From Liolophura sinensis (Eukaryota > Mollusca > Polyplacophora > Chitonida > Chitonidae): a stretch of 64,000 nt of DNA. Below, one piece after another: positions 1-64,000 of this stretch. The notes beneath the pieces were generated by a model that saw only the letters and a list, made by a program, of their open reading frames with translations, made no database searches and was not told where the DNA came from. The position numbers and the translations under genes are program-made. Position 1 is the stretch's first letter. Every line of letters starts with the position of its first letter. The stretch covers positions 5,703,991-5,767,990 of the forward strand of contig NC_088297.1 of the NCBI RefSeq assembly GCF_032854445.1, read 5' to 3'.

Positions 1-279
1 TTTAAGGTCTTAGGTTTGAATCGACCCAAACCAGCGGTGTGGGTCTCTCCGATTCTAGAAAATAGTGCAATTTTTCAACCTTTTCGCATGTTTGCAAGGT
101 GTTTATTTCACCATATTCTCAGGGCATGATAATATTGTACTTTCTGTCGAGCCCTGAAATAGCCCAACACAACCAAAGCAGTTTTGTCTCCAAAATGAAA
201 TGAAAAAGGTGCACATATTGCACCAAAAGTTGCTCTTTTATACGTGAAATGGTCGAGGATTTAGGGTAAGCAGTTTTCC

Positions 280-370
280 AGTTGTCACTGGGGCAAGTTT
301 TCCAGTTGTCACTGGAGCAAGTTTTCCAGTTGTCACTGGGGCAAGTTTTCCAGTTGTCACTGGGGCAAGT
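280..370. repeat. Tandem repeat, about 23 bp, four copies
   Basis: The unit contains AAGTTTTCCAGTTGTCACTG. It also makes the minus-strand peptide repeat CPSDNWKT, which is not a gene. Confidence 0.9.
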
Positions 371-591
371 TACATCTCCCTGCAAAATGATGTCACTGAT
401 TTTGTGGCGTAATAGGGTTACTGGTCTGTCTTTTTAACAAACACGGCACAACTCATGTTCTTCTCAATTTCTTCATCATTTTCACATGCCTAAGAGCAGG
501 TTTTAATGCAGTAACTTATTTAACCATGTGATTATGGCGTCGCTGTTTTGTCTTAAAACGCATCCTAAGACTTTTACCTGTGTGTAAAAGC

Positions 592-597
<6 letters not shown>

Positions 598-638
<41 letters not shown>
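598..638. repeat. Poly(A) run of about 40 bases
   Basis: Uninterrupted A after AAATT. It could be the tail of a retroposed element, but nothing recognisable precedes it. Confidence 0.9.
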
Positions 639-641
<3 letters not shown>

Positions 642-1185
642 CCCTTAAAAGACGATCATGTGAAAGCCCACTGAATTTCTTATCAATTGTAATTCTTTCA
701 ACATAAACCCTTAACTTTACAAGCGCCCATACATAAACTCAAACATCATCTGAAATATAAAGAGACTTCCCGACCAGGCACAAACACCAAAGCAGACACA
801 ACTTCCCACACCTCTACACTGTATTTGAATATCTTTCCCTCTCTCACTATATCTTACCCAAACCTTGGCTTTAAACAATAAAGCTACACCAATTTAAATT
901 TTTGTTTTTTAAAGTTTTTTTTTTTCAAAGTCAGAGGAGGGTATAGAAATAAAACTGAAAATCATCTAATTTGTGGGAAATGTGGACTGTCCCTGCAACT
1001 GTACCTGTTAAAGACATATTTCTGCGATCGGAAACCCGTGAAAAAACAGAAATCATGTTAAACATTAAGACTGGACAAAATAAAAATGGGGATTTTTCAG
1101 ATTCATTCTATTTTTTATTTTTTAGTGCTGCCTTGTCTGTAAAACACAAAACAAAATTGGTACAGACTAACTGCGAGTTCAAACT

Positions 1186-1386
1186 CAGATAACATGTAGC
1201 CAGATCACATGTAGCCCGATCACATGTAGCCAGATGTAGCCAGACCCACATGTAGCCAGATCCACATGTAGCCAGATCACATGTAGCCAGATCCACATGT
1301 AGCCAGATAACATGTAGCCAGATCCACATGTAGCCAGATCACATGTAGCCAGATCCACATGTAGCCAGATCACATGTAGCCAGATT
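1186..1386. repeat. Short-unit array, 16-17 bp
   Basis: About a dozen copies of a unit containing CACATGTAGCCAGAT, with deletions between copies. Confidence 0.9.
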
Positions 1387-1476
1387 CGGCCTAACAACGT
1401 GAACAGAATATAAACAATGGGAAGAGAATGATTTAAATTCTCTGATCATCACAAAACTAGTGTACATAGATCTTAC

Positions 1477-1494
1477 CCATGGCTTGCCAGGTTC
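1477..1494 (-). CDS. Candidate 18-nt microexon
   Basis: On the minus strand a long pyrimidine tract (TTCCTTTCCTGCTGCCTTAC) runs into TAG, then 18 nt, then GTAAGAT. In phase 0 it would read EPGKPW. The acceptor is among the best on this strand in the left part of the window and the donor is good. Eighteen bases is very short, and nothing but the splice signals supports it. Confidence 0.25.
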
Positions 1495-3379
1495 CTAGTA
1501 AGGCAGCAGGAAAGGAAAAATAACGCATTTATTAATTTGTCTGTTCAAAAACATGTTCACGATTAAATAAAAAATACTCATACATGCATACATTTGTTGA
1601 GTAAGCCAGGACTCGAGACACCGTTGCCAAAAATCACTCTCATTCTCACTGGTGAAGGGCAATAACTCCTGCACTTTTATACGAGATGAGTATTAAAATA
1701 AATCAATGTACATGTATGTTCATGGACTTGATGCAAGATCTTGATAAAATATACTGATTTGAAGCAACCACTTCACAGCACACTTTCAAAAATTACAAGC
1801 ATGCTAAATTTCTGGGTTTATATAATAAACGAGAGAGGAGTGATGTCCCTTTGTATCATGCACACTTGTAGACTTCACTCTGTTGTCAGGAGCTAGGTGT
1901 GTGATTCGCGTTTCACGCAAGATCTGTAATACTGGAGCATCCACTGTAAACGGCAATGGTGCACCTTAATGACTGTCAGTTTAATACCTCTAAACTAATC
2001 TTGCAGAATCACAGAGCCATACTGTTACATTTTTACCATCTTTACAACATTTTAAATACACCAAAAGCAATGGGGTGTCCAAAATATCATAAAAGAGTTC
2101 TGACTGGGTTTTTGTTTTCATACATGAGCTTGATTATCATTTACAAATGACTTTAAAGTTTGTCTAATCACGCTCATTTTTCCTGAATCTGAGACTTCTG
2201 ATAATCCAAAAAAGATGTTTTGAGGATTGTTTGGAAAGTATATGATACCCTAATGGACCAATATAAGTTTCACCACCAAATGTCATATTTTATGACATTT
2301 TATTTGCTTGTAAGAAAAGCAGCATTTTGTAGGCAAAAAGTTTGGGTCATTTACTGTGCACGTAAGAAAAGCAAAAAGCTGTTTGAGTGAAGGGACGCTT
2401 ACAATTACGCTACAAACACAGATGCAGCCAATCAGTTGACAACATTCATCGTTACTGTTATGTGATTGGTCCAGATGGGCTGGCAGTACCTGTGTTTCCG
2501 CATAATCATAAGTGCCCTAGATTATGCTGCAGAGAGCTAATCAGAGATTACTCCTGTGTGTCAAATATGTACAATGTCCATGTATGCATTATTGTTGTAT
2601 TCCAAACTTTTTTACTGTTCTGTTACACAAAGTCGAGACAGTATGAGCTTTTGCGAGACTACCTGAAAACAACATATTGATGAAAATTTAAAAACAAACT
2701 GAATAACAAATGCATTCCCCTGTATGTTCTCTTGAGGACAACATAAAGTCACTTGTACAGGCATCCCTAGAGCATGCACATACATAGACTTCACAAATTC
2801 ACAACAACATCCACATTTATAACAATTTGGGGGGGGGGGAGGGGGCAGGGCACATTTTAATGTTCAACAGTGATTCAACTACACATACTGTATGTATAAT
2901 ACTGGGTGAATACATCCACATGATAAAAAAAAAAAAAACGAATGTTCAAATCTTACTTAATCTACAACAGACACACAGAAAGATCACAAAACGGTCATAA
3001 CAGAATGATTCAATGAGCTCAATTTAAACAAAAAAACAAACAAACCCCCAAAACACCTATGGGTCCAAAAAGCTTTTGGATTCAATGTAAGCATCAAATA
3101 AAATTTGATTCAATCAGTTCATTCAAATCTGTGCACATATACAAGTCAACTACACGTACACGAAGTTAAAATACTTCAAGTTACAGCTTTATTTTCATCC
3201 TTTCATATGACTTCAGCACCTGTGCCCCTACCTTCTTTCCACCTGTCCATCATTAGGCAAATGAATGTAAAACCAATCCATCAATAAAAGGAGTTCACTT
3301 ATTTTTATCAAATGTGTATTGAGGTTTACTGCAATACACTGCCACAAACATCACCTCATGTACCTGGTATCAACATTAA

Positions 3380-3440
3380 AACACACGAACACCACCTTTT
3401 GTAACAACATTAAAACACACGAACACCACATTTTGTAACA
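3380..3440. repeat. Two-copy direct repeat
   Basis: AACATTAAAACACACGAACA followed by CCACCTTTTGTAAC or CCACATTTTGTAAC, twice in tandem. Confidence 0.85.
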
Positions 3441-3718
3441 ACCTGGATTTCACAAACCAACAAAGTGATTAAAGAAAGATATGCTACATCTACAGATGCA
3501 ACTGAAAGTGTTGGAAACTGAAAGTGAAAGAGAACCAACTTCAACAACTACATCTGAGGAAACTAAAGTTCATCACACACACATGGGCTATGAATCTGTA
3601 ATGATGGATAGTATTCAAGTGCACGCACAACGTCTTACCAAAACGGGGAAATGAAACTGAAAGTGAACAAACTACAACAACACTGTCTGTGGGCACTACA
3701 ACCAGTCACATGACTTAC

Positions 3719-3772
3719 GGGTGGAGTAGCACCAGGTGGAGGGGCTGGGAAGGGGCGAGTGTCCTTGGTCGG
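3719..3772 (-). CDS. Candidate 54-nt proline-rich exon, possibly RIM
   Basis: On the minus strand TTTCTGCGTCTTTAG precedes 54 nt that end at a strong donor (CCC|GTAAGT). In phase 0 it reads PTKDTRPFPAPPPGATPP with no stop; the next frame is also open. RIM proteins have long proline-rich linkers between zinc finger and PDZ domain, and this segment lies downstream of exon 3 on the same strand in a compatible phase. Against it: the exon with the fourth zinc-ligand pair should come first, and I could not find that exon between 3772 and 8528. Inference from splice signals and position only. Confidence 0.4.
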
Positions 3773-4139
3773 CTAAAGACGCAGAAAGTGAGAAAACACA
3801 CATTTTACATTTATTAGCATCATAAAAATCAGAGCAAAGAAAAAATCCTGTAGATCTTTCAGATAATATATTGGAAAGAAAGAAAGGATATGATAAAAAC
3901 ATGCAGCACTGAATGTCTCTACCAAGGCCAGCTGTCTACAAAACATATCATCTCAAGGTCAAATATCATATCCAGGTCAAAATATCATTTCAGGGTAAAT
4001 ATCTCATTTCAAGGTCAAATAATCTTTTCAAGGTCTTTATGAAGACCCAAGTCACCAAGAATTTAATCAAAGGGTGCCATGGGCAGCCAAAGATAAAACT
4101 GGTGTAGGTCAGACCAAAGTTAAATTCTGATGTGAACAA

Positions 4140-4292
4140 GTACACGTGTATGTGTACACATGGGTATAATACGTGTACACAAGGGTATATGTGTACACAT
4201 GGGTATAATACGTGTACACAAGGGTATACGTGTACACATGGGTATAATATGTGTACACAAGGGTATATGTGTACACAGGGGTATACGTTACT
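4140..4292. repeat. Tandem repeat, about 39 bp, with palindromic GTGTACAC
   Basis: Units contain ACGTGTACACAAGGGTATA. Each holds two GTGTACAC palindromes. About four copies. Confidence 0.85.
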
Positions 4293-4607
4293 TAGAGTGT
4301 TTTATGAGTGTTTCCATTGTGTACTACATCAACCCCAAGTTTCATTACCACCTGGAACAAAGCATGCTCATCAAGCCTTATTCCTGTGAAATTACATCGA
4401 ATTACTGCTTCTTGCCCACGTGGCATGTTCCTGGTACTTTAGTGTTTTTGCATCATATTACCACATAATTTATTTGTGTGAATACCTATTGAACGGTAGA
4501 ATCAGCTTGTACATGTATATCTGTACCTCTGATCAGAGCAGAGCGAGAACAGCTACTGTATGCAGAAAACTGCAGACGTTTTATTGTTTAATCTTATCCC
4601 TGTCTTC

Positions 4608-5540
4608 CACACCTGTCCTCATACTGGTCCTCCACACCTGTCCTCATACTGGTCCTCCACACCTGTCCTCATACTAATCCTCCACACCTGTCCTCATCCT
4701 GGTCCTCCACACCTGTCCTCATACTGATCCTCCACACCTGTCCTCATACTGATCCCCCACACCTGTCCTCACACCTGTCCTCCACACCTGTCCTCATACT
4801 GATCCTCCACACCTGTCCTCATACTGGTCCTCGACACCTGTCCTCATACTGGTCCTCCACACCTGTCCTCATACTGGTCCTCCACACCTGTCCTCATACT
4901 GATCCTCCACACCTGTCCTCATACTGGTCCTCCACACCTGTCCTCATCCTGGTCCTCCACACCTGTCCTCATACTGATCCTCCACACCTGTCCTCATACT
5001 GGTCCTCCACACCTGTCCTCATCCTGGTCCTCCACACCTGTCCTCATACTGATCCTCCACACCTGTCCTTTCACTGATCCTCCACACCTGTCCTCATACT
5101 GGTCCTCCACACCTGTCCTCATCCTGGTCCTCCACACCTGTCCTTTCACTGATCCTCCACACCTGTCCTCATACTGATCCTCCACACCTGTCCTCACACC
5201 TGTCCTCCACACCTGTCCTCATCCTTGTCCTCCACACTTGTCCTCATACTGGTCCTCCACACCTGTCCTCATACTGATCCTCCACACCTGTCCTCATACT
5301 GATCCTCAACACCTGTCCTCATACCTGTCCTCATACTGATCCTCAACACCTGTCCTCTACACCTGTCCTCCACACCTGTCCTCATACTAATCCTCCACAC
5401 CTGTCCTCATCCTTGTCCTCCACACCTGTCCTCATACTGATCCTCAACACCTGTCCTCCACACCTGTCCTCTACACCTGTCCTCAAACCTGTCCTCTACA
5501 CCTGTCCTCATACCTGTCCTCACATCTGTCCTCCGCACCA
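4608..5540. repeat. 25-bp minisatellite (RIM intron 3)
   Basis: About 35 copies built on CTCCACACCTGTCCTCATAC with T/C variants and a few deleted units. Confidence 0.95.
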
Positions 5541-5904
5541 GAAAATCCAACTTTTTACCCATATATGTGGATCTACATGTGATGTGTACAAGCATTTCCA
5601 GCTGAATTTAAGCATGATAAACGCATGGAAGTGGAGCCAATGGACTCCACCAACCACCACTAGTAGTACAGTGTATGTGTATTACAGTGAATGTGTATAG
5701 TCACTTGAGCAACAGATACCAGACAAAATGCTTTTCCATGTCAGACACAGGGTACACAAAGAGAAAAGCCTCTAACACTTGTATTTCAGACCATAAACAG
5801 AGTGCCCTGCCTATACAGATCTACTTGTGCACTGTACACTGTACACAGAGCATAGGTAATTACTGTACATCAGTATTAGCCATGAGACTGGTGATTAGTT
5901 GATA

Positions 5905-7430
5905 AAAATCCGGTCAACCTAGGCCACTCTAACTAACGTGTACGTTTGCAGGACGCAGTTCTCCACGGAGATGCCTAGGCCACTCTAAGTAACGTGTACG
6001 TTTGCAGGACGCAGTTCTCCACTGAGATGCCTAGGCCACTCTAAGTAACGTGTACGTTTGCAGGACGCAGTTCTCCGCTGAGAGCCTAGGCCACTCTAAG
6101 TAATGTGTACGTTTACAGGACGCAGTTCTCCACTGAGATGCCTAGGTCACTCTAGATAACGTGTACGTTTGCAGGACACAGTTCTCCACGGCGATGCCTA
6201 GGCCACTCTAACTAACATGTATGTTTGCAGGACGCAGTTCTCCGCTGAGATGCCTAGGCCACTCTAAGTAACATGTACGTTTGCAGGATGCAGTTCTCCA
6301 TGGAGATGCCTAGATCACTCTAACTAACGTGTACGTTTGCAGGACGCAGTTCTCTGCTGAGGCGCCTAGGCCACTCTAGGTAACATGTACGTTTGCAGGA
6401 CGCAGTTCTCCACGGAGATGCATAGGCCACTCTATGTAACGTGTACGTTTGCAGGATGCAGTTCTCCACGGAGATGCATAGGCCATTCTATGTAACGTGT
6501 ACGTTTGCAGGACGCAGTTCTCCACGGAGATGCCTAGGCCACTCTAAGTAACGTGTTCGTTTGCAGGACGCAGTTCTCCACAGAGATGCCTAGGCCACTC
6601 TAAGTAACGTGTACGTTTGCAGGAAGCAGTTTTCTGCTGAGACGCCTAGGCCACTCTAACGTGTACGTTTGCAGGACGCAGTTCTCCGCGGAGATGCATA
6701 GGTCACTCTAGGTAACGTGTATGTTTGCAGGACACAGTTCTCCACGGAGATGCATAGGCCACTCTAAGTAACGTGTACGTTTGCAGGACGCAGTTCTCCA
6801 CGGAGATGCCTAGGCCACTCGAAGTAACGTGTACGTTTGCAGGACGCAGTTCTCCACGGAGATGCATAGGCCACTCTAAGTAACGTGTACGTTTGCATGA
6901 CGCAGTTCTCCACGGAGATGCCTAGGCCACTCTAAGTAACGTGTACGTTTGCAGGACGCAGTTCTCCACGGAGATGCCTAGGCCACTCTAAGTAACGTGT
7001 ACGTTTGCAGGACGCAGTTCTCCACTGAGATGCCTAGGCCACTCTAAGTAACGTGTACGTTTGCAGGACGCAGTTCTCCACGGAGATGCCTAGGCCACTC
7101 TAAGTAACGTGTACGATTGCAGGACGCAGTTCCCCACAGAGATGCCTAGGCCACTCTAAGTAACGTGTACGTTTGCAGGACGCAGTTCTCCACGGAGATG
7201 CCTAGGCCACTCTAAGTAACGTGTACGTTTGCAGGACGCAGTTCTCCACGGAGATGCCTAGGTCACTCTAGGTAACGTGTACGTTTGCAGGACGCAGTTC
7301 TCCACGGAGATGCCTAGGCCACTCTAAGTAACGTGTACGTTTGCAGGATGCAGTTCTCCACGGAGATGCCTAGGTCACTCTAACTAGCGTGTACGTTTGC
7401 AGGATGCAGTTCTCCACCGAGACACCTCCA
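5905..7430. repeat. 56-bp minisatellite (RIM intron 3)
   Basis: About 27 copies. Each contains CCTAGGCCACTCTAAGTAAC, GTACGTTTGCAGGACGCAG and CTCCACGGAGATG. The last is a small inverted repeat (CTCCACGGAG). Confidence 0.95.
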
Positions 7431-7439
7431 CACACTGTA

Positions 7440-7870
7440 ACATACACATGTCTATTGGTATCACTGATTAATGGTTCAGCCATCATCCATCATGGATGAC
7501 TGCTCAACCATGATATAACCACGAGCGATCACTTGTCCAGCCATCTTGTACATGTACGGTATCACTGATTAATGGTTCAGCCATCACTCATCATGGATGA
7601 CTGGTCAACCATGACATAACCAAGAGGGATCACTTGTTCAGCCATCACATACATGTACGGTATCACTGGTTAATGGTTCAGCCATCATCCATCATGGATG
7701 ACTGCTCAACCATGATATAACCACGAGGGATCACTTGTTCAGCCATCACATACATGTACGGTATCACTGATTAATGGTTCAGCCATCACCCATCATGGAT
7801 GACTGCTCAACCATGATATAACCACGAGGGATCACTTGTTCAGCCATCATGAAACATGGATTAATGGCTC
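7440..7870. repeat. About 100-bp tandem repeat, four copies
   Basis: Each copy has ACTGATTAATGGTTCAGCC, a near-palindrome CATCCATCATGGATG and CTCAACCATGATATAACC. Confidence 0.9.
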
Positions 7871-8527
7871 AGTCATCACGTTACCCTTTCAGCCACATGT
7901 ACATGTACACGTATCATGAGTTGAAGGTTTAGTGAAGATTTACCACTGTTTAACAGTTGAGTGATTAGGCACCATACCATACAGCCATCATGGCTTGTTT
8001 ATGCTATCCTCTCCCTGCATTTGGCCATCAGTCACACAGAAGGTCAACATCCCACATGTACTTGCAGGATTTGATAAGGACGCAGGTGTACATGCAAATG
8101 ACCAGTCTCCATCAAGTTAGCTTTGTATCATGTGTAATGTACAGTATCAAACATGTTACACCTGTGTAGTCTACAAAACCTCAATACACTAAGCCTGCCT
8201 GTTCAGGGCATGATCCAGGCTCATTCTGGACCCCATACACTATATATAGTTTGGGAGTTAGACATATAGGCGCCCAAAATGAGAATGACAGTCATAAATC
8301 TTTAATATATCCAAAATAATTAGTTTCTTTGCACGCGGTTGTTCTTGAAAGGCATCACAAGGTTATTAACAGGTATGCAACAATACTGTCTCCATCACTG
8401 ATGAGAAATTTAACTGTTCCAAACCAAAGTGAACACTGAATGAGTGCTCAATCACTTAGATCCTAGATCACACCCTGTTAATCAAAGTAAGGCTACCTGA
8501 ACCAAACCTTTGGCCCTCATCTCTCAC

Positions 8528-8743
8528 CTTGTTGCCACGTAATGAGATACGACCTCCACAGCGGGCACAAGATCGCAACAAGCAGTAATTGCACTTATGT
8601 CCCACACCGTCAGCAAACTTGGTTTTGCAGCAGATCTCACATACGGCTCCAGAGTCCCAGAGTCCGTCGTTGTTAGCTTCTTCGTCTCCTCCCCAAGTTT
8701 TTTCACCGACTGTTGATAGTTGTCGAATTCATCTTGCATTTGC
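8528..8743 (-). CDS. RIMS (RIM homologue): RIM gene, exon 3: second Rab-binding helix and RIM zinc finger, with an internal frameshift
   Basis: The acceptor is ...TTATTTTCAG|G and the donor is AAG|GTGAGAG. The phase-2 frame from exon 2 reads QMQDEFDNYQQSVKKLGEET and a further KK, matching the RIM helix that precedes the zinc finger. The finger itself is in another frame: CEICCKTKFADGVGHKCNYC, then CARCGGRISLRGNK. These supply three of the four CxxC pairs of the RIM finger, which contacts Munc13; the fourth (CNLC in vertebrate RIM) should lie in the next exon. The break coincides with a perfect 8-bp tandem duplication at 8649-8664. With one copy, the exon would be 208 nt, the two parts would be in one frame, and it would end in phase 0 after the Lys codon, as expected. 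As printed (216 nt), translation leaves the finger frame before its first Cys. This could be an assembly error, a polymorphism or a real lesion. Confidence 0.9.
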
Positions 8744-8759
8744 CTGAAAATAAAAAAGA

Positions 8760-8768
<9 letters not shown>

Positions 8769-8802
<34 letters not shown>
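8769..8802. repeat. (TA)n microsatellite next to the RIM exon 3 acceptor
   Basis: About 17 TA units lie about 25 bp upstream (minus strand) of the exon 3 splice acceptor, just before its pyrimidine tract. Confidence 0.9.
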
Positions 8803-8805
<3 letters not shown>

Positions 8806-9373
8806 CATTTATTACATTTATCTGATCAATGGTTCCTGGAGAGTATGACACTTGATATGTAACACAGCGTTTAGTTTTAAGGACGCAGGAAACCAGAGAG
8901 AAACCAGTGGAAACCACAGCACCCTGCCAGGCTTTCCAGGTACATAACAAAGGTCAAAATATCATTTTACCTGCGAACTTCATAAAGAGATCCATTCATT
9001 GGCCTTAAATAAGCTCCAAACAAGGGCTATATTGTTAATTTCCTTTAAATCCATATCTTTTTCATAACACAGAAAAACAAAGATGAAAGAAATTCCATAC
9101 AAATGACCCTATCTTTTCTGAGGACGCCAAAGAAAGAATTTGGTTTGGCCAATATAAAACTAATTCAGCTCCAGGCTGTGTTGTTCATTCCTGCTTTTGA
9201 GATGATGATCTGTGGACAATCTGGTAACGTAGTACTTCAGTATTACATGACATCATGGTCAATACAGCTTGGACCTGCAACTCCTGTGAACCGCAGTGAA
9301 GGTGGGCTTTTACTGATGTGTATCCACACACACTGTTACTGAAGATTCCTGTCTACAGCACAATTCATCTATT

Positions 9374-9618
9374 TATCATTTTATTTGATTGGTGTTTTAT
9401 GCCATACTCAAGAATATCTCATTCATACGACAGCAGCCAGCATAATGGAAACTAAGCAGAGAACGGGGGGAAACTCACAAGTATTTGCAGGTTGCTGGCA
9501 GACCTTCCCACGTACAAACAAAGAGGAAGGCAGCTACTCATAGAGGCCACAATGGTGGCAACCTCACAGGTCAGTGTGCTGCGCTAGCATGCTAACCTCT
9601 AGGCCACGGTAGCCACCC
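9374..9618 (-). mobile_element. tRNA-derived SINE, near full length, diverged (RIM intron 2)
   Basis: Minus orientation. The tail complement is at the low end (GATTGGTGTTTTATGCC) and the tRNA-like head (GCTAACCTCTAGGCCACGG) at the high end. It lies between RIM exons 2 and 3. The body has lost the usual GGGAGGAAACCGGG segment. Confidence 0.8.
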
Positions 9619-10194
9619 TCACAAGCAATCTTTTTCCCTATTGTGCGAAGACAAGCTGGCTTTGATTTTTAGGGAAGAGAAGTAATAATTTTTTCTCCCA
9701 AAACATTGATTCTTCTTGGAAACAAAAAAATGTCAAATGTGCTGGTAACATGTGCATAAATGAAATTGAACCAAGATTTTTTGGCTTGAGTCTAACTGCA
9801 AAGATTTCTTCTTGGAACACGTTGGTGTTTTAATCCTAAATACCACATCCAAAGGGCAAGACTACCATTTCACCCACACACATTTCTAAGTGTCATCTTC
9901 TGCATGTCAAAGTCGATGCCGTTCTACGACATTACTCTAAATCCCATCTTCTAAGAAAACCTTTAAATCCGACATGGTTTTGAAAATGTGTCCAAAAAAA
10001 GTGATTTACCCGAGTGCCATTACCAAAATGTCAAAGAGAAGTGGTGCTAAAAGTACAATGACACATAACTCACAATTAGAGAGCCACAAGCACGTGTAGA
10101 TATCAAGGTCAAGAGGTCATGATTCACCCTATTACCATGTGCTCCAATACCCACAATGCCTTACAGTGCCACCTAAATGTAACCACAGTCTTAC

Positions 10195-10233
10195 CTGTTG
10201 CTATGGGTACGCTCTTTGGCAGCTTGCCTAGCT
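10195..10233 (-). CDS. RIMS (RIM homologue): RIM gene, exon 2: 39-nt in-frame microexon
   Basis: On the minus strand a pyrimidine-rich acceptor (TTGTTTGTTCTGTTCATCAG) precedes 39 nt, followed by the donor CAG|GTAAGA. Entering in phase 2 from exon 1 (AG|A gives Arg), it encodes ARQAAKERTHSN and leaves in phase 2 (AG|G gives Arg) into exon 3. All three junctions fit. Because 39 is a multiple of three and both flanking introns are phase 2, skipping it also keeps the frame, so it could be a cassette microexon. It lengthens the charged helix between the Rab-binding motif and the zinc finger. An AG two bases downstream of the chosen acceptor is an alternative but would break the frame. The exon is inferred from splice signals and phase; no transcript evidence is available. 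Confidence 0.75.
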
Positions 10234-10828
10234 CTGATGAACAGAACAAACAAGAATGGGCCCGTGAACATCAAGCGCAATGGGATAACGTGACAATTAC
10301 CGGGTTGTGGATCAAAACCATGATAGGGTAAATATGTAAATAGATGAAAGTAATTTATATCTGTGAATCACCCAGCTATTTGTACACATACAGGACATGG
10401 AGCCTGACTTCCAGACTGTACATGGACATTTTGTCGAGTTTGAATTATCAAACGCATGTATCAAAAAAAAAACAAAAAAAAAAACCTCCAAATGAAGGCA
10501 GCACACATCGTTTTCTTTTGTAACGATGCAGTGCATGTGTACTTCATAGGTGACTGATGAGCACACATGCACCGATAATTGTGACGTAATAAAGGAAAGA
10601 ACAAATGAGTTCACAGCTTTGGACCATTTTCCGAGTCCCCCATTGTAATGGCACATTGTAGGCAATTACAGCTTACAAGGAATATCCAAAGACGCATACT
10701 AAATATCTACTCTAAACTTGATACATACAAAAGATTCAGAAGCCATATTGGTGCCAAACTGCTATACCAACCTAGATCGCCAACAATCGATTGGTCTGTC
10801 CCTGACATGACAAACCCTCTGCATGTGG

Positions 10829-11805
10829 AGCTTGGAGGAGGGGTGGAGATTGGAAATGGGGTGGAGATTGGAGGAGGGCTGGAGAGATTGGAAGAGGGGT
10901 GGAGATTGGAAATGGGGTGGAGATTGGAGGAGGGCTGGAGAGACTGGAAGAGGGGTGGAGATTGGAAATGGGGTGGAGATTGGAAGAGGGCTGGAGAGAT
11001 TGGAAGAGGGGTGGAGATTGGAAGTGTGGTGGAGATTGGAAATGGGGTGGAGATTGGAAGTGTGGTGGAGATTGGAAGAGGGGTGGAGATTGGAAGTGTG
11101 GTGGAGATTGGAAATGGGGTGGAGATTGGAAGAGGGTGGAGATTGGAAGTGGGGTGGAGAATGGAAGTAGGGTGGAGATTGGAAGAGGGGTGGAGATTGG
11201 AAATGGGGGTGGAGATTGGAAAAGGGGTGGAGATTGGAAATGGGGTGGAGATTGGAAGAGGGGTGGAGATTGGAAATGGAGTGGAGATTGGAAATGGAGT
11301 GGAGATTGGAAGTGTGGTGGAGATTGGAAATGGGGTGGAGATTGGAAATGGAGTGGAGATTGGAAATGGGGTGGAGATTGGAAATGGGGCGGAGATTGGA
11401 AAAGGGGTGGAGATTAAAAGTGTGGTGGAGATTGGAAATGGAGTGAAGATTGGAAATGGAGTGGACATTGGAAGTGTGGTGGAGATTGGAAATGGAGTGG
11501 AGATTGGAAATGGGGTGGAGATTGAAGCGTGGTGGAGATTGGAAGCGTGGTGGAGATTGGAAATGGGGTGGAGACTGGAAGAGGGGTGGAGATTGGAAAT
11601 GGGGTGGAGATTGGAAGAGGGGTGGAGATTGGAAATGGTGTGGAGATTGGAAGAGGGGTGGAGATTGGAAATGGGGTGGAGATTAGAAGAGGGGTGGAGA
11701 CTGGAAGTGGGGTGTAGACTGGAAATGGGGTGGAGATTAGAAGAGGGGTGGAGACAGGAAGTGGGGTGTAGATTGGAAGTGGGGTGGCGATTGGAAGAGG
11801 GGTGA
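10829..11805. repeat. 18-bp minisatellite (RIM intron 1)
   Basis: About 54 units of the type GGGGTGGAGATTGGAAAT, mixing AATG, AGAG and AGTG variants. Because 18 is a multiple of three, long artificial ORFs appear on both strands. Confidence 0.95.
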
Positions 11806-11846
11806 ATGCTACAGACATATATAAGTCAAGCCTTCAAGCATATATG

Positions 11847-12010
11847 TGAGTTTAAGTCCAGTTCATGCTGGCTTCCTTCCTCGTAGGAAGATCTGTCAGC
11901 AACCTGCGGATGGTTATGGCCAGTTTATTCCCACCATAATGCTGGCTGCCATTGTATAAGTGAAATATTCTTGAGTATGCCATAGAACCAATCAAATAAA
12001 TAATAAATTA
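11847..12010 (+). mobile_element. SINE, 5'-truncated (RIM intron 1)
   Basis: It starts in the B-box region (GAGTTTAAGTCCAGTTCATG) directly after the 18-bp array and runs to ATTCTTGAGTATGCC and a CAAATAAATAATAAAT tail. Confidence 0.8.
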
Positions 12011-12964
12011 ATGCATATGAAAATGAAGTACAACTCCATGTATACATGGTGCGAATAACCAACCAAATAAGAGGTCGCATTCACCAATAATATCACATAA
12101 ACTTAGCAATGCTACCTGCACAAGACGTGAATACAAAACTTCAACTCAACCCATAAAGTACTGAAGTCATGAATTTTGTAATTTACAGTAATTAAATAAT
12201 TGACATGCACACAACAGATCAATGATGAACCATTCCCCATCACCCCTTGTATCACTGTGCTCTACATGTGTGTAAAACTTGAGCTCTGTACAACCACTGC
12301 TGAAACAAGGCCACACCAACGTAAATTGTTGTTTTACTGGTAGATTACAGCCTTTTCCAATGTTCGAGGACAGTATAAAAATTTGTTGCAAATGTGGCTT
12401 TACCAAGCAATTTCTTCCTGTTAAGGACATATTTACCACGCACTGCTTTCAGTGCATGTGCCTTTGTCTGCACACCACTGCCACCATTAGACGAGTCTGA
12501 CCTTTGGAGCCTGTGTGACATACGTAGGCTTAATCTCACAACTAAATGTCCTTGCAGAGAGCTATAATCAGCCTTTGTTAATAAAATTGTTTCAGATGTA
12601 AGTTAGAATTATGCTGTTAATGCTACACATAAAGAGGGTACATCTGTATCAAGTCTTATCTGAAAAAAAAAGGTAGAAACTTCCTGTCTCATCACAAATG
12701 GCCCCTGTGACCTGGGCGTTGTTCAAGATTTCTGTACAAAATTTGCCAGTGGTGGCAGTGATGTAAAGGGACTAGAGAGCGATGCAAGCAGTGCAAGTGC
12801 AGTAAGAATATGCAAATTTACATGATCGAAAATCTTGAAAAACAAGAATATCACACGAATATGATTAGATATAAAAAGTGGATTTTCTGTTTTTATGGGT
12901 TTTTTTTTTTCATTATTATCTTTTTGTTGTGTTTTTTTTTCTCAGTATTTATTTCATGGGTGTT

Positions 12965-15900
12965 TACACCATCCTTCAAGAATCCTGATGTCATTGTACA
13001 AAACCTGCAGTGTAAAATTTCCAGCCAAGCTAATAGCTGGACCACAAGTCTGTTTTATTTCATGGGTCCTGATGTTATTGTACAAAGCCTACAGGTGTTA
13101 ACTTTGAAGCCAAGCTAATAGCTGGACCACAAGTCTGTTTTATTTCATGGGTCCTGATGTTATTGTACAAAGCCTGCAGGTGTTAACTTTGAAGCCAAGC
13201 TAATAGCTAGACCACAAGTCTGTTTTATTTCATGGGTCCTGATGTTATTGTACAAAGCCTGCAGTGTTAACTTTGAAGTCAAGCTAATAGCTGGACCATA
13301 AGTCTGTTTTATTTCATGGGTCCTGATGTTATTGTACAAAGCCTGCAGTGTTAAGTTTCAAGACAAGCTAATAGCTGGACCACAAGTCTGTTTTATTTCA
13401 TGGGTCCTGATGTTATTGTACAAAGCCTGCAGTGTTAACTTTCAAGCCAAGCTAATAGCTGCACCACAAGTCCGTTTTATTTCATAGGTCCTGATGTTAT
13501 TGTACAAAGCCTGCAGGTGTTAACTTTGAAGCCAAGCTAATAGCTGGACCACAAGTCTGTTTTATTTCATGGGTCCTGATGTTATTGTACAAAGCCTGCA
13601 GTGTTAACTTTGAAGCCAAGCTCATAGCTGGACCATAAGTCTGTTTTATTTCATGGGTCCTGATGTTATTGTACAAAGCCTGCAATGTTAAGTTTCAAGA
13701 CAAGCTAATAGCTGGACCACAAGTCTGTTTTATTTCATGGGTCCTGATGTTATTGTACAAAGCCTGCAGGTGTTAACTTTGAAGCCAAGCTAATAGCTGG
13801 ACCACAAGTCTGTTTTATTTCATGGGTCCTGATGTTATTGTACAAAGCCTACAGGTGTTAACTTTCAAGCCAAGCTAATAGCTAGACCACAAGTCTGTTT
13901 TATTTCATGGGTCCTGATGTTATTGTACAAAGCCTGCAGGTGTTAACTTTCAAGCCAAGCTAATAGCTGGACCACAAGTCTGTTTTATTTCATGGGTCCT
14001 GATGTTATTGTACAAAGCCTACAGGTGTTAACTTTGAAGTCAAGCTAATAGCTGGACCACAAGTCTGTTTTATTTCATGGGTCCTGATGTTATTGTACAA
14101 AGCCTGCAGGTGTTAACTTTGAAGCCAAGCTAATAGCTAGACCACAAGTCTGTTTTATTTCATGGGTCCTGATGTTATTGTACAAAGCCTGCAGTGTTAA
14201 CTTCCAAGCCAAGCTAATAGCTGGACCATAAGTCTGTTTTATTTCATGGGCCCTGATGTTATTGTACAAAGCCTGCAGGTGTTAACTTTCAAGCCAAGCT
14301 AATAGCTGGACCACAAGTCTGTTTTATTTCATGGGTCCTGATGTTATTGTACAAAGCCTGCAGTGTTAACTTTGAAGCCAAGCTAATAGCTGGACCATAA
14401 GTCTGTTTTATTTCATGGGTCCTGATGTTATTGTACAAAGCCTGCAATGTTAAGTTTCAAGACAAGCTAATAGCTGGACCACAAGTCTGTTTTATTTCAT
14501 GGGTCCTGATGTTATTGTACAAAGCCTGCAGGTGTTAACTTTGAAGCCAAGCTAATAGCTGGACCACAAGTCTGTTTTATTTCATGGGTCCTGATGTTAT
14601 TGTACAAAGCCTACAGGTGTTAACTTTGAAGCCAAGCTAATAGCTAGACCACAAGTCTGTTTTATTTCATGGGTCCTGATGTTATTGTACAAAGCCTGCA
14701 GGTGTTAACTTTCAAGCCAAGCTAATAGCTGGACCACAAGTCTGTTTTATTTCATGGGTCCTGATGTTATTGTACAAAGCCTACAGGTGTTAACTTTCAA
14801 GCCAAGCTAATAGCTGGACCACAAGTCTGTTTTATTTCATGGGTCCTGATGTTATTGTACAAAGCCTGCAGTGTTAACTTCCAAGCCAAGCTAATAGCTG
14901 GACCACAAGTCTGTTTTATTTCATGGGTCCTGATGTTACTGTACAAAGCCTGCAGTGTTAACTTCCAAGCCAAGCTAATAGCTGGACCATAAGTCTGTTT
15001 TATTTCATGGGTCCTGATGTTATTGTACAAAGCCTGCAGTGTTAACTTTCAAGCCAAGCTAATAGCTGGACCACAAGTCTGTTTTATTTCATGGGTCCTG
15101 ATGTTATTGTACAAAGCCTGCAGTGTTAACTTTCAAGCCAAGCTAATAGCTGGACCACAAGTCTGTTTTATTTCATGGGTCCTGATGTTATTGTACAAAG
15201 CCTGCAGTGTTAAGTTTCAAGCCAAGCTAATAGCTGGACCACAAGTCTGTTTTATTTCATGGGTCCTGATGTTACTGTACAAAGCCTGCAGTGTTAACTT
15301 TCAAGCCAAGCTAATAGCTGGACCACAAGTCTGTTTTATTTCATGGGTCTGATGTTACTGTACAAAGCCTGCAGTGTTAACTTCCAAGACAAGCTAATAG
15401 CTGGACCACAAGTCTGTTTTATTTCATGGGTCCTGATGTTACTGTACAAAGCCTGCAGTGTTAACTTTCAAGCCAAGCTAATAGCTGGACCACAAGTCTG
15501 TTTTATTTCATGGGTCCTGATGTTACTGTACAAAGCCTGCAGTGTTAACTTCCAAGACAAGCTAATAGCTGGACCACAAGTCTGTTTTATTTCATGGGTC
15601 CTGATGTTATTGTAAACAGTCTGCAGAGTTAACTTCCAAGCCAAGCTAATAGCTGGACCACAAGTCTGTTTTATTTCATGGGCCCTGATGTTATTGTACA
15701 AAGCCTGCAGTGTTAAGTTTCAAGCCAAGCTAATAGCTGGACCACAAGTCTGTTTTATTTCATGGGTCCTGATGTTACTGTACAAAGCCTGCAGTGTTAA
15801 CTTTCAAGCCAAGCTAATAGCTGGACCACAAGTCTGTTTTATTTCATGGGTCCTGATGTTACTGTACAAAGCCTGCAGTGTTAACTTCCAAGCCAAGCTA

Positions 15901-16187
15901 ATAGCTGGACCACAAGTCTGTTTTATTTCATGGGTCCTGATGTTATTGTACAAAGCCTGCAGTGTTAACTTTCAAGCCAAGCTAATAGCTGGACCACAAG
16001 TCTGTTTTATTTCATGGGTCCTGATGTTATTGTACAAAGCCTGCAGTGTTAAGTTTCAAGACAAGCTAATAGCTGGACCACAAGTCTGTTTTATTTCACG
16101 GGTCCTGATGTTACTGTACAAAGCCTGCAGAGTTAACTTCCAAGCCAAGCTAATAGCTGGACCACAAGTCTGTTTTATTTCGGATTC
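12965..16187. repeat. 84-bp minisatellite (RIM intron 1)
   Basis: About 38 copies. Landmarks are CCTGATGTTATTGTACAAAG, CAAGCCAAGCTAATAGCTGG and CAAGTCTGTTTTATTTCATG. The left half is rich in 85-bp variants (CAGGTGTTAAC); the right half is almost all 84 bp, which gives an open frame of 28 residues per unit. Confidence 0.95.
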
Positions 16188-16189
16188 AT

Positions 16190-17038
16190 ACCATCTTGTG
16201 TTCATGTACATGAACACAAGAGTTCACGACAATAGCTCTACTTGGCAGTTAGTTGGCTAAATGATGCCATGCACGAAGCATTTCCTGCAAAATACTGAAA
16301 ACAGCCCACATTACCTCCACAGAGTTTAGCATGTTTTAATAATTTCCTTTTCCAGCACGAGTTGCTGCAGTAATTCATGTAAAACAAGTTATTAATATAA
16401 AATGCAGCACACAAAACACGCTGCCCCAGAGCGTTACGTTCGAACTGGCATGGGGCATGTGGCCTACAAAATCGCCACTCAAGCATTAATAGCATGTTAA
16501 CGACATTCCACATCAAATCTATCGTTTACAAGCAAACGGATGAACTAACGGCTGTTAAGATGGTATTGGAAATTTCTGAATTAATCCTGCATGCATAAAT
16601 TCATATTTCCACCACAGTCCTCTGCGGGACTATATCCAAAACTTTTGCATTAAAACAAAAACTGACAAAAAGCTTGATGACTGGATCGATGGCAAGACTG
16701 TTCGTGCCCTCATGTGAAATTACAGGCCAAGGAAGCTGATTTCACCAAGCCATTAAAACCTCTTCACAATGTTGAGTTCTGGGTACTGAAAGTTGAAATA
16801 TGGACACCTTTGTCTTAAGATTAAACTGATGAGGTGGACACAAGTGGACTTTCTAAAGCCCAAAAATCACCTTTAATATCATATTTCAAATTTTGACTTA
16901 AGTTAGAAATACCTTTGGGGAATCAGTCCCAGATGTGTACTTTGGTTCAGTGTAAAAGTGGCAAATCTAACTTCCGTGTACACAGTTCACTGTGGCACAT
17001 TTGCTGTCAGTATCAGAGCAGAACTTGCGACTCCACAT
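16190..17038. other. Unique DNA inside RIM intron 1
   Basis: Spacer between the 84-bp and 27-bp arrays. No gene or repeat recognised. Confidence 0.6.
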
Positions 17039-17039
17039 T

Positions 17040-18195
17040 CAATGCAACATGTAGCTTCAATACTCAGTGCAGCACATGTGGTTTCAATACTCAGTGCAGC
17101 TTATGTGACTTTAATATTCAGTGCAGCACATGTGGCTTCAATACTCAGTGCAGCACATGTGGCTTCAATATTCAGTGCAGCACATGTGGCTTCAATATTC
17201 AGTGCAGCACATGTGGCTTCAATATTCAGTGTAGCACAAGTGGCTTCAATATTCAGTGCAGCGCATGTGGCTTCAATATTCAGTGCAGCGCATGTGGCTT
17301 CAATATTCAGTGCAGCACATGTGGCTTCAATAATAAGTGCAGTGCATGTAGCTTCAATATTCAGTGTAGCACATATGGCTTCAATATTCAGTGCAGCACA
17401 TGTGGCTTCAATATTGAGTGCAGCACATGTGGCTTCAATATTCAGTGCAGCACATGTGACTTCAATATTCAGTGCAGCACATGTGGCTTCAATACTCAGT
17501 GCAGCACATGTGACTTCAACATTCAGTGACTAGAATACTCGGTGTATCACATGTGACTTCAATATTCAGTGCAGCACATGTGACTTCAACATTCAGTGGC
17601 TTCAATATTCAGTGCAGCACGTGTGGCTTCAATATTCAGTGCAGCACATGTGACTTCAACATTCAGTGGCTACAATACTCAGTGTAGCACATGTGAATTC
17701 AATATTCAGTGCAGCACATGTGACTTCAACATTCAGTGACTAGAATACTCAGTATACCACATGTGACTTCAATATTCAGTGCAGCACGTGACTTCAATAT
17801 TCAGTGGCTAGAATACTCAGTGTAGCACATGTGACTTCAATATTCAATGCAGCACATGTGACTTGAGAACTCAGTGTAGCACATGTGACTTCAATATTCA
17901 ATGCAGCACATGTGACTTGAGAACTCAGTGCAGCACATGTGACTTCAATACTCAGTATACCACATGTGACTTCAATATTCAGTGCAGCACGTGACTTCAA
18001 TATTCAGTGGCTAGAATATTCAGAGTAGCACATGTGACTTCAATATTCAGTGCAGCACATGTGACTTCAATATTCAGCGCAGCGCATGTGACTTCAATAT
18101 TCAGTGTAGCACATGTGACTTCAATATTCTGTGGCTAGAATACTCAGTGTAGCACATGTGACTTCAATATTGAGTGCAGCACATGACTTTAATGT
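17040..18195. repeat. 27-bp minisatellite (RIM intron 1)
   Basis: About 42 units of the type TTCAATATTCAGTGCAGCAC plus ATGTGGC/ATGTGAC. Variants with GCTAGAATACTCAGT dominate the right half. Confidence 0.95.
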
Positions 18196-19765
18196 TCTGT
18201 ATAGCACAAGACTTCCAAACTGTGAGAAATGTCAGTCGACTGTTTTGAAGAAGGCAAACCCCGCGGACTCCAAAATACACATTTTTGAATGAGACTCCTT
18301 GGGCCAATGAAATTAGGGATCAAAGTTCTATCGTTTTTAAGTAACATCACATGGACAGCAAGCCAAAACATTTAAAAAGCGATTTCCGAGCTAAAAAACT
18401 TTACATTGGGCGCTGAAGAAGCAGAAGTTCAATTTATTTCATCAGATGCATTTTCTAGGTGACAAGGCGTTTGCGCTGTTCATAACAGACTACTCCCGTT
18501 GTTGTTGCACCCCATGGATATGCGGAAGGTGATGTTGCCATGCCGATTGCATAACATATGTAGGGTGTACATATGGGTGATACCCCAGTATTCAAACATA
18601 ATGGTTATCCAAGAGCAACAGTGTGTATTTAAACGTCAGCTGGGAAGTGATTTTGATCAGACTGGCTTGGTTTTGGCCAGCACTTCGCACTCCTCTAAGA
18701 GTATGCACTTGCTGACCCAGCAGGTCTGTGCTTGTTTTAGATCAAGCTCACATACTGAGGCAGGCAGTCCTAGACTATCCACAGAGTTTGTACTGATGCT
18801 CCTGTTTATGAATGAGAATATAATACAGACAAAAGCAGGTATATTTATAGTGTTCTGTTTGACACTTCACATGACATGCCTACAGCCTCTTTCAGTTCTA
18901 TTCTTAGAAAAAGTAGTCTTATGTGGGCGTGGCTTCATTGGAGTATAAAACGCAAAAAACTGACAATCAGACTGTGCCTTACCAACGTTAATGTCAGGAA
19001 AAAATGAAATTATTCAAGTATAAATATGAACCCAGAATTGGAGGTTAACATTACAACTAAATGTGAACCTGGAACTGGGAAGCAACTTCACTGATATGTG
19101 GGATGGCTGTTTCACGTGAACCATGGCCGTTTCACTTGACCCATGCCTGTTAGGCGTAAGTTGAAGTGACAGACACAACCAACAGACTGATCCTTAGGCT
19201 ATATAGGTTGCTTCAGGCATGTAAGACGGGTGAACTGTCTCAGTACTGAATAGTGATGTGTACACATAGGACACCCTGGGAAAAGGTAACACTAGGGAAT
19301 GAATTTATTCCCATGTACATGTAGCACTTATTAGGCTTGGGTTTCGTTCCACGATGGGCTGTCAAGGGGAGAGGAGATATGAATAAATCATAGATTAGCT
19401 TCCAACAGGCCAGCAGATGACTGGGCTGCATAAATGCATACATCTGCACTATGACAGCACATGAGGCAATGCTTGTTGTACGGCGGGCCAAAAGGGTCAG
19501 ACACGCAGTAAATGCTGGTCAGTTCTAAATCAGTTGTTACATATTCATTGTACATTAACATAAAGTGTAAACGATACACTTATATAAAGGTAAAGACAAA
19601 TCTTTTACCTGTACGGTTGTGCATGTATGTGATCAATAGGGTACAACTGATGTGCCAAATGTTGTCATACACTCCAAGTGTTACCTATATAGTTGTGCAT
19701 TTACCTGATAAATAGGGTACAATTGATGTGCCAAGTGTTGTCATACACTCCAAGTGCTATGTGCA
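18196..19765. other. Unique DNA inside RIM intron 1
   Basis: It contains a 149-codon plus-strand ORF (18499-18948) without recognisable domains and a short duplicated phrase (GGGTACAACTGATGTGCCAA near 19640, again near 19715). No supported gene. Confidence 0.55.
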
Positions 19766-19769
19766 GGCA

Positions 19770-20902
19770 GGACTGGTGTGTATGTAGAACAGGACTGAAA
19801 TGTGTGTGTGAAAAACAGGGCTGGTGTGTGTATGTGTGTGAAGAACAGGACTGGTGTGTGTGTGAAGAACAGGGCTGGTGTGTGTGTGTAGACAAGGACT
19901 GGTGTATATGTCGAACAGGACTGGTGTGTATGTAGAACAGGACTGGTGTGTGTACAGACCAGGACTGGCATGTTTGAAGAACAGGACTGGTGTGTGTGTG
20001 TGTGTGTGTGAAGAACAGGGTTGGTGTGTGTGTGTGAAGAACAGGGCTGGTGTGTGAAGAACAGGACTGATGTGTGAAGAACAGGGCTGATGTGTGAAGA
20101 ACAGGGCTGGTGTGTGTGTGTGAAGAACAGGACTGGTGTGTGTGTGTGTGAAGAACAGGGTTGGTGTGTGTGTGTGAAGAACAGGGCTGGTGGTGTGAAG
20201 AACAGGACTGATGTGTGAAGAACAGGGCTGATGTGTGAAGAACAGGGCTGGTGTGTGTGTGTGAAGAACAGACTGGTGTGTGTGTGTGTGAAGAACAGGA
20301 CTGATGTGTGAAGAACAGGGCTGGTGTGTGAAGAACAAGGGCTGGTGTGTGTGGTGTGAAGAACAGGGCTGGTGTGTGTGTGTGTGTGTGGAAGAACAGG
20401 ACTGATGTGTGAAGAACAGGACTGATGTGTGAAGAACAGGGCTGGTGTGTGTGTGTGAAGAACAGGACTGTGTGTTGTAGACCAGGACTGGTGTGTTTGA
20501 GAACAGGACTGGTGTGTGTGTGTGTACACCAGCACAGAGGTGTGTGAAGAACAGGGCTGGTGTGTGCGTGTGTGAAGAACAGGACTGGTGTGTGTGTGGG
20601 AAGAACAGGACTGGTGTGTGTGTGTGAAGAATAGGACAGATATGTGGGAAGAACAGGGCTGGTGTGTGTGTGTGTGTGTGTGTGTGTGAAGAACAGGGCT
20701 GGTGTGTGTGTGTGAATAACAAGACAGAGGTGTGGGAAGAACAGGGCTGATGTGTCTGTGTGTGAAGAAGAGGACTGGTGTGTGTGTGTGTGAAGAACAG
20801 GACAGAGGTGTGGGAAGAACAGGGCTGGTGTGTGTGCGTGAAGAACAGGACTGGTGTGTGTGTGTGTGAAGAACAGGGCAGAGGTGTGGGAAGAACAGGG
20901 CT

Positions 20903-20967
<65 letters not shown>

Positions 20968-22305
20968 TGTGAGAAAATCAGGGACAGGTGTGTGTGTGTG
21001 TGAAGAACAGGGCTGGTGTGTGTGTGTGTGTGTGAAGAACAGGACTGGTGTGTGTGCGTGAAGAACAGGACTGATGTGTGTGTCAACCAGGATTGGTGTG
21101 TGTATGCAGAACAGGACTGGTGTGTGTGTAGACTAGGGCTGGTGTGTGTAGAAACTAGAGCTGGTGTGTGTAGAGACTAGGACTGGTGTGGTGTGTCTAG
21201 AACAGGACTGGTGTGTATGTAGACTAGGGCTGGAGTGTGTAGAGACTAGAGCTGGTGTGTGTAGAGACTAGGACTGGTGTCTGCAGAGGCCAGGACTGGT
21301 GTCTGTAGAGGCCAGGACTGGTGTGTGTAGTGACTAGGACTGTTGTGTGTATAGACCAGGACTGGGGTGTGTGCAGAACAGGACTGGTATGTATGTAGGC
21401 CAGGACTGGTGTGTGGTAGAAACTAGGACTGGTGTGTGTGTGTGAAGAACAGGACTGGTTTGTATGTGTGTATACCAGGACTGGTGTGAGTGTGTAGACC
21501 AGGACTGGTGTATATGTCGAACAGGACTCGTGCGTATGTAGACTAGAACTGGGGTGTATGTAGACTAGGACTGGTGTGTGTATAGACTAGGGCTGGTGTG
21601 TATGTAGACTAGGGCTGGTGTGTGTGTAGAGACCAGGACTGGTGTGTGTAGAGACCAGGACTGGTGTGTGTGTAGATCAGGACTGGTGTATATGTCAAAC
21701 AGGACTGGTGTGTGCACCGACCAGGACTGGCATTTATGTAGACTAGGACTTGTGTGTATGTAAAGCAGGACTAGTGTGTGTGTAGAGACTAGGACTGGTG
21801 TGTGTGTAGACCAGGACTGGTGTGTGTGTGTGTAGACCAGGACTGGTGTGTGTGTGTGTGTGTGTAGACTAGGACTGGTGTGTCTGTAGACCAGGACTGG
21901 TGTGTGTAAAGCAGGACTGGTGTGTGTAGACCAGGACTGGTGTGTGTGTGTAGACCAGGACTGGTGTGTGTAAAGCAGGACTGGTGTGTGTGTAGACCAG
22001 GACTGGTGTGTGTGTAGACCAGGACTGGTGTGTGTGTAGAGACCAGGACTGGTGTGTATATAGACTAGGACTGGTGTGTATGTAGACCAGGACTGGTGTG
22101 TGTGTGTAGACCAGGACTGGTGTGTGTGTAGACCAGGACTGGTGAGTGTGTAGAGACCAGGACTGGTGTGTATATAGACTAGGACTGGTGTGTATGTAGA
22201 CCAGGACTGGTGTGTACAGACCAGGACTGGTGTGTGTACAGACCAGGACTGGTGTGTGTACAGACTAGGACTGGTGTGTGTACAGACCAGGACTGGTGTG
22301 TGTGT
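19770..22305. repeat. GT-rich minisatellite with embedded (TG)n (RIM intron 1)
   Basis: Units combine AACAGGACTGGTGTGTG with variable TG runs (left) or GTAGACCAGGACTGGTGTG (right). The longest (TG)n is about 20903-20960. It shows stepwise change from GAAGAACAGG-type to TAGACCAGG-type units near 21.1 kb. Confidence 0.95.
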
Positions 22306-22319
22306 AATTAGTGGCATAG

Positions 22320-23550
22320 AAAACCCACAAGAGAATCAAATGTATAATCACTCATATATCTGCATTTTGTCGGTGATTTGGGCCGTGTCTGCTGGGAAGG
22401 GATGAATGGAGCTCTGGCAGCTAGCTGGCAAAGTGATCGCCCGGTTTTATTGATGGAATCAGACGGTAGTCTTTGCAATGTTCGCTGTACAGACATCATT
22501 ATACAGCCACCATTTCTCACGCCACCACTTGTGAAAACTTGAGACGGCCATTTATGTACATACATTCATACGTGTGTGTTTGTACATGGGTAATAATGAA
22601 TCCTGTCGAGAGTTGAACCTTCTGACCTCACACACAGAATATTCAGCAATAGGCATCACCAGAGCACAACTCGAACCACCGTAACAGTGTGCAGTCCTAC
22701 CCTTATGTTTTCATTACAAAAGGTCGCATTGAAATTATGGTTCTAAATTCTTTGCAACTTTTCCTTGCAAACGGTTGCATTTCTTTTTGCAACCCTGTAA
22801 ATGCAAATCACTTGGCCATGCCATGACTTAAACTTATGTGGATACATACATGTGGATGTTAGTTTCTTTGCTAACGTTGCAAATCAAGAAAATCAAACCA
22901 ATCAAATCAAGGATCACTTTGTTGCCAAGGATACCTTATGCATGTCTATCAGATACCTTGTTTTTATTTTTGAAAAAGCTGCATCATGAGACAATAATTT
23001 TGTTGCATATACACTTTTCCTTCTAAAAGGTCATTATGGGAGACTTTGTGCTGCATTGCCACGTGTCGAATTTGCGCAATTTAAATGGAGTAACTTTAGA
23101 GGATGTAACAAACATGCTATCAGGGCCACACCTAGAGCCATTTTAGTTCGGGAAACCGTTTGGGTGCCCAAACTGCTGGGTAAATATGATGGTTTACAGA
23201 TAAAAGGCTAAATTTTCCAACAAAATTCTTTGTAAGAAGCTCCCAGAAAGCATCATTTTTTTTTTTCTATTTGATAAAATTTTAAAATATACACGTTGTC
23301 ACAATGTCATCTTTAAAGTTTGGCGTCAGAACCTTCACAATTTTTCCAGATATGGCAATTGCAATGGCCATCGTTTCATGTTATATGTATTTCAAATTTG
23401 ATATATCGTCAGAACTGATTCAGCAGGAATCGCGCTAGTTGCTTGTAGATTTATTAAAAGCATTTCAACATGGCTAATGCCTGTTTCCCACAGCGCAAGG
23501 TTCGTAAAAATACAACTTTCCATCAAAACAGAAGACTTCAATGCCATTCT
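22320..23550. other. Unique DNA inside RIM intron 1
   Basis: Nothing recognisable beyond AT-rich sequence. Confidence 0.6.
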
Positions 23551-23554
23551 GCAA

Positions 23555-24020
23555 CACTGTTCTCAGCAACTCCACTTAACAACCACTGTTCTCAGCAACT
23601 CCACTGAACAACCACTGTTCTCAGTAACTCCACTGAACAACCACTGACCTCTGCAACTCCACTTAACCACTGTTCTCAGCAACTCCACTGAACAACCACT
23701 GTTCTCAGCAACTCGACTGAACAACCACTGTTCTCAGCAACTCCACTAAACAACCACTGTTCTCAGTAACTCCACTGAACAACCACTGTTCTCAGCAACT
23801 CCACTGAGCAACCACTGGTCTCAGCAACTCCACTGAACAACCACTGTTCTCTGCAACTCCACTGAACAACCACTGGTCTCAGCAACTCCACTGAACAATC
23901 ACTGTTCTCTGCAACTCCACTGAACAACCACTGTTCTCTGCAACTCCACTAAAAAACCACTGTTCTCTGCACCCCCACTAAAAAACCACTGTTCTCAGCA
24001 ACTCCACCAAACAACGCAAT
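23555..24020. repeat. 29-bp minisatellite (RIM intron 1)
   Basis: About 16 copies containing CAACTCCACTGAACAACCAC with TTCTCAG or TTCTCTG. Confidence 0.95.
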
Positions 24021-24351
24021 CACTTTGGACAAAAATGCAGAAATTCAATTCTCATCAGACTCTTGTAAACAAAAACTACTATAATCCACACAGACTGCAG
24101 TAAAGTCACTGAAATACTTTTGAGAAGGACCAAACTTCTTGAATTTTCAAATCATAATTACCATGCTCCCTTGGGACAAGTGGGCAGCATTAAAGCTATT
24201 AACATGGAATGCACAGGATCTGTTTGTGCCTTTTTGGGGCACTTGATTTGGAATATATTCCAGTGGATTCCTACATGTTGCGCTGAGGAAATCTTCAGGA
24301 ATTCATTTACATTTTGGAGAAAAAAGGACAAAACTGAAGGCCCCAGAAACA

Positions 24352-24535
24352 ATTTCTCAACAAAAGGACCACCTACATGTACCACCTACTGTGGAAGTAC
24401 ATGTGCCACAGATTTCTCAACAAAAGGACCACCTACATGTACCACCTACTGGGGTAGTACATGTGCCACAGATTTCTCAACAAAAGGACCACCTACATGT
24501 ACCACCTACTGGGGTAGTACATGTGCCAGGGTGCA
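24352..24535. repeat. 60-bp tandem triplication
   Basis: Three nearly identical copies containing GATTTCTCAACAAAAGGACC and ACCTACATGTACCACCTACT. They keep a plus-strand frame open, but no gene is recognised. Confidence 0.92.
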
Positions 24536-25725
24536 AAACAGAGTCAGCACTAAAAAGAGTATGTTGGCATATTTAACATTTCCTAATTTATTTTTGCATT
24601 GTTCAAGTTTAACACTGTATTACCAAAGGCCACATAAAAAAAATTACACATTGCCCATCAACCTCATGAAAAATCAGGCATCTCTCCTCAATCACTGGTA
24701 TACACAGCTGCATCCAATTTGTCATGCTACTGTAACATTCAAATATGGCCAAATTTTAACTTGCCCCCTTTCAATGTTACCCACCACAGCGCACATTTTA
24801 CTCATCACAACTAAAGAATAAACATCTGGGGCAATGGATAAAGTTCAGACAGATGGTTAATACGGGGGAAACAAAACAACACTTTTAATCAGGCTATGCA
24901 CTGTTTAACTGATGTGATTGTTTATTACAAGTGATGAAACCAAAGCCTTCTGAGTAATTTTAGACCAACGATGTTTTCTACCCAATTCTGTTTATTAAAG
25001 CCATGTTGCTGGAGTATGACCATTTACCAATTATCACACTGTTGGCACTGATCTGGTTTTACTCTCTATGCTGTAGTTTTTGCATTAAAGATTGTATGTC
25101 ATTCAGACTGATGATAGTTCAAGTAGTCCCATAAAATATAGGATCTTAATGGGAGAATTCTATCTACAGTAAAGTGTTTATTCAAGCATATTCTGAAGGC
25201 ATGATTCTGTGTAGACCGATAAAATTCTACTTTTTGTGAAGCCTTGGAATTGGTGAACTCAACCAATGTAGATTCATCCCCAAAATCAAATTAAAAATGT
25301 ACATAAATTGCATTGGAAATTGTTCATTCATATGCGAAAAGGTTAAGGAATTAGGATAGGTTATCTTAGCCACTGGCTTGAGAGCTGTCTTACAATCCAC
25401 ATTATCTCAGTGCTGTGAAGCATAAGTCTGCAGAATCTGTTAGATTTGGCAAAAACTCAAAAGCACTGATTGTTTGTTTTCCCAGGGTTTCAACATTTTT
25501 TCAGTCATTTCCTGATGACATGATCCATCTCGTTCAGGCAGACCGTGCCAAATGTTGACGGATTTTTTGTGCTGCCACACTGAAATACTATGTCTGAAAC
25601 ACCAGACATAAGACCCCACCCACCAGATATGAACAGTGCACTTCCCAGGGCATTGATACACAGTAGGTGAACTTGATTATGACTACCATACCCAGCAGCA
25701 ACATACACGCAAACACACAGACACA

Positions 25726-25990
25726 GGCCCTCCAAGGTGGTGCCAGCGCGTCACAATGCCCCTGAGCCTCTCACCAATGCAGTCACTGTGAGTTCAAGTC
25801 CAGCGCTTGCTGGTTTCCTCTCCAGCTGTACGTGGGAAGGTCTTCCAGCAACCTGCAGATGGTCGTGGGTTAACCCCAGGCTCTGCCTGCTTTCCTCCCA
25901 CCATAATGCTGACCATAATAATGTAACCATAACATCCATCATCATAGTGAAACATTCTTGAGTACAGCATAAAGCATCAATCAAATAAAT
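25726..25990 (+). mobile_element. tRNA-derived SINE, near full length (RIM intron 1)
   Basis: The head (GGCCCTCCAAGGTGG) has a damaged A box. The B box is GTGAGTTCAAGTCC, the body contains GCAACCTGCAGATGGTCGTG, and the tail ends ATCAATCAAATAAATT. A small insertion lies near 25910-25945. Confidence 0.85.
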
Positions 25991-26244
25991 TACACACTCA
26001 CACACACAAATATACAGGTATACATGCATGGTGTCAAAATGTTACATATTTGGAGATCTTCAGAGTGTTGACCTTGACAACAACTGAGATGATCCAATAC
26101 GATCTAAAAGCGTGAAATATATCAGATTCGATTTATATCATAGAACCCAGTTATATACAGGGACCTTTCTATGACTAAATCAGCAACAGTTCAAGCTGGG
26201 ACCTTCTGCACTGTTCTGCTACAGGTCACTGAATGGGAATACCA

Positions 26245-26506
26245 ATTATTTATTTCATTGGTGTTTTACGCCGTACTCAAGAACATTTCACTTATACAAC
26301 GGCGGCCGGCATTATGGTGGAAGGAAACCGGGCACAGCCCGGGGGAAACCCACGACCATCCGCAGGTTGCTGGGAGACCTTCCCACTTACGGCCAGACAG
26401 GCAGCCAGCATGAACTGGACTTGAACTCACAGCGACCGCATTGGTGAGAGGCTCCTGGGTCATTACGCTGCACTAGCGTGTTAACCGACTGAGCCACGAA
26501 GGCCCC
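26245..26506 (-). mobile_element. tRNA-derived SINE, full length (RIM intron 1)
   Basis: This is one of the best-preserved copies. On the minus strand it starts GGGGCCTTCGTGGCTCAGTC (A box), has GAGTTCAAGTCCAG (B box), the GC-rich body, and ends with GTACGGCGTAAAACACCAAT and an A/T tail. It stands opposite to the copy at 25726, about 250 bp away, so the pair could form an inverted-repeat hairpin in the transcript. Confidence 0.9.
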
Positions 26507-26509
26507 GAA

Positions 26510-28555
26510 TACCATTTGCAATGAAGAATTTCAAACAGATACTTGATGTATGAACAGTACCAATGCAGAGGCCATCTAGCAATTAAAATTGCTATCTGTT
26601 TGAAAGGCAAATCTAGTTCTTTAAAATACACGTACAATTATGTACAGGTCAAATGAGAATGAAGCTGAATAATTTAACTAGCTTTTGAATACAATCCACC
26701 ACAGTTGCAAACTAACTAACCTTTTAGTCAGTGTACCCCAAAATGTTCACCTGTGAAGCCTTGTTGCAAACCTTGACACATTAGCACAACCACTGCTTTG
26801 TTTTCAAATTCAACTCCAGTACGTTAGAGAAGCATATGAGAGCTGAAGTAGGCATTTAATTTAATCTGTAACAGAATAGTGATTTAAAGTTCTATAGCAC
26901 TGGCTCCAACTAAAGTAATTCAGATTCAGCAGTCTTGGGGTCAGGGGGTTAACCAGAAATGTGAAAGAGGATGTCCAAACATCCCTTTTTGGAGCAATTT
27001 TGTTATGGCAGGGTGTCCAGATTTCATTTTCTCCTATCTCTTCTGTGTTAAATGTGCTGAAAACATGGTGTTCAAATAGCGTCAGTTTTCTATTTCACCT
27101 GTGGATGGATAGCTGGCTAACCCTGTGTTTAGGATACATGAGCACACTGAATTTCTCAAAACACCCGCTCCCAAAATGCCCGCTGTATAAAACGTTTATG
27201 TAAGTCGCGGCATGAAACCAAATAAGTGTCTGCAATCATAAAAATACAATATGAAAGTATGAATGTTCTTTGAATATATAATTTCAATTCAGTTTTATGG
27301 TGTTTTTTTTTCAATTTAAAGCCAGTATCTGACATGATCAGCTCAGTGTCATCAGCTCAGCTTCCAAATTATGTCTGGTAGTTAAAATTGTCAAAATTTG
27401 TTAAAACGCTTCATAAAGATTAAATAACACTAACTTAAACAGGGTACCAATGATGTGCTCACATATAGCAGCGGTCTTGGTAGCTGACATTTTGACCTGA
27501 CACACGACACGGTCTCCCTATGTTAAATCATTGTAACCCTGGGCAGTCACACACAATTCAGCAAATTTCATTCATTTTACGTGAACCTCTGCGACACCTG
27601 AAACTTCAAATAGACTCCATAAGCCAAAAGCTGAAAGACATATTCCAAAAATTAAGACCTGTTGTTTCCTGGGGTACTGCCTCTGTTACTATATTCTAAC
27701 ATGGACATAATCACATTTAATCGCCACATTTGTGGTTATATTCGTCTACTGTATGACCTGTTTTAAGCATACAGTTAAAGCCCACTACAAACTGATACCT
27801 GTCATAAACACATAACGCTGAACTAAGGCCAGGGGTTTACATGGCGCACGGTAACAGTTCTCACACCTATATATACCTACGTGTACATTGTACATTTCCC
27901 CACTCTACATAAATTCTCATTTAAAACTGTGGCCAGAAAGGATAAAATTCCAATACAAAGAGCTCCAATATACTGATGTAGATAAAACGCATCTGGTTCC
28001 ACAAGGGTACTATTTATTCTACGTAGGTCGACACCGCGACGTTTGTGAAAACCAACGTCGTCATAGACATACTGTGCCGAGGTTCGCTTTCCCATAATAA
28101 AAATACCTCACACATAGGCAATAATAGGAGATGACAAATGTGTAGTTAGTCTAGCGATTGTCTAAATCTGTCTAACCACCATGTATATTACGTAAGTCGA
28201 ATCAAGATATCAGGCTTTTTCACGCTCACAATTCCGCAGATGTAATGCATACGTACTGCTGCATTTGCCAGTGACAGTTCGAGGCTGCCGAGGTGGGGTC
28301 ACCCGAACGCGGTGTAAGTCAACAGTTTCCATTCTGATAGCAGGAGTTAAACCCTACGGATACTGAGAATCCCGAAACCCGTTAATACCTTTATATACTC
28401 CATGGGATTAAAAGATGTTAAGAAATGATACAGTGGCAATTATACAACCGTACTGTTACAGCGACATTCGAGAGACCCACGGTCAGAGCCTCGCTTATTC
28501 CCATTAACCATGGCGGCTACATTAAAATTCAACAGCATGTAGAAACGTTTCGGCT
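26510..28555. other. Unique DNA at the 5' end of RIM intron 1
   Basis: No coding signal or repeat seen. As first-intron sequence next to the promoter it could hold enhancers, but no specific site stands out. Confidence 0.5.
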
Positions 28556-28558
28556 CAC

Positions 28559-28689
28559 CTTATCATTTCATTTTCCCGATCTTCCTCTTCCCTCTGTCTC
28601 CGTAATACATCCTCAATAATTTTCCTCTCTTCTTCGGTGAGATGACTTAGATCAGGCATTGGTGGTAGAGACGGGCGTCTGCCTGACAT
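28559..28689 (-). CDS. RIMS (RIM homologue): RIM gene, coding exon 1 (N-terminus, Rab3-binding helix)
   Basis: Read on the minus strand, the ATG at 28689-28687 opens a 43-codon exon beginning MSGRRPSLPPMPDLSHL and continuing LTEEERKIIEDVL, then an Arg/Glu-rich helix ending RENEMI. It stops at a consensus donor (AG|GTGAGC) in phase 2. DLSHLTEEER is the hallmark first helix of RIM proteins, the presynaptic active-zone scaffolds whose N-terminus binds GTP-Rab3 on synaptic vesicles. The start is the first ATG of the motif-bearing frame, and its position matches known RIM N-termini, where the helix begins within the first 20 or so residues. Rabphilin and Slp proteins share the Rab-binding helix, but the zinc finger in exon 3 points to RIM. 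The exon is hidden among longer opposite-strand ORFs. Sequence read directly; family assignment from established RIM motifs. Confidence 0.9.
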
Positions 28690-29110
28690 CGCGATCGGAA
28701 TATATATCCACTTTGCGATTGTTCCGCCAGGGAAATGTCAGCCAGCAAACCTTCACTATAGCTTCTGAGCTGAATCGATTTGAGCCGGTTGATATTCGGC
28801 GATATACGTGGAATATTAGACCCTACCAGCGTCCCCCGACATCACCGGCCTTTTGCTGTTTGCCTCCACCTGCATCTGTAGTCATTTTGAGGGAGAAAAC
28901 TGTATGTGGAGCGCAAAAGCTCCATCTGTAGCGGGATCCTCTACGCTACTTCCCAACTTCAGCCGCTGTCCAGCTCTCCGTCCTTCGCTCATTACCGATG
29001 TGGAGTTTATTAATATTAATGAAATCGCGCGCATCGGGCCAATCAAACGGTCGCCAGCAAATGACGTCATTCGACCATGCGAGGGGGCACCAGTCTCATT
29101 TATATTCCCA
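28690..29110 (-). promoter_or_regulatory. Presumed 5' UTR and promoter side of the RIM gene
   Basis: This unique, relatively GC-rich stretch lies immediately upstream of the RIM start codon. It contains a palindromic CRE, TGACGTCA, at 29062-29069, about 370 bp upstream of the ATG, and the AT-rich segment TTTATTAATATTAATG near 29010. CREs are common in promoters of neuronal genes. No TATA box or start site can be fixed from sequence alone. A transcription start here assumes there is no further upstream non-coding exon. Confidence 0.4.
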
Positions 29111-30209
29111 TAGCCAAGCTGCAGAACAATTTATCGATTCCATCCTCTCCATTCCTTTTATCTCATTGGATGAATTACAGAACGGCTATATTGTCATCCC
29201 GTACCAAGGTCTAACCGTAAATTCGTTCTTAAATCAATCAGAATCTACCAAAAACAAGAAAGACTAAACCACCGTTGTCAGGGACTGTCGTCATAAAAAA
29301 AGAAAGACAACACTGCTAGCTGCATTGTATGGTAACCCACGGACTAGAGTGCCGTTCGGTGCCTCATGAAGTGTTAAGGTGCAGGCTACTATATGCATTC
29401 TTCCTACAGTATCAATACGCAAACCACTATTTAACCACTGCGTAATTATATGGCCTATATATAAAGGTACGTGTACAGTAATAAGTAATAAGGCCCTCGA
29501 CATCACAGCGTACACGAAGATATACACACAGATACCTATATATAGGCCTATATATACCGTACAGGTATAAATATATATAACCCTACGAGAGCGTTGGCAC
29601 TAATATCTGTTTAATTTTGACAATTATCTTTAACATTCACAATGTTCATTCAGTGCAGAAAAAGGTCAGTTCTAATATGGGCTATCCTGAACTTTACGGG
29701 AGCGCTTTTTAGGCCCTGAAAGGCATTGGCCTGTTTTCTATTTGAATGTTCCATATAGGTTGTACATATATTGGGTGAGTGAGAAAAAGACAAGTTTTAT
29801 ATGCCAAAGGAAAAAAAAAATCTTTTCATAGTGAAGCTACAGAAAACACTTCCGTTTAGACGTAAGGTGATCAATTCCGTTCCAGTAATCTGCTATGCAT
29901 TTCGCCCATCATGGACAGGTGCGGCAGAAGACAATGGTAATGTGTACGGAAAATAGTAAAATATATATGTATCTACCGGTGAAAACGAAGGTCGTCCGTC
30001 ATCTACTCATATTTTCACGCGGTCATTAAAAAAACTGAAAGAATAAAATTAAAATTTGAAACAGCTGAAAACTTGTTTTCATGCCCCATTTCGCGCGCAA
30101 GACGGAGTTTAACGCTTCTGTAAAGCAACTGTTCAGGGTTGATTTTGTCTGTGTTATTAACATATTGTCAACATAACGAGACAATTATGCCTTGTATATA
30201 AACGGCGTT

Positions 30210-30490
30210 TAAAACCCTATCTCGGACAGGTGATTTGTAACTCCCGAACCGCTCTCACCTCGTGAGGGTTTTTATGTGACAAGACAGGATTGACGGGGCT
30301 CTAACGTTCGTTAATTGAAGACCAATGAATTGTTTTCCATCAATTTGATTTGCATATGTGTACCTATTGTGTCGTTTGTCATTAACTTGCCAAGGGTCAG
30401 TAGTTCACGCCGGGCACTTCACCTATGAACATGAGCGCCATCACTTAAAATGCTGGAATAATTCTTCAGTTAAGCGACAATCAAATGAAC
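30210..30490 (+). mobile_element. Second-family SINE-like repeat, degraded
   Basis: Matches the copy at 40435: GAAGACCAATGA, TTTGATTTGCATATGTGTAC, TGTCATTAACTTGCCAAGGG and the end GAATAATTCTTCAG. It confirms the family is interspersed. Confidence 0.65.
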
Positions 30491-31109
30491 ATGCATAAAT
30501 AGTTATATCGCTGTGTATTATAGTGCCTGAGAAAGGAGCCTACCGGTAATGAGGTACCGGCAGATTTTCCTCTTACAAATCTGGCGCTAGTGTGACACAG
30601 TTCTTGCACGCCTCAAGTCTTTCGTGGCGCGACGCAAAACATGTTGCGCTTTGCGGTTTCATCTGTGATGTATTTGATATAGCCGCTGTGACGACGCGCT
30701 GTTGACGCTGCAGTGGAATGCCCAGTATAACTGAAATGACGTAATATGTCCCACATCGGACTTCTGAAAGTAAGTGGTCGACGAAGCTCCTTGATGTGGC
30801 CTTGCATGAAATGCACAGGAAACCAAATAACACACGTGCGATGGTTCGCCAGTAACTTGCCAAACTTGCGTTAAGCAAAAAACCAAACTGTTGCATACAA
30901 CGTTTAAGCACACAATTGATCGTTTACATCGATAATTTGAACTGCCGCCTGCTAAGGTTCAGGTCCAGGCCTAGGGTTCAAACCTGATTCCGGTCATACC
31001 TAAGACAGTACAACTGTTAGTGTTAATGAGCTTTCCATTGGCTTGGCGCTCAGGGCATAAGGGATTAGACTGGCCAATTGACCAGACAGGTGCCGGTTTG
31101 CATGATGTC

Positions 31110-32070
31110 TGTCATCAGGCTGCAGTACCAGTGAGGCAGCATGCAGTACGAGTAAGGCAGCATACAGTACCCATGAGGCAGCATGCAGTACCGGTGAGGC
31201 AACATGCTAGTACCAGTGAGGCAGCATGCAGTACAAGTGAGAAAGCATGCAGTACCAGTGAGGCAGCATGCAGTACAAGTGAGAAAGCATGCAGTACCAG
31301 TGAGGCTGCATGCATTGCCTTTGACGCAGCATGCAGTACGAGTAAGGCAGCATAAAGTACCCAGGAGGCAGCATGCAGTACCGGTGAGGCAACATGCAGT
31401 ACCAGTGAGGCAGCATGCAGTACAAGTGAGAAAGCATGCAGTACAAGTGAGGCTGCATGCATTGACTTTGACGCAGCATGCAGTACCAATCAGGAAGCAT
31501 GCAGTACCAGTGAGGCTGCATGCAGTACAAGTGAGGAAGCATGTAGTACCAGTGAGGCTGCATGCATTACATGTGAGCCAGCATGCAGTACCAGTGAGGC
31601 AGCATGCATTACCAGTCAGTCAGTAGCAGTACCAATCAGACAGCATGCACTATCAGTGAGGCAGGATGCAATACCAGTGAGCCAGCATGGAGTACCAGTT
31701 AGGCAACCTGCAGTACCAGTGAGGCAGCATGGAGTACCAGTTAGGCAACCTGCAGTACCATTGAGGCTGCATGCAGTACTAGTGAGGCTGCATGGAGTAC
31801 CAGTTAGGCAACCTGCAGTACCAGTGAGGCTGCATGCAGTACTTGTGAGGCTACATGCATTAGCTTTGACGCAGCATGCAATACCAGTGAGCCAGCATGC
31901 AGTAAGAGTGAGGCAGCATGCAGTAAGAGTGAGGGAGCATGTGGTACCAGTCACGTAGCATGCAGTGCCAGTCAGCCAGCATGCATTGCCAGTGAGGCAG
32001 CAGCAGTACCAATGAAGCAGAAAAATAGCATCAGTGAGGCAGCATGAAGTACCACTGAGGCAGTATGCAG
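31110..32070. repeat. 21-bp minisatellite
   Basis: About 45 units of the type AGTACCAGTGAGGCAGCATG. The unit carries GCATGC palindromes. All-frame ORFs here are repeat artefacts. Confidence 0.95.
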
Positions 32071-32660
32071 CGATTTCGGATGATTAAAATATTATTTCAA
32101 AATGTTATATGAAATGGAAACACAGTCACAGATGTAGGGCGCTTAGTTTGCAAATTCCAAATCTGACTTGGTGCCGATAACAAGGTGTTCTTTTAATTCA
32201 TTGCTTTGTCATCCAGTATGCGGCATTTTCTTTCTTTCAGAGCAATCGGCCTTCCAGTTGAACCGGCATATGATTAATTCTATAACCGAAGAAATCCTTC
32301 CACTTGTGAGTTTACTTGTATTAATGTTCATAGTATATAGCACCTTACGCATCATCTAAGCTTAACACCATCCACGTATGTCTCAAAGAATATACATGAA
32401 ATACAAGTGCTCTTCTTTCAACTCGTTGATTTTTGGATATTTTCTCTACTTCAGAGCAAACCGAGCTTCCATTTCCACCGCAGAAACCTTCATGGGCACA
32501 AACCATTATCAGCCCGTCCGCCCTACCACCACCACCAGCAACACCTCCAACCCCTCCGCCCCCTCCGCCCTCTCCGATCACACCTCCACCCACACCACTG
32601 AACTCAAACCATCTCTGCCAGCATGGATTCAAAAAGCGGATTCTGCTATATATTTAATAA

Positions 32661-32830
32661 TATGTGATTGGTGTTTTACGCTGTACTCAACAATATTCAC
32701 TTATACGACGGAGGCCACCAGTATGGTGGGAGAAAACCGGGCAAAGCCGGGGGAACCCACGACCATCCGCAGGTTGTGCAAGACCATTACACTTACGACC
32801 GGAGAGGGAGCCAATATGAGCTGTACTTGA
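32661..32830 (-). mobile_element. SINE, 5'-truncated
   Basis: The minus-strand body and tail are present (GATTGGTGTTTTACGCTG through CCAATATGAGCTGTACTTGA, plus-strand reading). The tRNA head is missing. Confidence 0.85.
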
Positions 32831-33337
32831 ACATGGCCTCTTGTTATTATTCATGTGATTGTGTATAACTTTAAGGAAACCTATAAATCTAATTTCCGAC
32901 TGCATGCATGTATATTCTACACATATATAACTGTATATACACATAATCACTTACAGACTATAAATGAGTTTACGCCATTATAATCTGATTTAACTCCGAG
33001 ATAGCAGCCTTTACAGGCCCACGACTAGGCCCCGTGCCGTCTCCCATCTGTTGCCCTGTTTATAGACGGCTGTCCGTAACCCCGACCATCACAAACGTGT
33101 TACAGCGTCGTCATGCAAGGTCCGAGCGACACCTGTGCTAACGAGGGCACAACAAAACAGAACGATGGCCTAACTCATGAATATGTATTCTGTTGTCCAT
33201 TTCCGTGCCGTTTAATGATATAGAGTAAATATACGTGTGTTACTGTGTCACTATGTTTCAATACACGTAAATATATGACGTAGTGTTTTGAGCGATGGGG
33301 TAGATGCCATGTGGCACTTCTCACAGCGAAATGAGCA

Positions 33338-33442
33338 GGTATTTAATTGATTGTTTTAGGCCGTACACAAAATTATTTCACTTAAATGGCAGCGGCCAGC
33401 ATTATGGTGAGAGGAAACCGAGCAGAGCCTCACGGAAAACGA
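33338..33442 (-). mobile_element. SINE 3' fragment
   Basis: Only the tail-proximal 100 bp remain, recognisable by GCGGCCAGCATTATGGTGAG. Confidence 0.75.
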
Positions 33443-33954
33443 ATGACTGTTATTATATTATTGTTAAACCTAATGAAAATATGGCATTTTTAGTTTTTCT
33501 ATACCAGTGACATTTAATACATTTCAATTAACATTACGGCATTTTTTTTAACCTAATTCTGTGCTACTCGTGGAGTAATTTTCTAGTATATAAGCAACTA
33601 CATGAACAGGCAAAATAAAATCCTAAATGAGGTAAATTGTCAAGAGGCCCTATTTCACCGGTTGCGTGTGACCATTTGCTAACCATCACACAACCGTCAC
33701 TGTTCTGGATTCACTCTCTACGCTGCATGTAAGTCTTTCATTACATTGTATAGAAGATGAGTGGCTGATGCATGGTTTCACTTTTGGATTCTCGTGTTTA
33801 GTGAAACGACAAATTGATAGATTCATGGTTTTAATTGCCGGTTTGGTTATTTAACGGTTGGTCGACTCACTTCAGTGATACGACCGATTTATAGATTTAT
33901 TAAAAGATTTATTGACTGATTATTTGATTATTTGATTGAATGATTGAGGAGGCC

Positions 33955-36560
33955 CTCTTCTGACATTAGTGACATCTACTGACACCAGTAAACTCCTACT
34001 GACATTAGTGACATCTACTGGCACCAGTAGACTCCTATACTGATATTAGTGACATCTACTGGCACCAGTTGACTCCTACTGACATTAGTGACATCTACTG
34101 GCACCAGTAGACTCCTACTGACATTAGTGACATCTACTGGCACCAGTAGACTCCTACTGACACTAGTGACATCTACTGGCACCAGTAGACTCCTATACTG
34201 ATATTAGTGACATCTACTGGCACCAGTAAACTCCTACTGACATTAGTGACACCTACTGGCACAAGTAGACTCCTACTGACATTAGTGACATCTACCGGCA
34301 CCAGTAGACTCTGACTGACATTAGTGACATCTTCTGGCACCAGTAGACTCCTACTGACATAAGTGACATCTACTGGCACCAGTAAACTCCTACTGACATT
34401 AGTGACATCTACTGGCACCAGTAAACTCCTATACTGACATTAGTGACATCTACTGGCACCAGTAGACTCCTACTGACATTAGTGGCATCTACCGGCACCA
34501 GTAAACTCCTATACTGACATTAGTGACATCTACTGGCACCAGTAAACTCCTACTGACATTAGTGACATCTACTGGCACCAGTAAACTCCTATACTGACAT
34601 TAGTGACATCTACTGGCACCAGTAGACTCCTACTGACATTAGTGACATCTACCGGCACCAGTAAACTCCTATACTGACATTAGTGACATCTACTGGCACC
34701 AGTAAACTCCTATACTGACATTAGTGACATCTACTGTCACCAGTAGACTCCTACTGACATTATTGATATCTGCTGGTACCAGTAGACTCCTACTGACATT
34801 AGTGACATCTACTGACACCAGTAAACTCCTACTGACATTAGTGACATTTACTGGCACCAGTAGACTCCTATACTGATATTAGTGACATCTACTGGCACCA
34901 GTTGACTCCTACTGACATTAGTGACATCTACTGGCACCAGTAGACTCCTACTGACATTAGTGACATCTACTGGCACCAGTAGACTCCTACTGACACTAGT
35001 GACATCTACTGGCACCAGTAAACTCCTATACTGATATTAGTGACATCTACTGGCACCAGTAAACTCCTACTGACATTAGTGACACCTACTGGCACAAGTA
35101 GACTCCTACTGACATTAGTGACATCTACCGGCACCAGTAGACTCCTATACTGACATTAGTGACATCTACTGGTACCAGTAGACTCCAATACTGACATTAG
35201 TGACATCTACTGGTACCAGTAAACTCCTACTGACATTAGTGACACCTACTGGCACAAGTAGACTCCTACTGACAGTAGTGACATCTACTGGCACCAGTAG
35301 ACTCCTGTACTGACATTAGTGACATCTACTGGTACCAGTAGACTCCTACTGACATTAGTGACATCTACTGGCACCAGTAGACTCCTACTGACACTAGTGA
35401 CATCTACTGGCACCAGTAAACTCCTATACTGATATTAGTGACATCTACTGGCACCAGTAAACTCCTACTGACATTAGTGACACCTACTGGCACAAGTAGA
35501 CTCCTACTGACATTAGTGACATCTACCGGCACCAGTAGACTCCTATACTGACATTAGTGACATCTACTGGTACCAGTAGACTCCAATACTGACATTAGTG
35601 ACATCTACTGGTACCAGTAAACTCCTACTGACATTAGTGACACCTACTGGCACAAGTAGACTCCTACTGACAGTAGTGACATCTACTGGCACCAGTAGAC
35701 TCCTATACTGACATTAGTGACATCTACTGGTACCAGTAGACTCCTACTGACATTAGTGACATCTACTGGTACCAGTAGACTCCTATACTGACATTAGTGA
35801 CATCTACTGGTACCAGTAGACTCTGACTGACATTAGTGACATCTACTAGCACCAGTAGACTCCTATTGCCATTAGTGACATCTACTGGCACCAGTAGACT
35901 CCTACTGACATTAGTGACATCTACTGGCACCAGTTGACTCCTACTGACATTAGTGACATCTACTGGCACCAGTAAACTCCTACTGACATTAGTGACATCT
36001 ACTGGCACCAGTTGACTCCTATACTGACATTAGTGACTCCGGCCGACAAAAGTGACATAACTTATATTAGTGACTGCTATTAGCTATAGTGACTCTTGCT
36101 GTCTTTAGTGACTCCTCAGGAGATTAGTGGCTTCTCCTGACATTAGTGCCTCCTAATGACTTTAATGACTCCTATTTCTATTAGTGACACCTACTACAAC
36201 ATGACTCCTACCGACATTATTGACTTCGGCCGACGTTAATGACATCTACTGACATCAGTGACTCCTACTGATATTATTGACTTTTGCTGACGTTAGTAAC
36301 TTATACACTTGCTGACATTAGTGACACCTACTGGCACTGCTTACACCTACTGACAATAGTGACACCTACTGGCACTACTTACACCTACTGACAATAGTGA
36401 CTCCTACTGGCAGCACTTACACCCAATGACACTAGTGGCACTTACTGGCAGTACTCACACCTTGTGACAATAGTGACACCTACTGGCACTACGTACACCT
36501 AATGACATTAGTGACACCTACTGGCACGACTTACACCTGCGGACATAAGGGACCTTTAAT
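33955..36560. repeat. 39-bp minisatellite with higher-order structure
   Basis: More than 50 units built on GACATTAGTGACATCTACTG and CACCAGTAGACTCC, with a 41-bp TATACTG variant. Order of variants repeats at 398 bp (34992 and 35390) and at about 833 bp (33971 and 34804). It decays into diverged units from about 36030 to 36560. Confidence 0.95.
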
Positions 36561-36674
36561 GACAAAGCTGATACTTGACGCAGTCTAACGCCAGTTTACT
36601 GTCCGTTATTAGAGTAAAGGATTGTAGTACATGCATATAACATCACATAATAACATGTACCTAACACCTTGAAT

Positions 36675-36930
36675 AAAGCATGGGTTGTCTCTGGCTCAGA
36701 CCAGTTAGGTCGCGTGTTCGAATCCAACTCTGTCTCTCTTGACTGGAACTTACGCCAAGAGGTATGCCAGGTACCTGCCAAAGCTCGATGGTTTACTCCG
36801 GGCACTCTGGTTTCCTCCCACCCCCCACCCCCCCTCACCCCCATAAAATTGAGCACCATCATGTAAGTGAAAAATGTTGAATACCTAGTTAATTACTCAA
36901 TTCAAACAAACAAATAAATAAATAAATATG
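36675..36930 (+). mobile_element. Second SINE family with a clear B box
   Basis: The head TCTCTGGCTCAGACCAGTTA is followed by a perfect B box, GTTCGAATCC (36716-36725). The body differs from the common SINE (GCCAGGTACCTGCCAAAG, then CCGGGCACTCTGGTTTCC), but the 3' end (ATGTAAGTGAAAAATGTTGA and AAATAAATAAATAAAT) is related. Confidence 0.75.
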
Positions 36931-38000
36931 TATATATTCTTTCGTATTTCGCAATTATTTCAGTCATTTGACGATATGAATAAATAAATAAAAATGTAAT
37001 TGGGACATCCCAACGTCAGTTGGCCGATATAAATGTGACGTTAGACAAAGAAAGAAACTAACAGCATAATAACAGCGTGGAAAGTCTGAGTAGAACTTGT
37101 TGCCGCCTCCTTAACACTAGAGACGTTTGCTCGACCCAATACTGTGTCTCCATTGGCTTTTCTGGTATAAACCCACCCAGTCCATTTGCAGCTCTCAGAG
37201 CATCTGCATGCACACACTGCAGCTGACTGCATATATATTTGATATTGGTCATTTGCTCATTGTCTTGGGGTGTTTATAGAATATGAGGCGAAATGTAAGC
37301 GTCTCGGGAGACCTGGTATGCCCTGTGTACACTGAGAAATACTCTACTGAAGGCGCTATACATGTGTGTAGATTTGGTAGTAAGGCCTGCGCCATTACAG
37401 CGCAGATCAGTCAGACCTTCTGAATGCTTCGGTACGGCGCTGTATTTTGCAGATATTGACATTTGAGCGTGCAAGCACACAGTATCTATGCTCTAACGTA
37501 TATCTATCTATATAATGTGAACACCATATAATTCTGTGTCTATATATAGTGCGGTCCTGTTACTCTCGAGTATATAAGGTTTACATGCGTCATACATACT
37601 CGGTAGTAATGACACTGTTGATTTGCGATGTGTACAACAGCATATTACAGGGAATGTCTGAATATACGGAAGCTGAAGCGTAAGCAGTTGTGAGTTCGAA
37701 TCTGTGTGATGGCGTTTTTTTTTGTTTGTTTTTGTTTTGGTAATTCACTCACTTCATCTTAAACAGTTAAAAAAGGATAAATCGTTTGACTGTGTTTGAA
37801 AACAAATAAACAGGAAAACGTTCTTTGATCTTTAATTGTGTAAAAACATTGTGTAAGAAAATAGGAAACAAAGGGAAATAAAAATACGCCGTTTAACAGT
37901 GTTATTGTGTGAAAATAAATGATATGCACGAACTGTATTTTTTGATAGGAAGCATATTATTCAAGTTATATTTTCAACATGTTTACAGCAATTAAATATA
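36930..38000. other. Unique intergenic DNA
   Basis: Nothing coding. A B-box-like GAGTTCGAATCTGTG lies near 37690, possibly a worn tRNA or SINE head. Confidence 0.5.
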
Positions 38001-38182
38001 ATTTATTTATTTTGTTTGATTTGTGTCGCACTCGGGAATATTTCACTTATGCGACGGCGGTCAGCATTATGGTGGGAGGAAACCGCGATCAGATTGCGAC
38101 CAAGGAAAACCCACGACTACCCGCAGGTTTTTGACAGAGTCTTTCCCATGTACGGCTGGAAAGGAAGCCAGTATGAGCTCAC
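38000..38182 (-). mobile_element. SINE, 5'-truncated
   Basis: GCGACGGCGGTCAGCATTAT and GGTGGGAGGAAACCGCG are clear. The copy stops before the tRNA head. Confidence 0.85.
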
Positions 38183-38562
38183 ATTTACTCACTTGCATTC
38201 AGTTACTCAATGGCTAAGATATACAGTTTTCATTTTCAACCATTTTATTCTTCAAAATTAAGTTTTTATATTTCCTTAAGACTGTTATGATTTATTCATT
38301 GAGTCGTGGGAAACAATATGTAAAATATTTTTTTGGGTGCATTATTACATTATGACAGATATCATCACAGAATATGTCGTCTTTTACAGTTGTGGCCACA
38401 AAAAAAAACAAAATAAATTTAGTAGTATCGAAGTAAATGCAGAATATTTAGCTAAACACCGGTAATCCATGAACACGCTACCGATTCTAAAAATAAACTT
38501 GGCAGGAACCGGCATGTGCTCGTTGTGCAAGGCGAGCCTCTTTTTGGATTCCACGGATAGAA

Positions 38563-38700
38563 TGACGTCAAGAATCTTGATGTCATATCGGAGGCTCCTC
38601 ATTGGCTGTCCCGCAGACTCGATCTATTTTTACGCCCGGGTTTCATTTCCGGATTCCCCGTATCATATATATATATATATATAGCGGGCAGATTTCGCGT
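38563..38700 (+). promoter_or_regulatory. Presumed promoter of the 38.9-41.6 kb gene
   Basis: A palindromic CRE (TGACGTCA, 38563-38570), an inverted CCAAT box (ATTGG, 38601-38605) and a TA-rich run near 38665-38683 lie 200-340 bp upstream of the first plausible ATG at 38901. The combination is promoter-like, but no start site can be proved. Confidence 0.35.
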
Positions 38701-38900
38701 TATTTCACCACACAGGGCAAACGGTTTCATCAGTTAGGCAAAATGTGACAATATACGTCTCAGCTACTATGATCAGGACGTTGTAAGCCTGTTGGATCAT
38801 GTGGCTAAATGTTTTGACATTTCTTAGTGCTGTGCGTAGTGTGAAACATTGACATTAGCTATACGTGTACATTTCTCACGGACAAGATATTTAGTTCAAA

Positions 38901-39176
38901 ATGGCTCAGCGAAATCCCACCACTACGGCAACAAACCGAAAGCGAAATAGGACACTGAACAATAGCACAGGAAGTTCGTCGGGGTGCTTAACGGAGAATT
39001 CCAGTCGTTTTTTCTCCAGTCGCACGCCGCCCAGTTTCTCCCCTCCTTCGCGGCCTCGACACGACGAATGGAAACTCGCGTACAGAGAGCTCGCCTACAA
39101 GGGGGCCGCGAGACAGGGGAACGATGACGACTGTCAAACCGGGCCGTGGGAGGCGCTGGGCCGGCCCAACCACTGA
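38901..39176 (+). CDS. Alternative 5' reading frame of the conserved three-exon gene (or an upstream ORF)
   Basis: An ATG in good context (AAAATGG) opens 91 codons beginning MAQRNPTTTATNRKRNRT. They are rich in Ser, Pro and Arg and include HDEWKLAYRELAYKGAARQG. The frame closes with TGA at 39174-39176. Its last 53 nt overlap the ORF that starts at 39124 and runs in another frame into the clearly conserved part. The composition looks like a genuine basic, disordered N-terminus. It could therefore be the true start with a one-base indel in the GC-rich overlap, or an overlapping upstream ORF. No plausible intron fits between the two. Confidence 0.4.
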   Translation: MAQRNPTTTATNRKRNRTLNNSTGSSSGCLTENSSRFFSSRTPPSFSPPSRPRHDEWKLAYRELAYKGAARQGNDDDCQTGPWEALGRPNH

Positions 39177-39552
39177 GCGACGCTCCAAACACGGCCTGTC
39201 AAAAAAGAAAAGACAATCGTCACGAACAAACCTAGTACAGAAAAGATCTTCAAATCACACAGGAATAGGAAATCAGAATTCATCAACATCTCATCGCACA
39301 TCCGTTTTCGTAGGAGAAAATTTCACGGTTTCGTACAGTCAGTGGTTTATATTTAACAAACTAGTGAAGGACACCTGCGCATGTGGAGTAATATGTACAA
39401 CCCTCCAGACCCTGAGGGAGGCCAAACATATGAGACTGTCCATGGACGCTGTTAGACTCCTCTCTGTGCCTAACGCCGGAGGAAGCTCCGTCATCTCTGA
39501 AGTGCTATCTTACGAATTATTGCACACGTGTTTTGGGGCTACATTGTTAAAG
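39124..39552 (+). CDS. Conserved protein of unknown function, exon 1
   Basis: The frame is open from an ATG at 39124 to a consensus donor (AAG|GTGAGA) in phase 0, giving 143 codons. The first 55 or so residues are basic and low-complexity (GLSKKKRQSSRTN). The conserved part begins FVGENFTVSYSQWF and continues through VPNAGGSSVISEVLSYELLH to CFGATLLK. Joined to the next two exons it gives about 260 residues. I have seen this domain in invertebrate proteins labelled 'AAC-rich mRNA clone AAC4-like', which is only a name from memory. Conserved Glu residues in SEVLSYELL are compatible with a restriction-endonuclease-like fold, but that is speculative. The start is uncertain because of the overlapping frame from 38901. 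Confidence 0.75.
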
Positions 39553-40434
39553 GTGAGAATACCGGTGGTAATAGGGATTATGTTATAGGGATTATGTAAT
39601 AGGGATTAGACTAACAGAATATTGCGTTGAATAGGTCACATTATTATGCTGCAATAACAGAATATATTCGAGCATCACTAAGAATGATAACAGAATCATC
39701 CTAAGATAGGTCACCAGGGCTGATTTTAGAGAAAATAACCGTTTTCAAAAGAATGCGTAAACAATTAAGAGGACTTCCCCGTCTCAGCTAGGCGATGTTT
39801 TCCGAAAAGGCCACCGTATTTTACCTCGCTTTAAATCCCACTTAAGACGAATATAAAATTCTAAATAAAAACAATAAATGAATGAAAATAGTTGTGGGTG
39901 GAGTTTTGCATGATACTGATTGTTACTGATTTGTCACTTTGCTTTTAAACATTCGTTTTAAATGTCGACTGTAGACAAAGAAAAAAACTCATATACTTCT
40001 ATAAAACTGCAAGCATTGGCACATACAAAAATGCTATTGCTAGAAACTGGCAAACTTTGTAGCGCCAGGGGTGGAATTATGTATTTTATCGTTGATGTTC
40101 GACGTAAAGGACTTAACGTTAGGCGGTTTATCGTACGTGTAACATGGTATAAGCGGAGTTATTTCCCTTGTTATTATCCACGTGTGCTTGAGTGAAACCG
40201 ACCGCCGTCATATCACTGTCAAATGCTTGATTGCGGCGAAAAATAAATAAATAAATAAATAAAAAATGTATATGACGAGCATAAATCTTGTATGCCTATA
40301 TTGCGGCCCTTTAGAAACTAGTGTGTAATATATTCAGACAAATCACAAAACCATATTTGTGCAATAAGTGAAACCACCTTGACTTCTGCGTTTCATTAAA
40401 CAATGGTCTACTAAATGACTTTCAATCGTTATAG

Positions 40435-40692
40435 GACACATGGAGAGCAGGTGAAACCCGGCCTTCGGCAGGAAATGTGTATACTCTCCTATCTCGGTTG
40501 TGGAGCGGTACACGAAACCTGCACGGTGTCAAGTTTGTTGAAGACCACTTGTCTGCCAACAATTTGGTTTGCATATCTGTACGTCACAATTGGGAAAGCT
40601 CGTCATTAAGTTGCCAAAGGCCGGTGATTTTACCCTGGCCGCCATCGTATAAGTGAAAATTCTCCGGCCTTAGCCAACAAGCAAATAAATGA
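40435..40692 (+). mobile_element. Second-family SINE-like repeat (intron 1 of the conserved gene)
   Basis: It shares GAAGACCACTTGTCTGCCAA, TTTGGTTTGCATAT and CGTCATTAAGTTGCCAAAGG with the copy at 30210 and keeps a SINE-type 3' end (CGTATAAGTGAAAATTCTCC, then AAATAAAT). Confidence 0.7.
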
Positions 40693-40740
40693 AAATGCAT
40701 GTGTGGACAAATAAGGAACTTCCTGTTTTTCTGTTTTCAG

Positions 40741-40903
40741 ACAGAAATGGAAGTATCATACTTTCCACGTGGGGGTTCCATTACGGATTACGTCTGCGGA
40801 TTGGCTGGGGTGAAAATAGGCGTATCCGTTACCAGGGCGATGAAATACCAGGGAAACTACACACAAAACGATGCATGCTATTTGCTCAAGAAGAAACTAT
40901 CAG
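40741..40903 (+). CDS. Conserved protein of unknown function, exon 2
   Basis: The acceptor TTCTGTTTTCAG and donor CAG|GTAAGA enclose 163 nt, entering in phase 0 and leaving in phase 1. The product runs TEMEVSYFPRGGSITDYVCG, then GVKIGVSVTRAMKYQG, then NDACYLLKKKLS. The Asp in SITDY followed about 12 residues later by a hydrophobic strand (GVSVTRA) could be the strand pair of a PD-(D/E)XK-like core, with the usual acidic-x-Lys motif altered. This is inference. The intron before it (39553-40740) holds a SINE copy. Confidence 0.8.
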
Positions 40904-41116
40904 GTAAGAGTCAATCCTGTAAATTTGCAGCAATCTTTGTATTCTTTTAAACATGTAATAGATGTCGACATTAAGTTGGGTACCGGTACCTGTCAGGAAT
41001 AAGTAATTTGTATACAAATGAAATTCAACAAATTTAGAGTTTGAAGCTTTTTTTAATTAAAGGATATTAATGCTGTATATTTAAGTCTAGTAAGAAGGTT
41101 ATACTGAAAAGGTCAA

Positions 41117-41175
41117 GATTTATTCATTTATTTATGTGATTGCTGGTTTACGCGGTACACAAGAATATGATATCG
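41117..41175 (-). mobile_element. SINE tail fragment (intron 2 of the conserved gene)
   Basis: TTTATTTATGTGATTGCTGG, TTTACGCGGTACACAAGAAT: the tail complement only. Confidence 0.6.
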
Positions 41176-41397
41176 ATTTACAAAGTTTCAGTGGTGTTAT
41201 CTCTTGCAAGTTATAAAACGTGGTACATGAAGTCAGCGATGCTCTTGTTAAATTTTCGTTTCAAAACCGTTGAATCTTTACAGCATGTACTTTCGAACAA
41301 GCAAAATATAACGCCAGAAAGAAAAATAAAGAAAAAATATCACTACAGCAGTTGATTATGCTTTTGTCAATTTCACGGTTCGTTTCTCTCCATACAG

Positions 41398-41588
41398 GGA
41401 TTGTACAGTCGAGTAGGAACACATTAGAGAAATGGAACAAACAAATTCTTCACGTCTGGACGAGATCTCGCGAGGACGCAGACCACGTGAAGCAAGCCTT
41501 CGACACCATGGACAGTGCTACGAGATCAAACACATTAGTGTTGGTGACCATAGCAACCGACTGTGACGCTATCTTTGCGAACAAATGA
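41398..41588 (+). CDS. Conserved protein of unknown function, exon 3 (C-terminus)
   Basis: The acceptor CTCTCCATACAG enters in phase 1; the joined codon is Gly. The exon encodes IVQSSRNTLEKWNKQILHVW, then a helical stretch with DADHVKQAFDTMD, and ends with NTLVLVTIATDCDAIFANK and TGA at 41586-41588. The phase matches exon 2 exactly, and the hydrophobic strand LVLVTIA near the end suits an alpha/beta fold. No classical AATAAA follows within about 200 bp; downstream DNA is T-rich. Confidence 0.8.
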
Positions 41589-41829
41589 TTGGAAGGTTTA
41601 GGTGCGCAACGATTTATTTCGTCAGTATTACATTCTGTAGAACTTCGGACAACTTTTATAGTCCGCTGACTTAAAATTTACAGTGTCTAGCGTCATCACC
41701 ATTTATATAGTATTTTCTTTATTTTTAAATATTTTTTCTTTAAAAAAAATCTTTCTGTAAATTTGTTATTGAACATGTCTAGTGCAAATAGCTCTGTGAG
41801 TATTTCTTTGTCAATGGTGCTCGTTGTAA

Positions 41830-42200
41830 AGAATCCTGTTTATAAATACTTCTGTTTGTGAATAATTCCGTTTGTAATATTTCTGTTTGTGAATAATTCC
41901 GTTTGTAATATTTCTGTTTGTGAATAATTCTGTTTGTAAATATTTCTGTTTGTGAATAGGCCCAATTATTTATGTATATATTTCTGTTTGTGGATAGGCC
42001 TAATTATTTATGTAAATATTTCGGTTGTGAATAGGCCTAATTATTTATGTAAATATTTCTGTTTGTGAATATTTCTTTTTGTAAATATAGTGCTCTTTGT
42101 AAACAATCCTGTTAATAAATACTTGCGTTTGTGAATAATTCTGTTTGTAAAAAATTCTTTTTGTTAAGAATTCTTCTGTTTATGAATAATTATGTTTGTG
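41830..42200. repeat. Degenerate T-rich repeat, about 32 bp
   Basis: Imperfect repeats of TTTCTGTTTGTGAATAATTC, with one block changing to TAGGCCTAATTATTTATG. Confidence 0.8.
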
Positions 42201-42656
42201 GATATTTTTGCCAAGTTTGTTCTGTAAAATACAATGTTTATAAGTAATTCTGCTGGTGTACAGTATTATTTCTGTATTTTAATATTTGTCTCTGTGAATA
42301 TTTGTTATGTATTTATAGTTTTTTAATATATTTTAAATATTTTGAGTGATAACAGTTGAAGTTGTGTTGTTACTTTACTGTATTTAGAGGCATTTACCCA
42401 CACGAAGTCAGTTTCCGCATTATCTGTTGCTTGGTGTCCACCCTAAGGAGATAGGCCAAGTTATGGTCTGCCATCAGATAGACATACCCCAAAAAGACTT
42501 TTCAAACGTTCTTTTCGGCTTTAGTTTTATTTGATTAAATTTCCTCCCGGCAAGAAATCCTTAAAGGTCTGTCTAGCGGAGGAAGAAACATCGGGTATCA
42601 ACTATTCTCATGAGTATTTTTCCCAGTTGTGGAGAACAATTTTATCATATATGATT

Positions 42657-42915
42657 CATGTATTTATTTGATTGGTGTTTTACTCCTTACTCAAGAATAC
42701 TTCACTTATACGAAGGCGGCCAGCATTAGGGTGGGAGGAAACCTGACAGAGCCAGGAGGAAACCCACGACCATCCGCAGGTTGCTAGCAGACCTTTCCGC
42801 GTACGGTCGGAGTGGAAGCATGAGCTGGACTTGAAATAACTGTGACAACATTGGTGAGAGGCTCCTGGGTCGTTGTGCTGCGCTGACGTGCTAAACCCCT
42901 CGGCCACGAAAGCCA
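42657..42915 (-). mobile_element. tRNA-derived SINE, near full length
   Basis: Tail, body (GGTGGGAGGAAACCTGACAG) and tRNA-like head (CCCCTCGGCCACGAAAGCCA at the high end) are all present in minus orientation. Confidence 0.88.
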
Positions 42916-43149
42916 CTATCAAATATGAAGAATCATTTTCTTGTATATGAAGGACGGTCTCTTGATGGAATGAGCAATCCACTTTTTTCTGAGGAGTCAA
43001 CTCAGATGAAGAGTCTTGAAGTATACCACCTCTTTATCGGAAGATATCCAACTCTTTATCTGAAGAGATATCTGCTGTGTGAAGAACCATCTCATTATGT
43101 GAAGAAGAGATATCTGCTGTGTGAAGAACCGTCTCATTATGAAACACTG

Positions 43150-44268
43150 GATTACAATATTAATGGGACTTCATCACATCGATATGGCTGAAACTCTGAA
43201 TTACAACATTAATATGACTTCATCACAACAATATGGCTACACTGGGTTACAACATTAGTATGACTTCATCACAAGAATATGGCTAAAACACTGGGTTACA
43301 GCATTAGTATGACTTCATCACAGCGATATGGCTAAAACACTGGGCTACAACATTAGTATGACTTCATCACAACGATATGGCTAATACACTGGGTTACAAC
43401 ATTAGTATGACTTCATCACAACGAAATGGCTAATACACTGGGTTACAGCATTAGTATGACTTCATCACAACGATATGGCTAAAACACTGGGCTACAACAT
43501 TAGTATGACTTCATCACAACGATATGACTAATACACTGGGTTACAACATTAATATGGCTTCATCACAACGATATGGCTAATACACTGGATTACAGCATTA
43601 GTATGACTTCATCACAACGATATGGCTAATACACTGGATTACAACATTAATATGGCTTCATCACAACGATATGGCTAAAACACTGGATTACAACATTAGT
43701 ATGACTTCATCACAACGATATGGCTAATACACTGGGTTACAACATTAATATGGCTTCATCACAACGATATGGCTAAAACACTGGATTACAACATTAGTAT
43801 GACTTCATCACAACGACATGGCTAATAAACTGGATTACATCATTAATATGACTTCATCACAACGACATGGCTAATAAACTGGATTACAACATTAATATGA
43901 CTTCATCACATCAATATGGCTAATACAGTAGGTTACAGCATTAGTATGACTTCATCACAACGATATGGCTAAAACACTGGATTACAACATTAGTATGACT
44001 TCATCACAACGATATGGCTAATACACTGGGTTACAGCATTAATATGACTTCATCACAACGATATGGCTAATACACTGGATTACAACATTAGTATGACTTC
44101 ATCACAACGATATGACTAAAACACTGGATTACAACATTAGTATGACTTCATCACAACGAAATGGCTGATACACTGGGTTACAGCATTAGTATGACTTCAT
44201 CACATCGATATGGCTAATACACTGGATTACAACATTAGCATGACTTCATCACAACGATATGGCTAAAA
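43150..44268. repeat. 49-bp minisatellite
   Basis: About 22 copies containing CACTGGATTACAACATTAGT and GACTTCATCACAACGATATG. Confidence 0.95.
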
Positions 44269-44529
44269 AGTCTGGGAGAGAGATAAACGTTAGGCCGACC
44301 CAGTACTTTTCCCGATGGGCTGGTTTGGTATATCCATGCACACAGCGGACAGATGCAGTTCTGAGAGGAGTTGCTCGCACATTCTGCAGTTCACTGTACA
44401 TGCAGCAGCTGACTCCAAATACTGTACTTACATTTATCAACTGACCGTAGCCTGACGAAATTAGTTTATGTAGGCTACATGTATAACGCTAATATAATAG
44501 TAATATTCGATGGTGGTCAATTTCATTAC

Positions 44530-44681
44530 TCGCCGCGAGTTCAAGTCCAGCTCTAGCTGGATTCCGCTCCGGCTGTACGTGGGGAGGTCTTTCAGCAATC
44601 TGCGGATGGTGGTGGATTTCCCCTGGGCTCTGCCCGTTTTCCTCCCACCATATGGATGGCCACCATAGTATAAGTGAAATA
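44530..44681 (+). mobile_element. SINE, 5' portion, split by the DNA transposon
   Basis: Plus-oriented SINE body from the B-box region (GAGTTCAAGTCCAGCTC) to GTATAAGTGAAATA. It is continued at 45616 after the 934-bp insertion, so the SINE is the older element. Confidence 0.85.
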
Positions 44682-45615
44682 AGTCAAACCTGTACCTACG
44701 GCCACCTGTAATCAGCGTCCATCTGCCGCAAGCGGCCACTTTCTCCCGCGACCAAACAATTTTGCATGTTAAACGACCTGTAATATGCGGGCATCTGTCC
44801 AATGCGTCCAGCGACCAAATTCTATATCACCCTGTCCTGAGCGGCCGAGACTTTCAAAAGTAATGATGATTGCCGCATCAGACATTTAAAAATTTCAAAA
44901 TGGCGACCACCCGACTACAATAGTTTTTGTAGTGATTAAAAGTTACAACCTGCCACTTTGTGATGACAAATGAAGTGTGAACATTATTGGTCAATAGCAG
45001 TGAAGTCTATTGTACTTTAATCAGGCCTAGCTGGTTATTGTCCGGACACCACTGCACTGTGGCAGTGGATTAGCTCCATGCTGAGGTCCGCGCTATGAAT
45101 GCCATAAACAGCGGGCAGACTCGGATATAATCGAATATAATCTGACCTCCCGTGGTTCCTCCCATGAATGGTTTCTTTGACAAATTATCTGGCTTGCTTG
45201 GCCATTATCTTTGCAGGCAAATGGTGCTGTGTTTTCATTTTGCGTGGCCAAAATATTGCCTGTACCGAACACATGGAGAAATTGATCTTCCTTCACTTGT
45301 ATATTTTGTTGTTGTTGTTTCACCGGTAATGGCAAATAAGATTGAACATCTCAGAAGTCTGCCGTTTACAGTCCAAAGCTTTGTTAGAATAGTCATTTAT
45401 AGCTACCTAGGCCAAACTAGCACATGGCTTTTTAGGGCTTGACAATGACGGGAATTATGTATAAGATTATTATGTAGGCCTACATGTGTAGATTTCCTGA
45501 AACTTAATTCAGTTGTGATTTGGTTTGGTCTTCACAACCTGTCTTATGTGGCCAACTGTCATATGCGGCCACTTTTTACGTGTCCCTTCACTGGCCGCAT
45601 ACAACAGGTTTGACT
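44682..45615. mobile_element. MITE-like DNA transposon inserted in a SINE
   Basis: This 934-bp element begins AGTCAAACCTGT and ends ACAGGTTTGACT, a perfect 12-bp inverted repeat. It is flanked by ATA (44679-44681 and 45616-45618). Removing it and one ATA restores the SINE tail GTGAAATATTCT. Subterminal repeats of the type GCGGCCAC(T) recur near both ends. The interior has no recognisable transposase; a 96-codon plus-strand ORF (45152-45442) and an 80-codon minus-strand ORF look incidental. It is probably a non-autonomous cut-and-paste element. The 3-bp duplication would fit a Harbinger-like enzyme, but the superfamily is not proved. Confidence 0.85.
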
Positions 45616-45665
45616 ATATTCTGAAGCACGGTGTAAAACACCAGTCAAATAAATAAATAAATAAA
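45616..45665 (+). mobile_element. SINE, 3' tail after the transposon insertion
   Basis: ATATTCTGAAGCACGGTG, then AAAACACCAGTCAAATAAAT repeats. This completes the copy begun at 44530. Confidence 0.85.
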
Positions 45666-46019
45666 TCAATTTCCTTACGGTTTGGAAGAACACGGGAGTG
45701 CCCGAAACACCAACCTCTGGCAAGTAACCGAAAAACTTTCTCACACGTGACGCACCCATGTAGGCCTATGTCATATAGTTGGAACGGAAGTAATCACCGC
45801 GGAACTTCATGTAAAATGGCATACGTCGCCACAAAAGCTTCGTCCACCGCCTATTGGTGGCAACAGTTTCTAATATGCAAATTTCGTGTTTTAATTTCCA
45901 TTTAGGCTCTTTAAGTATCTATTTATTTTTGTTTAACGACTAGTGCATGTTATGATGGTACATGTCTCCTTGTGAAAAGCGGAATAATGCCAGTATAGGC
46001 ATAGTCCTGTCTCACTGGA

Positions 46020-46778
46020 ATACCATACTAAAGGCAACACCGGACACCGGATATGACACCCTACACCACGCTTCACCCAGTCATCACCTGACACTTCGCC
46101 TAGTCATCACAGTGTATGGACACCAAAGATGACACCACACCCAGTCATCACAGGTATTGTCTCCAGACATGAAACTCTACACCACGCTCCACCCAGTCAA
46201 CATAGTATATATTGACCCCAGACACGGCACAGTATGCGGATACTAGAAATGACACCCTTGGCCAGTCATCACAGTATACTGATACCAGAAATGACACCCT
46301 TGGCCAGTCCTCATAAAATTGTAATACCAAAAATGACATCCTTGGTCAGTCATCATAGTATACTGATACCAGAAATGACATCCTTCGCCAGTCATCATAG
46401 TACACTGATACCAGAAATGACACCCTTCGCCAGTCATCACAGTATACTGATACCAGAAATTACACCCTTCGCTAGTCATCACAGTATACTGATACCAGAA
46501 ATGACACCCTTGGCCAGTCATCACAGTATACTGATACCAGAAATGACACCATAGGCCAATCTTCACAGTATACTGACCAGGAATGACACCATTGCCCAGT
46601 CATCACAGTATACTGATACCAGAAATGACACCCTTGGCCAGTCATCACAGTATACTGATTCCATGAATGACACCCTTGGCCAGTCATCACAGTAGACTGT
46701 ACCAGAAATGACACCCTTGGCCAGTCATCACAGTATACTGATACCAGGGATGACACCATTGCCTAGTCATCACAAAAT
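46020..46778. repeat. 42-bp minisatellite
   Basis: The core from 46228 has about 13 copies with CCAGTCATCACAGTATACTG and ATACCAGAAATGACACC. Diverged units occur from 46020. Confidence 0.93.
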
Positions 46779-46784
46779 GACTAA

Positions 46785-49270
46785 TCACGACTTCTCATTC
46801 AGTATCTCTGGGATCTTCGTGTACAGACACGTGTGCTTCGTGTCATCACCGAAATGCGCCTTCCGCGCCACCATCTCAGAGGCAGGCAGGTTGTGGTACT
46901 ACGTCTTCTGACGTGGAGGACGTGGGATCCGCGGACCCGTGCCTTCCATGACTTTCTCAAGGATTGCTGTCAAAAACGGACGCTACGAGACACCATAGAA
47001 ATGTGATAATTTATGATACAATGTAATCTTTCTTAAATAGGGCAGACAGATGACTGCTGACAGAAAATAGGCCCTGCATTAGCCTGTCATGGTTTGGCCT
47101 GACGTACTGGAGCTTACATATACATAAGCCTGTTTTAACCAGACTAACATATGAGCGCTTATGTGTGTGTTTTCATATATGAGAAAATGTATGAGAAGCT
47201 ATGTAACATTTAAGCAAAGATTATCATATGGCAGTTGAAATAAAAAATCTTATATGTCTAGTATTTTTTATACAATTTAGAAGCATGTTAAAGACTTCAA
47301 ATATGACAGCTTATTTATAAGGATACAAGAATCTTATATGAAATTTATATAAGCATTTCACGTCAAGGCCTGAAATGTGAGCGCTTACATATAAACATAT
47401 AAGCATCTTTCACAAAATGTACAAGCATTTCACGCCAAGGCCTGAAATGTGAGCGCTTACATATAAACATATAAGCATCTTTCATAAAATGTATAAGCAT
47501 TTCACGCCAAGGCCTGAAATGTGAGCGCTTACATATAAACATATAAGCATCTTTCACAAAATGTATAAGCATTTCAAGTCAAGGCCTGAAATGTGAGCGC
47601 TTACATATAAACATATAAGCATCTTTCATAAACTGTATAAGCATTTCATCCCAAGGCCTGAAATCTGGGAGTTGGTCAAGCATGTAAAAACTGATACATG
47701 AGGGATAGTTTTACAGTACGTGACGCATTTATATAAATGAGCATTTCATGGTTAAATAAGAAAATACAAACCCATCACTGATAAAACCGAAACATCCCTG
47801 CTGTATAAAACCTACAAGCTTAAGGGTCAACTTATGAGAGCTTAGACTATATAAAAGAAATGTAAGGCCCATCATCAAAAGAAAAGTCAATTTTATCAAA
47901 ATTCCGTCACTGCTACTATCACCTCAGATCGCAAGCAGAAAGGTTTAGATTCATCTATAAGACTCCCGGTTCTCTTAAAAAAATAATCTGTAAAATTTAA
48001 CAGTGATGCTAGAATGTATTCTGTTGCAGGACATTAAACTGTTAAATATAATGCAAATAATTTAATAATTCAACATACAGATTCTATTAGATTAACAGGA
48101 CATTATGTTGAATATGACAGAATATTACGGAACCGTAAAGATGACTTGGTGAAAATAACACTTTTAGAAGAGAAAACAAATTTTTCCAAGATAAAAAAAA
48201 AATGACGCAATGAAAAAAAAACCCAGTTTGGTGGAGAGATAATCTTCGTTTGTCATCACACAGATCGTTTGCCTTCACACAGTCAAGATAGCAGCCACAG
48301 ACGAGCACCTCTCACTGACAACTACATGTTTTGACTAGGTTACAATGGACATGACCGTGTATACAAGTCGATTCCAATCTGTTTAAAAACATGTTCTGAG
48401 CTGTCACGCTGCAGTGCTTGTGAACTTCATGTACAAGTACGACTTTACTTGACGGGCACGACAAGGTCTTCGAAGAAACATTGACTTATTGAAAGAATAA
48501 AAGAGTACACCGCTTTAGACCGACTGCTTATTGGTGGGCAATGCATTTCCCTGTGTCAACGAGGCAGTTTATTTCAACAGATTTCAAATAAAAATAAAAT
48601 ACTAAATACAGTGTGCATCCCCGCCCTTATATAGCCCAGTTGAGTTCTTTCTATATCAACTGCAACAGCTGCATATGAGATATACACGTACTTGATCCAG
48701 TCAGGGTGAAACTACTACCAGCCATATATAAGTTAGGGTCAAAGACCTTATCTATATGTCACATACATGCCTGACAACGGCTGTGCTAAGTTTTAATTTT
48801 ATCTTATTATTTGGTTGAGTGTTTACTTTATTAATGATAATCCCAGATTATTGGAAGTTATACTATAAATGGTGTTGGAGCTCCTCGACGCCTAAAAGAA
48901 CATTTTGGGACTAAGAAAGAATAATTTGCGACTAAAGTTAATTTGCAAAAGCATAATGGCAATGACGATCAGGCCATTGAGATCGCTATAATATGAGATT
49001 ATAGCGCAACACTTATGATGGGTTCATTATGTCGATTCTCCGACTTTTAAACCCGGGGCCCAACTCGGGGGTTTAAGAAAAAAAATTTTTTCACCGTGTC
49101 ACTTTTACTGCTGAGTAGCAACACAGTACATTCTAGCATCACTCAGACAAGAGACTTTCTGTAAAATTTAAGATTCTTTATTTTTGAGTGTTTCCATGGT
49201 CTCAAGCTAGGTACACGTTATAAATCTCCTGCTTCCAAGCCGCTGCGGAACCCTACTAGAGCTTGATCAA
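46785..49270. other. Unique, AT-rich intergenic DNA (except the 72-bp repeat)
   Basis: No supported gene. Short ORFs lack domains. Confidence 0.55.
47370..47665. repeat. 72-bp tandem repeat, four copies
   Basis: Landmarks are GCGCTTACATATAAACATAT and CATTTCACGCCAAGGCCTG. Confidence 0.93.
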
Positions 49271-49277
49271 TCTCAGT

Positions 49278-49590
49278 GATCACAGCTCAGCTGGTTAGCG
49301 CGCTAGCGCAGCGTAATGACCCAGGAGCCTCTCGCCAAGGCAGTCGCTGTGACGCAATGTCTGCTCACAGTTTAAGACACATCGATGTCCAGTTGTATGT
49401 TTACAGTGTAAGGCACCTCGATGTCCTCTCCGGCCGTACGTTGGAAGGTCTGCCAACAACCTGCGGATGGCCGTGGGTTTCCCCCGGGCTCTGCCCAGTT
49501 TCCTCTCACCATAATGCTAGCTGTCGTCCCATAAGTGAAATATTCTTGAGTACGGCGTAAAACACCAATCAAATAAATAAATAAATCATT
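49278..49590 (+). mobile_element. tRNA-derived SINE containing a piece of the 36-bp minisatellite
   Basis: The head has A box CAGCTCAGCTGGTTAGCGC and AGGAGCCTCTCGCCAAGGC. The B-box segment is replaced at about 49355-49427 by two units of the minisatellite found at 51-56 kb, in reverse orientation. The body and tail then resume at CTCTCCGGCCGTACG. Confidence 0.85.
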
Positions 49591-49724
49591 TAACTTGGTG
49601 GATGTTTTTAGTGTGAAGCATCAAGAAATGTTTTTATCAGCTTCGGGTTTATATGTTTTTTTTTTAAATATTCTATGTGACCTTAGTTGTTGGAGTTCTT
49701 CTATAATGGTTCTTTTTGGTAGCG

Positions 49725-49870
49725 CATGGGAAGATTTGGCAGCAACCTGCGGATGGTCCTTGGTTTCCCCTGGGATCTGCTCGGCTTCCTCTCACCATAA
49801 TGCTGTCCATCGGTATAGTGAAATATTCTTGAGTACAGCGAAAAACACCAATCAAATAAACAAAATAAAT
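49725..49870 (+). mobile_element. SINE, 5'-truncated
   Basis: It runs from GGCAGCAACCTGCGGATGGT to AACACCAATCAAATAAAC. This is the second of four same-strand copies within 1.3 kb. Confidence 0.85.
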
Positions 49871-50144
49871 ATAGCCAGTGGCTCAGACGGTTAAAATGCT
49901 GGCTGGCTGTGGTTGCCAGGCCTTCAAACAGTGGTCAGTAAAGCACCAATCAAATCAGATCAGTGATTACAGTGAGTTGATTCTAATGGTTATTAGCATC
50001 AACTCACCATAATACTCATTACCTTTACCAAGAACAACTTAACGAGAAAAGTTATGCACGGATTTTGATGAGATTGTGCACAGCTTGACCCTCGGCACAA
50101 ATCCAAGCAGTTTGGTTGTGATGCAGATATATCTTTCAGCATGC

Positions 50145-50265
50145 ACATGGTCGGGGGTTTCCCCCGGGTTCTGCCCGGTTTCCCTTACCATAATGCTCGC
50201 CTCCGTCATAGGTGAAATATTCTTGAGTTTGGCATAAAATACCAATATAACAAATAAATAAAATC
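50145..50265 (+). mobile_element. SINE, 5'-truncated
   Basis: Body from CATGGTCGGGGGTTTCCCCC to ATTCTTGAGTTTGGC with an AAATAAATAAAA tail. Confidence 0.8.
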
Positions 50266-50494
50266 TGGGTCGTAAGTCTACGATTTTTTTTATTCGATTG
50301 ATCACCACTGGCAGATATTGAGAACAATTATGACGCCTAACAGAGTAATCTCCCTTCGACTGATTCACACAGTAATAAGCGTGAGGTTTACTTTAACGGA
50401 TACGGAAACGCGCAAGGGATATAGTTTTATAATATTTATTTTTTAGCCATCGAAAAACAGTGAATAAAAAAATTATTCTGCTGACGCGAGGGAA

Positions 50495-50552
50495 AGTGAA
50501 ATTTTCTTGAGTATGTGCAAAACACCGATCAAATAAATAAATAAATAAGTAA
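50495..50552 (+). mobile_element. SINE tail fragment
   Basis: Only GTGAAATTTTCTTGAGTATG and the CAAATAAATAAATAAATAAG tail remain. Confidence 0.7.
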
Positions 50553-50631
50553 CCCTTTCTGAATATTACTGTACGACACAGAAACGCTACCGTGGGGTTT
50601 AGTGTGAGAGGACTCTCCTGTTCAGTACTAT

Positions 50632-50830
50632 GCGGTACTCGTGCAGATCTGTGCAGTACTCGTACAGATCTGTGCGGTACTCGTACAGATGTGTGCAGTA
50701 CTCGTACAGGTCTGTAAGGTTATCCTACAGTGCTGTGCGATAATCGTACAGTGCTGTGCGGTAATCGTACAGTGCTGTGCGGAAATCGTACATTGATGTG
50801 CGGTAATCGTACAGTGCTGTGCAGTGATTA
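50632..50830. repeat. About 21-bp tandem repeat
   Basis: About nine units of CGTACAGTGCTGTGCGGTAAT type, with an earlier CGTACAGATCTGTGCAGTAC variant. Confidence 0.9.
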
Positions 50831-51000
50831 ATTTTACCCAGAAGACATCATACATCCACGTATATTTCATTTATTGCTTTATTTTTTATAATAAATAAAT
50901 CAATAATTTCCATTCCATTCGAATTACATCAGGTTTTCTCTCCAAAAGTAGAATATAAATGGGAAAATATCAAAAGATCAAAGGTGTCTTCAAATACTTT

Positions 51001-54000
51001 GACGTCCAGTTGTCTGTTTACAGTATAATGTACCTTGATGTCCAGTTGTATGACTGTAAAAAGAAAACTGAACATCCAGGTGGCCTACACTGTAAACAGA
51101 CAAGTGGACATCAAGGTGCCTTACACTGTAAACAGACAAGTGGACATCGAGGTGCCTTACACTGTAAACAGACAAGTGGACATCAAGGTGCCTTACACTG
51201 TGAACAGACAACTGGACATCAAGGTGTCTTACACTGTAAACATACAGATGGACATAACGTGCCTTACATTGTAAACATACAACTGGATACCAAGGCGCCT
51301 TACACTGTAAACACACAACTAGACATCAAGGTGTCTTACACTGTAAACATACAATTAGACATCAAGATGCCTTCCACTGCTAACATACAACTGGACATCG
51401 AGGTGCATTACATTTTAAACAGACAACTGGATACCAAGGTGCCTTACATTGTAAAAAAACAACTGGACATCAAGGTGCCTTATGCTGCAAAAACACAACT
51501 GGACATCAAGGTGTCTTACACTGTAAACATACAATTGGACATCGAGGTGCATTACATTGTAAACATACAACTGGACATCGAGGTGCCTTATATTGTAAAC
51601 ATACAACTGGACATCAAGGTGCCTTACACTGTAAACATACAACTGGACATCAAGGTGACTTACATTGTAAATAGATAATTGGACATCGAGGTGTCTTACA
51701 CTGTGAGCAGACAGCTGGACATCAAGGTGCCTTACACTGTCAAAAGAAAACTGGACATCAGGTTGCCTTACATTGTAAACACACAAGTGGACATCGAGGT
51801 GCCTTACACTGCAAACATACAACTGGACATCGAGGTGCCTTACACTGTAAACAGACAATTGGACATCAAGGTGCCTTATACTGTAAACATACAACTGGAC
51901 ATCGAGGTGCCTTACACTGTAAACATACAGCTTGATGCCATGCAACTGGACATCGAGGCGCCTTACATTGTAAACAGACAACTGGACATCAAGGTGCCTT
52001 AAACTGTAAACACACAAGTGGACATCAAGGTGCCTTACACTGCAATCATACAACTGGACATCGAGGTCCTTTACATTGTAAACATACAACTGGACATCAA
52101 GGTGCCTTACATTATAAACATATAACTGGACATCAAGGTGCCTTACACTTTATACAGACAACTAGACGTCAAGGTGCCTTACATAGCAAACATACAACTG
52201 GACATCGAGGTGCCTTACATTGTAAACAGACAACTGGATATCGAGGTGCCTTACATTGTAAACATACAACTGGACATCAAGGTGCCTTACACTGTGAACA
52301 TACAACTGGACATCAAGGTGCCTTACACTGTAAACAGACAACTGGGCATCATGGTGCCTTACACTGCAAACATACAACTGGACACCAATGTGTCTTACAC
52401 TGTAAACATACAACTTGACGTAAACAGACAACTGGACATCTAGGTGCAATACAGTGCAAATATGCAACTCGTCATCAAGGTGCCTTACACTGCAAACATA
52501 CAACTGGACATCAAGGTGTCTTACACTGTAAACATACAACTATACATCAAGATGCCTTACAGTGCAACCATACAACTGGACATCAAGGTGCCTTACATTG
52601 TTAACATACAACTGGACAATAATTTACCTTACACTGTAAACATACAACTGGACGTCAAGGTACCTTACACTGTAAAGAGACAATTGGACATTGAGGTGTT
52701 TTACACTGTGAGCAGACAGCTGGACATCAAGGTGCAATGCACTGTAAGTAGACAACTGGACATCGAGGTGCCTTACACTGCAACCCTACAACTGGACATC
52801 GAGGTGTGTTACATTGTAAACATACAACTGGACATCAAGGTGCCTTAAACTGTAAACATACAAGTGGACATCGAGGTGCCTTACACTGCAATCATACAAC
52901 TGGACATCGAGGTCCCTTACATTGTAAACATACAACTGGACATCAAGGTGCCTTACATTATAAACAAACAACTGGACATCAAGGTGCCTTACACTTTAAA
53001 CATACAACTAGACGTCAAGGTGCCTTACACAGCAAACATACAACTGGACATCGAGGTGCCTTACACTGTAAACAGACAACTGGACATCGAGGTGCCTTAC
53101 ACTGTAAACATAAAACTGGACATTGAGGTGCCCTACACTGCAACCATAAAACTGGACATCAAGGTGCATTACATTGTAAACATACAAGTGGACATCAAGG
53201 TGCCTTACACTGTCAACAGACAACTGGACATCGAGGTGCCTTACACTGTAAACATACAACTGGACATCGAGGTGCCTTACATTGTAAACATACAACTGGA
53301 CATCAAGGTGCCTTACACTGTGAACATACAACTGGACATCAAGGTGCCTTACACTGTAAACAGACAACTGGGCATCAAGGTGCCTTACACTGCAAACATA
53401 CAACTGGACACCAATGTGTCTTACACTGTGAACATACAACTTGACGTCAAGGTGTCTTACATTGTAAACATACAACTGGACATCGAGGTGGCTTACACTG
53501 TAAACATACAACTGGACATCGATGTATCTTACACTGTAAACAGACAGCTGGACATCAAGGTGCCTAACACTGTAAACAGACAACTGGACACCGAGGTGCC
53601 TTACATTGTGAACAGACAACTGGACATCAAGGTGCCTTACACTGTAAACAGACAACTGGACATCTAGGTGCAATACAGTGCAAATATGCAACTCGTCATC
53701 AAGGTGCCTTACACTGCAAACATACAACTGGACATCAAGGTGTCTTACACTGTAAACATACAACTGGACATCAAGGTGCCTTACAGTGCAACCATACAAC
53801 TGGACATCAAGGTGCCTTACATTGTAAACATACAACTGGACACTAATTTACCTTACACTGTAAACATACAACTGGACGTCAAGGTACCTTACACTGTAAA
53901 GAGACAATTGGACATTGAGGTGTCTTAAACTGTGAGCAGACAGCTGGACATCAAGGTGCAATGCACTGTAAGTAGACAACTGGACATCGAGGTGCCTTAC

Positions 54001-56045
54001 ACTGCAACCCTACAACTGGACATCGAGGCGCATTACATTGTAAACAGACAACTGGACATCAAGGTGCCTTACACTGTAAACATACAATTTTACACCAAGG
54101 TGCCTTACACTGCAAACATACAACTGGACATCGAGATGCCTTACACTGTCAACAGACAACTGGACATCAAGGTGCCTTAAACTGTAAACAGACAACTGGA
54201 CATCAAGGTGCCTTACATTGTAAACATACAACTGTCCACCAATGTACCTTACACTGTAAACATACAACTTGACGTCAAGGTGTCTTACATTGTAAATAGA
54301 TAATTGGACATCGAGGTGGCTTATACTGTGAGCAGACAGCTGGACATCAAGGTGCCTTACACTGTAAACAGACAACTGGACATCAAGATGCCTTACACTG
54401 TAAACAGACAACTGGACATCAAGATGCCTTACACTGTAAACATACAACTGGACATCAAGGTGCCTTACATTGTAAACATACAACTGGCCACCAATGTACC
54501 TTACACTGTAAACATACAACTTGACGTCAAGGTGTCTTACATTGTAAATAGATAATTGGACATCGAGGTGCCTTACACTGTGAGCAGACAGCTGGACATC
54601 AAGGTGCCTTACACTGTAAACAGACAACTGCACATCAATGTACCTTACACTGTAAACATACAACTGGACATCAAGGTGCCTTACACTGTAAACAGACAGC
54701 TGGACATCAAGGTGCCTTACACTGTAAACAGACAGCTGGACATCAAGGTGCCTTACATTGTAAATAGATAATTGGACATCGAGGTGGCTTACACTGTGAG
54801 CAGACAGCTGGACATCAAGGTGCCTTACACTGTAAACGGACAACTGGACATCAAGATGCCTTACACTGTAAACAGACACCTGGACATCAAGGTGCCTTAC
54901 ACTGTAAACAGACAACTGGACATCAAGGTGCCTTACATTGTAAACATACAACTGGCCACCAATGTACCTTACACTGTAAACATACAACTTGACGTCAAGG
55001 TGTCTTACATTGTAAATAGATAATTGGACATCGAGGTGGCTTACACTGTGAGCAGACAGCTGGACATCAAGGTGCCTTACACTGTAAACAGACAACTGGA
55101 CATCAAGATGCCTTACACTGTAAACAGACAACTGGACATCAAGGTGCCTTACACTGTAAACAGACAGCTGGACATCAAGGTGCCTTACACTGTAAACACA
55201 CAGCTGGACATCAAGGTGCCTTACACTGTAAACAGACAACTGGACATCAAGGTGCCTTACACTGTAAACAGACAACTGGACATCAAGGTGCCTTACACTG
55301 TAAACAGACAACTGGACATCAAGATGCCTTACACTGTAAACAGACAACTGGACATCAAGGTGCCTTACACTGTAAACAGACAGCTGGACATCAAGGTGCC
55401 TTACACTGTAAACAGACAGCTGGACATCAAGGTGCCTTACACTGTAAACAGACAGCTGGACATCAAGGTGCCTTACACTGTAAACAGACAACTGGACATC
55501 AAGGTGCCTTACACTGTAAACAGACAACTGGACATCAAGGTGCCTTACACTGTAAACAGACAACTGGACATCAAGATGCCTTACAGTGCATCCATACAAT
55601 TGGACATTCAGGAGCTTTACATTGTAAACAAACAACTGAACATCAAGGTGCCTTACACTGTAAACGGAGAACTAGACATCTAGGTGCAATACAGTGCAAA
55701 TATACAACTCGTCATCAAGGTGCCTTACACTGCAAACATACAACTGGACATCTAGGTACCTTATACTGTAAATATACAACTGGACATCAAGGTGTCTTAC
55801 ATTGTAAACATCCTAGTTGACATCAAGGTGCCTTACATTGTAAACATACAACTGGACATCAAGGTGCCTTACACTGCAAACATACAACTGCACATCAAGG
55901 TGCCTTACATTGTAAACATACAACTGGACATCAAGGTGCCTTACACTGCAAACATACAACTGGACATCGAGGTGCCTTACACTGCAAACATACAACTGGA
56001 AATCAAGGTGCCTTACACTGTAAACATACAACTGGACATCTAGGT
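51001..56045. repeat. 36-bp minisatellite, about 140 copies, open on both strands
   Basis: The unit contains CTGGACATCAAGGTGCCTTA and CACTGTAAACAGACAA. Periodicity is strictly 36, so variant blocks recur at exact multiples: 252 and 468 bp for the GGCCACCAATG block, 1224 bp for the GGTGCAATACAGTG block. A minus-strand frame of 541 codons and several plus-strand frames stay open across it. The first three units (about 51001-51060) run in opposite orientation to the rest. No signal peptide, splice context or non-repeat domain suggests a protein. Confidence 0.93.
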
Positions 56046-56049
56046 ATCT

Positions 56050-57460
56050 TCACCTGGGATAGAGATTATTTGCTAAACTTTTTTCACTCCAATAAAAACA
56101 ATTTATTTTATATGGTTGTACGACCGAAATGTGTTTCTTCATGCTGAAATCCTGGAGAAATAAGCTTGAGAACGGAAGAAGTGGCCAGACGTACAGCTTG
56201 GACTCATCAGTGTTTGTTTGGAGTGCAGTAAACGTGCGATAGTACATAGCCAGGTATTCCTCTTTTGTCGAACTTGTTTGCGATTTCGCACGGTTGATTA
56301 ACGGCGGTTTTGTTTCTACTCTGGAACAGCACTTGGCACTGTGAAGCGTCGCAAGCTATCTGTAGAAGCTGAGGACAGACACATGTAATTCGAAGGCTTG
56401 GTGTTTCGTAAAACAAGCAAATCTTTAGTCCATAAATCTGTCTTCTGGCGCCTGTCCCTCTCACAGTTAGTTGTAGGATGCTATAAGACACAGAGTACTG
56501 TAGTACCATGTTATGCTTTCATATTTATACTGTTTTGCCAGCAAAAACTAAAAACTTTGGTAAAATATTAACGAGTAAAACATTTCCTTACATTACAACC
56601 GTTCTTCACCAATCAAATTTGTCGCAGCAGATCAAACAAATTTTTAATCGGTTCATTTTTACGTCCAATCCTGTCATCCAATCAAACGACGAGCAGCCGC
56701 TTTAAATGGCTGCTTAATTTATTCGCCTAGCCTGGAGTTTCACCTGTCAATCACTTAATAGAATCAATCAGGAAAAACCTATCATTTCCTACTGATTCAC
56801 CACGTACATAAATGAAATATATTTTGTAAATTACCGGTAATAAAGTACTTAAAATATTCGATATGGAGATCCATTCTCGTTCACAAGTTAACAATCAAAT
56901 CCGGAAGATATAGGGTTAAACGTAGTTTCATAATCTTACTTCCGTGAATTTGTGACTAAACAGCTTGGTGTTGTTTATGGTTACAGCGATCTATCTATTG
57001 CAGCTCATATACACTGCAAATATTAACAACGCATGAACTGTATTTATAAAAATTCACACAATAATGTGCAAACGCCTTGCTGTTTTTATTTAAACACAGA
57101 CGTCTTATCCATACGTTTTTGTTAAAACATAAGCTGGCATCTTTTATAACATTGACATTTTCTGTAAATCATTTCCATATGTTTTATAGCAAACATGTGA
57201 CATATAACCATTTTTATTTTGACATGTGTATACTTATCAGTTTTTATTGTGTAGTGACGTCGTTAGTAAACTGTTCGTCGTATACCGCATGAATGTGGGA
57301 CAGCACTTCATAAACTCCGCCCCAAACCCAACCAACACACACACCTCACCTTTCTGTTCTGGACTCCATTACAAACACTATAGACGTAAAGTTCACATGA
57401 TTTCTACCTTTCTTTTGTGCGGAATTTTATCATTAAAATGCTTTGGTGTACTCTTTGTCC
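56050..57460. other. Unique DNA right of the 36-bp array
   Basis: A 100-codon minus-strand ORF (56207-56509) and a 65-codon one (56050-56247) have fairly protein-like composition, but I recognise no domain and no convincing splice frame. Left unassigned. Confidence 0.45.
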
Positions 57461-57462
57461 AG

Positions 57463-57546
57463 GGATTTGATTTGATTTGATTGGTGTTTTACGCCGTACT
57501 CAAGAATATTTCACTTATACGACAGCGGCTAGCATTATGGTGGGAT
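57463..57546 (-). repeat. Partial tandem copy of the SINE 3' end
   Basis: About 82 bp at the tail end of the SINE, from ATTTGATTTGATTTGATT to CAGCATTATGGTGGG, occur a second time directly beside the full copy. This could be a tandem duplication or an insertion into an older fragment. Confidence 0.85.
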
Positions 57547-57812
57547 TTGATTTGATTTGATTAGTGTTTTACGCCGTACTCAAGAATATTTCACTTATAC
57601 GACGGCGGCCAGCATTATGGTGGGTGGACACCGGGCAAAGCCCGGGGGAAACCCACGACCATCTGCAGGTTGCTGACAAACCTTCCCACGTACGGCCGGA
57701 GAGGAAGCCAGCATGAGCTGGACTTGAACTCACAGCGACCGCATTGGTGAGAGACTCCTCGGTCATTACACTGCGCTAGCGCACTAACCAACCGAGCCAC
57801 GGAGGCCCCCCT
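57547..57812 (-). mobile_element. tRNA-derived SINE, full length
   Basis: The best-preserved copy. On the minus strand it opens with GGGGGGCCTCCGTGGCTCGG (A box), has GTGAGTTCAAGTCCAGCTC (B box) and ends at GAATATTCTTGAGTACGG, GTAAAACACTAATC and an A/T tail. Length is about 265 bp. Confidence 0.92.
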
Positions 57813-58268
57813 TCGACCTGGGAATATACAGAAGTGGTGCATACATGGATACGAGAGCTGACAATCATAAAGTTTTCGCGCCACTGACTCACTCATTTGT
57901 TTTCACGTGTTTTTTTTTTGTTTTTTTTGTTTGTTTTTTTTTTTCGGGCCTTGCGGGGGAAAGGACGTGTTTTTTTGTTTTTGTTCGTTTGTTTATGGCT
58001 TTTGGTATTTTGTTGTTTTTTTGTGTGTTTAATTTAGCCTTAGAAGTGCACTCGTGGAAAGTTTCATTCACATAAAATTGAGTTTTTGAAGCGCATATTT
58101 CAAATTTTAATATCGATTACTTTTTACGCACAGAACGAGAATAGTTGTGATGTGAGTCTCCTGAAAGTATGACTTATTTCAGATAAAGAGCCATAACGTG
58201 GTAAGCGAAATAGAATATAGCATGTCTTATCATAAAAGCTTGTGCCGTCTGTATTGTCTCAGTAAGAG

Positions 58269-58544
58269 TATTTATTTATTTATTTATTTATTTATTTGAT
58301 TGCTGCTCATTGCCATACTCAAGGGTAATGAAGGGTAGGGTTGAACACTAGAGATATTTATTATTATTATTTATTATTTATTAATTTAATTATTTATTGA
58401 ATTTTTGCCCAATGCGAAACTCATTAGTAAGTAAGAGTATCAGTTTGACCCACAAACTATTTGTTTATTTATTTATTTATTTATTTATTTATTGCTCGGT
58501 GCCATACTCAAGAGCGCTAAAATGTAAGGTTGACCACTAACGAT

Positions 58545-58575
<31 letters not shown>

Positions 58576-58595
58576 TGTATTTACCTTTGCCATGA
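58269..58595. repeat. (ATTT)n microsatellites with SINE tail fragments
   Basis: Several TTTA runs (58269-58297, about 58360-58400, 58461-58492, 58543-58577), two followed by SINE-like GCCATACTCAAG. They look like expanded SINE A/T tails. Confidence 0.75.
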
Positions 58596-58944
58596 TAAAC
58601 CTATGGATATCTCCCGAATTCAAATGGGTCTATTTTCACTAAATTATTACCCATTCAATTCTGTACAGATATGTGTAAAGAAACCTTCCTTTAGTAAGTG
58701 CATCAGGCAGTACTACAATCAATTACTGAAAAGGTAAACATTATATTTTTTACCCCCAAATCTGTTTTATGTTCATTTATAATAAATTTGCTCATGTTTA
58801 AAGGCAATAAAAATACTACAGTTGCGCGTTTCCAATTGCTTAGAGGTCAAGTAGAGGTGGTTCATTAGTGCCAGTCAAAATCTTTCACGTTTTGAAAACT
58901 TTCACCACGTAGCAAACGTTTACATAAAGGATTAAACGTTACAC

Positions 58945-59650
58945 TATGGGGTAAATCTTTCACCAGGCAGCAAACGTTTACATACAGGATTATACGTTAC
59001 ACTATGGGTAAAACTTTCACCACGTAGAAAACGTTTACATAAAGGTACACTATGGGTAAAACTTTCACCACGTAGCAAACGTTTACATAAAGGATTAAAC
59101 GTTGCACTATGGGTAAATCTTTCACCAGGCAGCAAACGTTTACATACAGGATTATACGTTACACTATGGGTAAAACTTTCACCACGTAGAAAACGTTTAC
59201 ATAAAGGTACACTATGGGTAAAGCTTTCACCACGTAGCAAACGTTTACATAAAGGATTAAACGTTGCACTATGGGTAAATCTTTCACCAGGCAGCAAACG
59301 TTTACATACAGGATTATACGTTACACTATGGGTAAAACTTTCACCACGTAGAAAACGTTTACATAAAGGTATACTATGGGTAAAACTTTCACCATGTAGC
59401 AAACGTTTACATAAAGGATTAAACGTTACGCTATGGGTAAAACTTTCACCACGTAGCAAACGTTTACATGAAGGATTAAACGTTACACTATGGGTAAAAC
59501 TTTCACCTTGCAGGATTATACGTTACACTATGGGTAAAACTGTCAGAATGTAACAAACTTTTACATACGCAATTATACGTTACACTATGGGTAAAGCGTT
59601 CACAGTGTAGCAAACGTTTACATAAAGGATTAAACGTTACACTATGGGTA
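58945..59650. repeat. 54-bp repeat with 162-bp higher-order unit
   Basis: Units contain AACTTTCACCACGTAGCAAA and CGTTTACATAAAGGATTAAA. The variant GTAAATCTTTCACCAGGCAG recurs at 58951, 59113 and 59275, exactly 162 bp apart. Confidence 0.92.
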
Positions 59651-60555
59651 AAATTTCGCACGGTGAAGAAAAAACTCCCCTTTATCCTACTTTACACCGC
59701 TGACCAAACGTTTAAACTGTGGAGAAAAACTTTCCACAGCGTAGAAAATCTTTCCACCGCGTAGAAAATATTTTCATTTGGGAGGAAGCTATTCACACCG
59801 CCGGAGAAAAACTATGTACACCTCTGAGAAATCCCTGAGGAAATCTTAACCCCTTAACTACAGTATGGGAGCAGTATTCTATTACAGTCTCTAATGTAAA
59901 GCCTTTTTTTCGCTGCCACCCTGTCATTTTTGGTGTACAGGTGTATGCTTGGTGTGAAAATAATGGAAATTGTCTTTGGGCAGGTATAAGTTTTATTGAC
60001 GAAAGTTTATTGAAGAAATTCTCGGCGAAAGGATACAAAGTGTCAGGTACCGGTAATGATGAGGCTGCGATTAGGCACTCCTCTCAGTTGCAGGAACAGA
60101 AAGGTCCAGATTTTGACGGTTAACCTATATGTCAAGATTTTTATGGCTGCTTTTTCACAGATTTGGCAAATTGTAGGCACCAGTGCTTATTGGCCACAGA
60201 ATGTTCATGGTTGAGTTTCAGCACTAAGCGTTCACATCGCCGTTTGTGGAAAATTAACAGAGGTCTGAGAAGTGTACACTTGCACTTTCATAGCGAAGAC
60301 AACATCTATCCACCCCGTGGAGAAAAACTTTCCAGCGCACACGAAACTATTTCCTTAGCGGACAAAACCTTCACACCCCAGATGAAACTATACATGTATA
60401 CAGACTGCAGAGGGAAGACTAGTGTATTATTTTGTTTTTTTTATTTAATCGCTCAGGAAACTTATCCACTGCGGAGAAAACCTTTTTCGAAGTATAGACC
60501 TGAATTTATCAAGATTATATGAATTCTTTAATTATATGAGTTCTTTAATTATATG
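59650..60555. other. DNA with diverged relatives of the 54-bp repeat
   Basis: Phrases such as CTTTCCACAGCGTAGAAAAT and GGAGAAAAACTTTCCAGCGC recur in loose order, suggesting an old, decayed extension of the 58.9-59.6 kb array. The ORF at 59941-60123 has no family signal. Confidence 0.5.
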
Positions 60556-60559
60556 AGTT

Positions 60560-60812
60560 CTTAATTTCTTTATTTGACTTATGCTTTACGCTGAACCCCA
60601 AAAATATTTCACTCATACGACTGCGGTCAGCATAATTATGATGGGAGGAAACCCATCAGAGCCTGAGGAAACCCACGACCATCCGCGGGTGGCTGGCAGA
60701 ACTTGCACATAGGGCACAAGGGAAAATCAGCATGAGCTAGATTTGAACTCACAGCTACCGCCCTGGTAAGCAGGTCATTGTGCCGCACTGACACGATAAC
60801 AACCTCCGCACC
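60560..60812 (-). mobile_element. tRNA-derived SINE, diverged
   Basis: GACTGCGGTCAGCATAA, GATGGGAGGAAACCCATCAG and the B-box complement TTTGAACTCACAGCTACCG are visible. The head is degraded. Confidence 0.8.
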
Positions 60813-60949
60813 TCTTTGTTCTTGATGAAGTGGCCTGTGAATCAACGTAGGTAAATTACGAGAATATGTTACAAATTTTGAATGGCATTACTGGGCTACA
60901 GGATCAAACTGTGTTTTAATTCCATTGCATGCAGTGTTGTCGAACTCCG

Positions 60950-61245
60950 CCAATGACAGTAATACATGAACTGCAACACTTAAACTGTCTATTCCGGGAG
61001 GTATATGAATCATCCATTTGAATGAGAGTTGTCAAATATGTCTCATCCAATAGAATGCGAGTTGTCAAATATGTCTCATCCAATTGAATGAGAGTTGTCA
61101 AATATGTCTCATCCAATTGAATGAGAGTTGTCAAATATGACTCATCCAATTGAATGAGAGTTGTCAAATCGATAATGACAGTAATACATGAACTGCTACA
61201 ATTAAACTTTCTTTTTGAGGTCGGAATACGACTCGTCCAACTGAA
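60950..61245. repeat. 33-bp repeat inside a larger duplication
   Basis: Five copies with CCAATTGAATGAGAGTTGTC (61010-61170), flanked on both sides by AATGACAGTAATACATGAAC (about 60952 and 61172), so a segment of about 220 bp has also been duplicated. Confidence 0.88.
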
Positions 61246-61847
61246 TAACATTTGTTAAAATCCACCAATGAAAAGGTTGTTTGAACAGTACGACTTCCGG
61301 TTTTGGTCGATAAATGTATTATGTTGATTCTACGCATGATTCTTTGAACCTATTAATAAACATATATGCATAAGGAAGTTTAATATGTACCTCTGGGACA
61401 CGCATGCGTGCAGTCGGTATGCAAACAATTTGTGACGGTATGGAAATACCGGCGCATGACGTCGATTTTACAGATACTTTGGTATTTCCTTGTAAAGATA
61501 AGCCTCTCTTTTGTCAAATTTCCTTAGAATAGAATCCGTCCGCAGATTCCCGTTATTGATCTTTTAATCCCTTTTCTCAAGGTTAATAAGTGATTAACTG
61601 CAAGGTGTGTAAGACATGAATACTTGAGTCTTTCCGGTACAGACACTGACGATCACTTAGGCCTAAAGGAATCATTTTACTAATATCCACATAGATTCAA
61701 GTAAATTTGATTTACGTAAATATTTTACGAATCAAGAGTCCCTCATTCTCGTCGAAAATGAGCCCTTACGGGTAGGCCTATCAATGTATTTACACACTCA
61801 CACCAAAAACACGTGTGTTGTATGCGTAAAAAGTTTGTTTATTTATA

Positions 61848-62085
61848 TACTTGATTGGTGTTTTACGCCGTACTAAAGAATGTTTCATTTCGGCGGCCAG
61901 CATTATCGGGAGAGGAAACAGGGCAGTGTCCGGAGGTAACCCATGACCATCCTCAGGTTGCTGGCAGACCTTCCCACGTATTGTCTGAGATGAAGCCAGC
62001 ATAAGCTGGACTCACAGCGACCGTATTGATGAAAGGTTCCCGAGTCATTGCGCCGCACTAGCTTGCTACCCCCCTCAGGGCCACT
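61848..62085 (-). mobile_element. tRNA-derived SINE, diverged
   Basis: Tail TTGATTGGTGTTTTACGCCG, body CGGCGGCCAGCATTATC and a partly deleted B-box region are present. The high end (CCCTCAGGGCCAC) is the worn tRNA head. Confidence 0.82.
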
Positions 62086-62089
62086 TATA

Positions 62090-63470
62090 AGGCCCCATGA
62101 ACAGTGATTACAGTATAATACTATAATACTATGATATATATCATTCATTCATATCATTATCAACACAACACACATCGGGGTATGTTTTAAAAGTTATTTT
62201 AATTCGTATTATGCCAATAGAAAAAATAATATCAAAAGGAAAAACCAGATTACACACCGGATATGTAAGTACTGGAAAAATCGATCACAGTGAATTACTT
62301 ATATATATATCGCTTGAAAAAATTTAATTCAAGCACAAAACTGAACACTTTCCCTGATACACAAAGAAATGTATGTGTACACTGTACAAACTAAAATGTT
62401 ATAATAGGGTCAAAATGGCCTTTATACGTTGCGTCGTATACAACACACGCTGATCCCACACCATGTAAAAAAAAATTCCGTCTAAATCTGTAATGGACAC
62501 AAAAATTGGCAGTTTTAAATCTCTTAGGTCGAATACAATACTGCGTATGTGCAGGATTACATGAAATTCCCAGGTATAGATTATCCAGTGCGTGTGTGTG
62601 TACATATTGCCAGGAGAAAATATTCTCATCCTAAACCTCAACCAATAATACACGATAATCAATAAGATCTGAGAGTTCCAAGAAATATGTCAGATCTTCC
62701 ACTCAGCTAGAATGGCTTCGACTCGTGACGTCATCGCTTGCGCATTATGCTAATGAGATAGTATCACACTATGACGTCACTCCGCCTGAGATTTAATGAG
62801 CACACACTCTCAAGTATTGATTGTGAAATGTTTTAATTGAATAACTCAATTATAACACCTTGAAACTTTACCTCTTCCTGGTCATTTAATGGTGTAAAAT
62901 TGTGAGCTTGTAAAATATAGGCCTATATGAAGCTGTACATATAACAATTAAGAAAATCACAATTCAACTATATGGTAGAGAATTCCTAAACATTGGCAAG
63001 ATATATATAATTTAAAAAATAAAATTACTGTAACAAGCGACAGGTAATTAATACACACATATATATATAATAAAAACAACTGTTTGCGATAAAATAACTT
63101 TAGCACCTACTAAAATATCTTTAATAGAACACAAAAAATGGAACTGCTGACAGCAAAATTAAAATTCGTATCACACGATTGAGCGGCTCAAGTTCGCCAT
63201 AACAAATATTGATTAAAAACAAATCGCTTACTGTACGCATTCGTTCGAAATTCATCAGGAGCTACATTTATATGAAAACAGAACTGTCCTCATAAAAGGA
63301 AATGCACAGGCCTATATATCTATAAAAATGATATTATGACTAAAATGACATCTGTCAGTCCATCATAACTTAGGCCCCTTACACCATTAATTAACATGCA
63401 AAATAGGTTAAAATGGTCCTATCTGTTTCACGTGCTTTTCGTACCTATTTTCTGCGCTTCAAGATGTATA
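62090..63470. other. AT-rich DNA 3' of the ASB gene
   Basis: Apart from the paired CREs, only AT-rich sequence. The part next to 63475 is presumably the ASB 3' UTR. I see no canonical AATAAA on the minus strand close by; an ATTAAA variant lies near 63120. Confidence 0.5.
62700..62800. promoter_or_regulatory. Paired CRE sites with an octamer-like core
   Basis: TGACGTCA occurs at 62726-62733 and again at 62772-62779, 46 bp apart, with ATGCTAATGAG between. This resembles a bidirectional or distal control element. No adjacent start codon with coding support was found; the ASB 3' end lies about 700 bp to the right. Confidence 0.35.
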
Positions 63471-63474
63471 ACAG

Positions 63475-64000
63475 TTAACCTGACATGGTCAAAAAGTGTT
63501 TCAGCGTCCCTGGTACTTCAAAATCTTCAACGACAGATCTCAGCGGGGAATATTTCACGTTTCGTCGAACAGAAACGCGACACCAGTCAGACAGAGTAAA
63601 ACGTTTCCGGCATAAAGTAATCCGTTTTCGGCTTTCCTCGGTGTCTGGAGCGCCTGGTTTTACAGTGGCTCCCGATTTGAGCAGCAGTTCCAAAATAGCT
63701 TCATCCGATTGGCTGGCAGCCAATTCCAGTGGTGACATCTGACGGTAACCGTAGTCATTTCCGACGACCGGCACGTTTCCGGTACAATTGACGTCACATC
63801 CGTTTTGCAGCAGGAAAGACACAGTATGCAGCTGTTTTGCGTCGATAGCCATCAGCAGCGGCAGACATTCGTGTACGTCGGTTTTGTTTACATCCGCACC
63901 TGCACGAACCAAAATTCTGAGGCAATCCTTCACATTGTTGCTGTGTGTCAAGGATACAGCGTTCATGAATGCCTTGTTAACATCTGCTTCAAAAATGTCC
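63475..64000 (-). CDS. Ankyrin-repeat and SOCS-box protein (ASB family), 3' part; truncated by window edge
   Basis: The minus-strand frame is open from the window edge to TAA at 63475-63477, about 174 codons. It contains ankyrin repeats: ADVNKAFMNAVSLTHS, then LRILVRAGADVNKTD, CLPLLMAIDAKQLHTVSFLL, NGCDVN and SPLELAASQSDEAILELLL. It ends in a C-terminal SOCS box: FTLSDWCRVSVRRNV, then a loop, then FEVPGTLKHFLTM. In ASB proteins the SOCS box recruits Elongin B/C and Cullin 5, and the ankyrin repeats select the substrate for ubiquitination. The first in-frame ATG (63966) lies inside a repeat and is not the real start; upstream exons are to the right. There is no break in the visible part. Which ASB paralogue it is cannot be told from this fragment. 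Confidence 0.88.
   Translation of the reverse strand, partial: DIFEADVNKAFMNAVSLTHSNNVKDCLRILVRAGADVNKTDVHECLPLLMAIDAKQLHTVSFLLQNGCDVNCTGNVPVVGNDYGYRQMSPLELAASQSDEAILELLLKSGATVKPGAPDTEESRKRITLCRKRFTLSDWCRVSVRRNVKYSPLRSVVEDFEVPGTLKHFLTMSG

What the first reader, a model, noticed from the sequence alone, without database searches (positions are those of the whole stretch)
8649..8664. 8-bp tandem duplication frameshifts the RIM zinc finger
The helix and the finger in exon 3 are in different frames, and the switch lies exactly at a perfect duplicated octamer (CCAGAGTC twice, plus strand). With one copy, the frame runs through and the exon ends in phase 0. As given, the gene would lose its Munc13-binding finger and everything after it. 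It may be an assembly error, a segregating null allele, or a polymorphic duplication removed in most haplotypes.
Basis: seen in the sequence. Interest (0 to 1): 0.8.

Follow-up and report, generated by a model that had tools for sequence, protein, structure and literature searches.

The report
Eight-base duplication breaks chiton RIM gene
In the assembled genome of the chiton Liolophura japonica, eight bases of the synapse gene RIM are repeated back to back, throwing the zinc finger out of frame; most likely the sequenced wild animal carried an ordinary broken copy of the gene, and checking the public reads would settle whether it is that or an assembly slip.

Summary
Window 8649-8664 holds CCAGAGTC twice, in a 216-nt RIM exon on the minus strand (8743-8528). 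The helix half reads in the frame that continues from coding exon 1; the finger half (Pfam RIM2a_ZnF) reads in another, and the switch falls at the octamer. As assembled, RIM ends after 130 codons. It is the second coding exon, not the third.

Contig lengths point to Liolophura japonica GCA_032854445.1: one wild animal, 14x PacBio HiFi, 1.24% heterozygosity. The exon occurs once in the assembly. RIM continues downstream; 13 of 15 matched exon places show no frame change. Three other conserved families (45.9 kb matched, by a different method) showed no such split.

My reading: the octamer is a genuine microduplication, probably a heterozygous loss-of-function allele that the collapsed assembly happened to keep; the extra G is more likely than not a consensus error. 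An assembly origin for both is the main rival. No splicing route that I enumerated rescues the finger. Ordinary biology or ordinary error; reads SRX20411988 would decide.

The parts
8649..8664 (.). Perfect tandem duplication of the octamer CCAGAGTC (period-8 run to 8665); shifts the reading frame by 8 nt
8528..8743 (-). RIM coding exon 2 (216 nt as assembled); acceptor TTTTCAG|G, donor AAG|GTGAGA
8656..8743 (-). Helix half: QMQDEFDNYQQSVKKLGEETKKLTTTDSG, in the frame that continues from exon 1
8528..8656 (-). Finger half: DSGAVCEICCKTKFADGVGHKCNYCLLRSCARCGGRISLRGNK, in a different frame; Pfam PF22601 RIM2a_ZnF
28559..28689 (-). RIM coding exon 1 from ATG: MSGRRPSLPPMPDLSHLTEEERKIIEDVLRRQREEEDRENEMI, exits in phase 2 at AAG|GTGAGC

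Best explanation
This is a genuine 8-bp microduplication in the only RIM gene found in the chiton Liolophura japonica, carried by the sequenced wild animal, most likely on one of its two chromosomes, and kept by chance when the assembler collapsed the haplotypes. Shown: the duplication, the frame change, the premature stop 43 nt into exon 3 (130 codons: 73 native, 57 foreign), no second copy of the exon in the assembly, and no frame change at 13 of the 15 exon places matched along the gene. Inferred: that the reads support it; that the other haplotype has one copy; that the message would be cleared by nonsense-mediated decay; that the allele is recessive and rare. The extra G in the five-G run before C2B is more likely than not a consensus error and not a second mutation; this too is inferred.
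For: The frame switch sits exactly at the duplication, and both copies encode DSG, each in its own frame. Exon 1 phase, finger frame and the exon 3 start agree with one copy being ancestral. Lengths of four of five contigs seen match GCA_032854445.1 exactly, made with HiFi at 14x, average read 8,347 bp, GenomeScope heterozygosity 1.24%, hifiasm plus purge_dups, HMW DNA from a single shore-collected individual, and a SMRTbell preparation whose text names no PCR step. In flies and primates about 80-90% of short insertions were attributed to simple or complex tandem duplication (PMC2374710, passages), so an exact 8-bp tandem has the form of a real insertion. No N in the 20 fetched 10-kb stretches that carry the rest of the gene or in the window. 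Exon 2 and the C2B exon each match only themselves in the assembly.
Against: No reads could be examined, and coverage is only about 7 reads per haplotype (my arithmetic). RIM has a second frameshift about 69 kb away. Two intra-exon frame splits in 3,813 nt of RIM matches, against none in 45,930 nt of three other families, hints at something local to this gene or stretch, which a single chance allele does not explain. Passages on HiFi errors name tandem repeats as well as homopolymers, so a tandem octamer is not wholly outside the error class; and a run of five Gs is short, while one paper speaks of long homopolymers, so calling the extra G an error is itself weak.
Confidence: 0.6

Rival explanations
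1. Consensus or assembly error: at 14x total, thin local coverage let a wrong read or mixed haplotypes into the contig at both places in RIM.
For: Low coverage and haplotype purging; a second lesion, a +1 in a G run, in the same gene; passages put the HiFi assembly indel errors that polishing removed mainly in tandem repeats and homopolymers.
Against: The octamer is mixed sequence; I know of no common HiFi error that doubles eight mixed bases (recalled). Three other families showed no frame split in 180 matches, 45,930 nt, though by a less comparable method.
Confidence: 0.27
2. Both frameshifts are real, on one haplotype or fixed: this haplotype, or the species, carries a degraded RIM.
For: Two lesions in one gene, none seen in the comparison families; a five-G run is short for a homopolymer error; the only other finger above the Pfam cut-off is a diverged one on another scaffold.
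Against: At the other 13 of 15 matched exon places RIM reads without a frame change and still aligns to the recalled human PDZ, C2A and C2B regions; an old pseudogene should show more decay. Unmatched stretches of the gene were not checked.
Confidence: 0.09
3. The exon is read correctly in spite of the duplication, by alternative splicing, an internal start or a programmed frameshift.
For: Six internal AGs would read the finger openly if joined to an upstream exon of a different phase.
Against: Of 7 internal acceptors joined to exon 1, six are out of frame for the finger and one is in frame but blocked by a stop; none of 16 enumerated GT/GC-AG exitrons restores the frame; the finger frame has a stop near the exon start and no ATG before the finger. 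The internal AGs lie in purine-rich sequence without clear pyrimidine tracts (by eye).
Confidence: 0.02

Closest known systems
RIM / RIMS1-2, UNC-10 (active-zone Rab3-interacting molecule)
   Same: Exon order helix, zinc finger, PDZ, C2A, C2B by tblastn with recalled human RIM2; KTKFADG..GH.C.YC...CARCGGR finger; Pfam PF22601 above cut-off
   Different: As assembled, truncated after 130 codons by the octamer; a second +1 G before C2B
Short tandem-duplication insertions (class described in PMC2374710, passages)
   Same: Exact tandem copy, short, one-base ambiguity at the junction
   Different: In a conserved exon, so expected to be strongly selected against (inference)
Finger on another scaffold of the same genome (CRLCYKNKFADGIGRVCQDCRRRVCGNC)
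   Same: Matches PF22601 at 37.2 bits, cut-off 27
   Different: Diverged; looks like a Fife/Piccolo-type finger (recalled, not tested), so not a spare RIM

Membership tests
RIM (alpha-type) | RIM zinc finger | tested here: met
   PF22601 3.5e-18; 2a20/2cjs RIM2 1.5e-14; best of 3 matches in the genome, 2 of them over the cut-off
RIM (alpha-type) | N-terminal Rab3-binding helix region before the finger | tested here: met
   Exon 1 MPDLSHLTEEERKII and QMQDEF..VKKLGEE match recalled human RIM2; Rab3 binding itself not tested
RIM (alpha-type) | PDZ, C2A and C2B downstream on the same strand | tested here: met
   17 tblastn pieces (E up to 1e-3) at 15 exon places over about 93 kb of C3, against recalled human RIM2; domain names recalled, no Pfam scan of these exons
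RIM (alpha-type) | One open reading frame through all domains as assembled | tested here: not met
   Frame change at the octamer and at the G run; this is the finding itself, not a reason to deny descent
Real tandem-duplication allele | Exact adjacent copy of the inserted sequence | tested here: met
Real tandem-duplication allele | Supported by reads or by other individuals | not testable with these tools
   Reads are public (SRX20411988, SRX21911526) but not held here

The most novel reading that the evidence does not exclude
Both lesions are real: this wild chiton carries, or the species has fixed, a RIM gene that cannot make the Munc13-binding finger and C2B in one protein, so its synapses run on a diverged paralogue or on split products of RIM.
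Probability: 0.04. Interest if true: 0.75.

Novelty: new member of a known kind. Interest (0 to 1): 0.2.

Why it matters
If it is a real allele, it is one more recessive loss-of-function variant frozen into a reference genome. It would make gene sets miss or truncate RIM in this chiton, and it offers a natural knock-out to follow in a wild mollusc. If it is an error, it shows how a 14x HiFi assembly with purged haplotypes can break a conserved gene twice. Either way, absence of RIM in an annotation of this species should not be read as biological loss.

Tried and rejected
Chance octamer unrelated to the shift: rejected, because the frames meet at it and DSG is encoded twice. Spare intact copy or haplotig in the assembly: none found; exon 2 and the C2B exon match only themselves, and the second PF22601 match above cut-off is a diverged finger. 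A third match, below cut-off and with stops inside, looks like chance. Splice or start-codon rescue from exon 1: rejected by enumeration. A 34-nt intron at the C2B lesion would restore the frame on paper, but it would be very short and would remove conserved residues (reasoned from the sequence, not run).

Comparison for frameshift rate: HSP70 49, Cpn60 50 and myosin head 81 matches, 45,930 nt in all, smallest same-strand gap 155 bp, so no frame split seen. Limits: the myosin search scored 65 of 213 candidates; five HSP70 matches are full-length copies on one scaffold, probably one cluster; a number of matches have stops inside, which I put down to introns read through and did not examine; RIM itself was read by tblastn with recalled human RIM2, and the profile search for the RIM finger did not by itself show the octamer lesion, because the helix lies outside the profile. 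So the profile method is less sensitive, and the contrast is a hint only. Kinesin, 132 matches (122 of 207 candidates scored), was read by eye and not summed; the one overlapping pair was fetched and is explained by introns.

No tRNA and no Rfam family at gathering threshold in the window. Literature: (chiton, genome, active zone, Rab3-interacting; at least 3 of 4) listed 8 of 79 papers, and those 8 show 0 occurrences of chiton. Searches (loss-of-function variants in wild invertebrates; genetic load in oysters) gave listings that I do not use. I make no claim that the lesion is unreported.

Full report
What is there. Window 8649-8664 reads CCAGAGTCCCAGAGTC on the plus strand, an exact tandem octamer whose period continues to 8665. 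It lies in an exon on the minus strand, 8743 to 8528, with acceptor TTTTCAG|G and donor AAG|GTGAGA, 216 nt long. Upstream of the octamer one frame reads QMQDEFDNYQQSVKKLGEETKKLTTTDSG. Downstream another frame reads DSGAVCEICCKTKFADGVGHKCNYCLLRSCARCGGRISLRGNK. The second matches Pfam RIM2a_ZnF with 65.7 bits against a cut-off of 27 and the solved RIM2 finger 2a20 at 1.5e-14.

The gene. Comparing recalled human RIM2 with the window finds coding exon 1 at 28689-28559, MSGRRPSLPPMPDLSHLTEEERKIIEDVLRRQREEEDRENEMI, leaving in phase 2. It joins exon 2 directly, in the helix frame. The window proved to be part of contig C3 of a held genome, and 200 kb below it were fetched. The rest of RIM follows on the same strand, to about C3:5,640,006: in all 17 tblastn pieces at 15 exon places, including the finger's second half (TIWACNLC) and what I recall as the PDZ, C2A and C2B regions. 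Thirteen of the 15 places show no frame change; stretches of the human query without a match were not checked. Exon 3 begins at C3:5,697,437, outside the window. Read as assembled, the shifted frame stops 43 nt into exon 3. The product is 130 codons, 73 native and 57 foreign, without the finger or anything after it. Loss of the message by nonsense-mediated decay is inference.

Which animal. G000 has 609,464,459 bases in 632 contigs. Contigs C1, C3, C7 and C12 are 96,433,062, 27,489,247, 60,359,117 and 31,077,156 bases. These equal scaffolds 1, 11, 3 and 8 of the Liolophura japonica assembly GCA_032854445.1, 609,495,693 bases in 632 scaffolds (PMC11068029: outline and abstract, passages, sections 6 and 7). 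I take these for small trims between versions; C3, which carries RIM, matches exactly. For that assembly HMW DNA was taken from a single individual of chitons collected at Kau Sai Chau, Hong Kong: 14x PacBio HiFi, average read 8,347 bp, hifiasm and purge_dups, with GenomeScope heterozygosity 1.24%. The parts I read name no later base-level polishing, but I did not read the whole methods text.

Is the octamer the lesion? Yes. The frames meet at it, both copies read DSG in their own frames, and exon 1 phase, finger frame and exon 3 start all fit a one-copy ancestor. Exact period-8 tandems occur 7 times in the window, 4 of them in one array, so the position is the telling part, not the mere presence.

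Can the cell read through it? Of 7 internal AGs joined to exon 1, six are out of frame for the finger and one is in frame but meets a stop. None of 16 enumerated GT/GC-AG pairs restores the frame. The finger frame has a stop near the exon start and no ATG before the finger. Six of the AGs would serve an upstream exon of another phase, but I know of none. I therefore give rescue about 2%.

A second lesion. In the exon before C2B, C3:5,643,301-5,643,305, a run of five Gs separates ...GPAQLVGRQVLG in one frame from GSPCLGEIQLGLYDRKGHLEVEV in another; recalled human RIM2 reads LVGRQTLATPAMGDIQVG straight through. That is a +1 in a homopolymer. Passages name homopolymers, and tandem repeats too, as places where HiFi errors gather (PMC7736813; PMC11429912), but one speaks of long homopolymers, and five bases is short. 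This second lesion counts against treating the octamer as an isolated event.

How unusual is that here? In three conserved families, HSP70, Cpn60 and myosin head, 180 profile matches covering 45,930 nt contain no two same-strand matches closer than 155 bp, so no intra-exon frame split was seen; the 3,813 nt of RIM matches contain two. I take it as a hint that RIM or its stretch is unusual, not as a rate. Kinesin, 132 matches, looked the same by eye, with one overlapping pair explained by introns.

Verdict. An exact 8-bp tandem in mixed sequence looks like a real insertion: 80-90% of short insertions in flies and primates were attributed to tandem duplication (PMC2374710, passages). A +1 G in a G run looks more like a consensus slip, though weakly. 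A wild animal with 1.24% heterozygosity may be expected to carry recessive loss-of-function alleles, and a collapsed assembly keeps one haplotype at random (inference). I put 0.60 on a real allele, most likely heterozygous, 0.27 on assembly error, 0.09 on both lesions being real and 0.02 on rescue. What would be lost is known from other animals: in C. elegans, binding of the RIM finger is held to release UNC-13L from an autoinhibitory C2A homodimer (PMC6389284, abstract), and the helix beside the finger binds Rab3 (PMC10169678, passages). Neither was tested in a chiton.

Noticed in passing
Outside the window: C3:5,643,301-5,643,305 (L008): Second RIM frameshift: run of five Gs before C2B, where the conserved frame needs one fewer; the exon matches only itself in the assembly.
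   Followed up: partly
window 4602-5539, 5918-7422, 12983-16181, 51053-56045 and others: Very many minisatellite arrays inside RIM introns and upstream of the first coding exon, units of about 18 to 108 bp in the larger ones, up to about 5 kb long.
   Followed up: no
L023 (C7:34,976,952-34,977,041): A diverged RIM-type finger on another scaffold, CRLCYKNKFADGIGRVCQDCRRRVCGNC; perhaps Fife/Piccolo-like (recalled).
   Followed up: partly
window 57462-57624; by eye also within 9343-9543, 44461-44826 and 50039-50392: Dispersed element with the core TTTACGCCGTACTCAAGAATATTTCACTTATACGACAGCGGCCAGCATTATGGT; looks like a molluscan SINE (recalled; likeness of the copies judged by eye).
   Followed up: no
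window 8747-8805: Poly-A run and (AT)19 microsatellite just intronic of the exon 2 acceptor, possibly length-variable.
   Followed up: no
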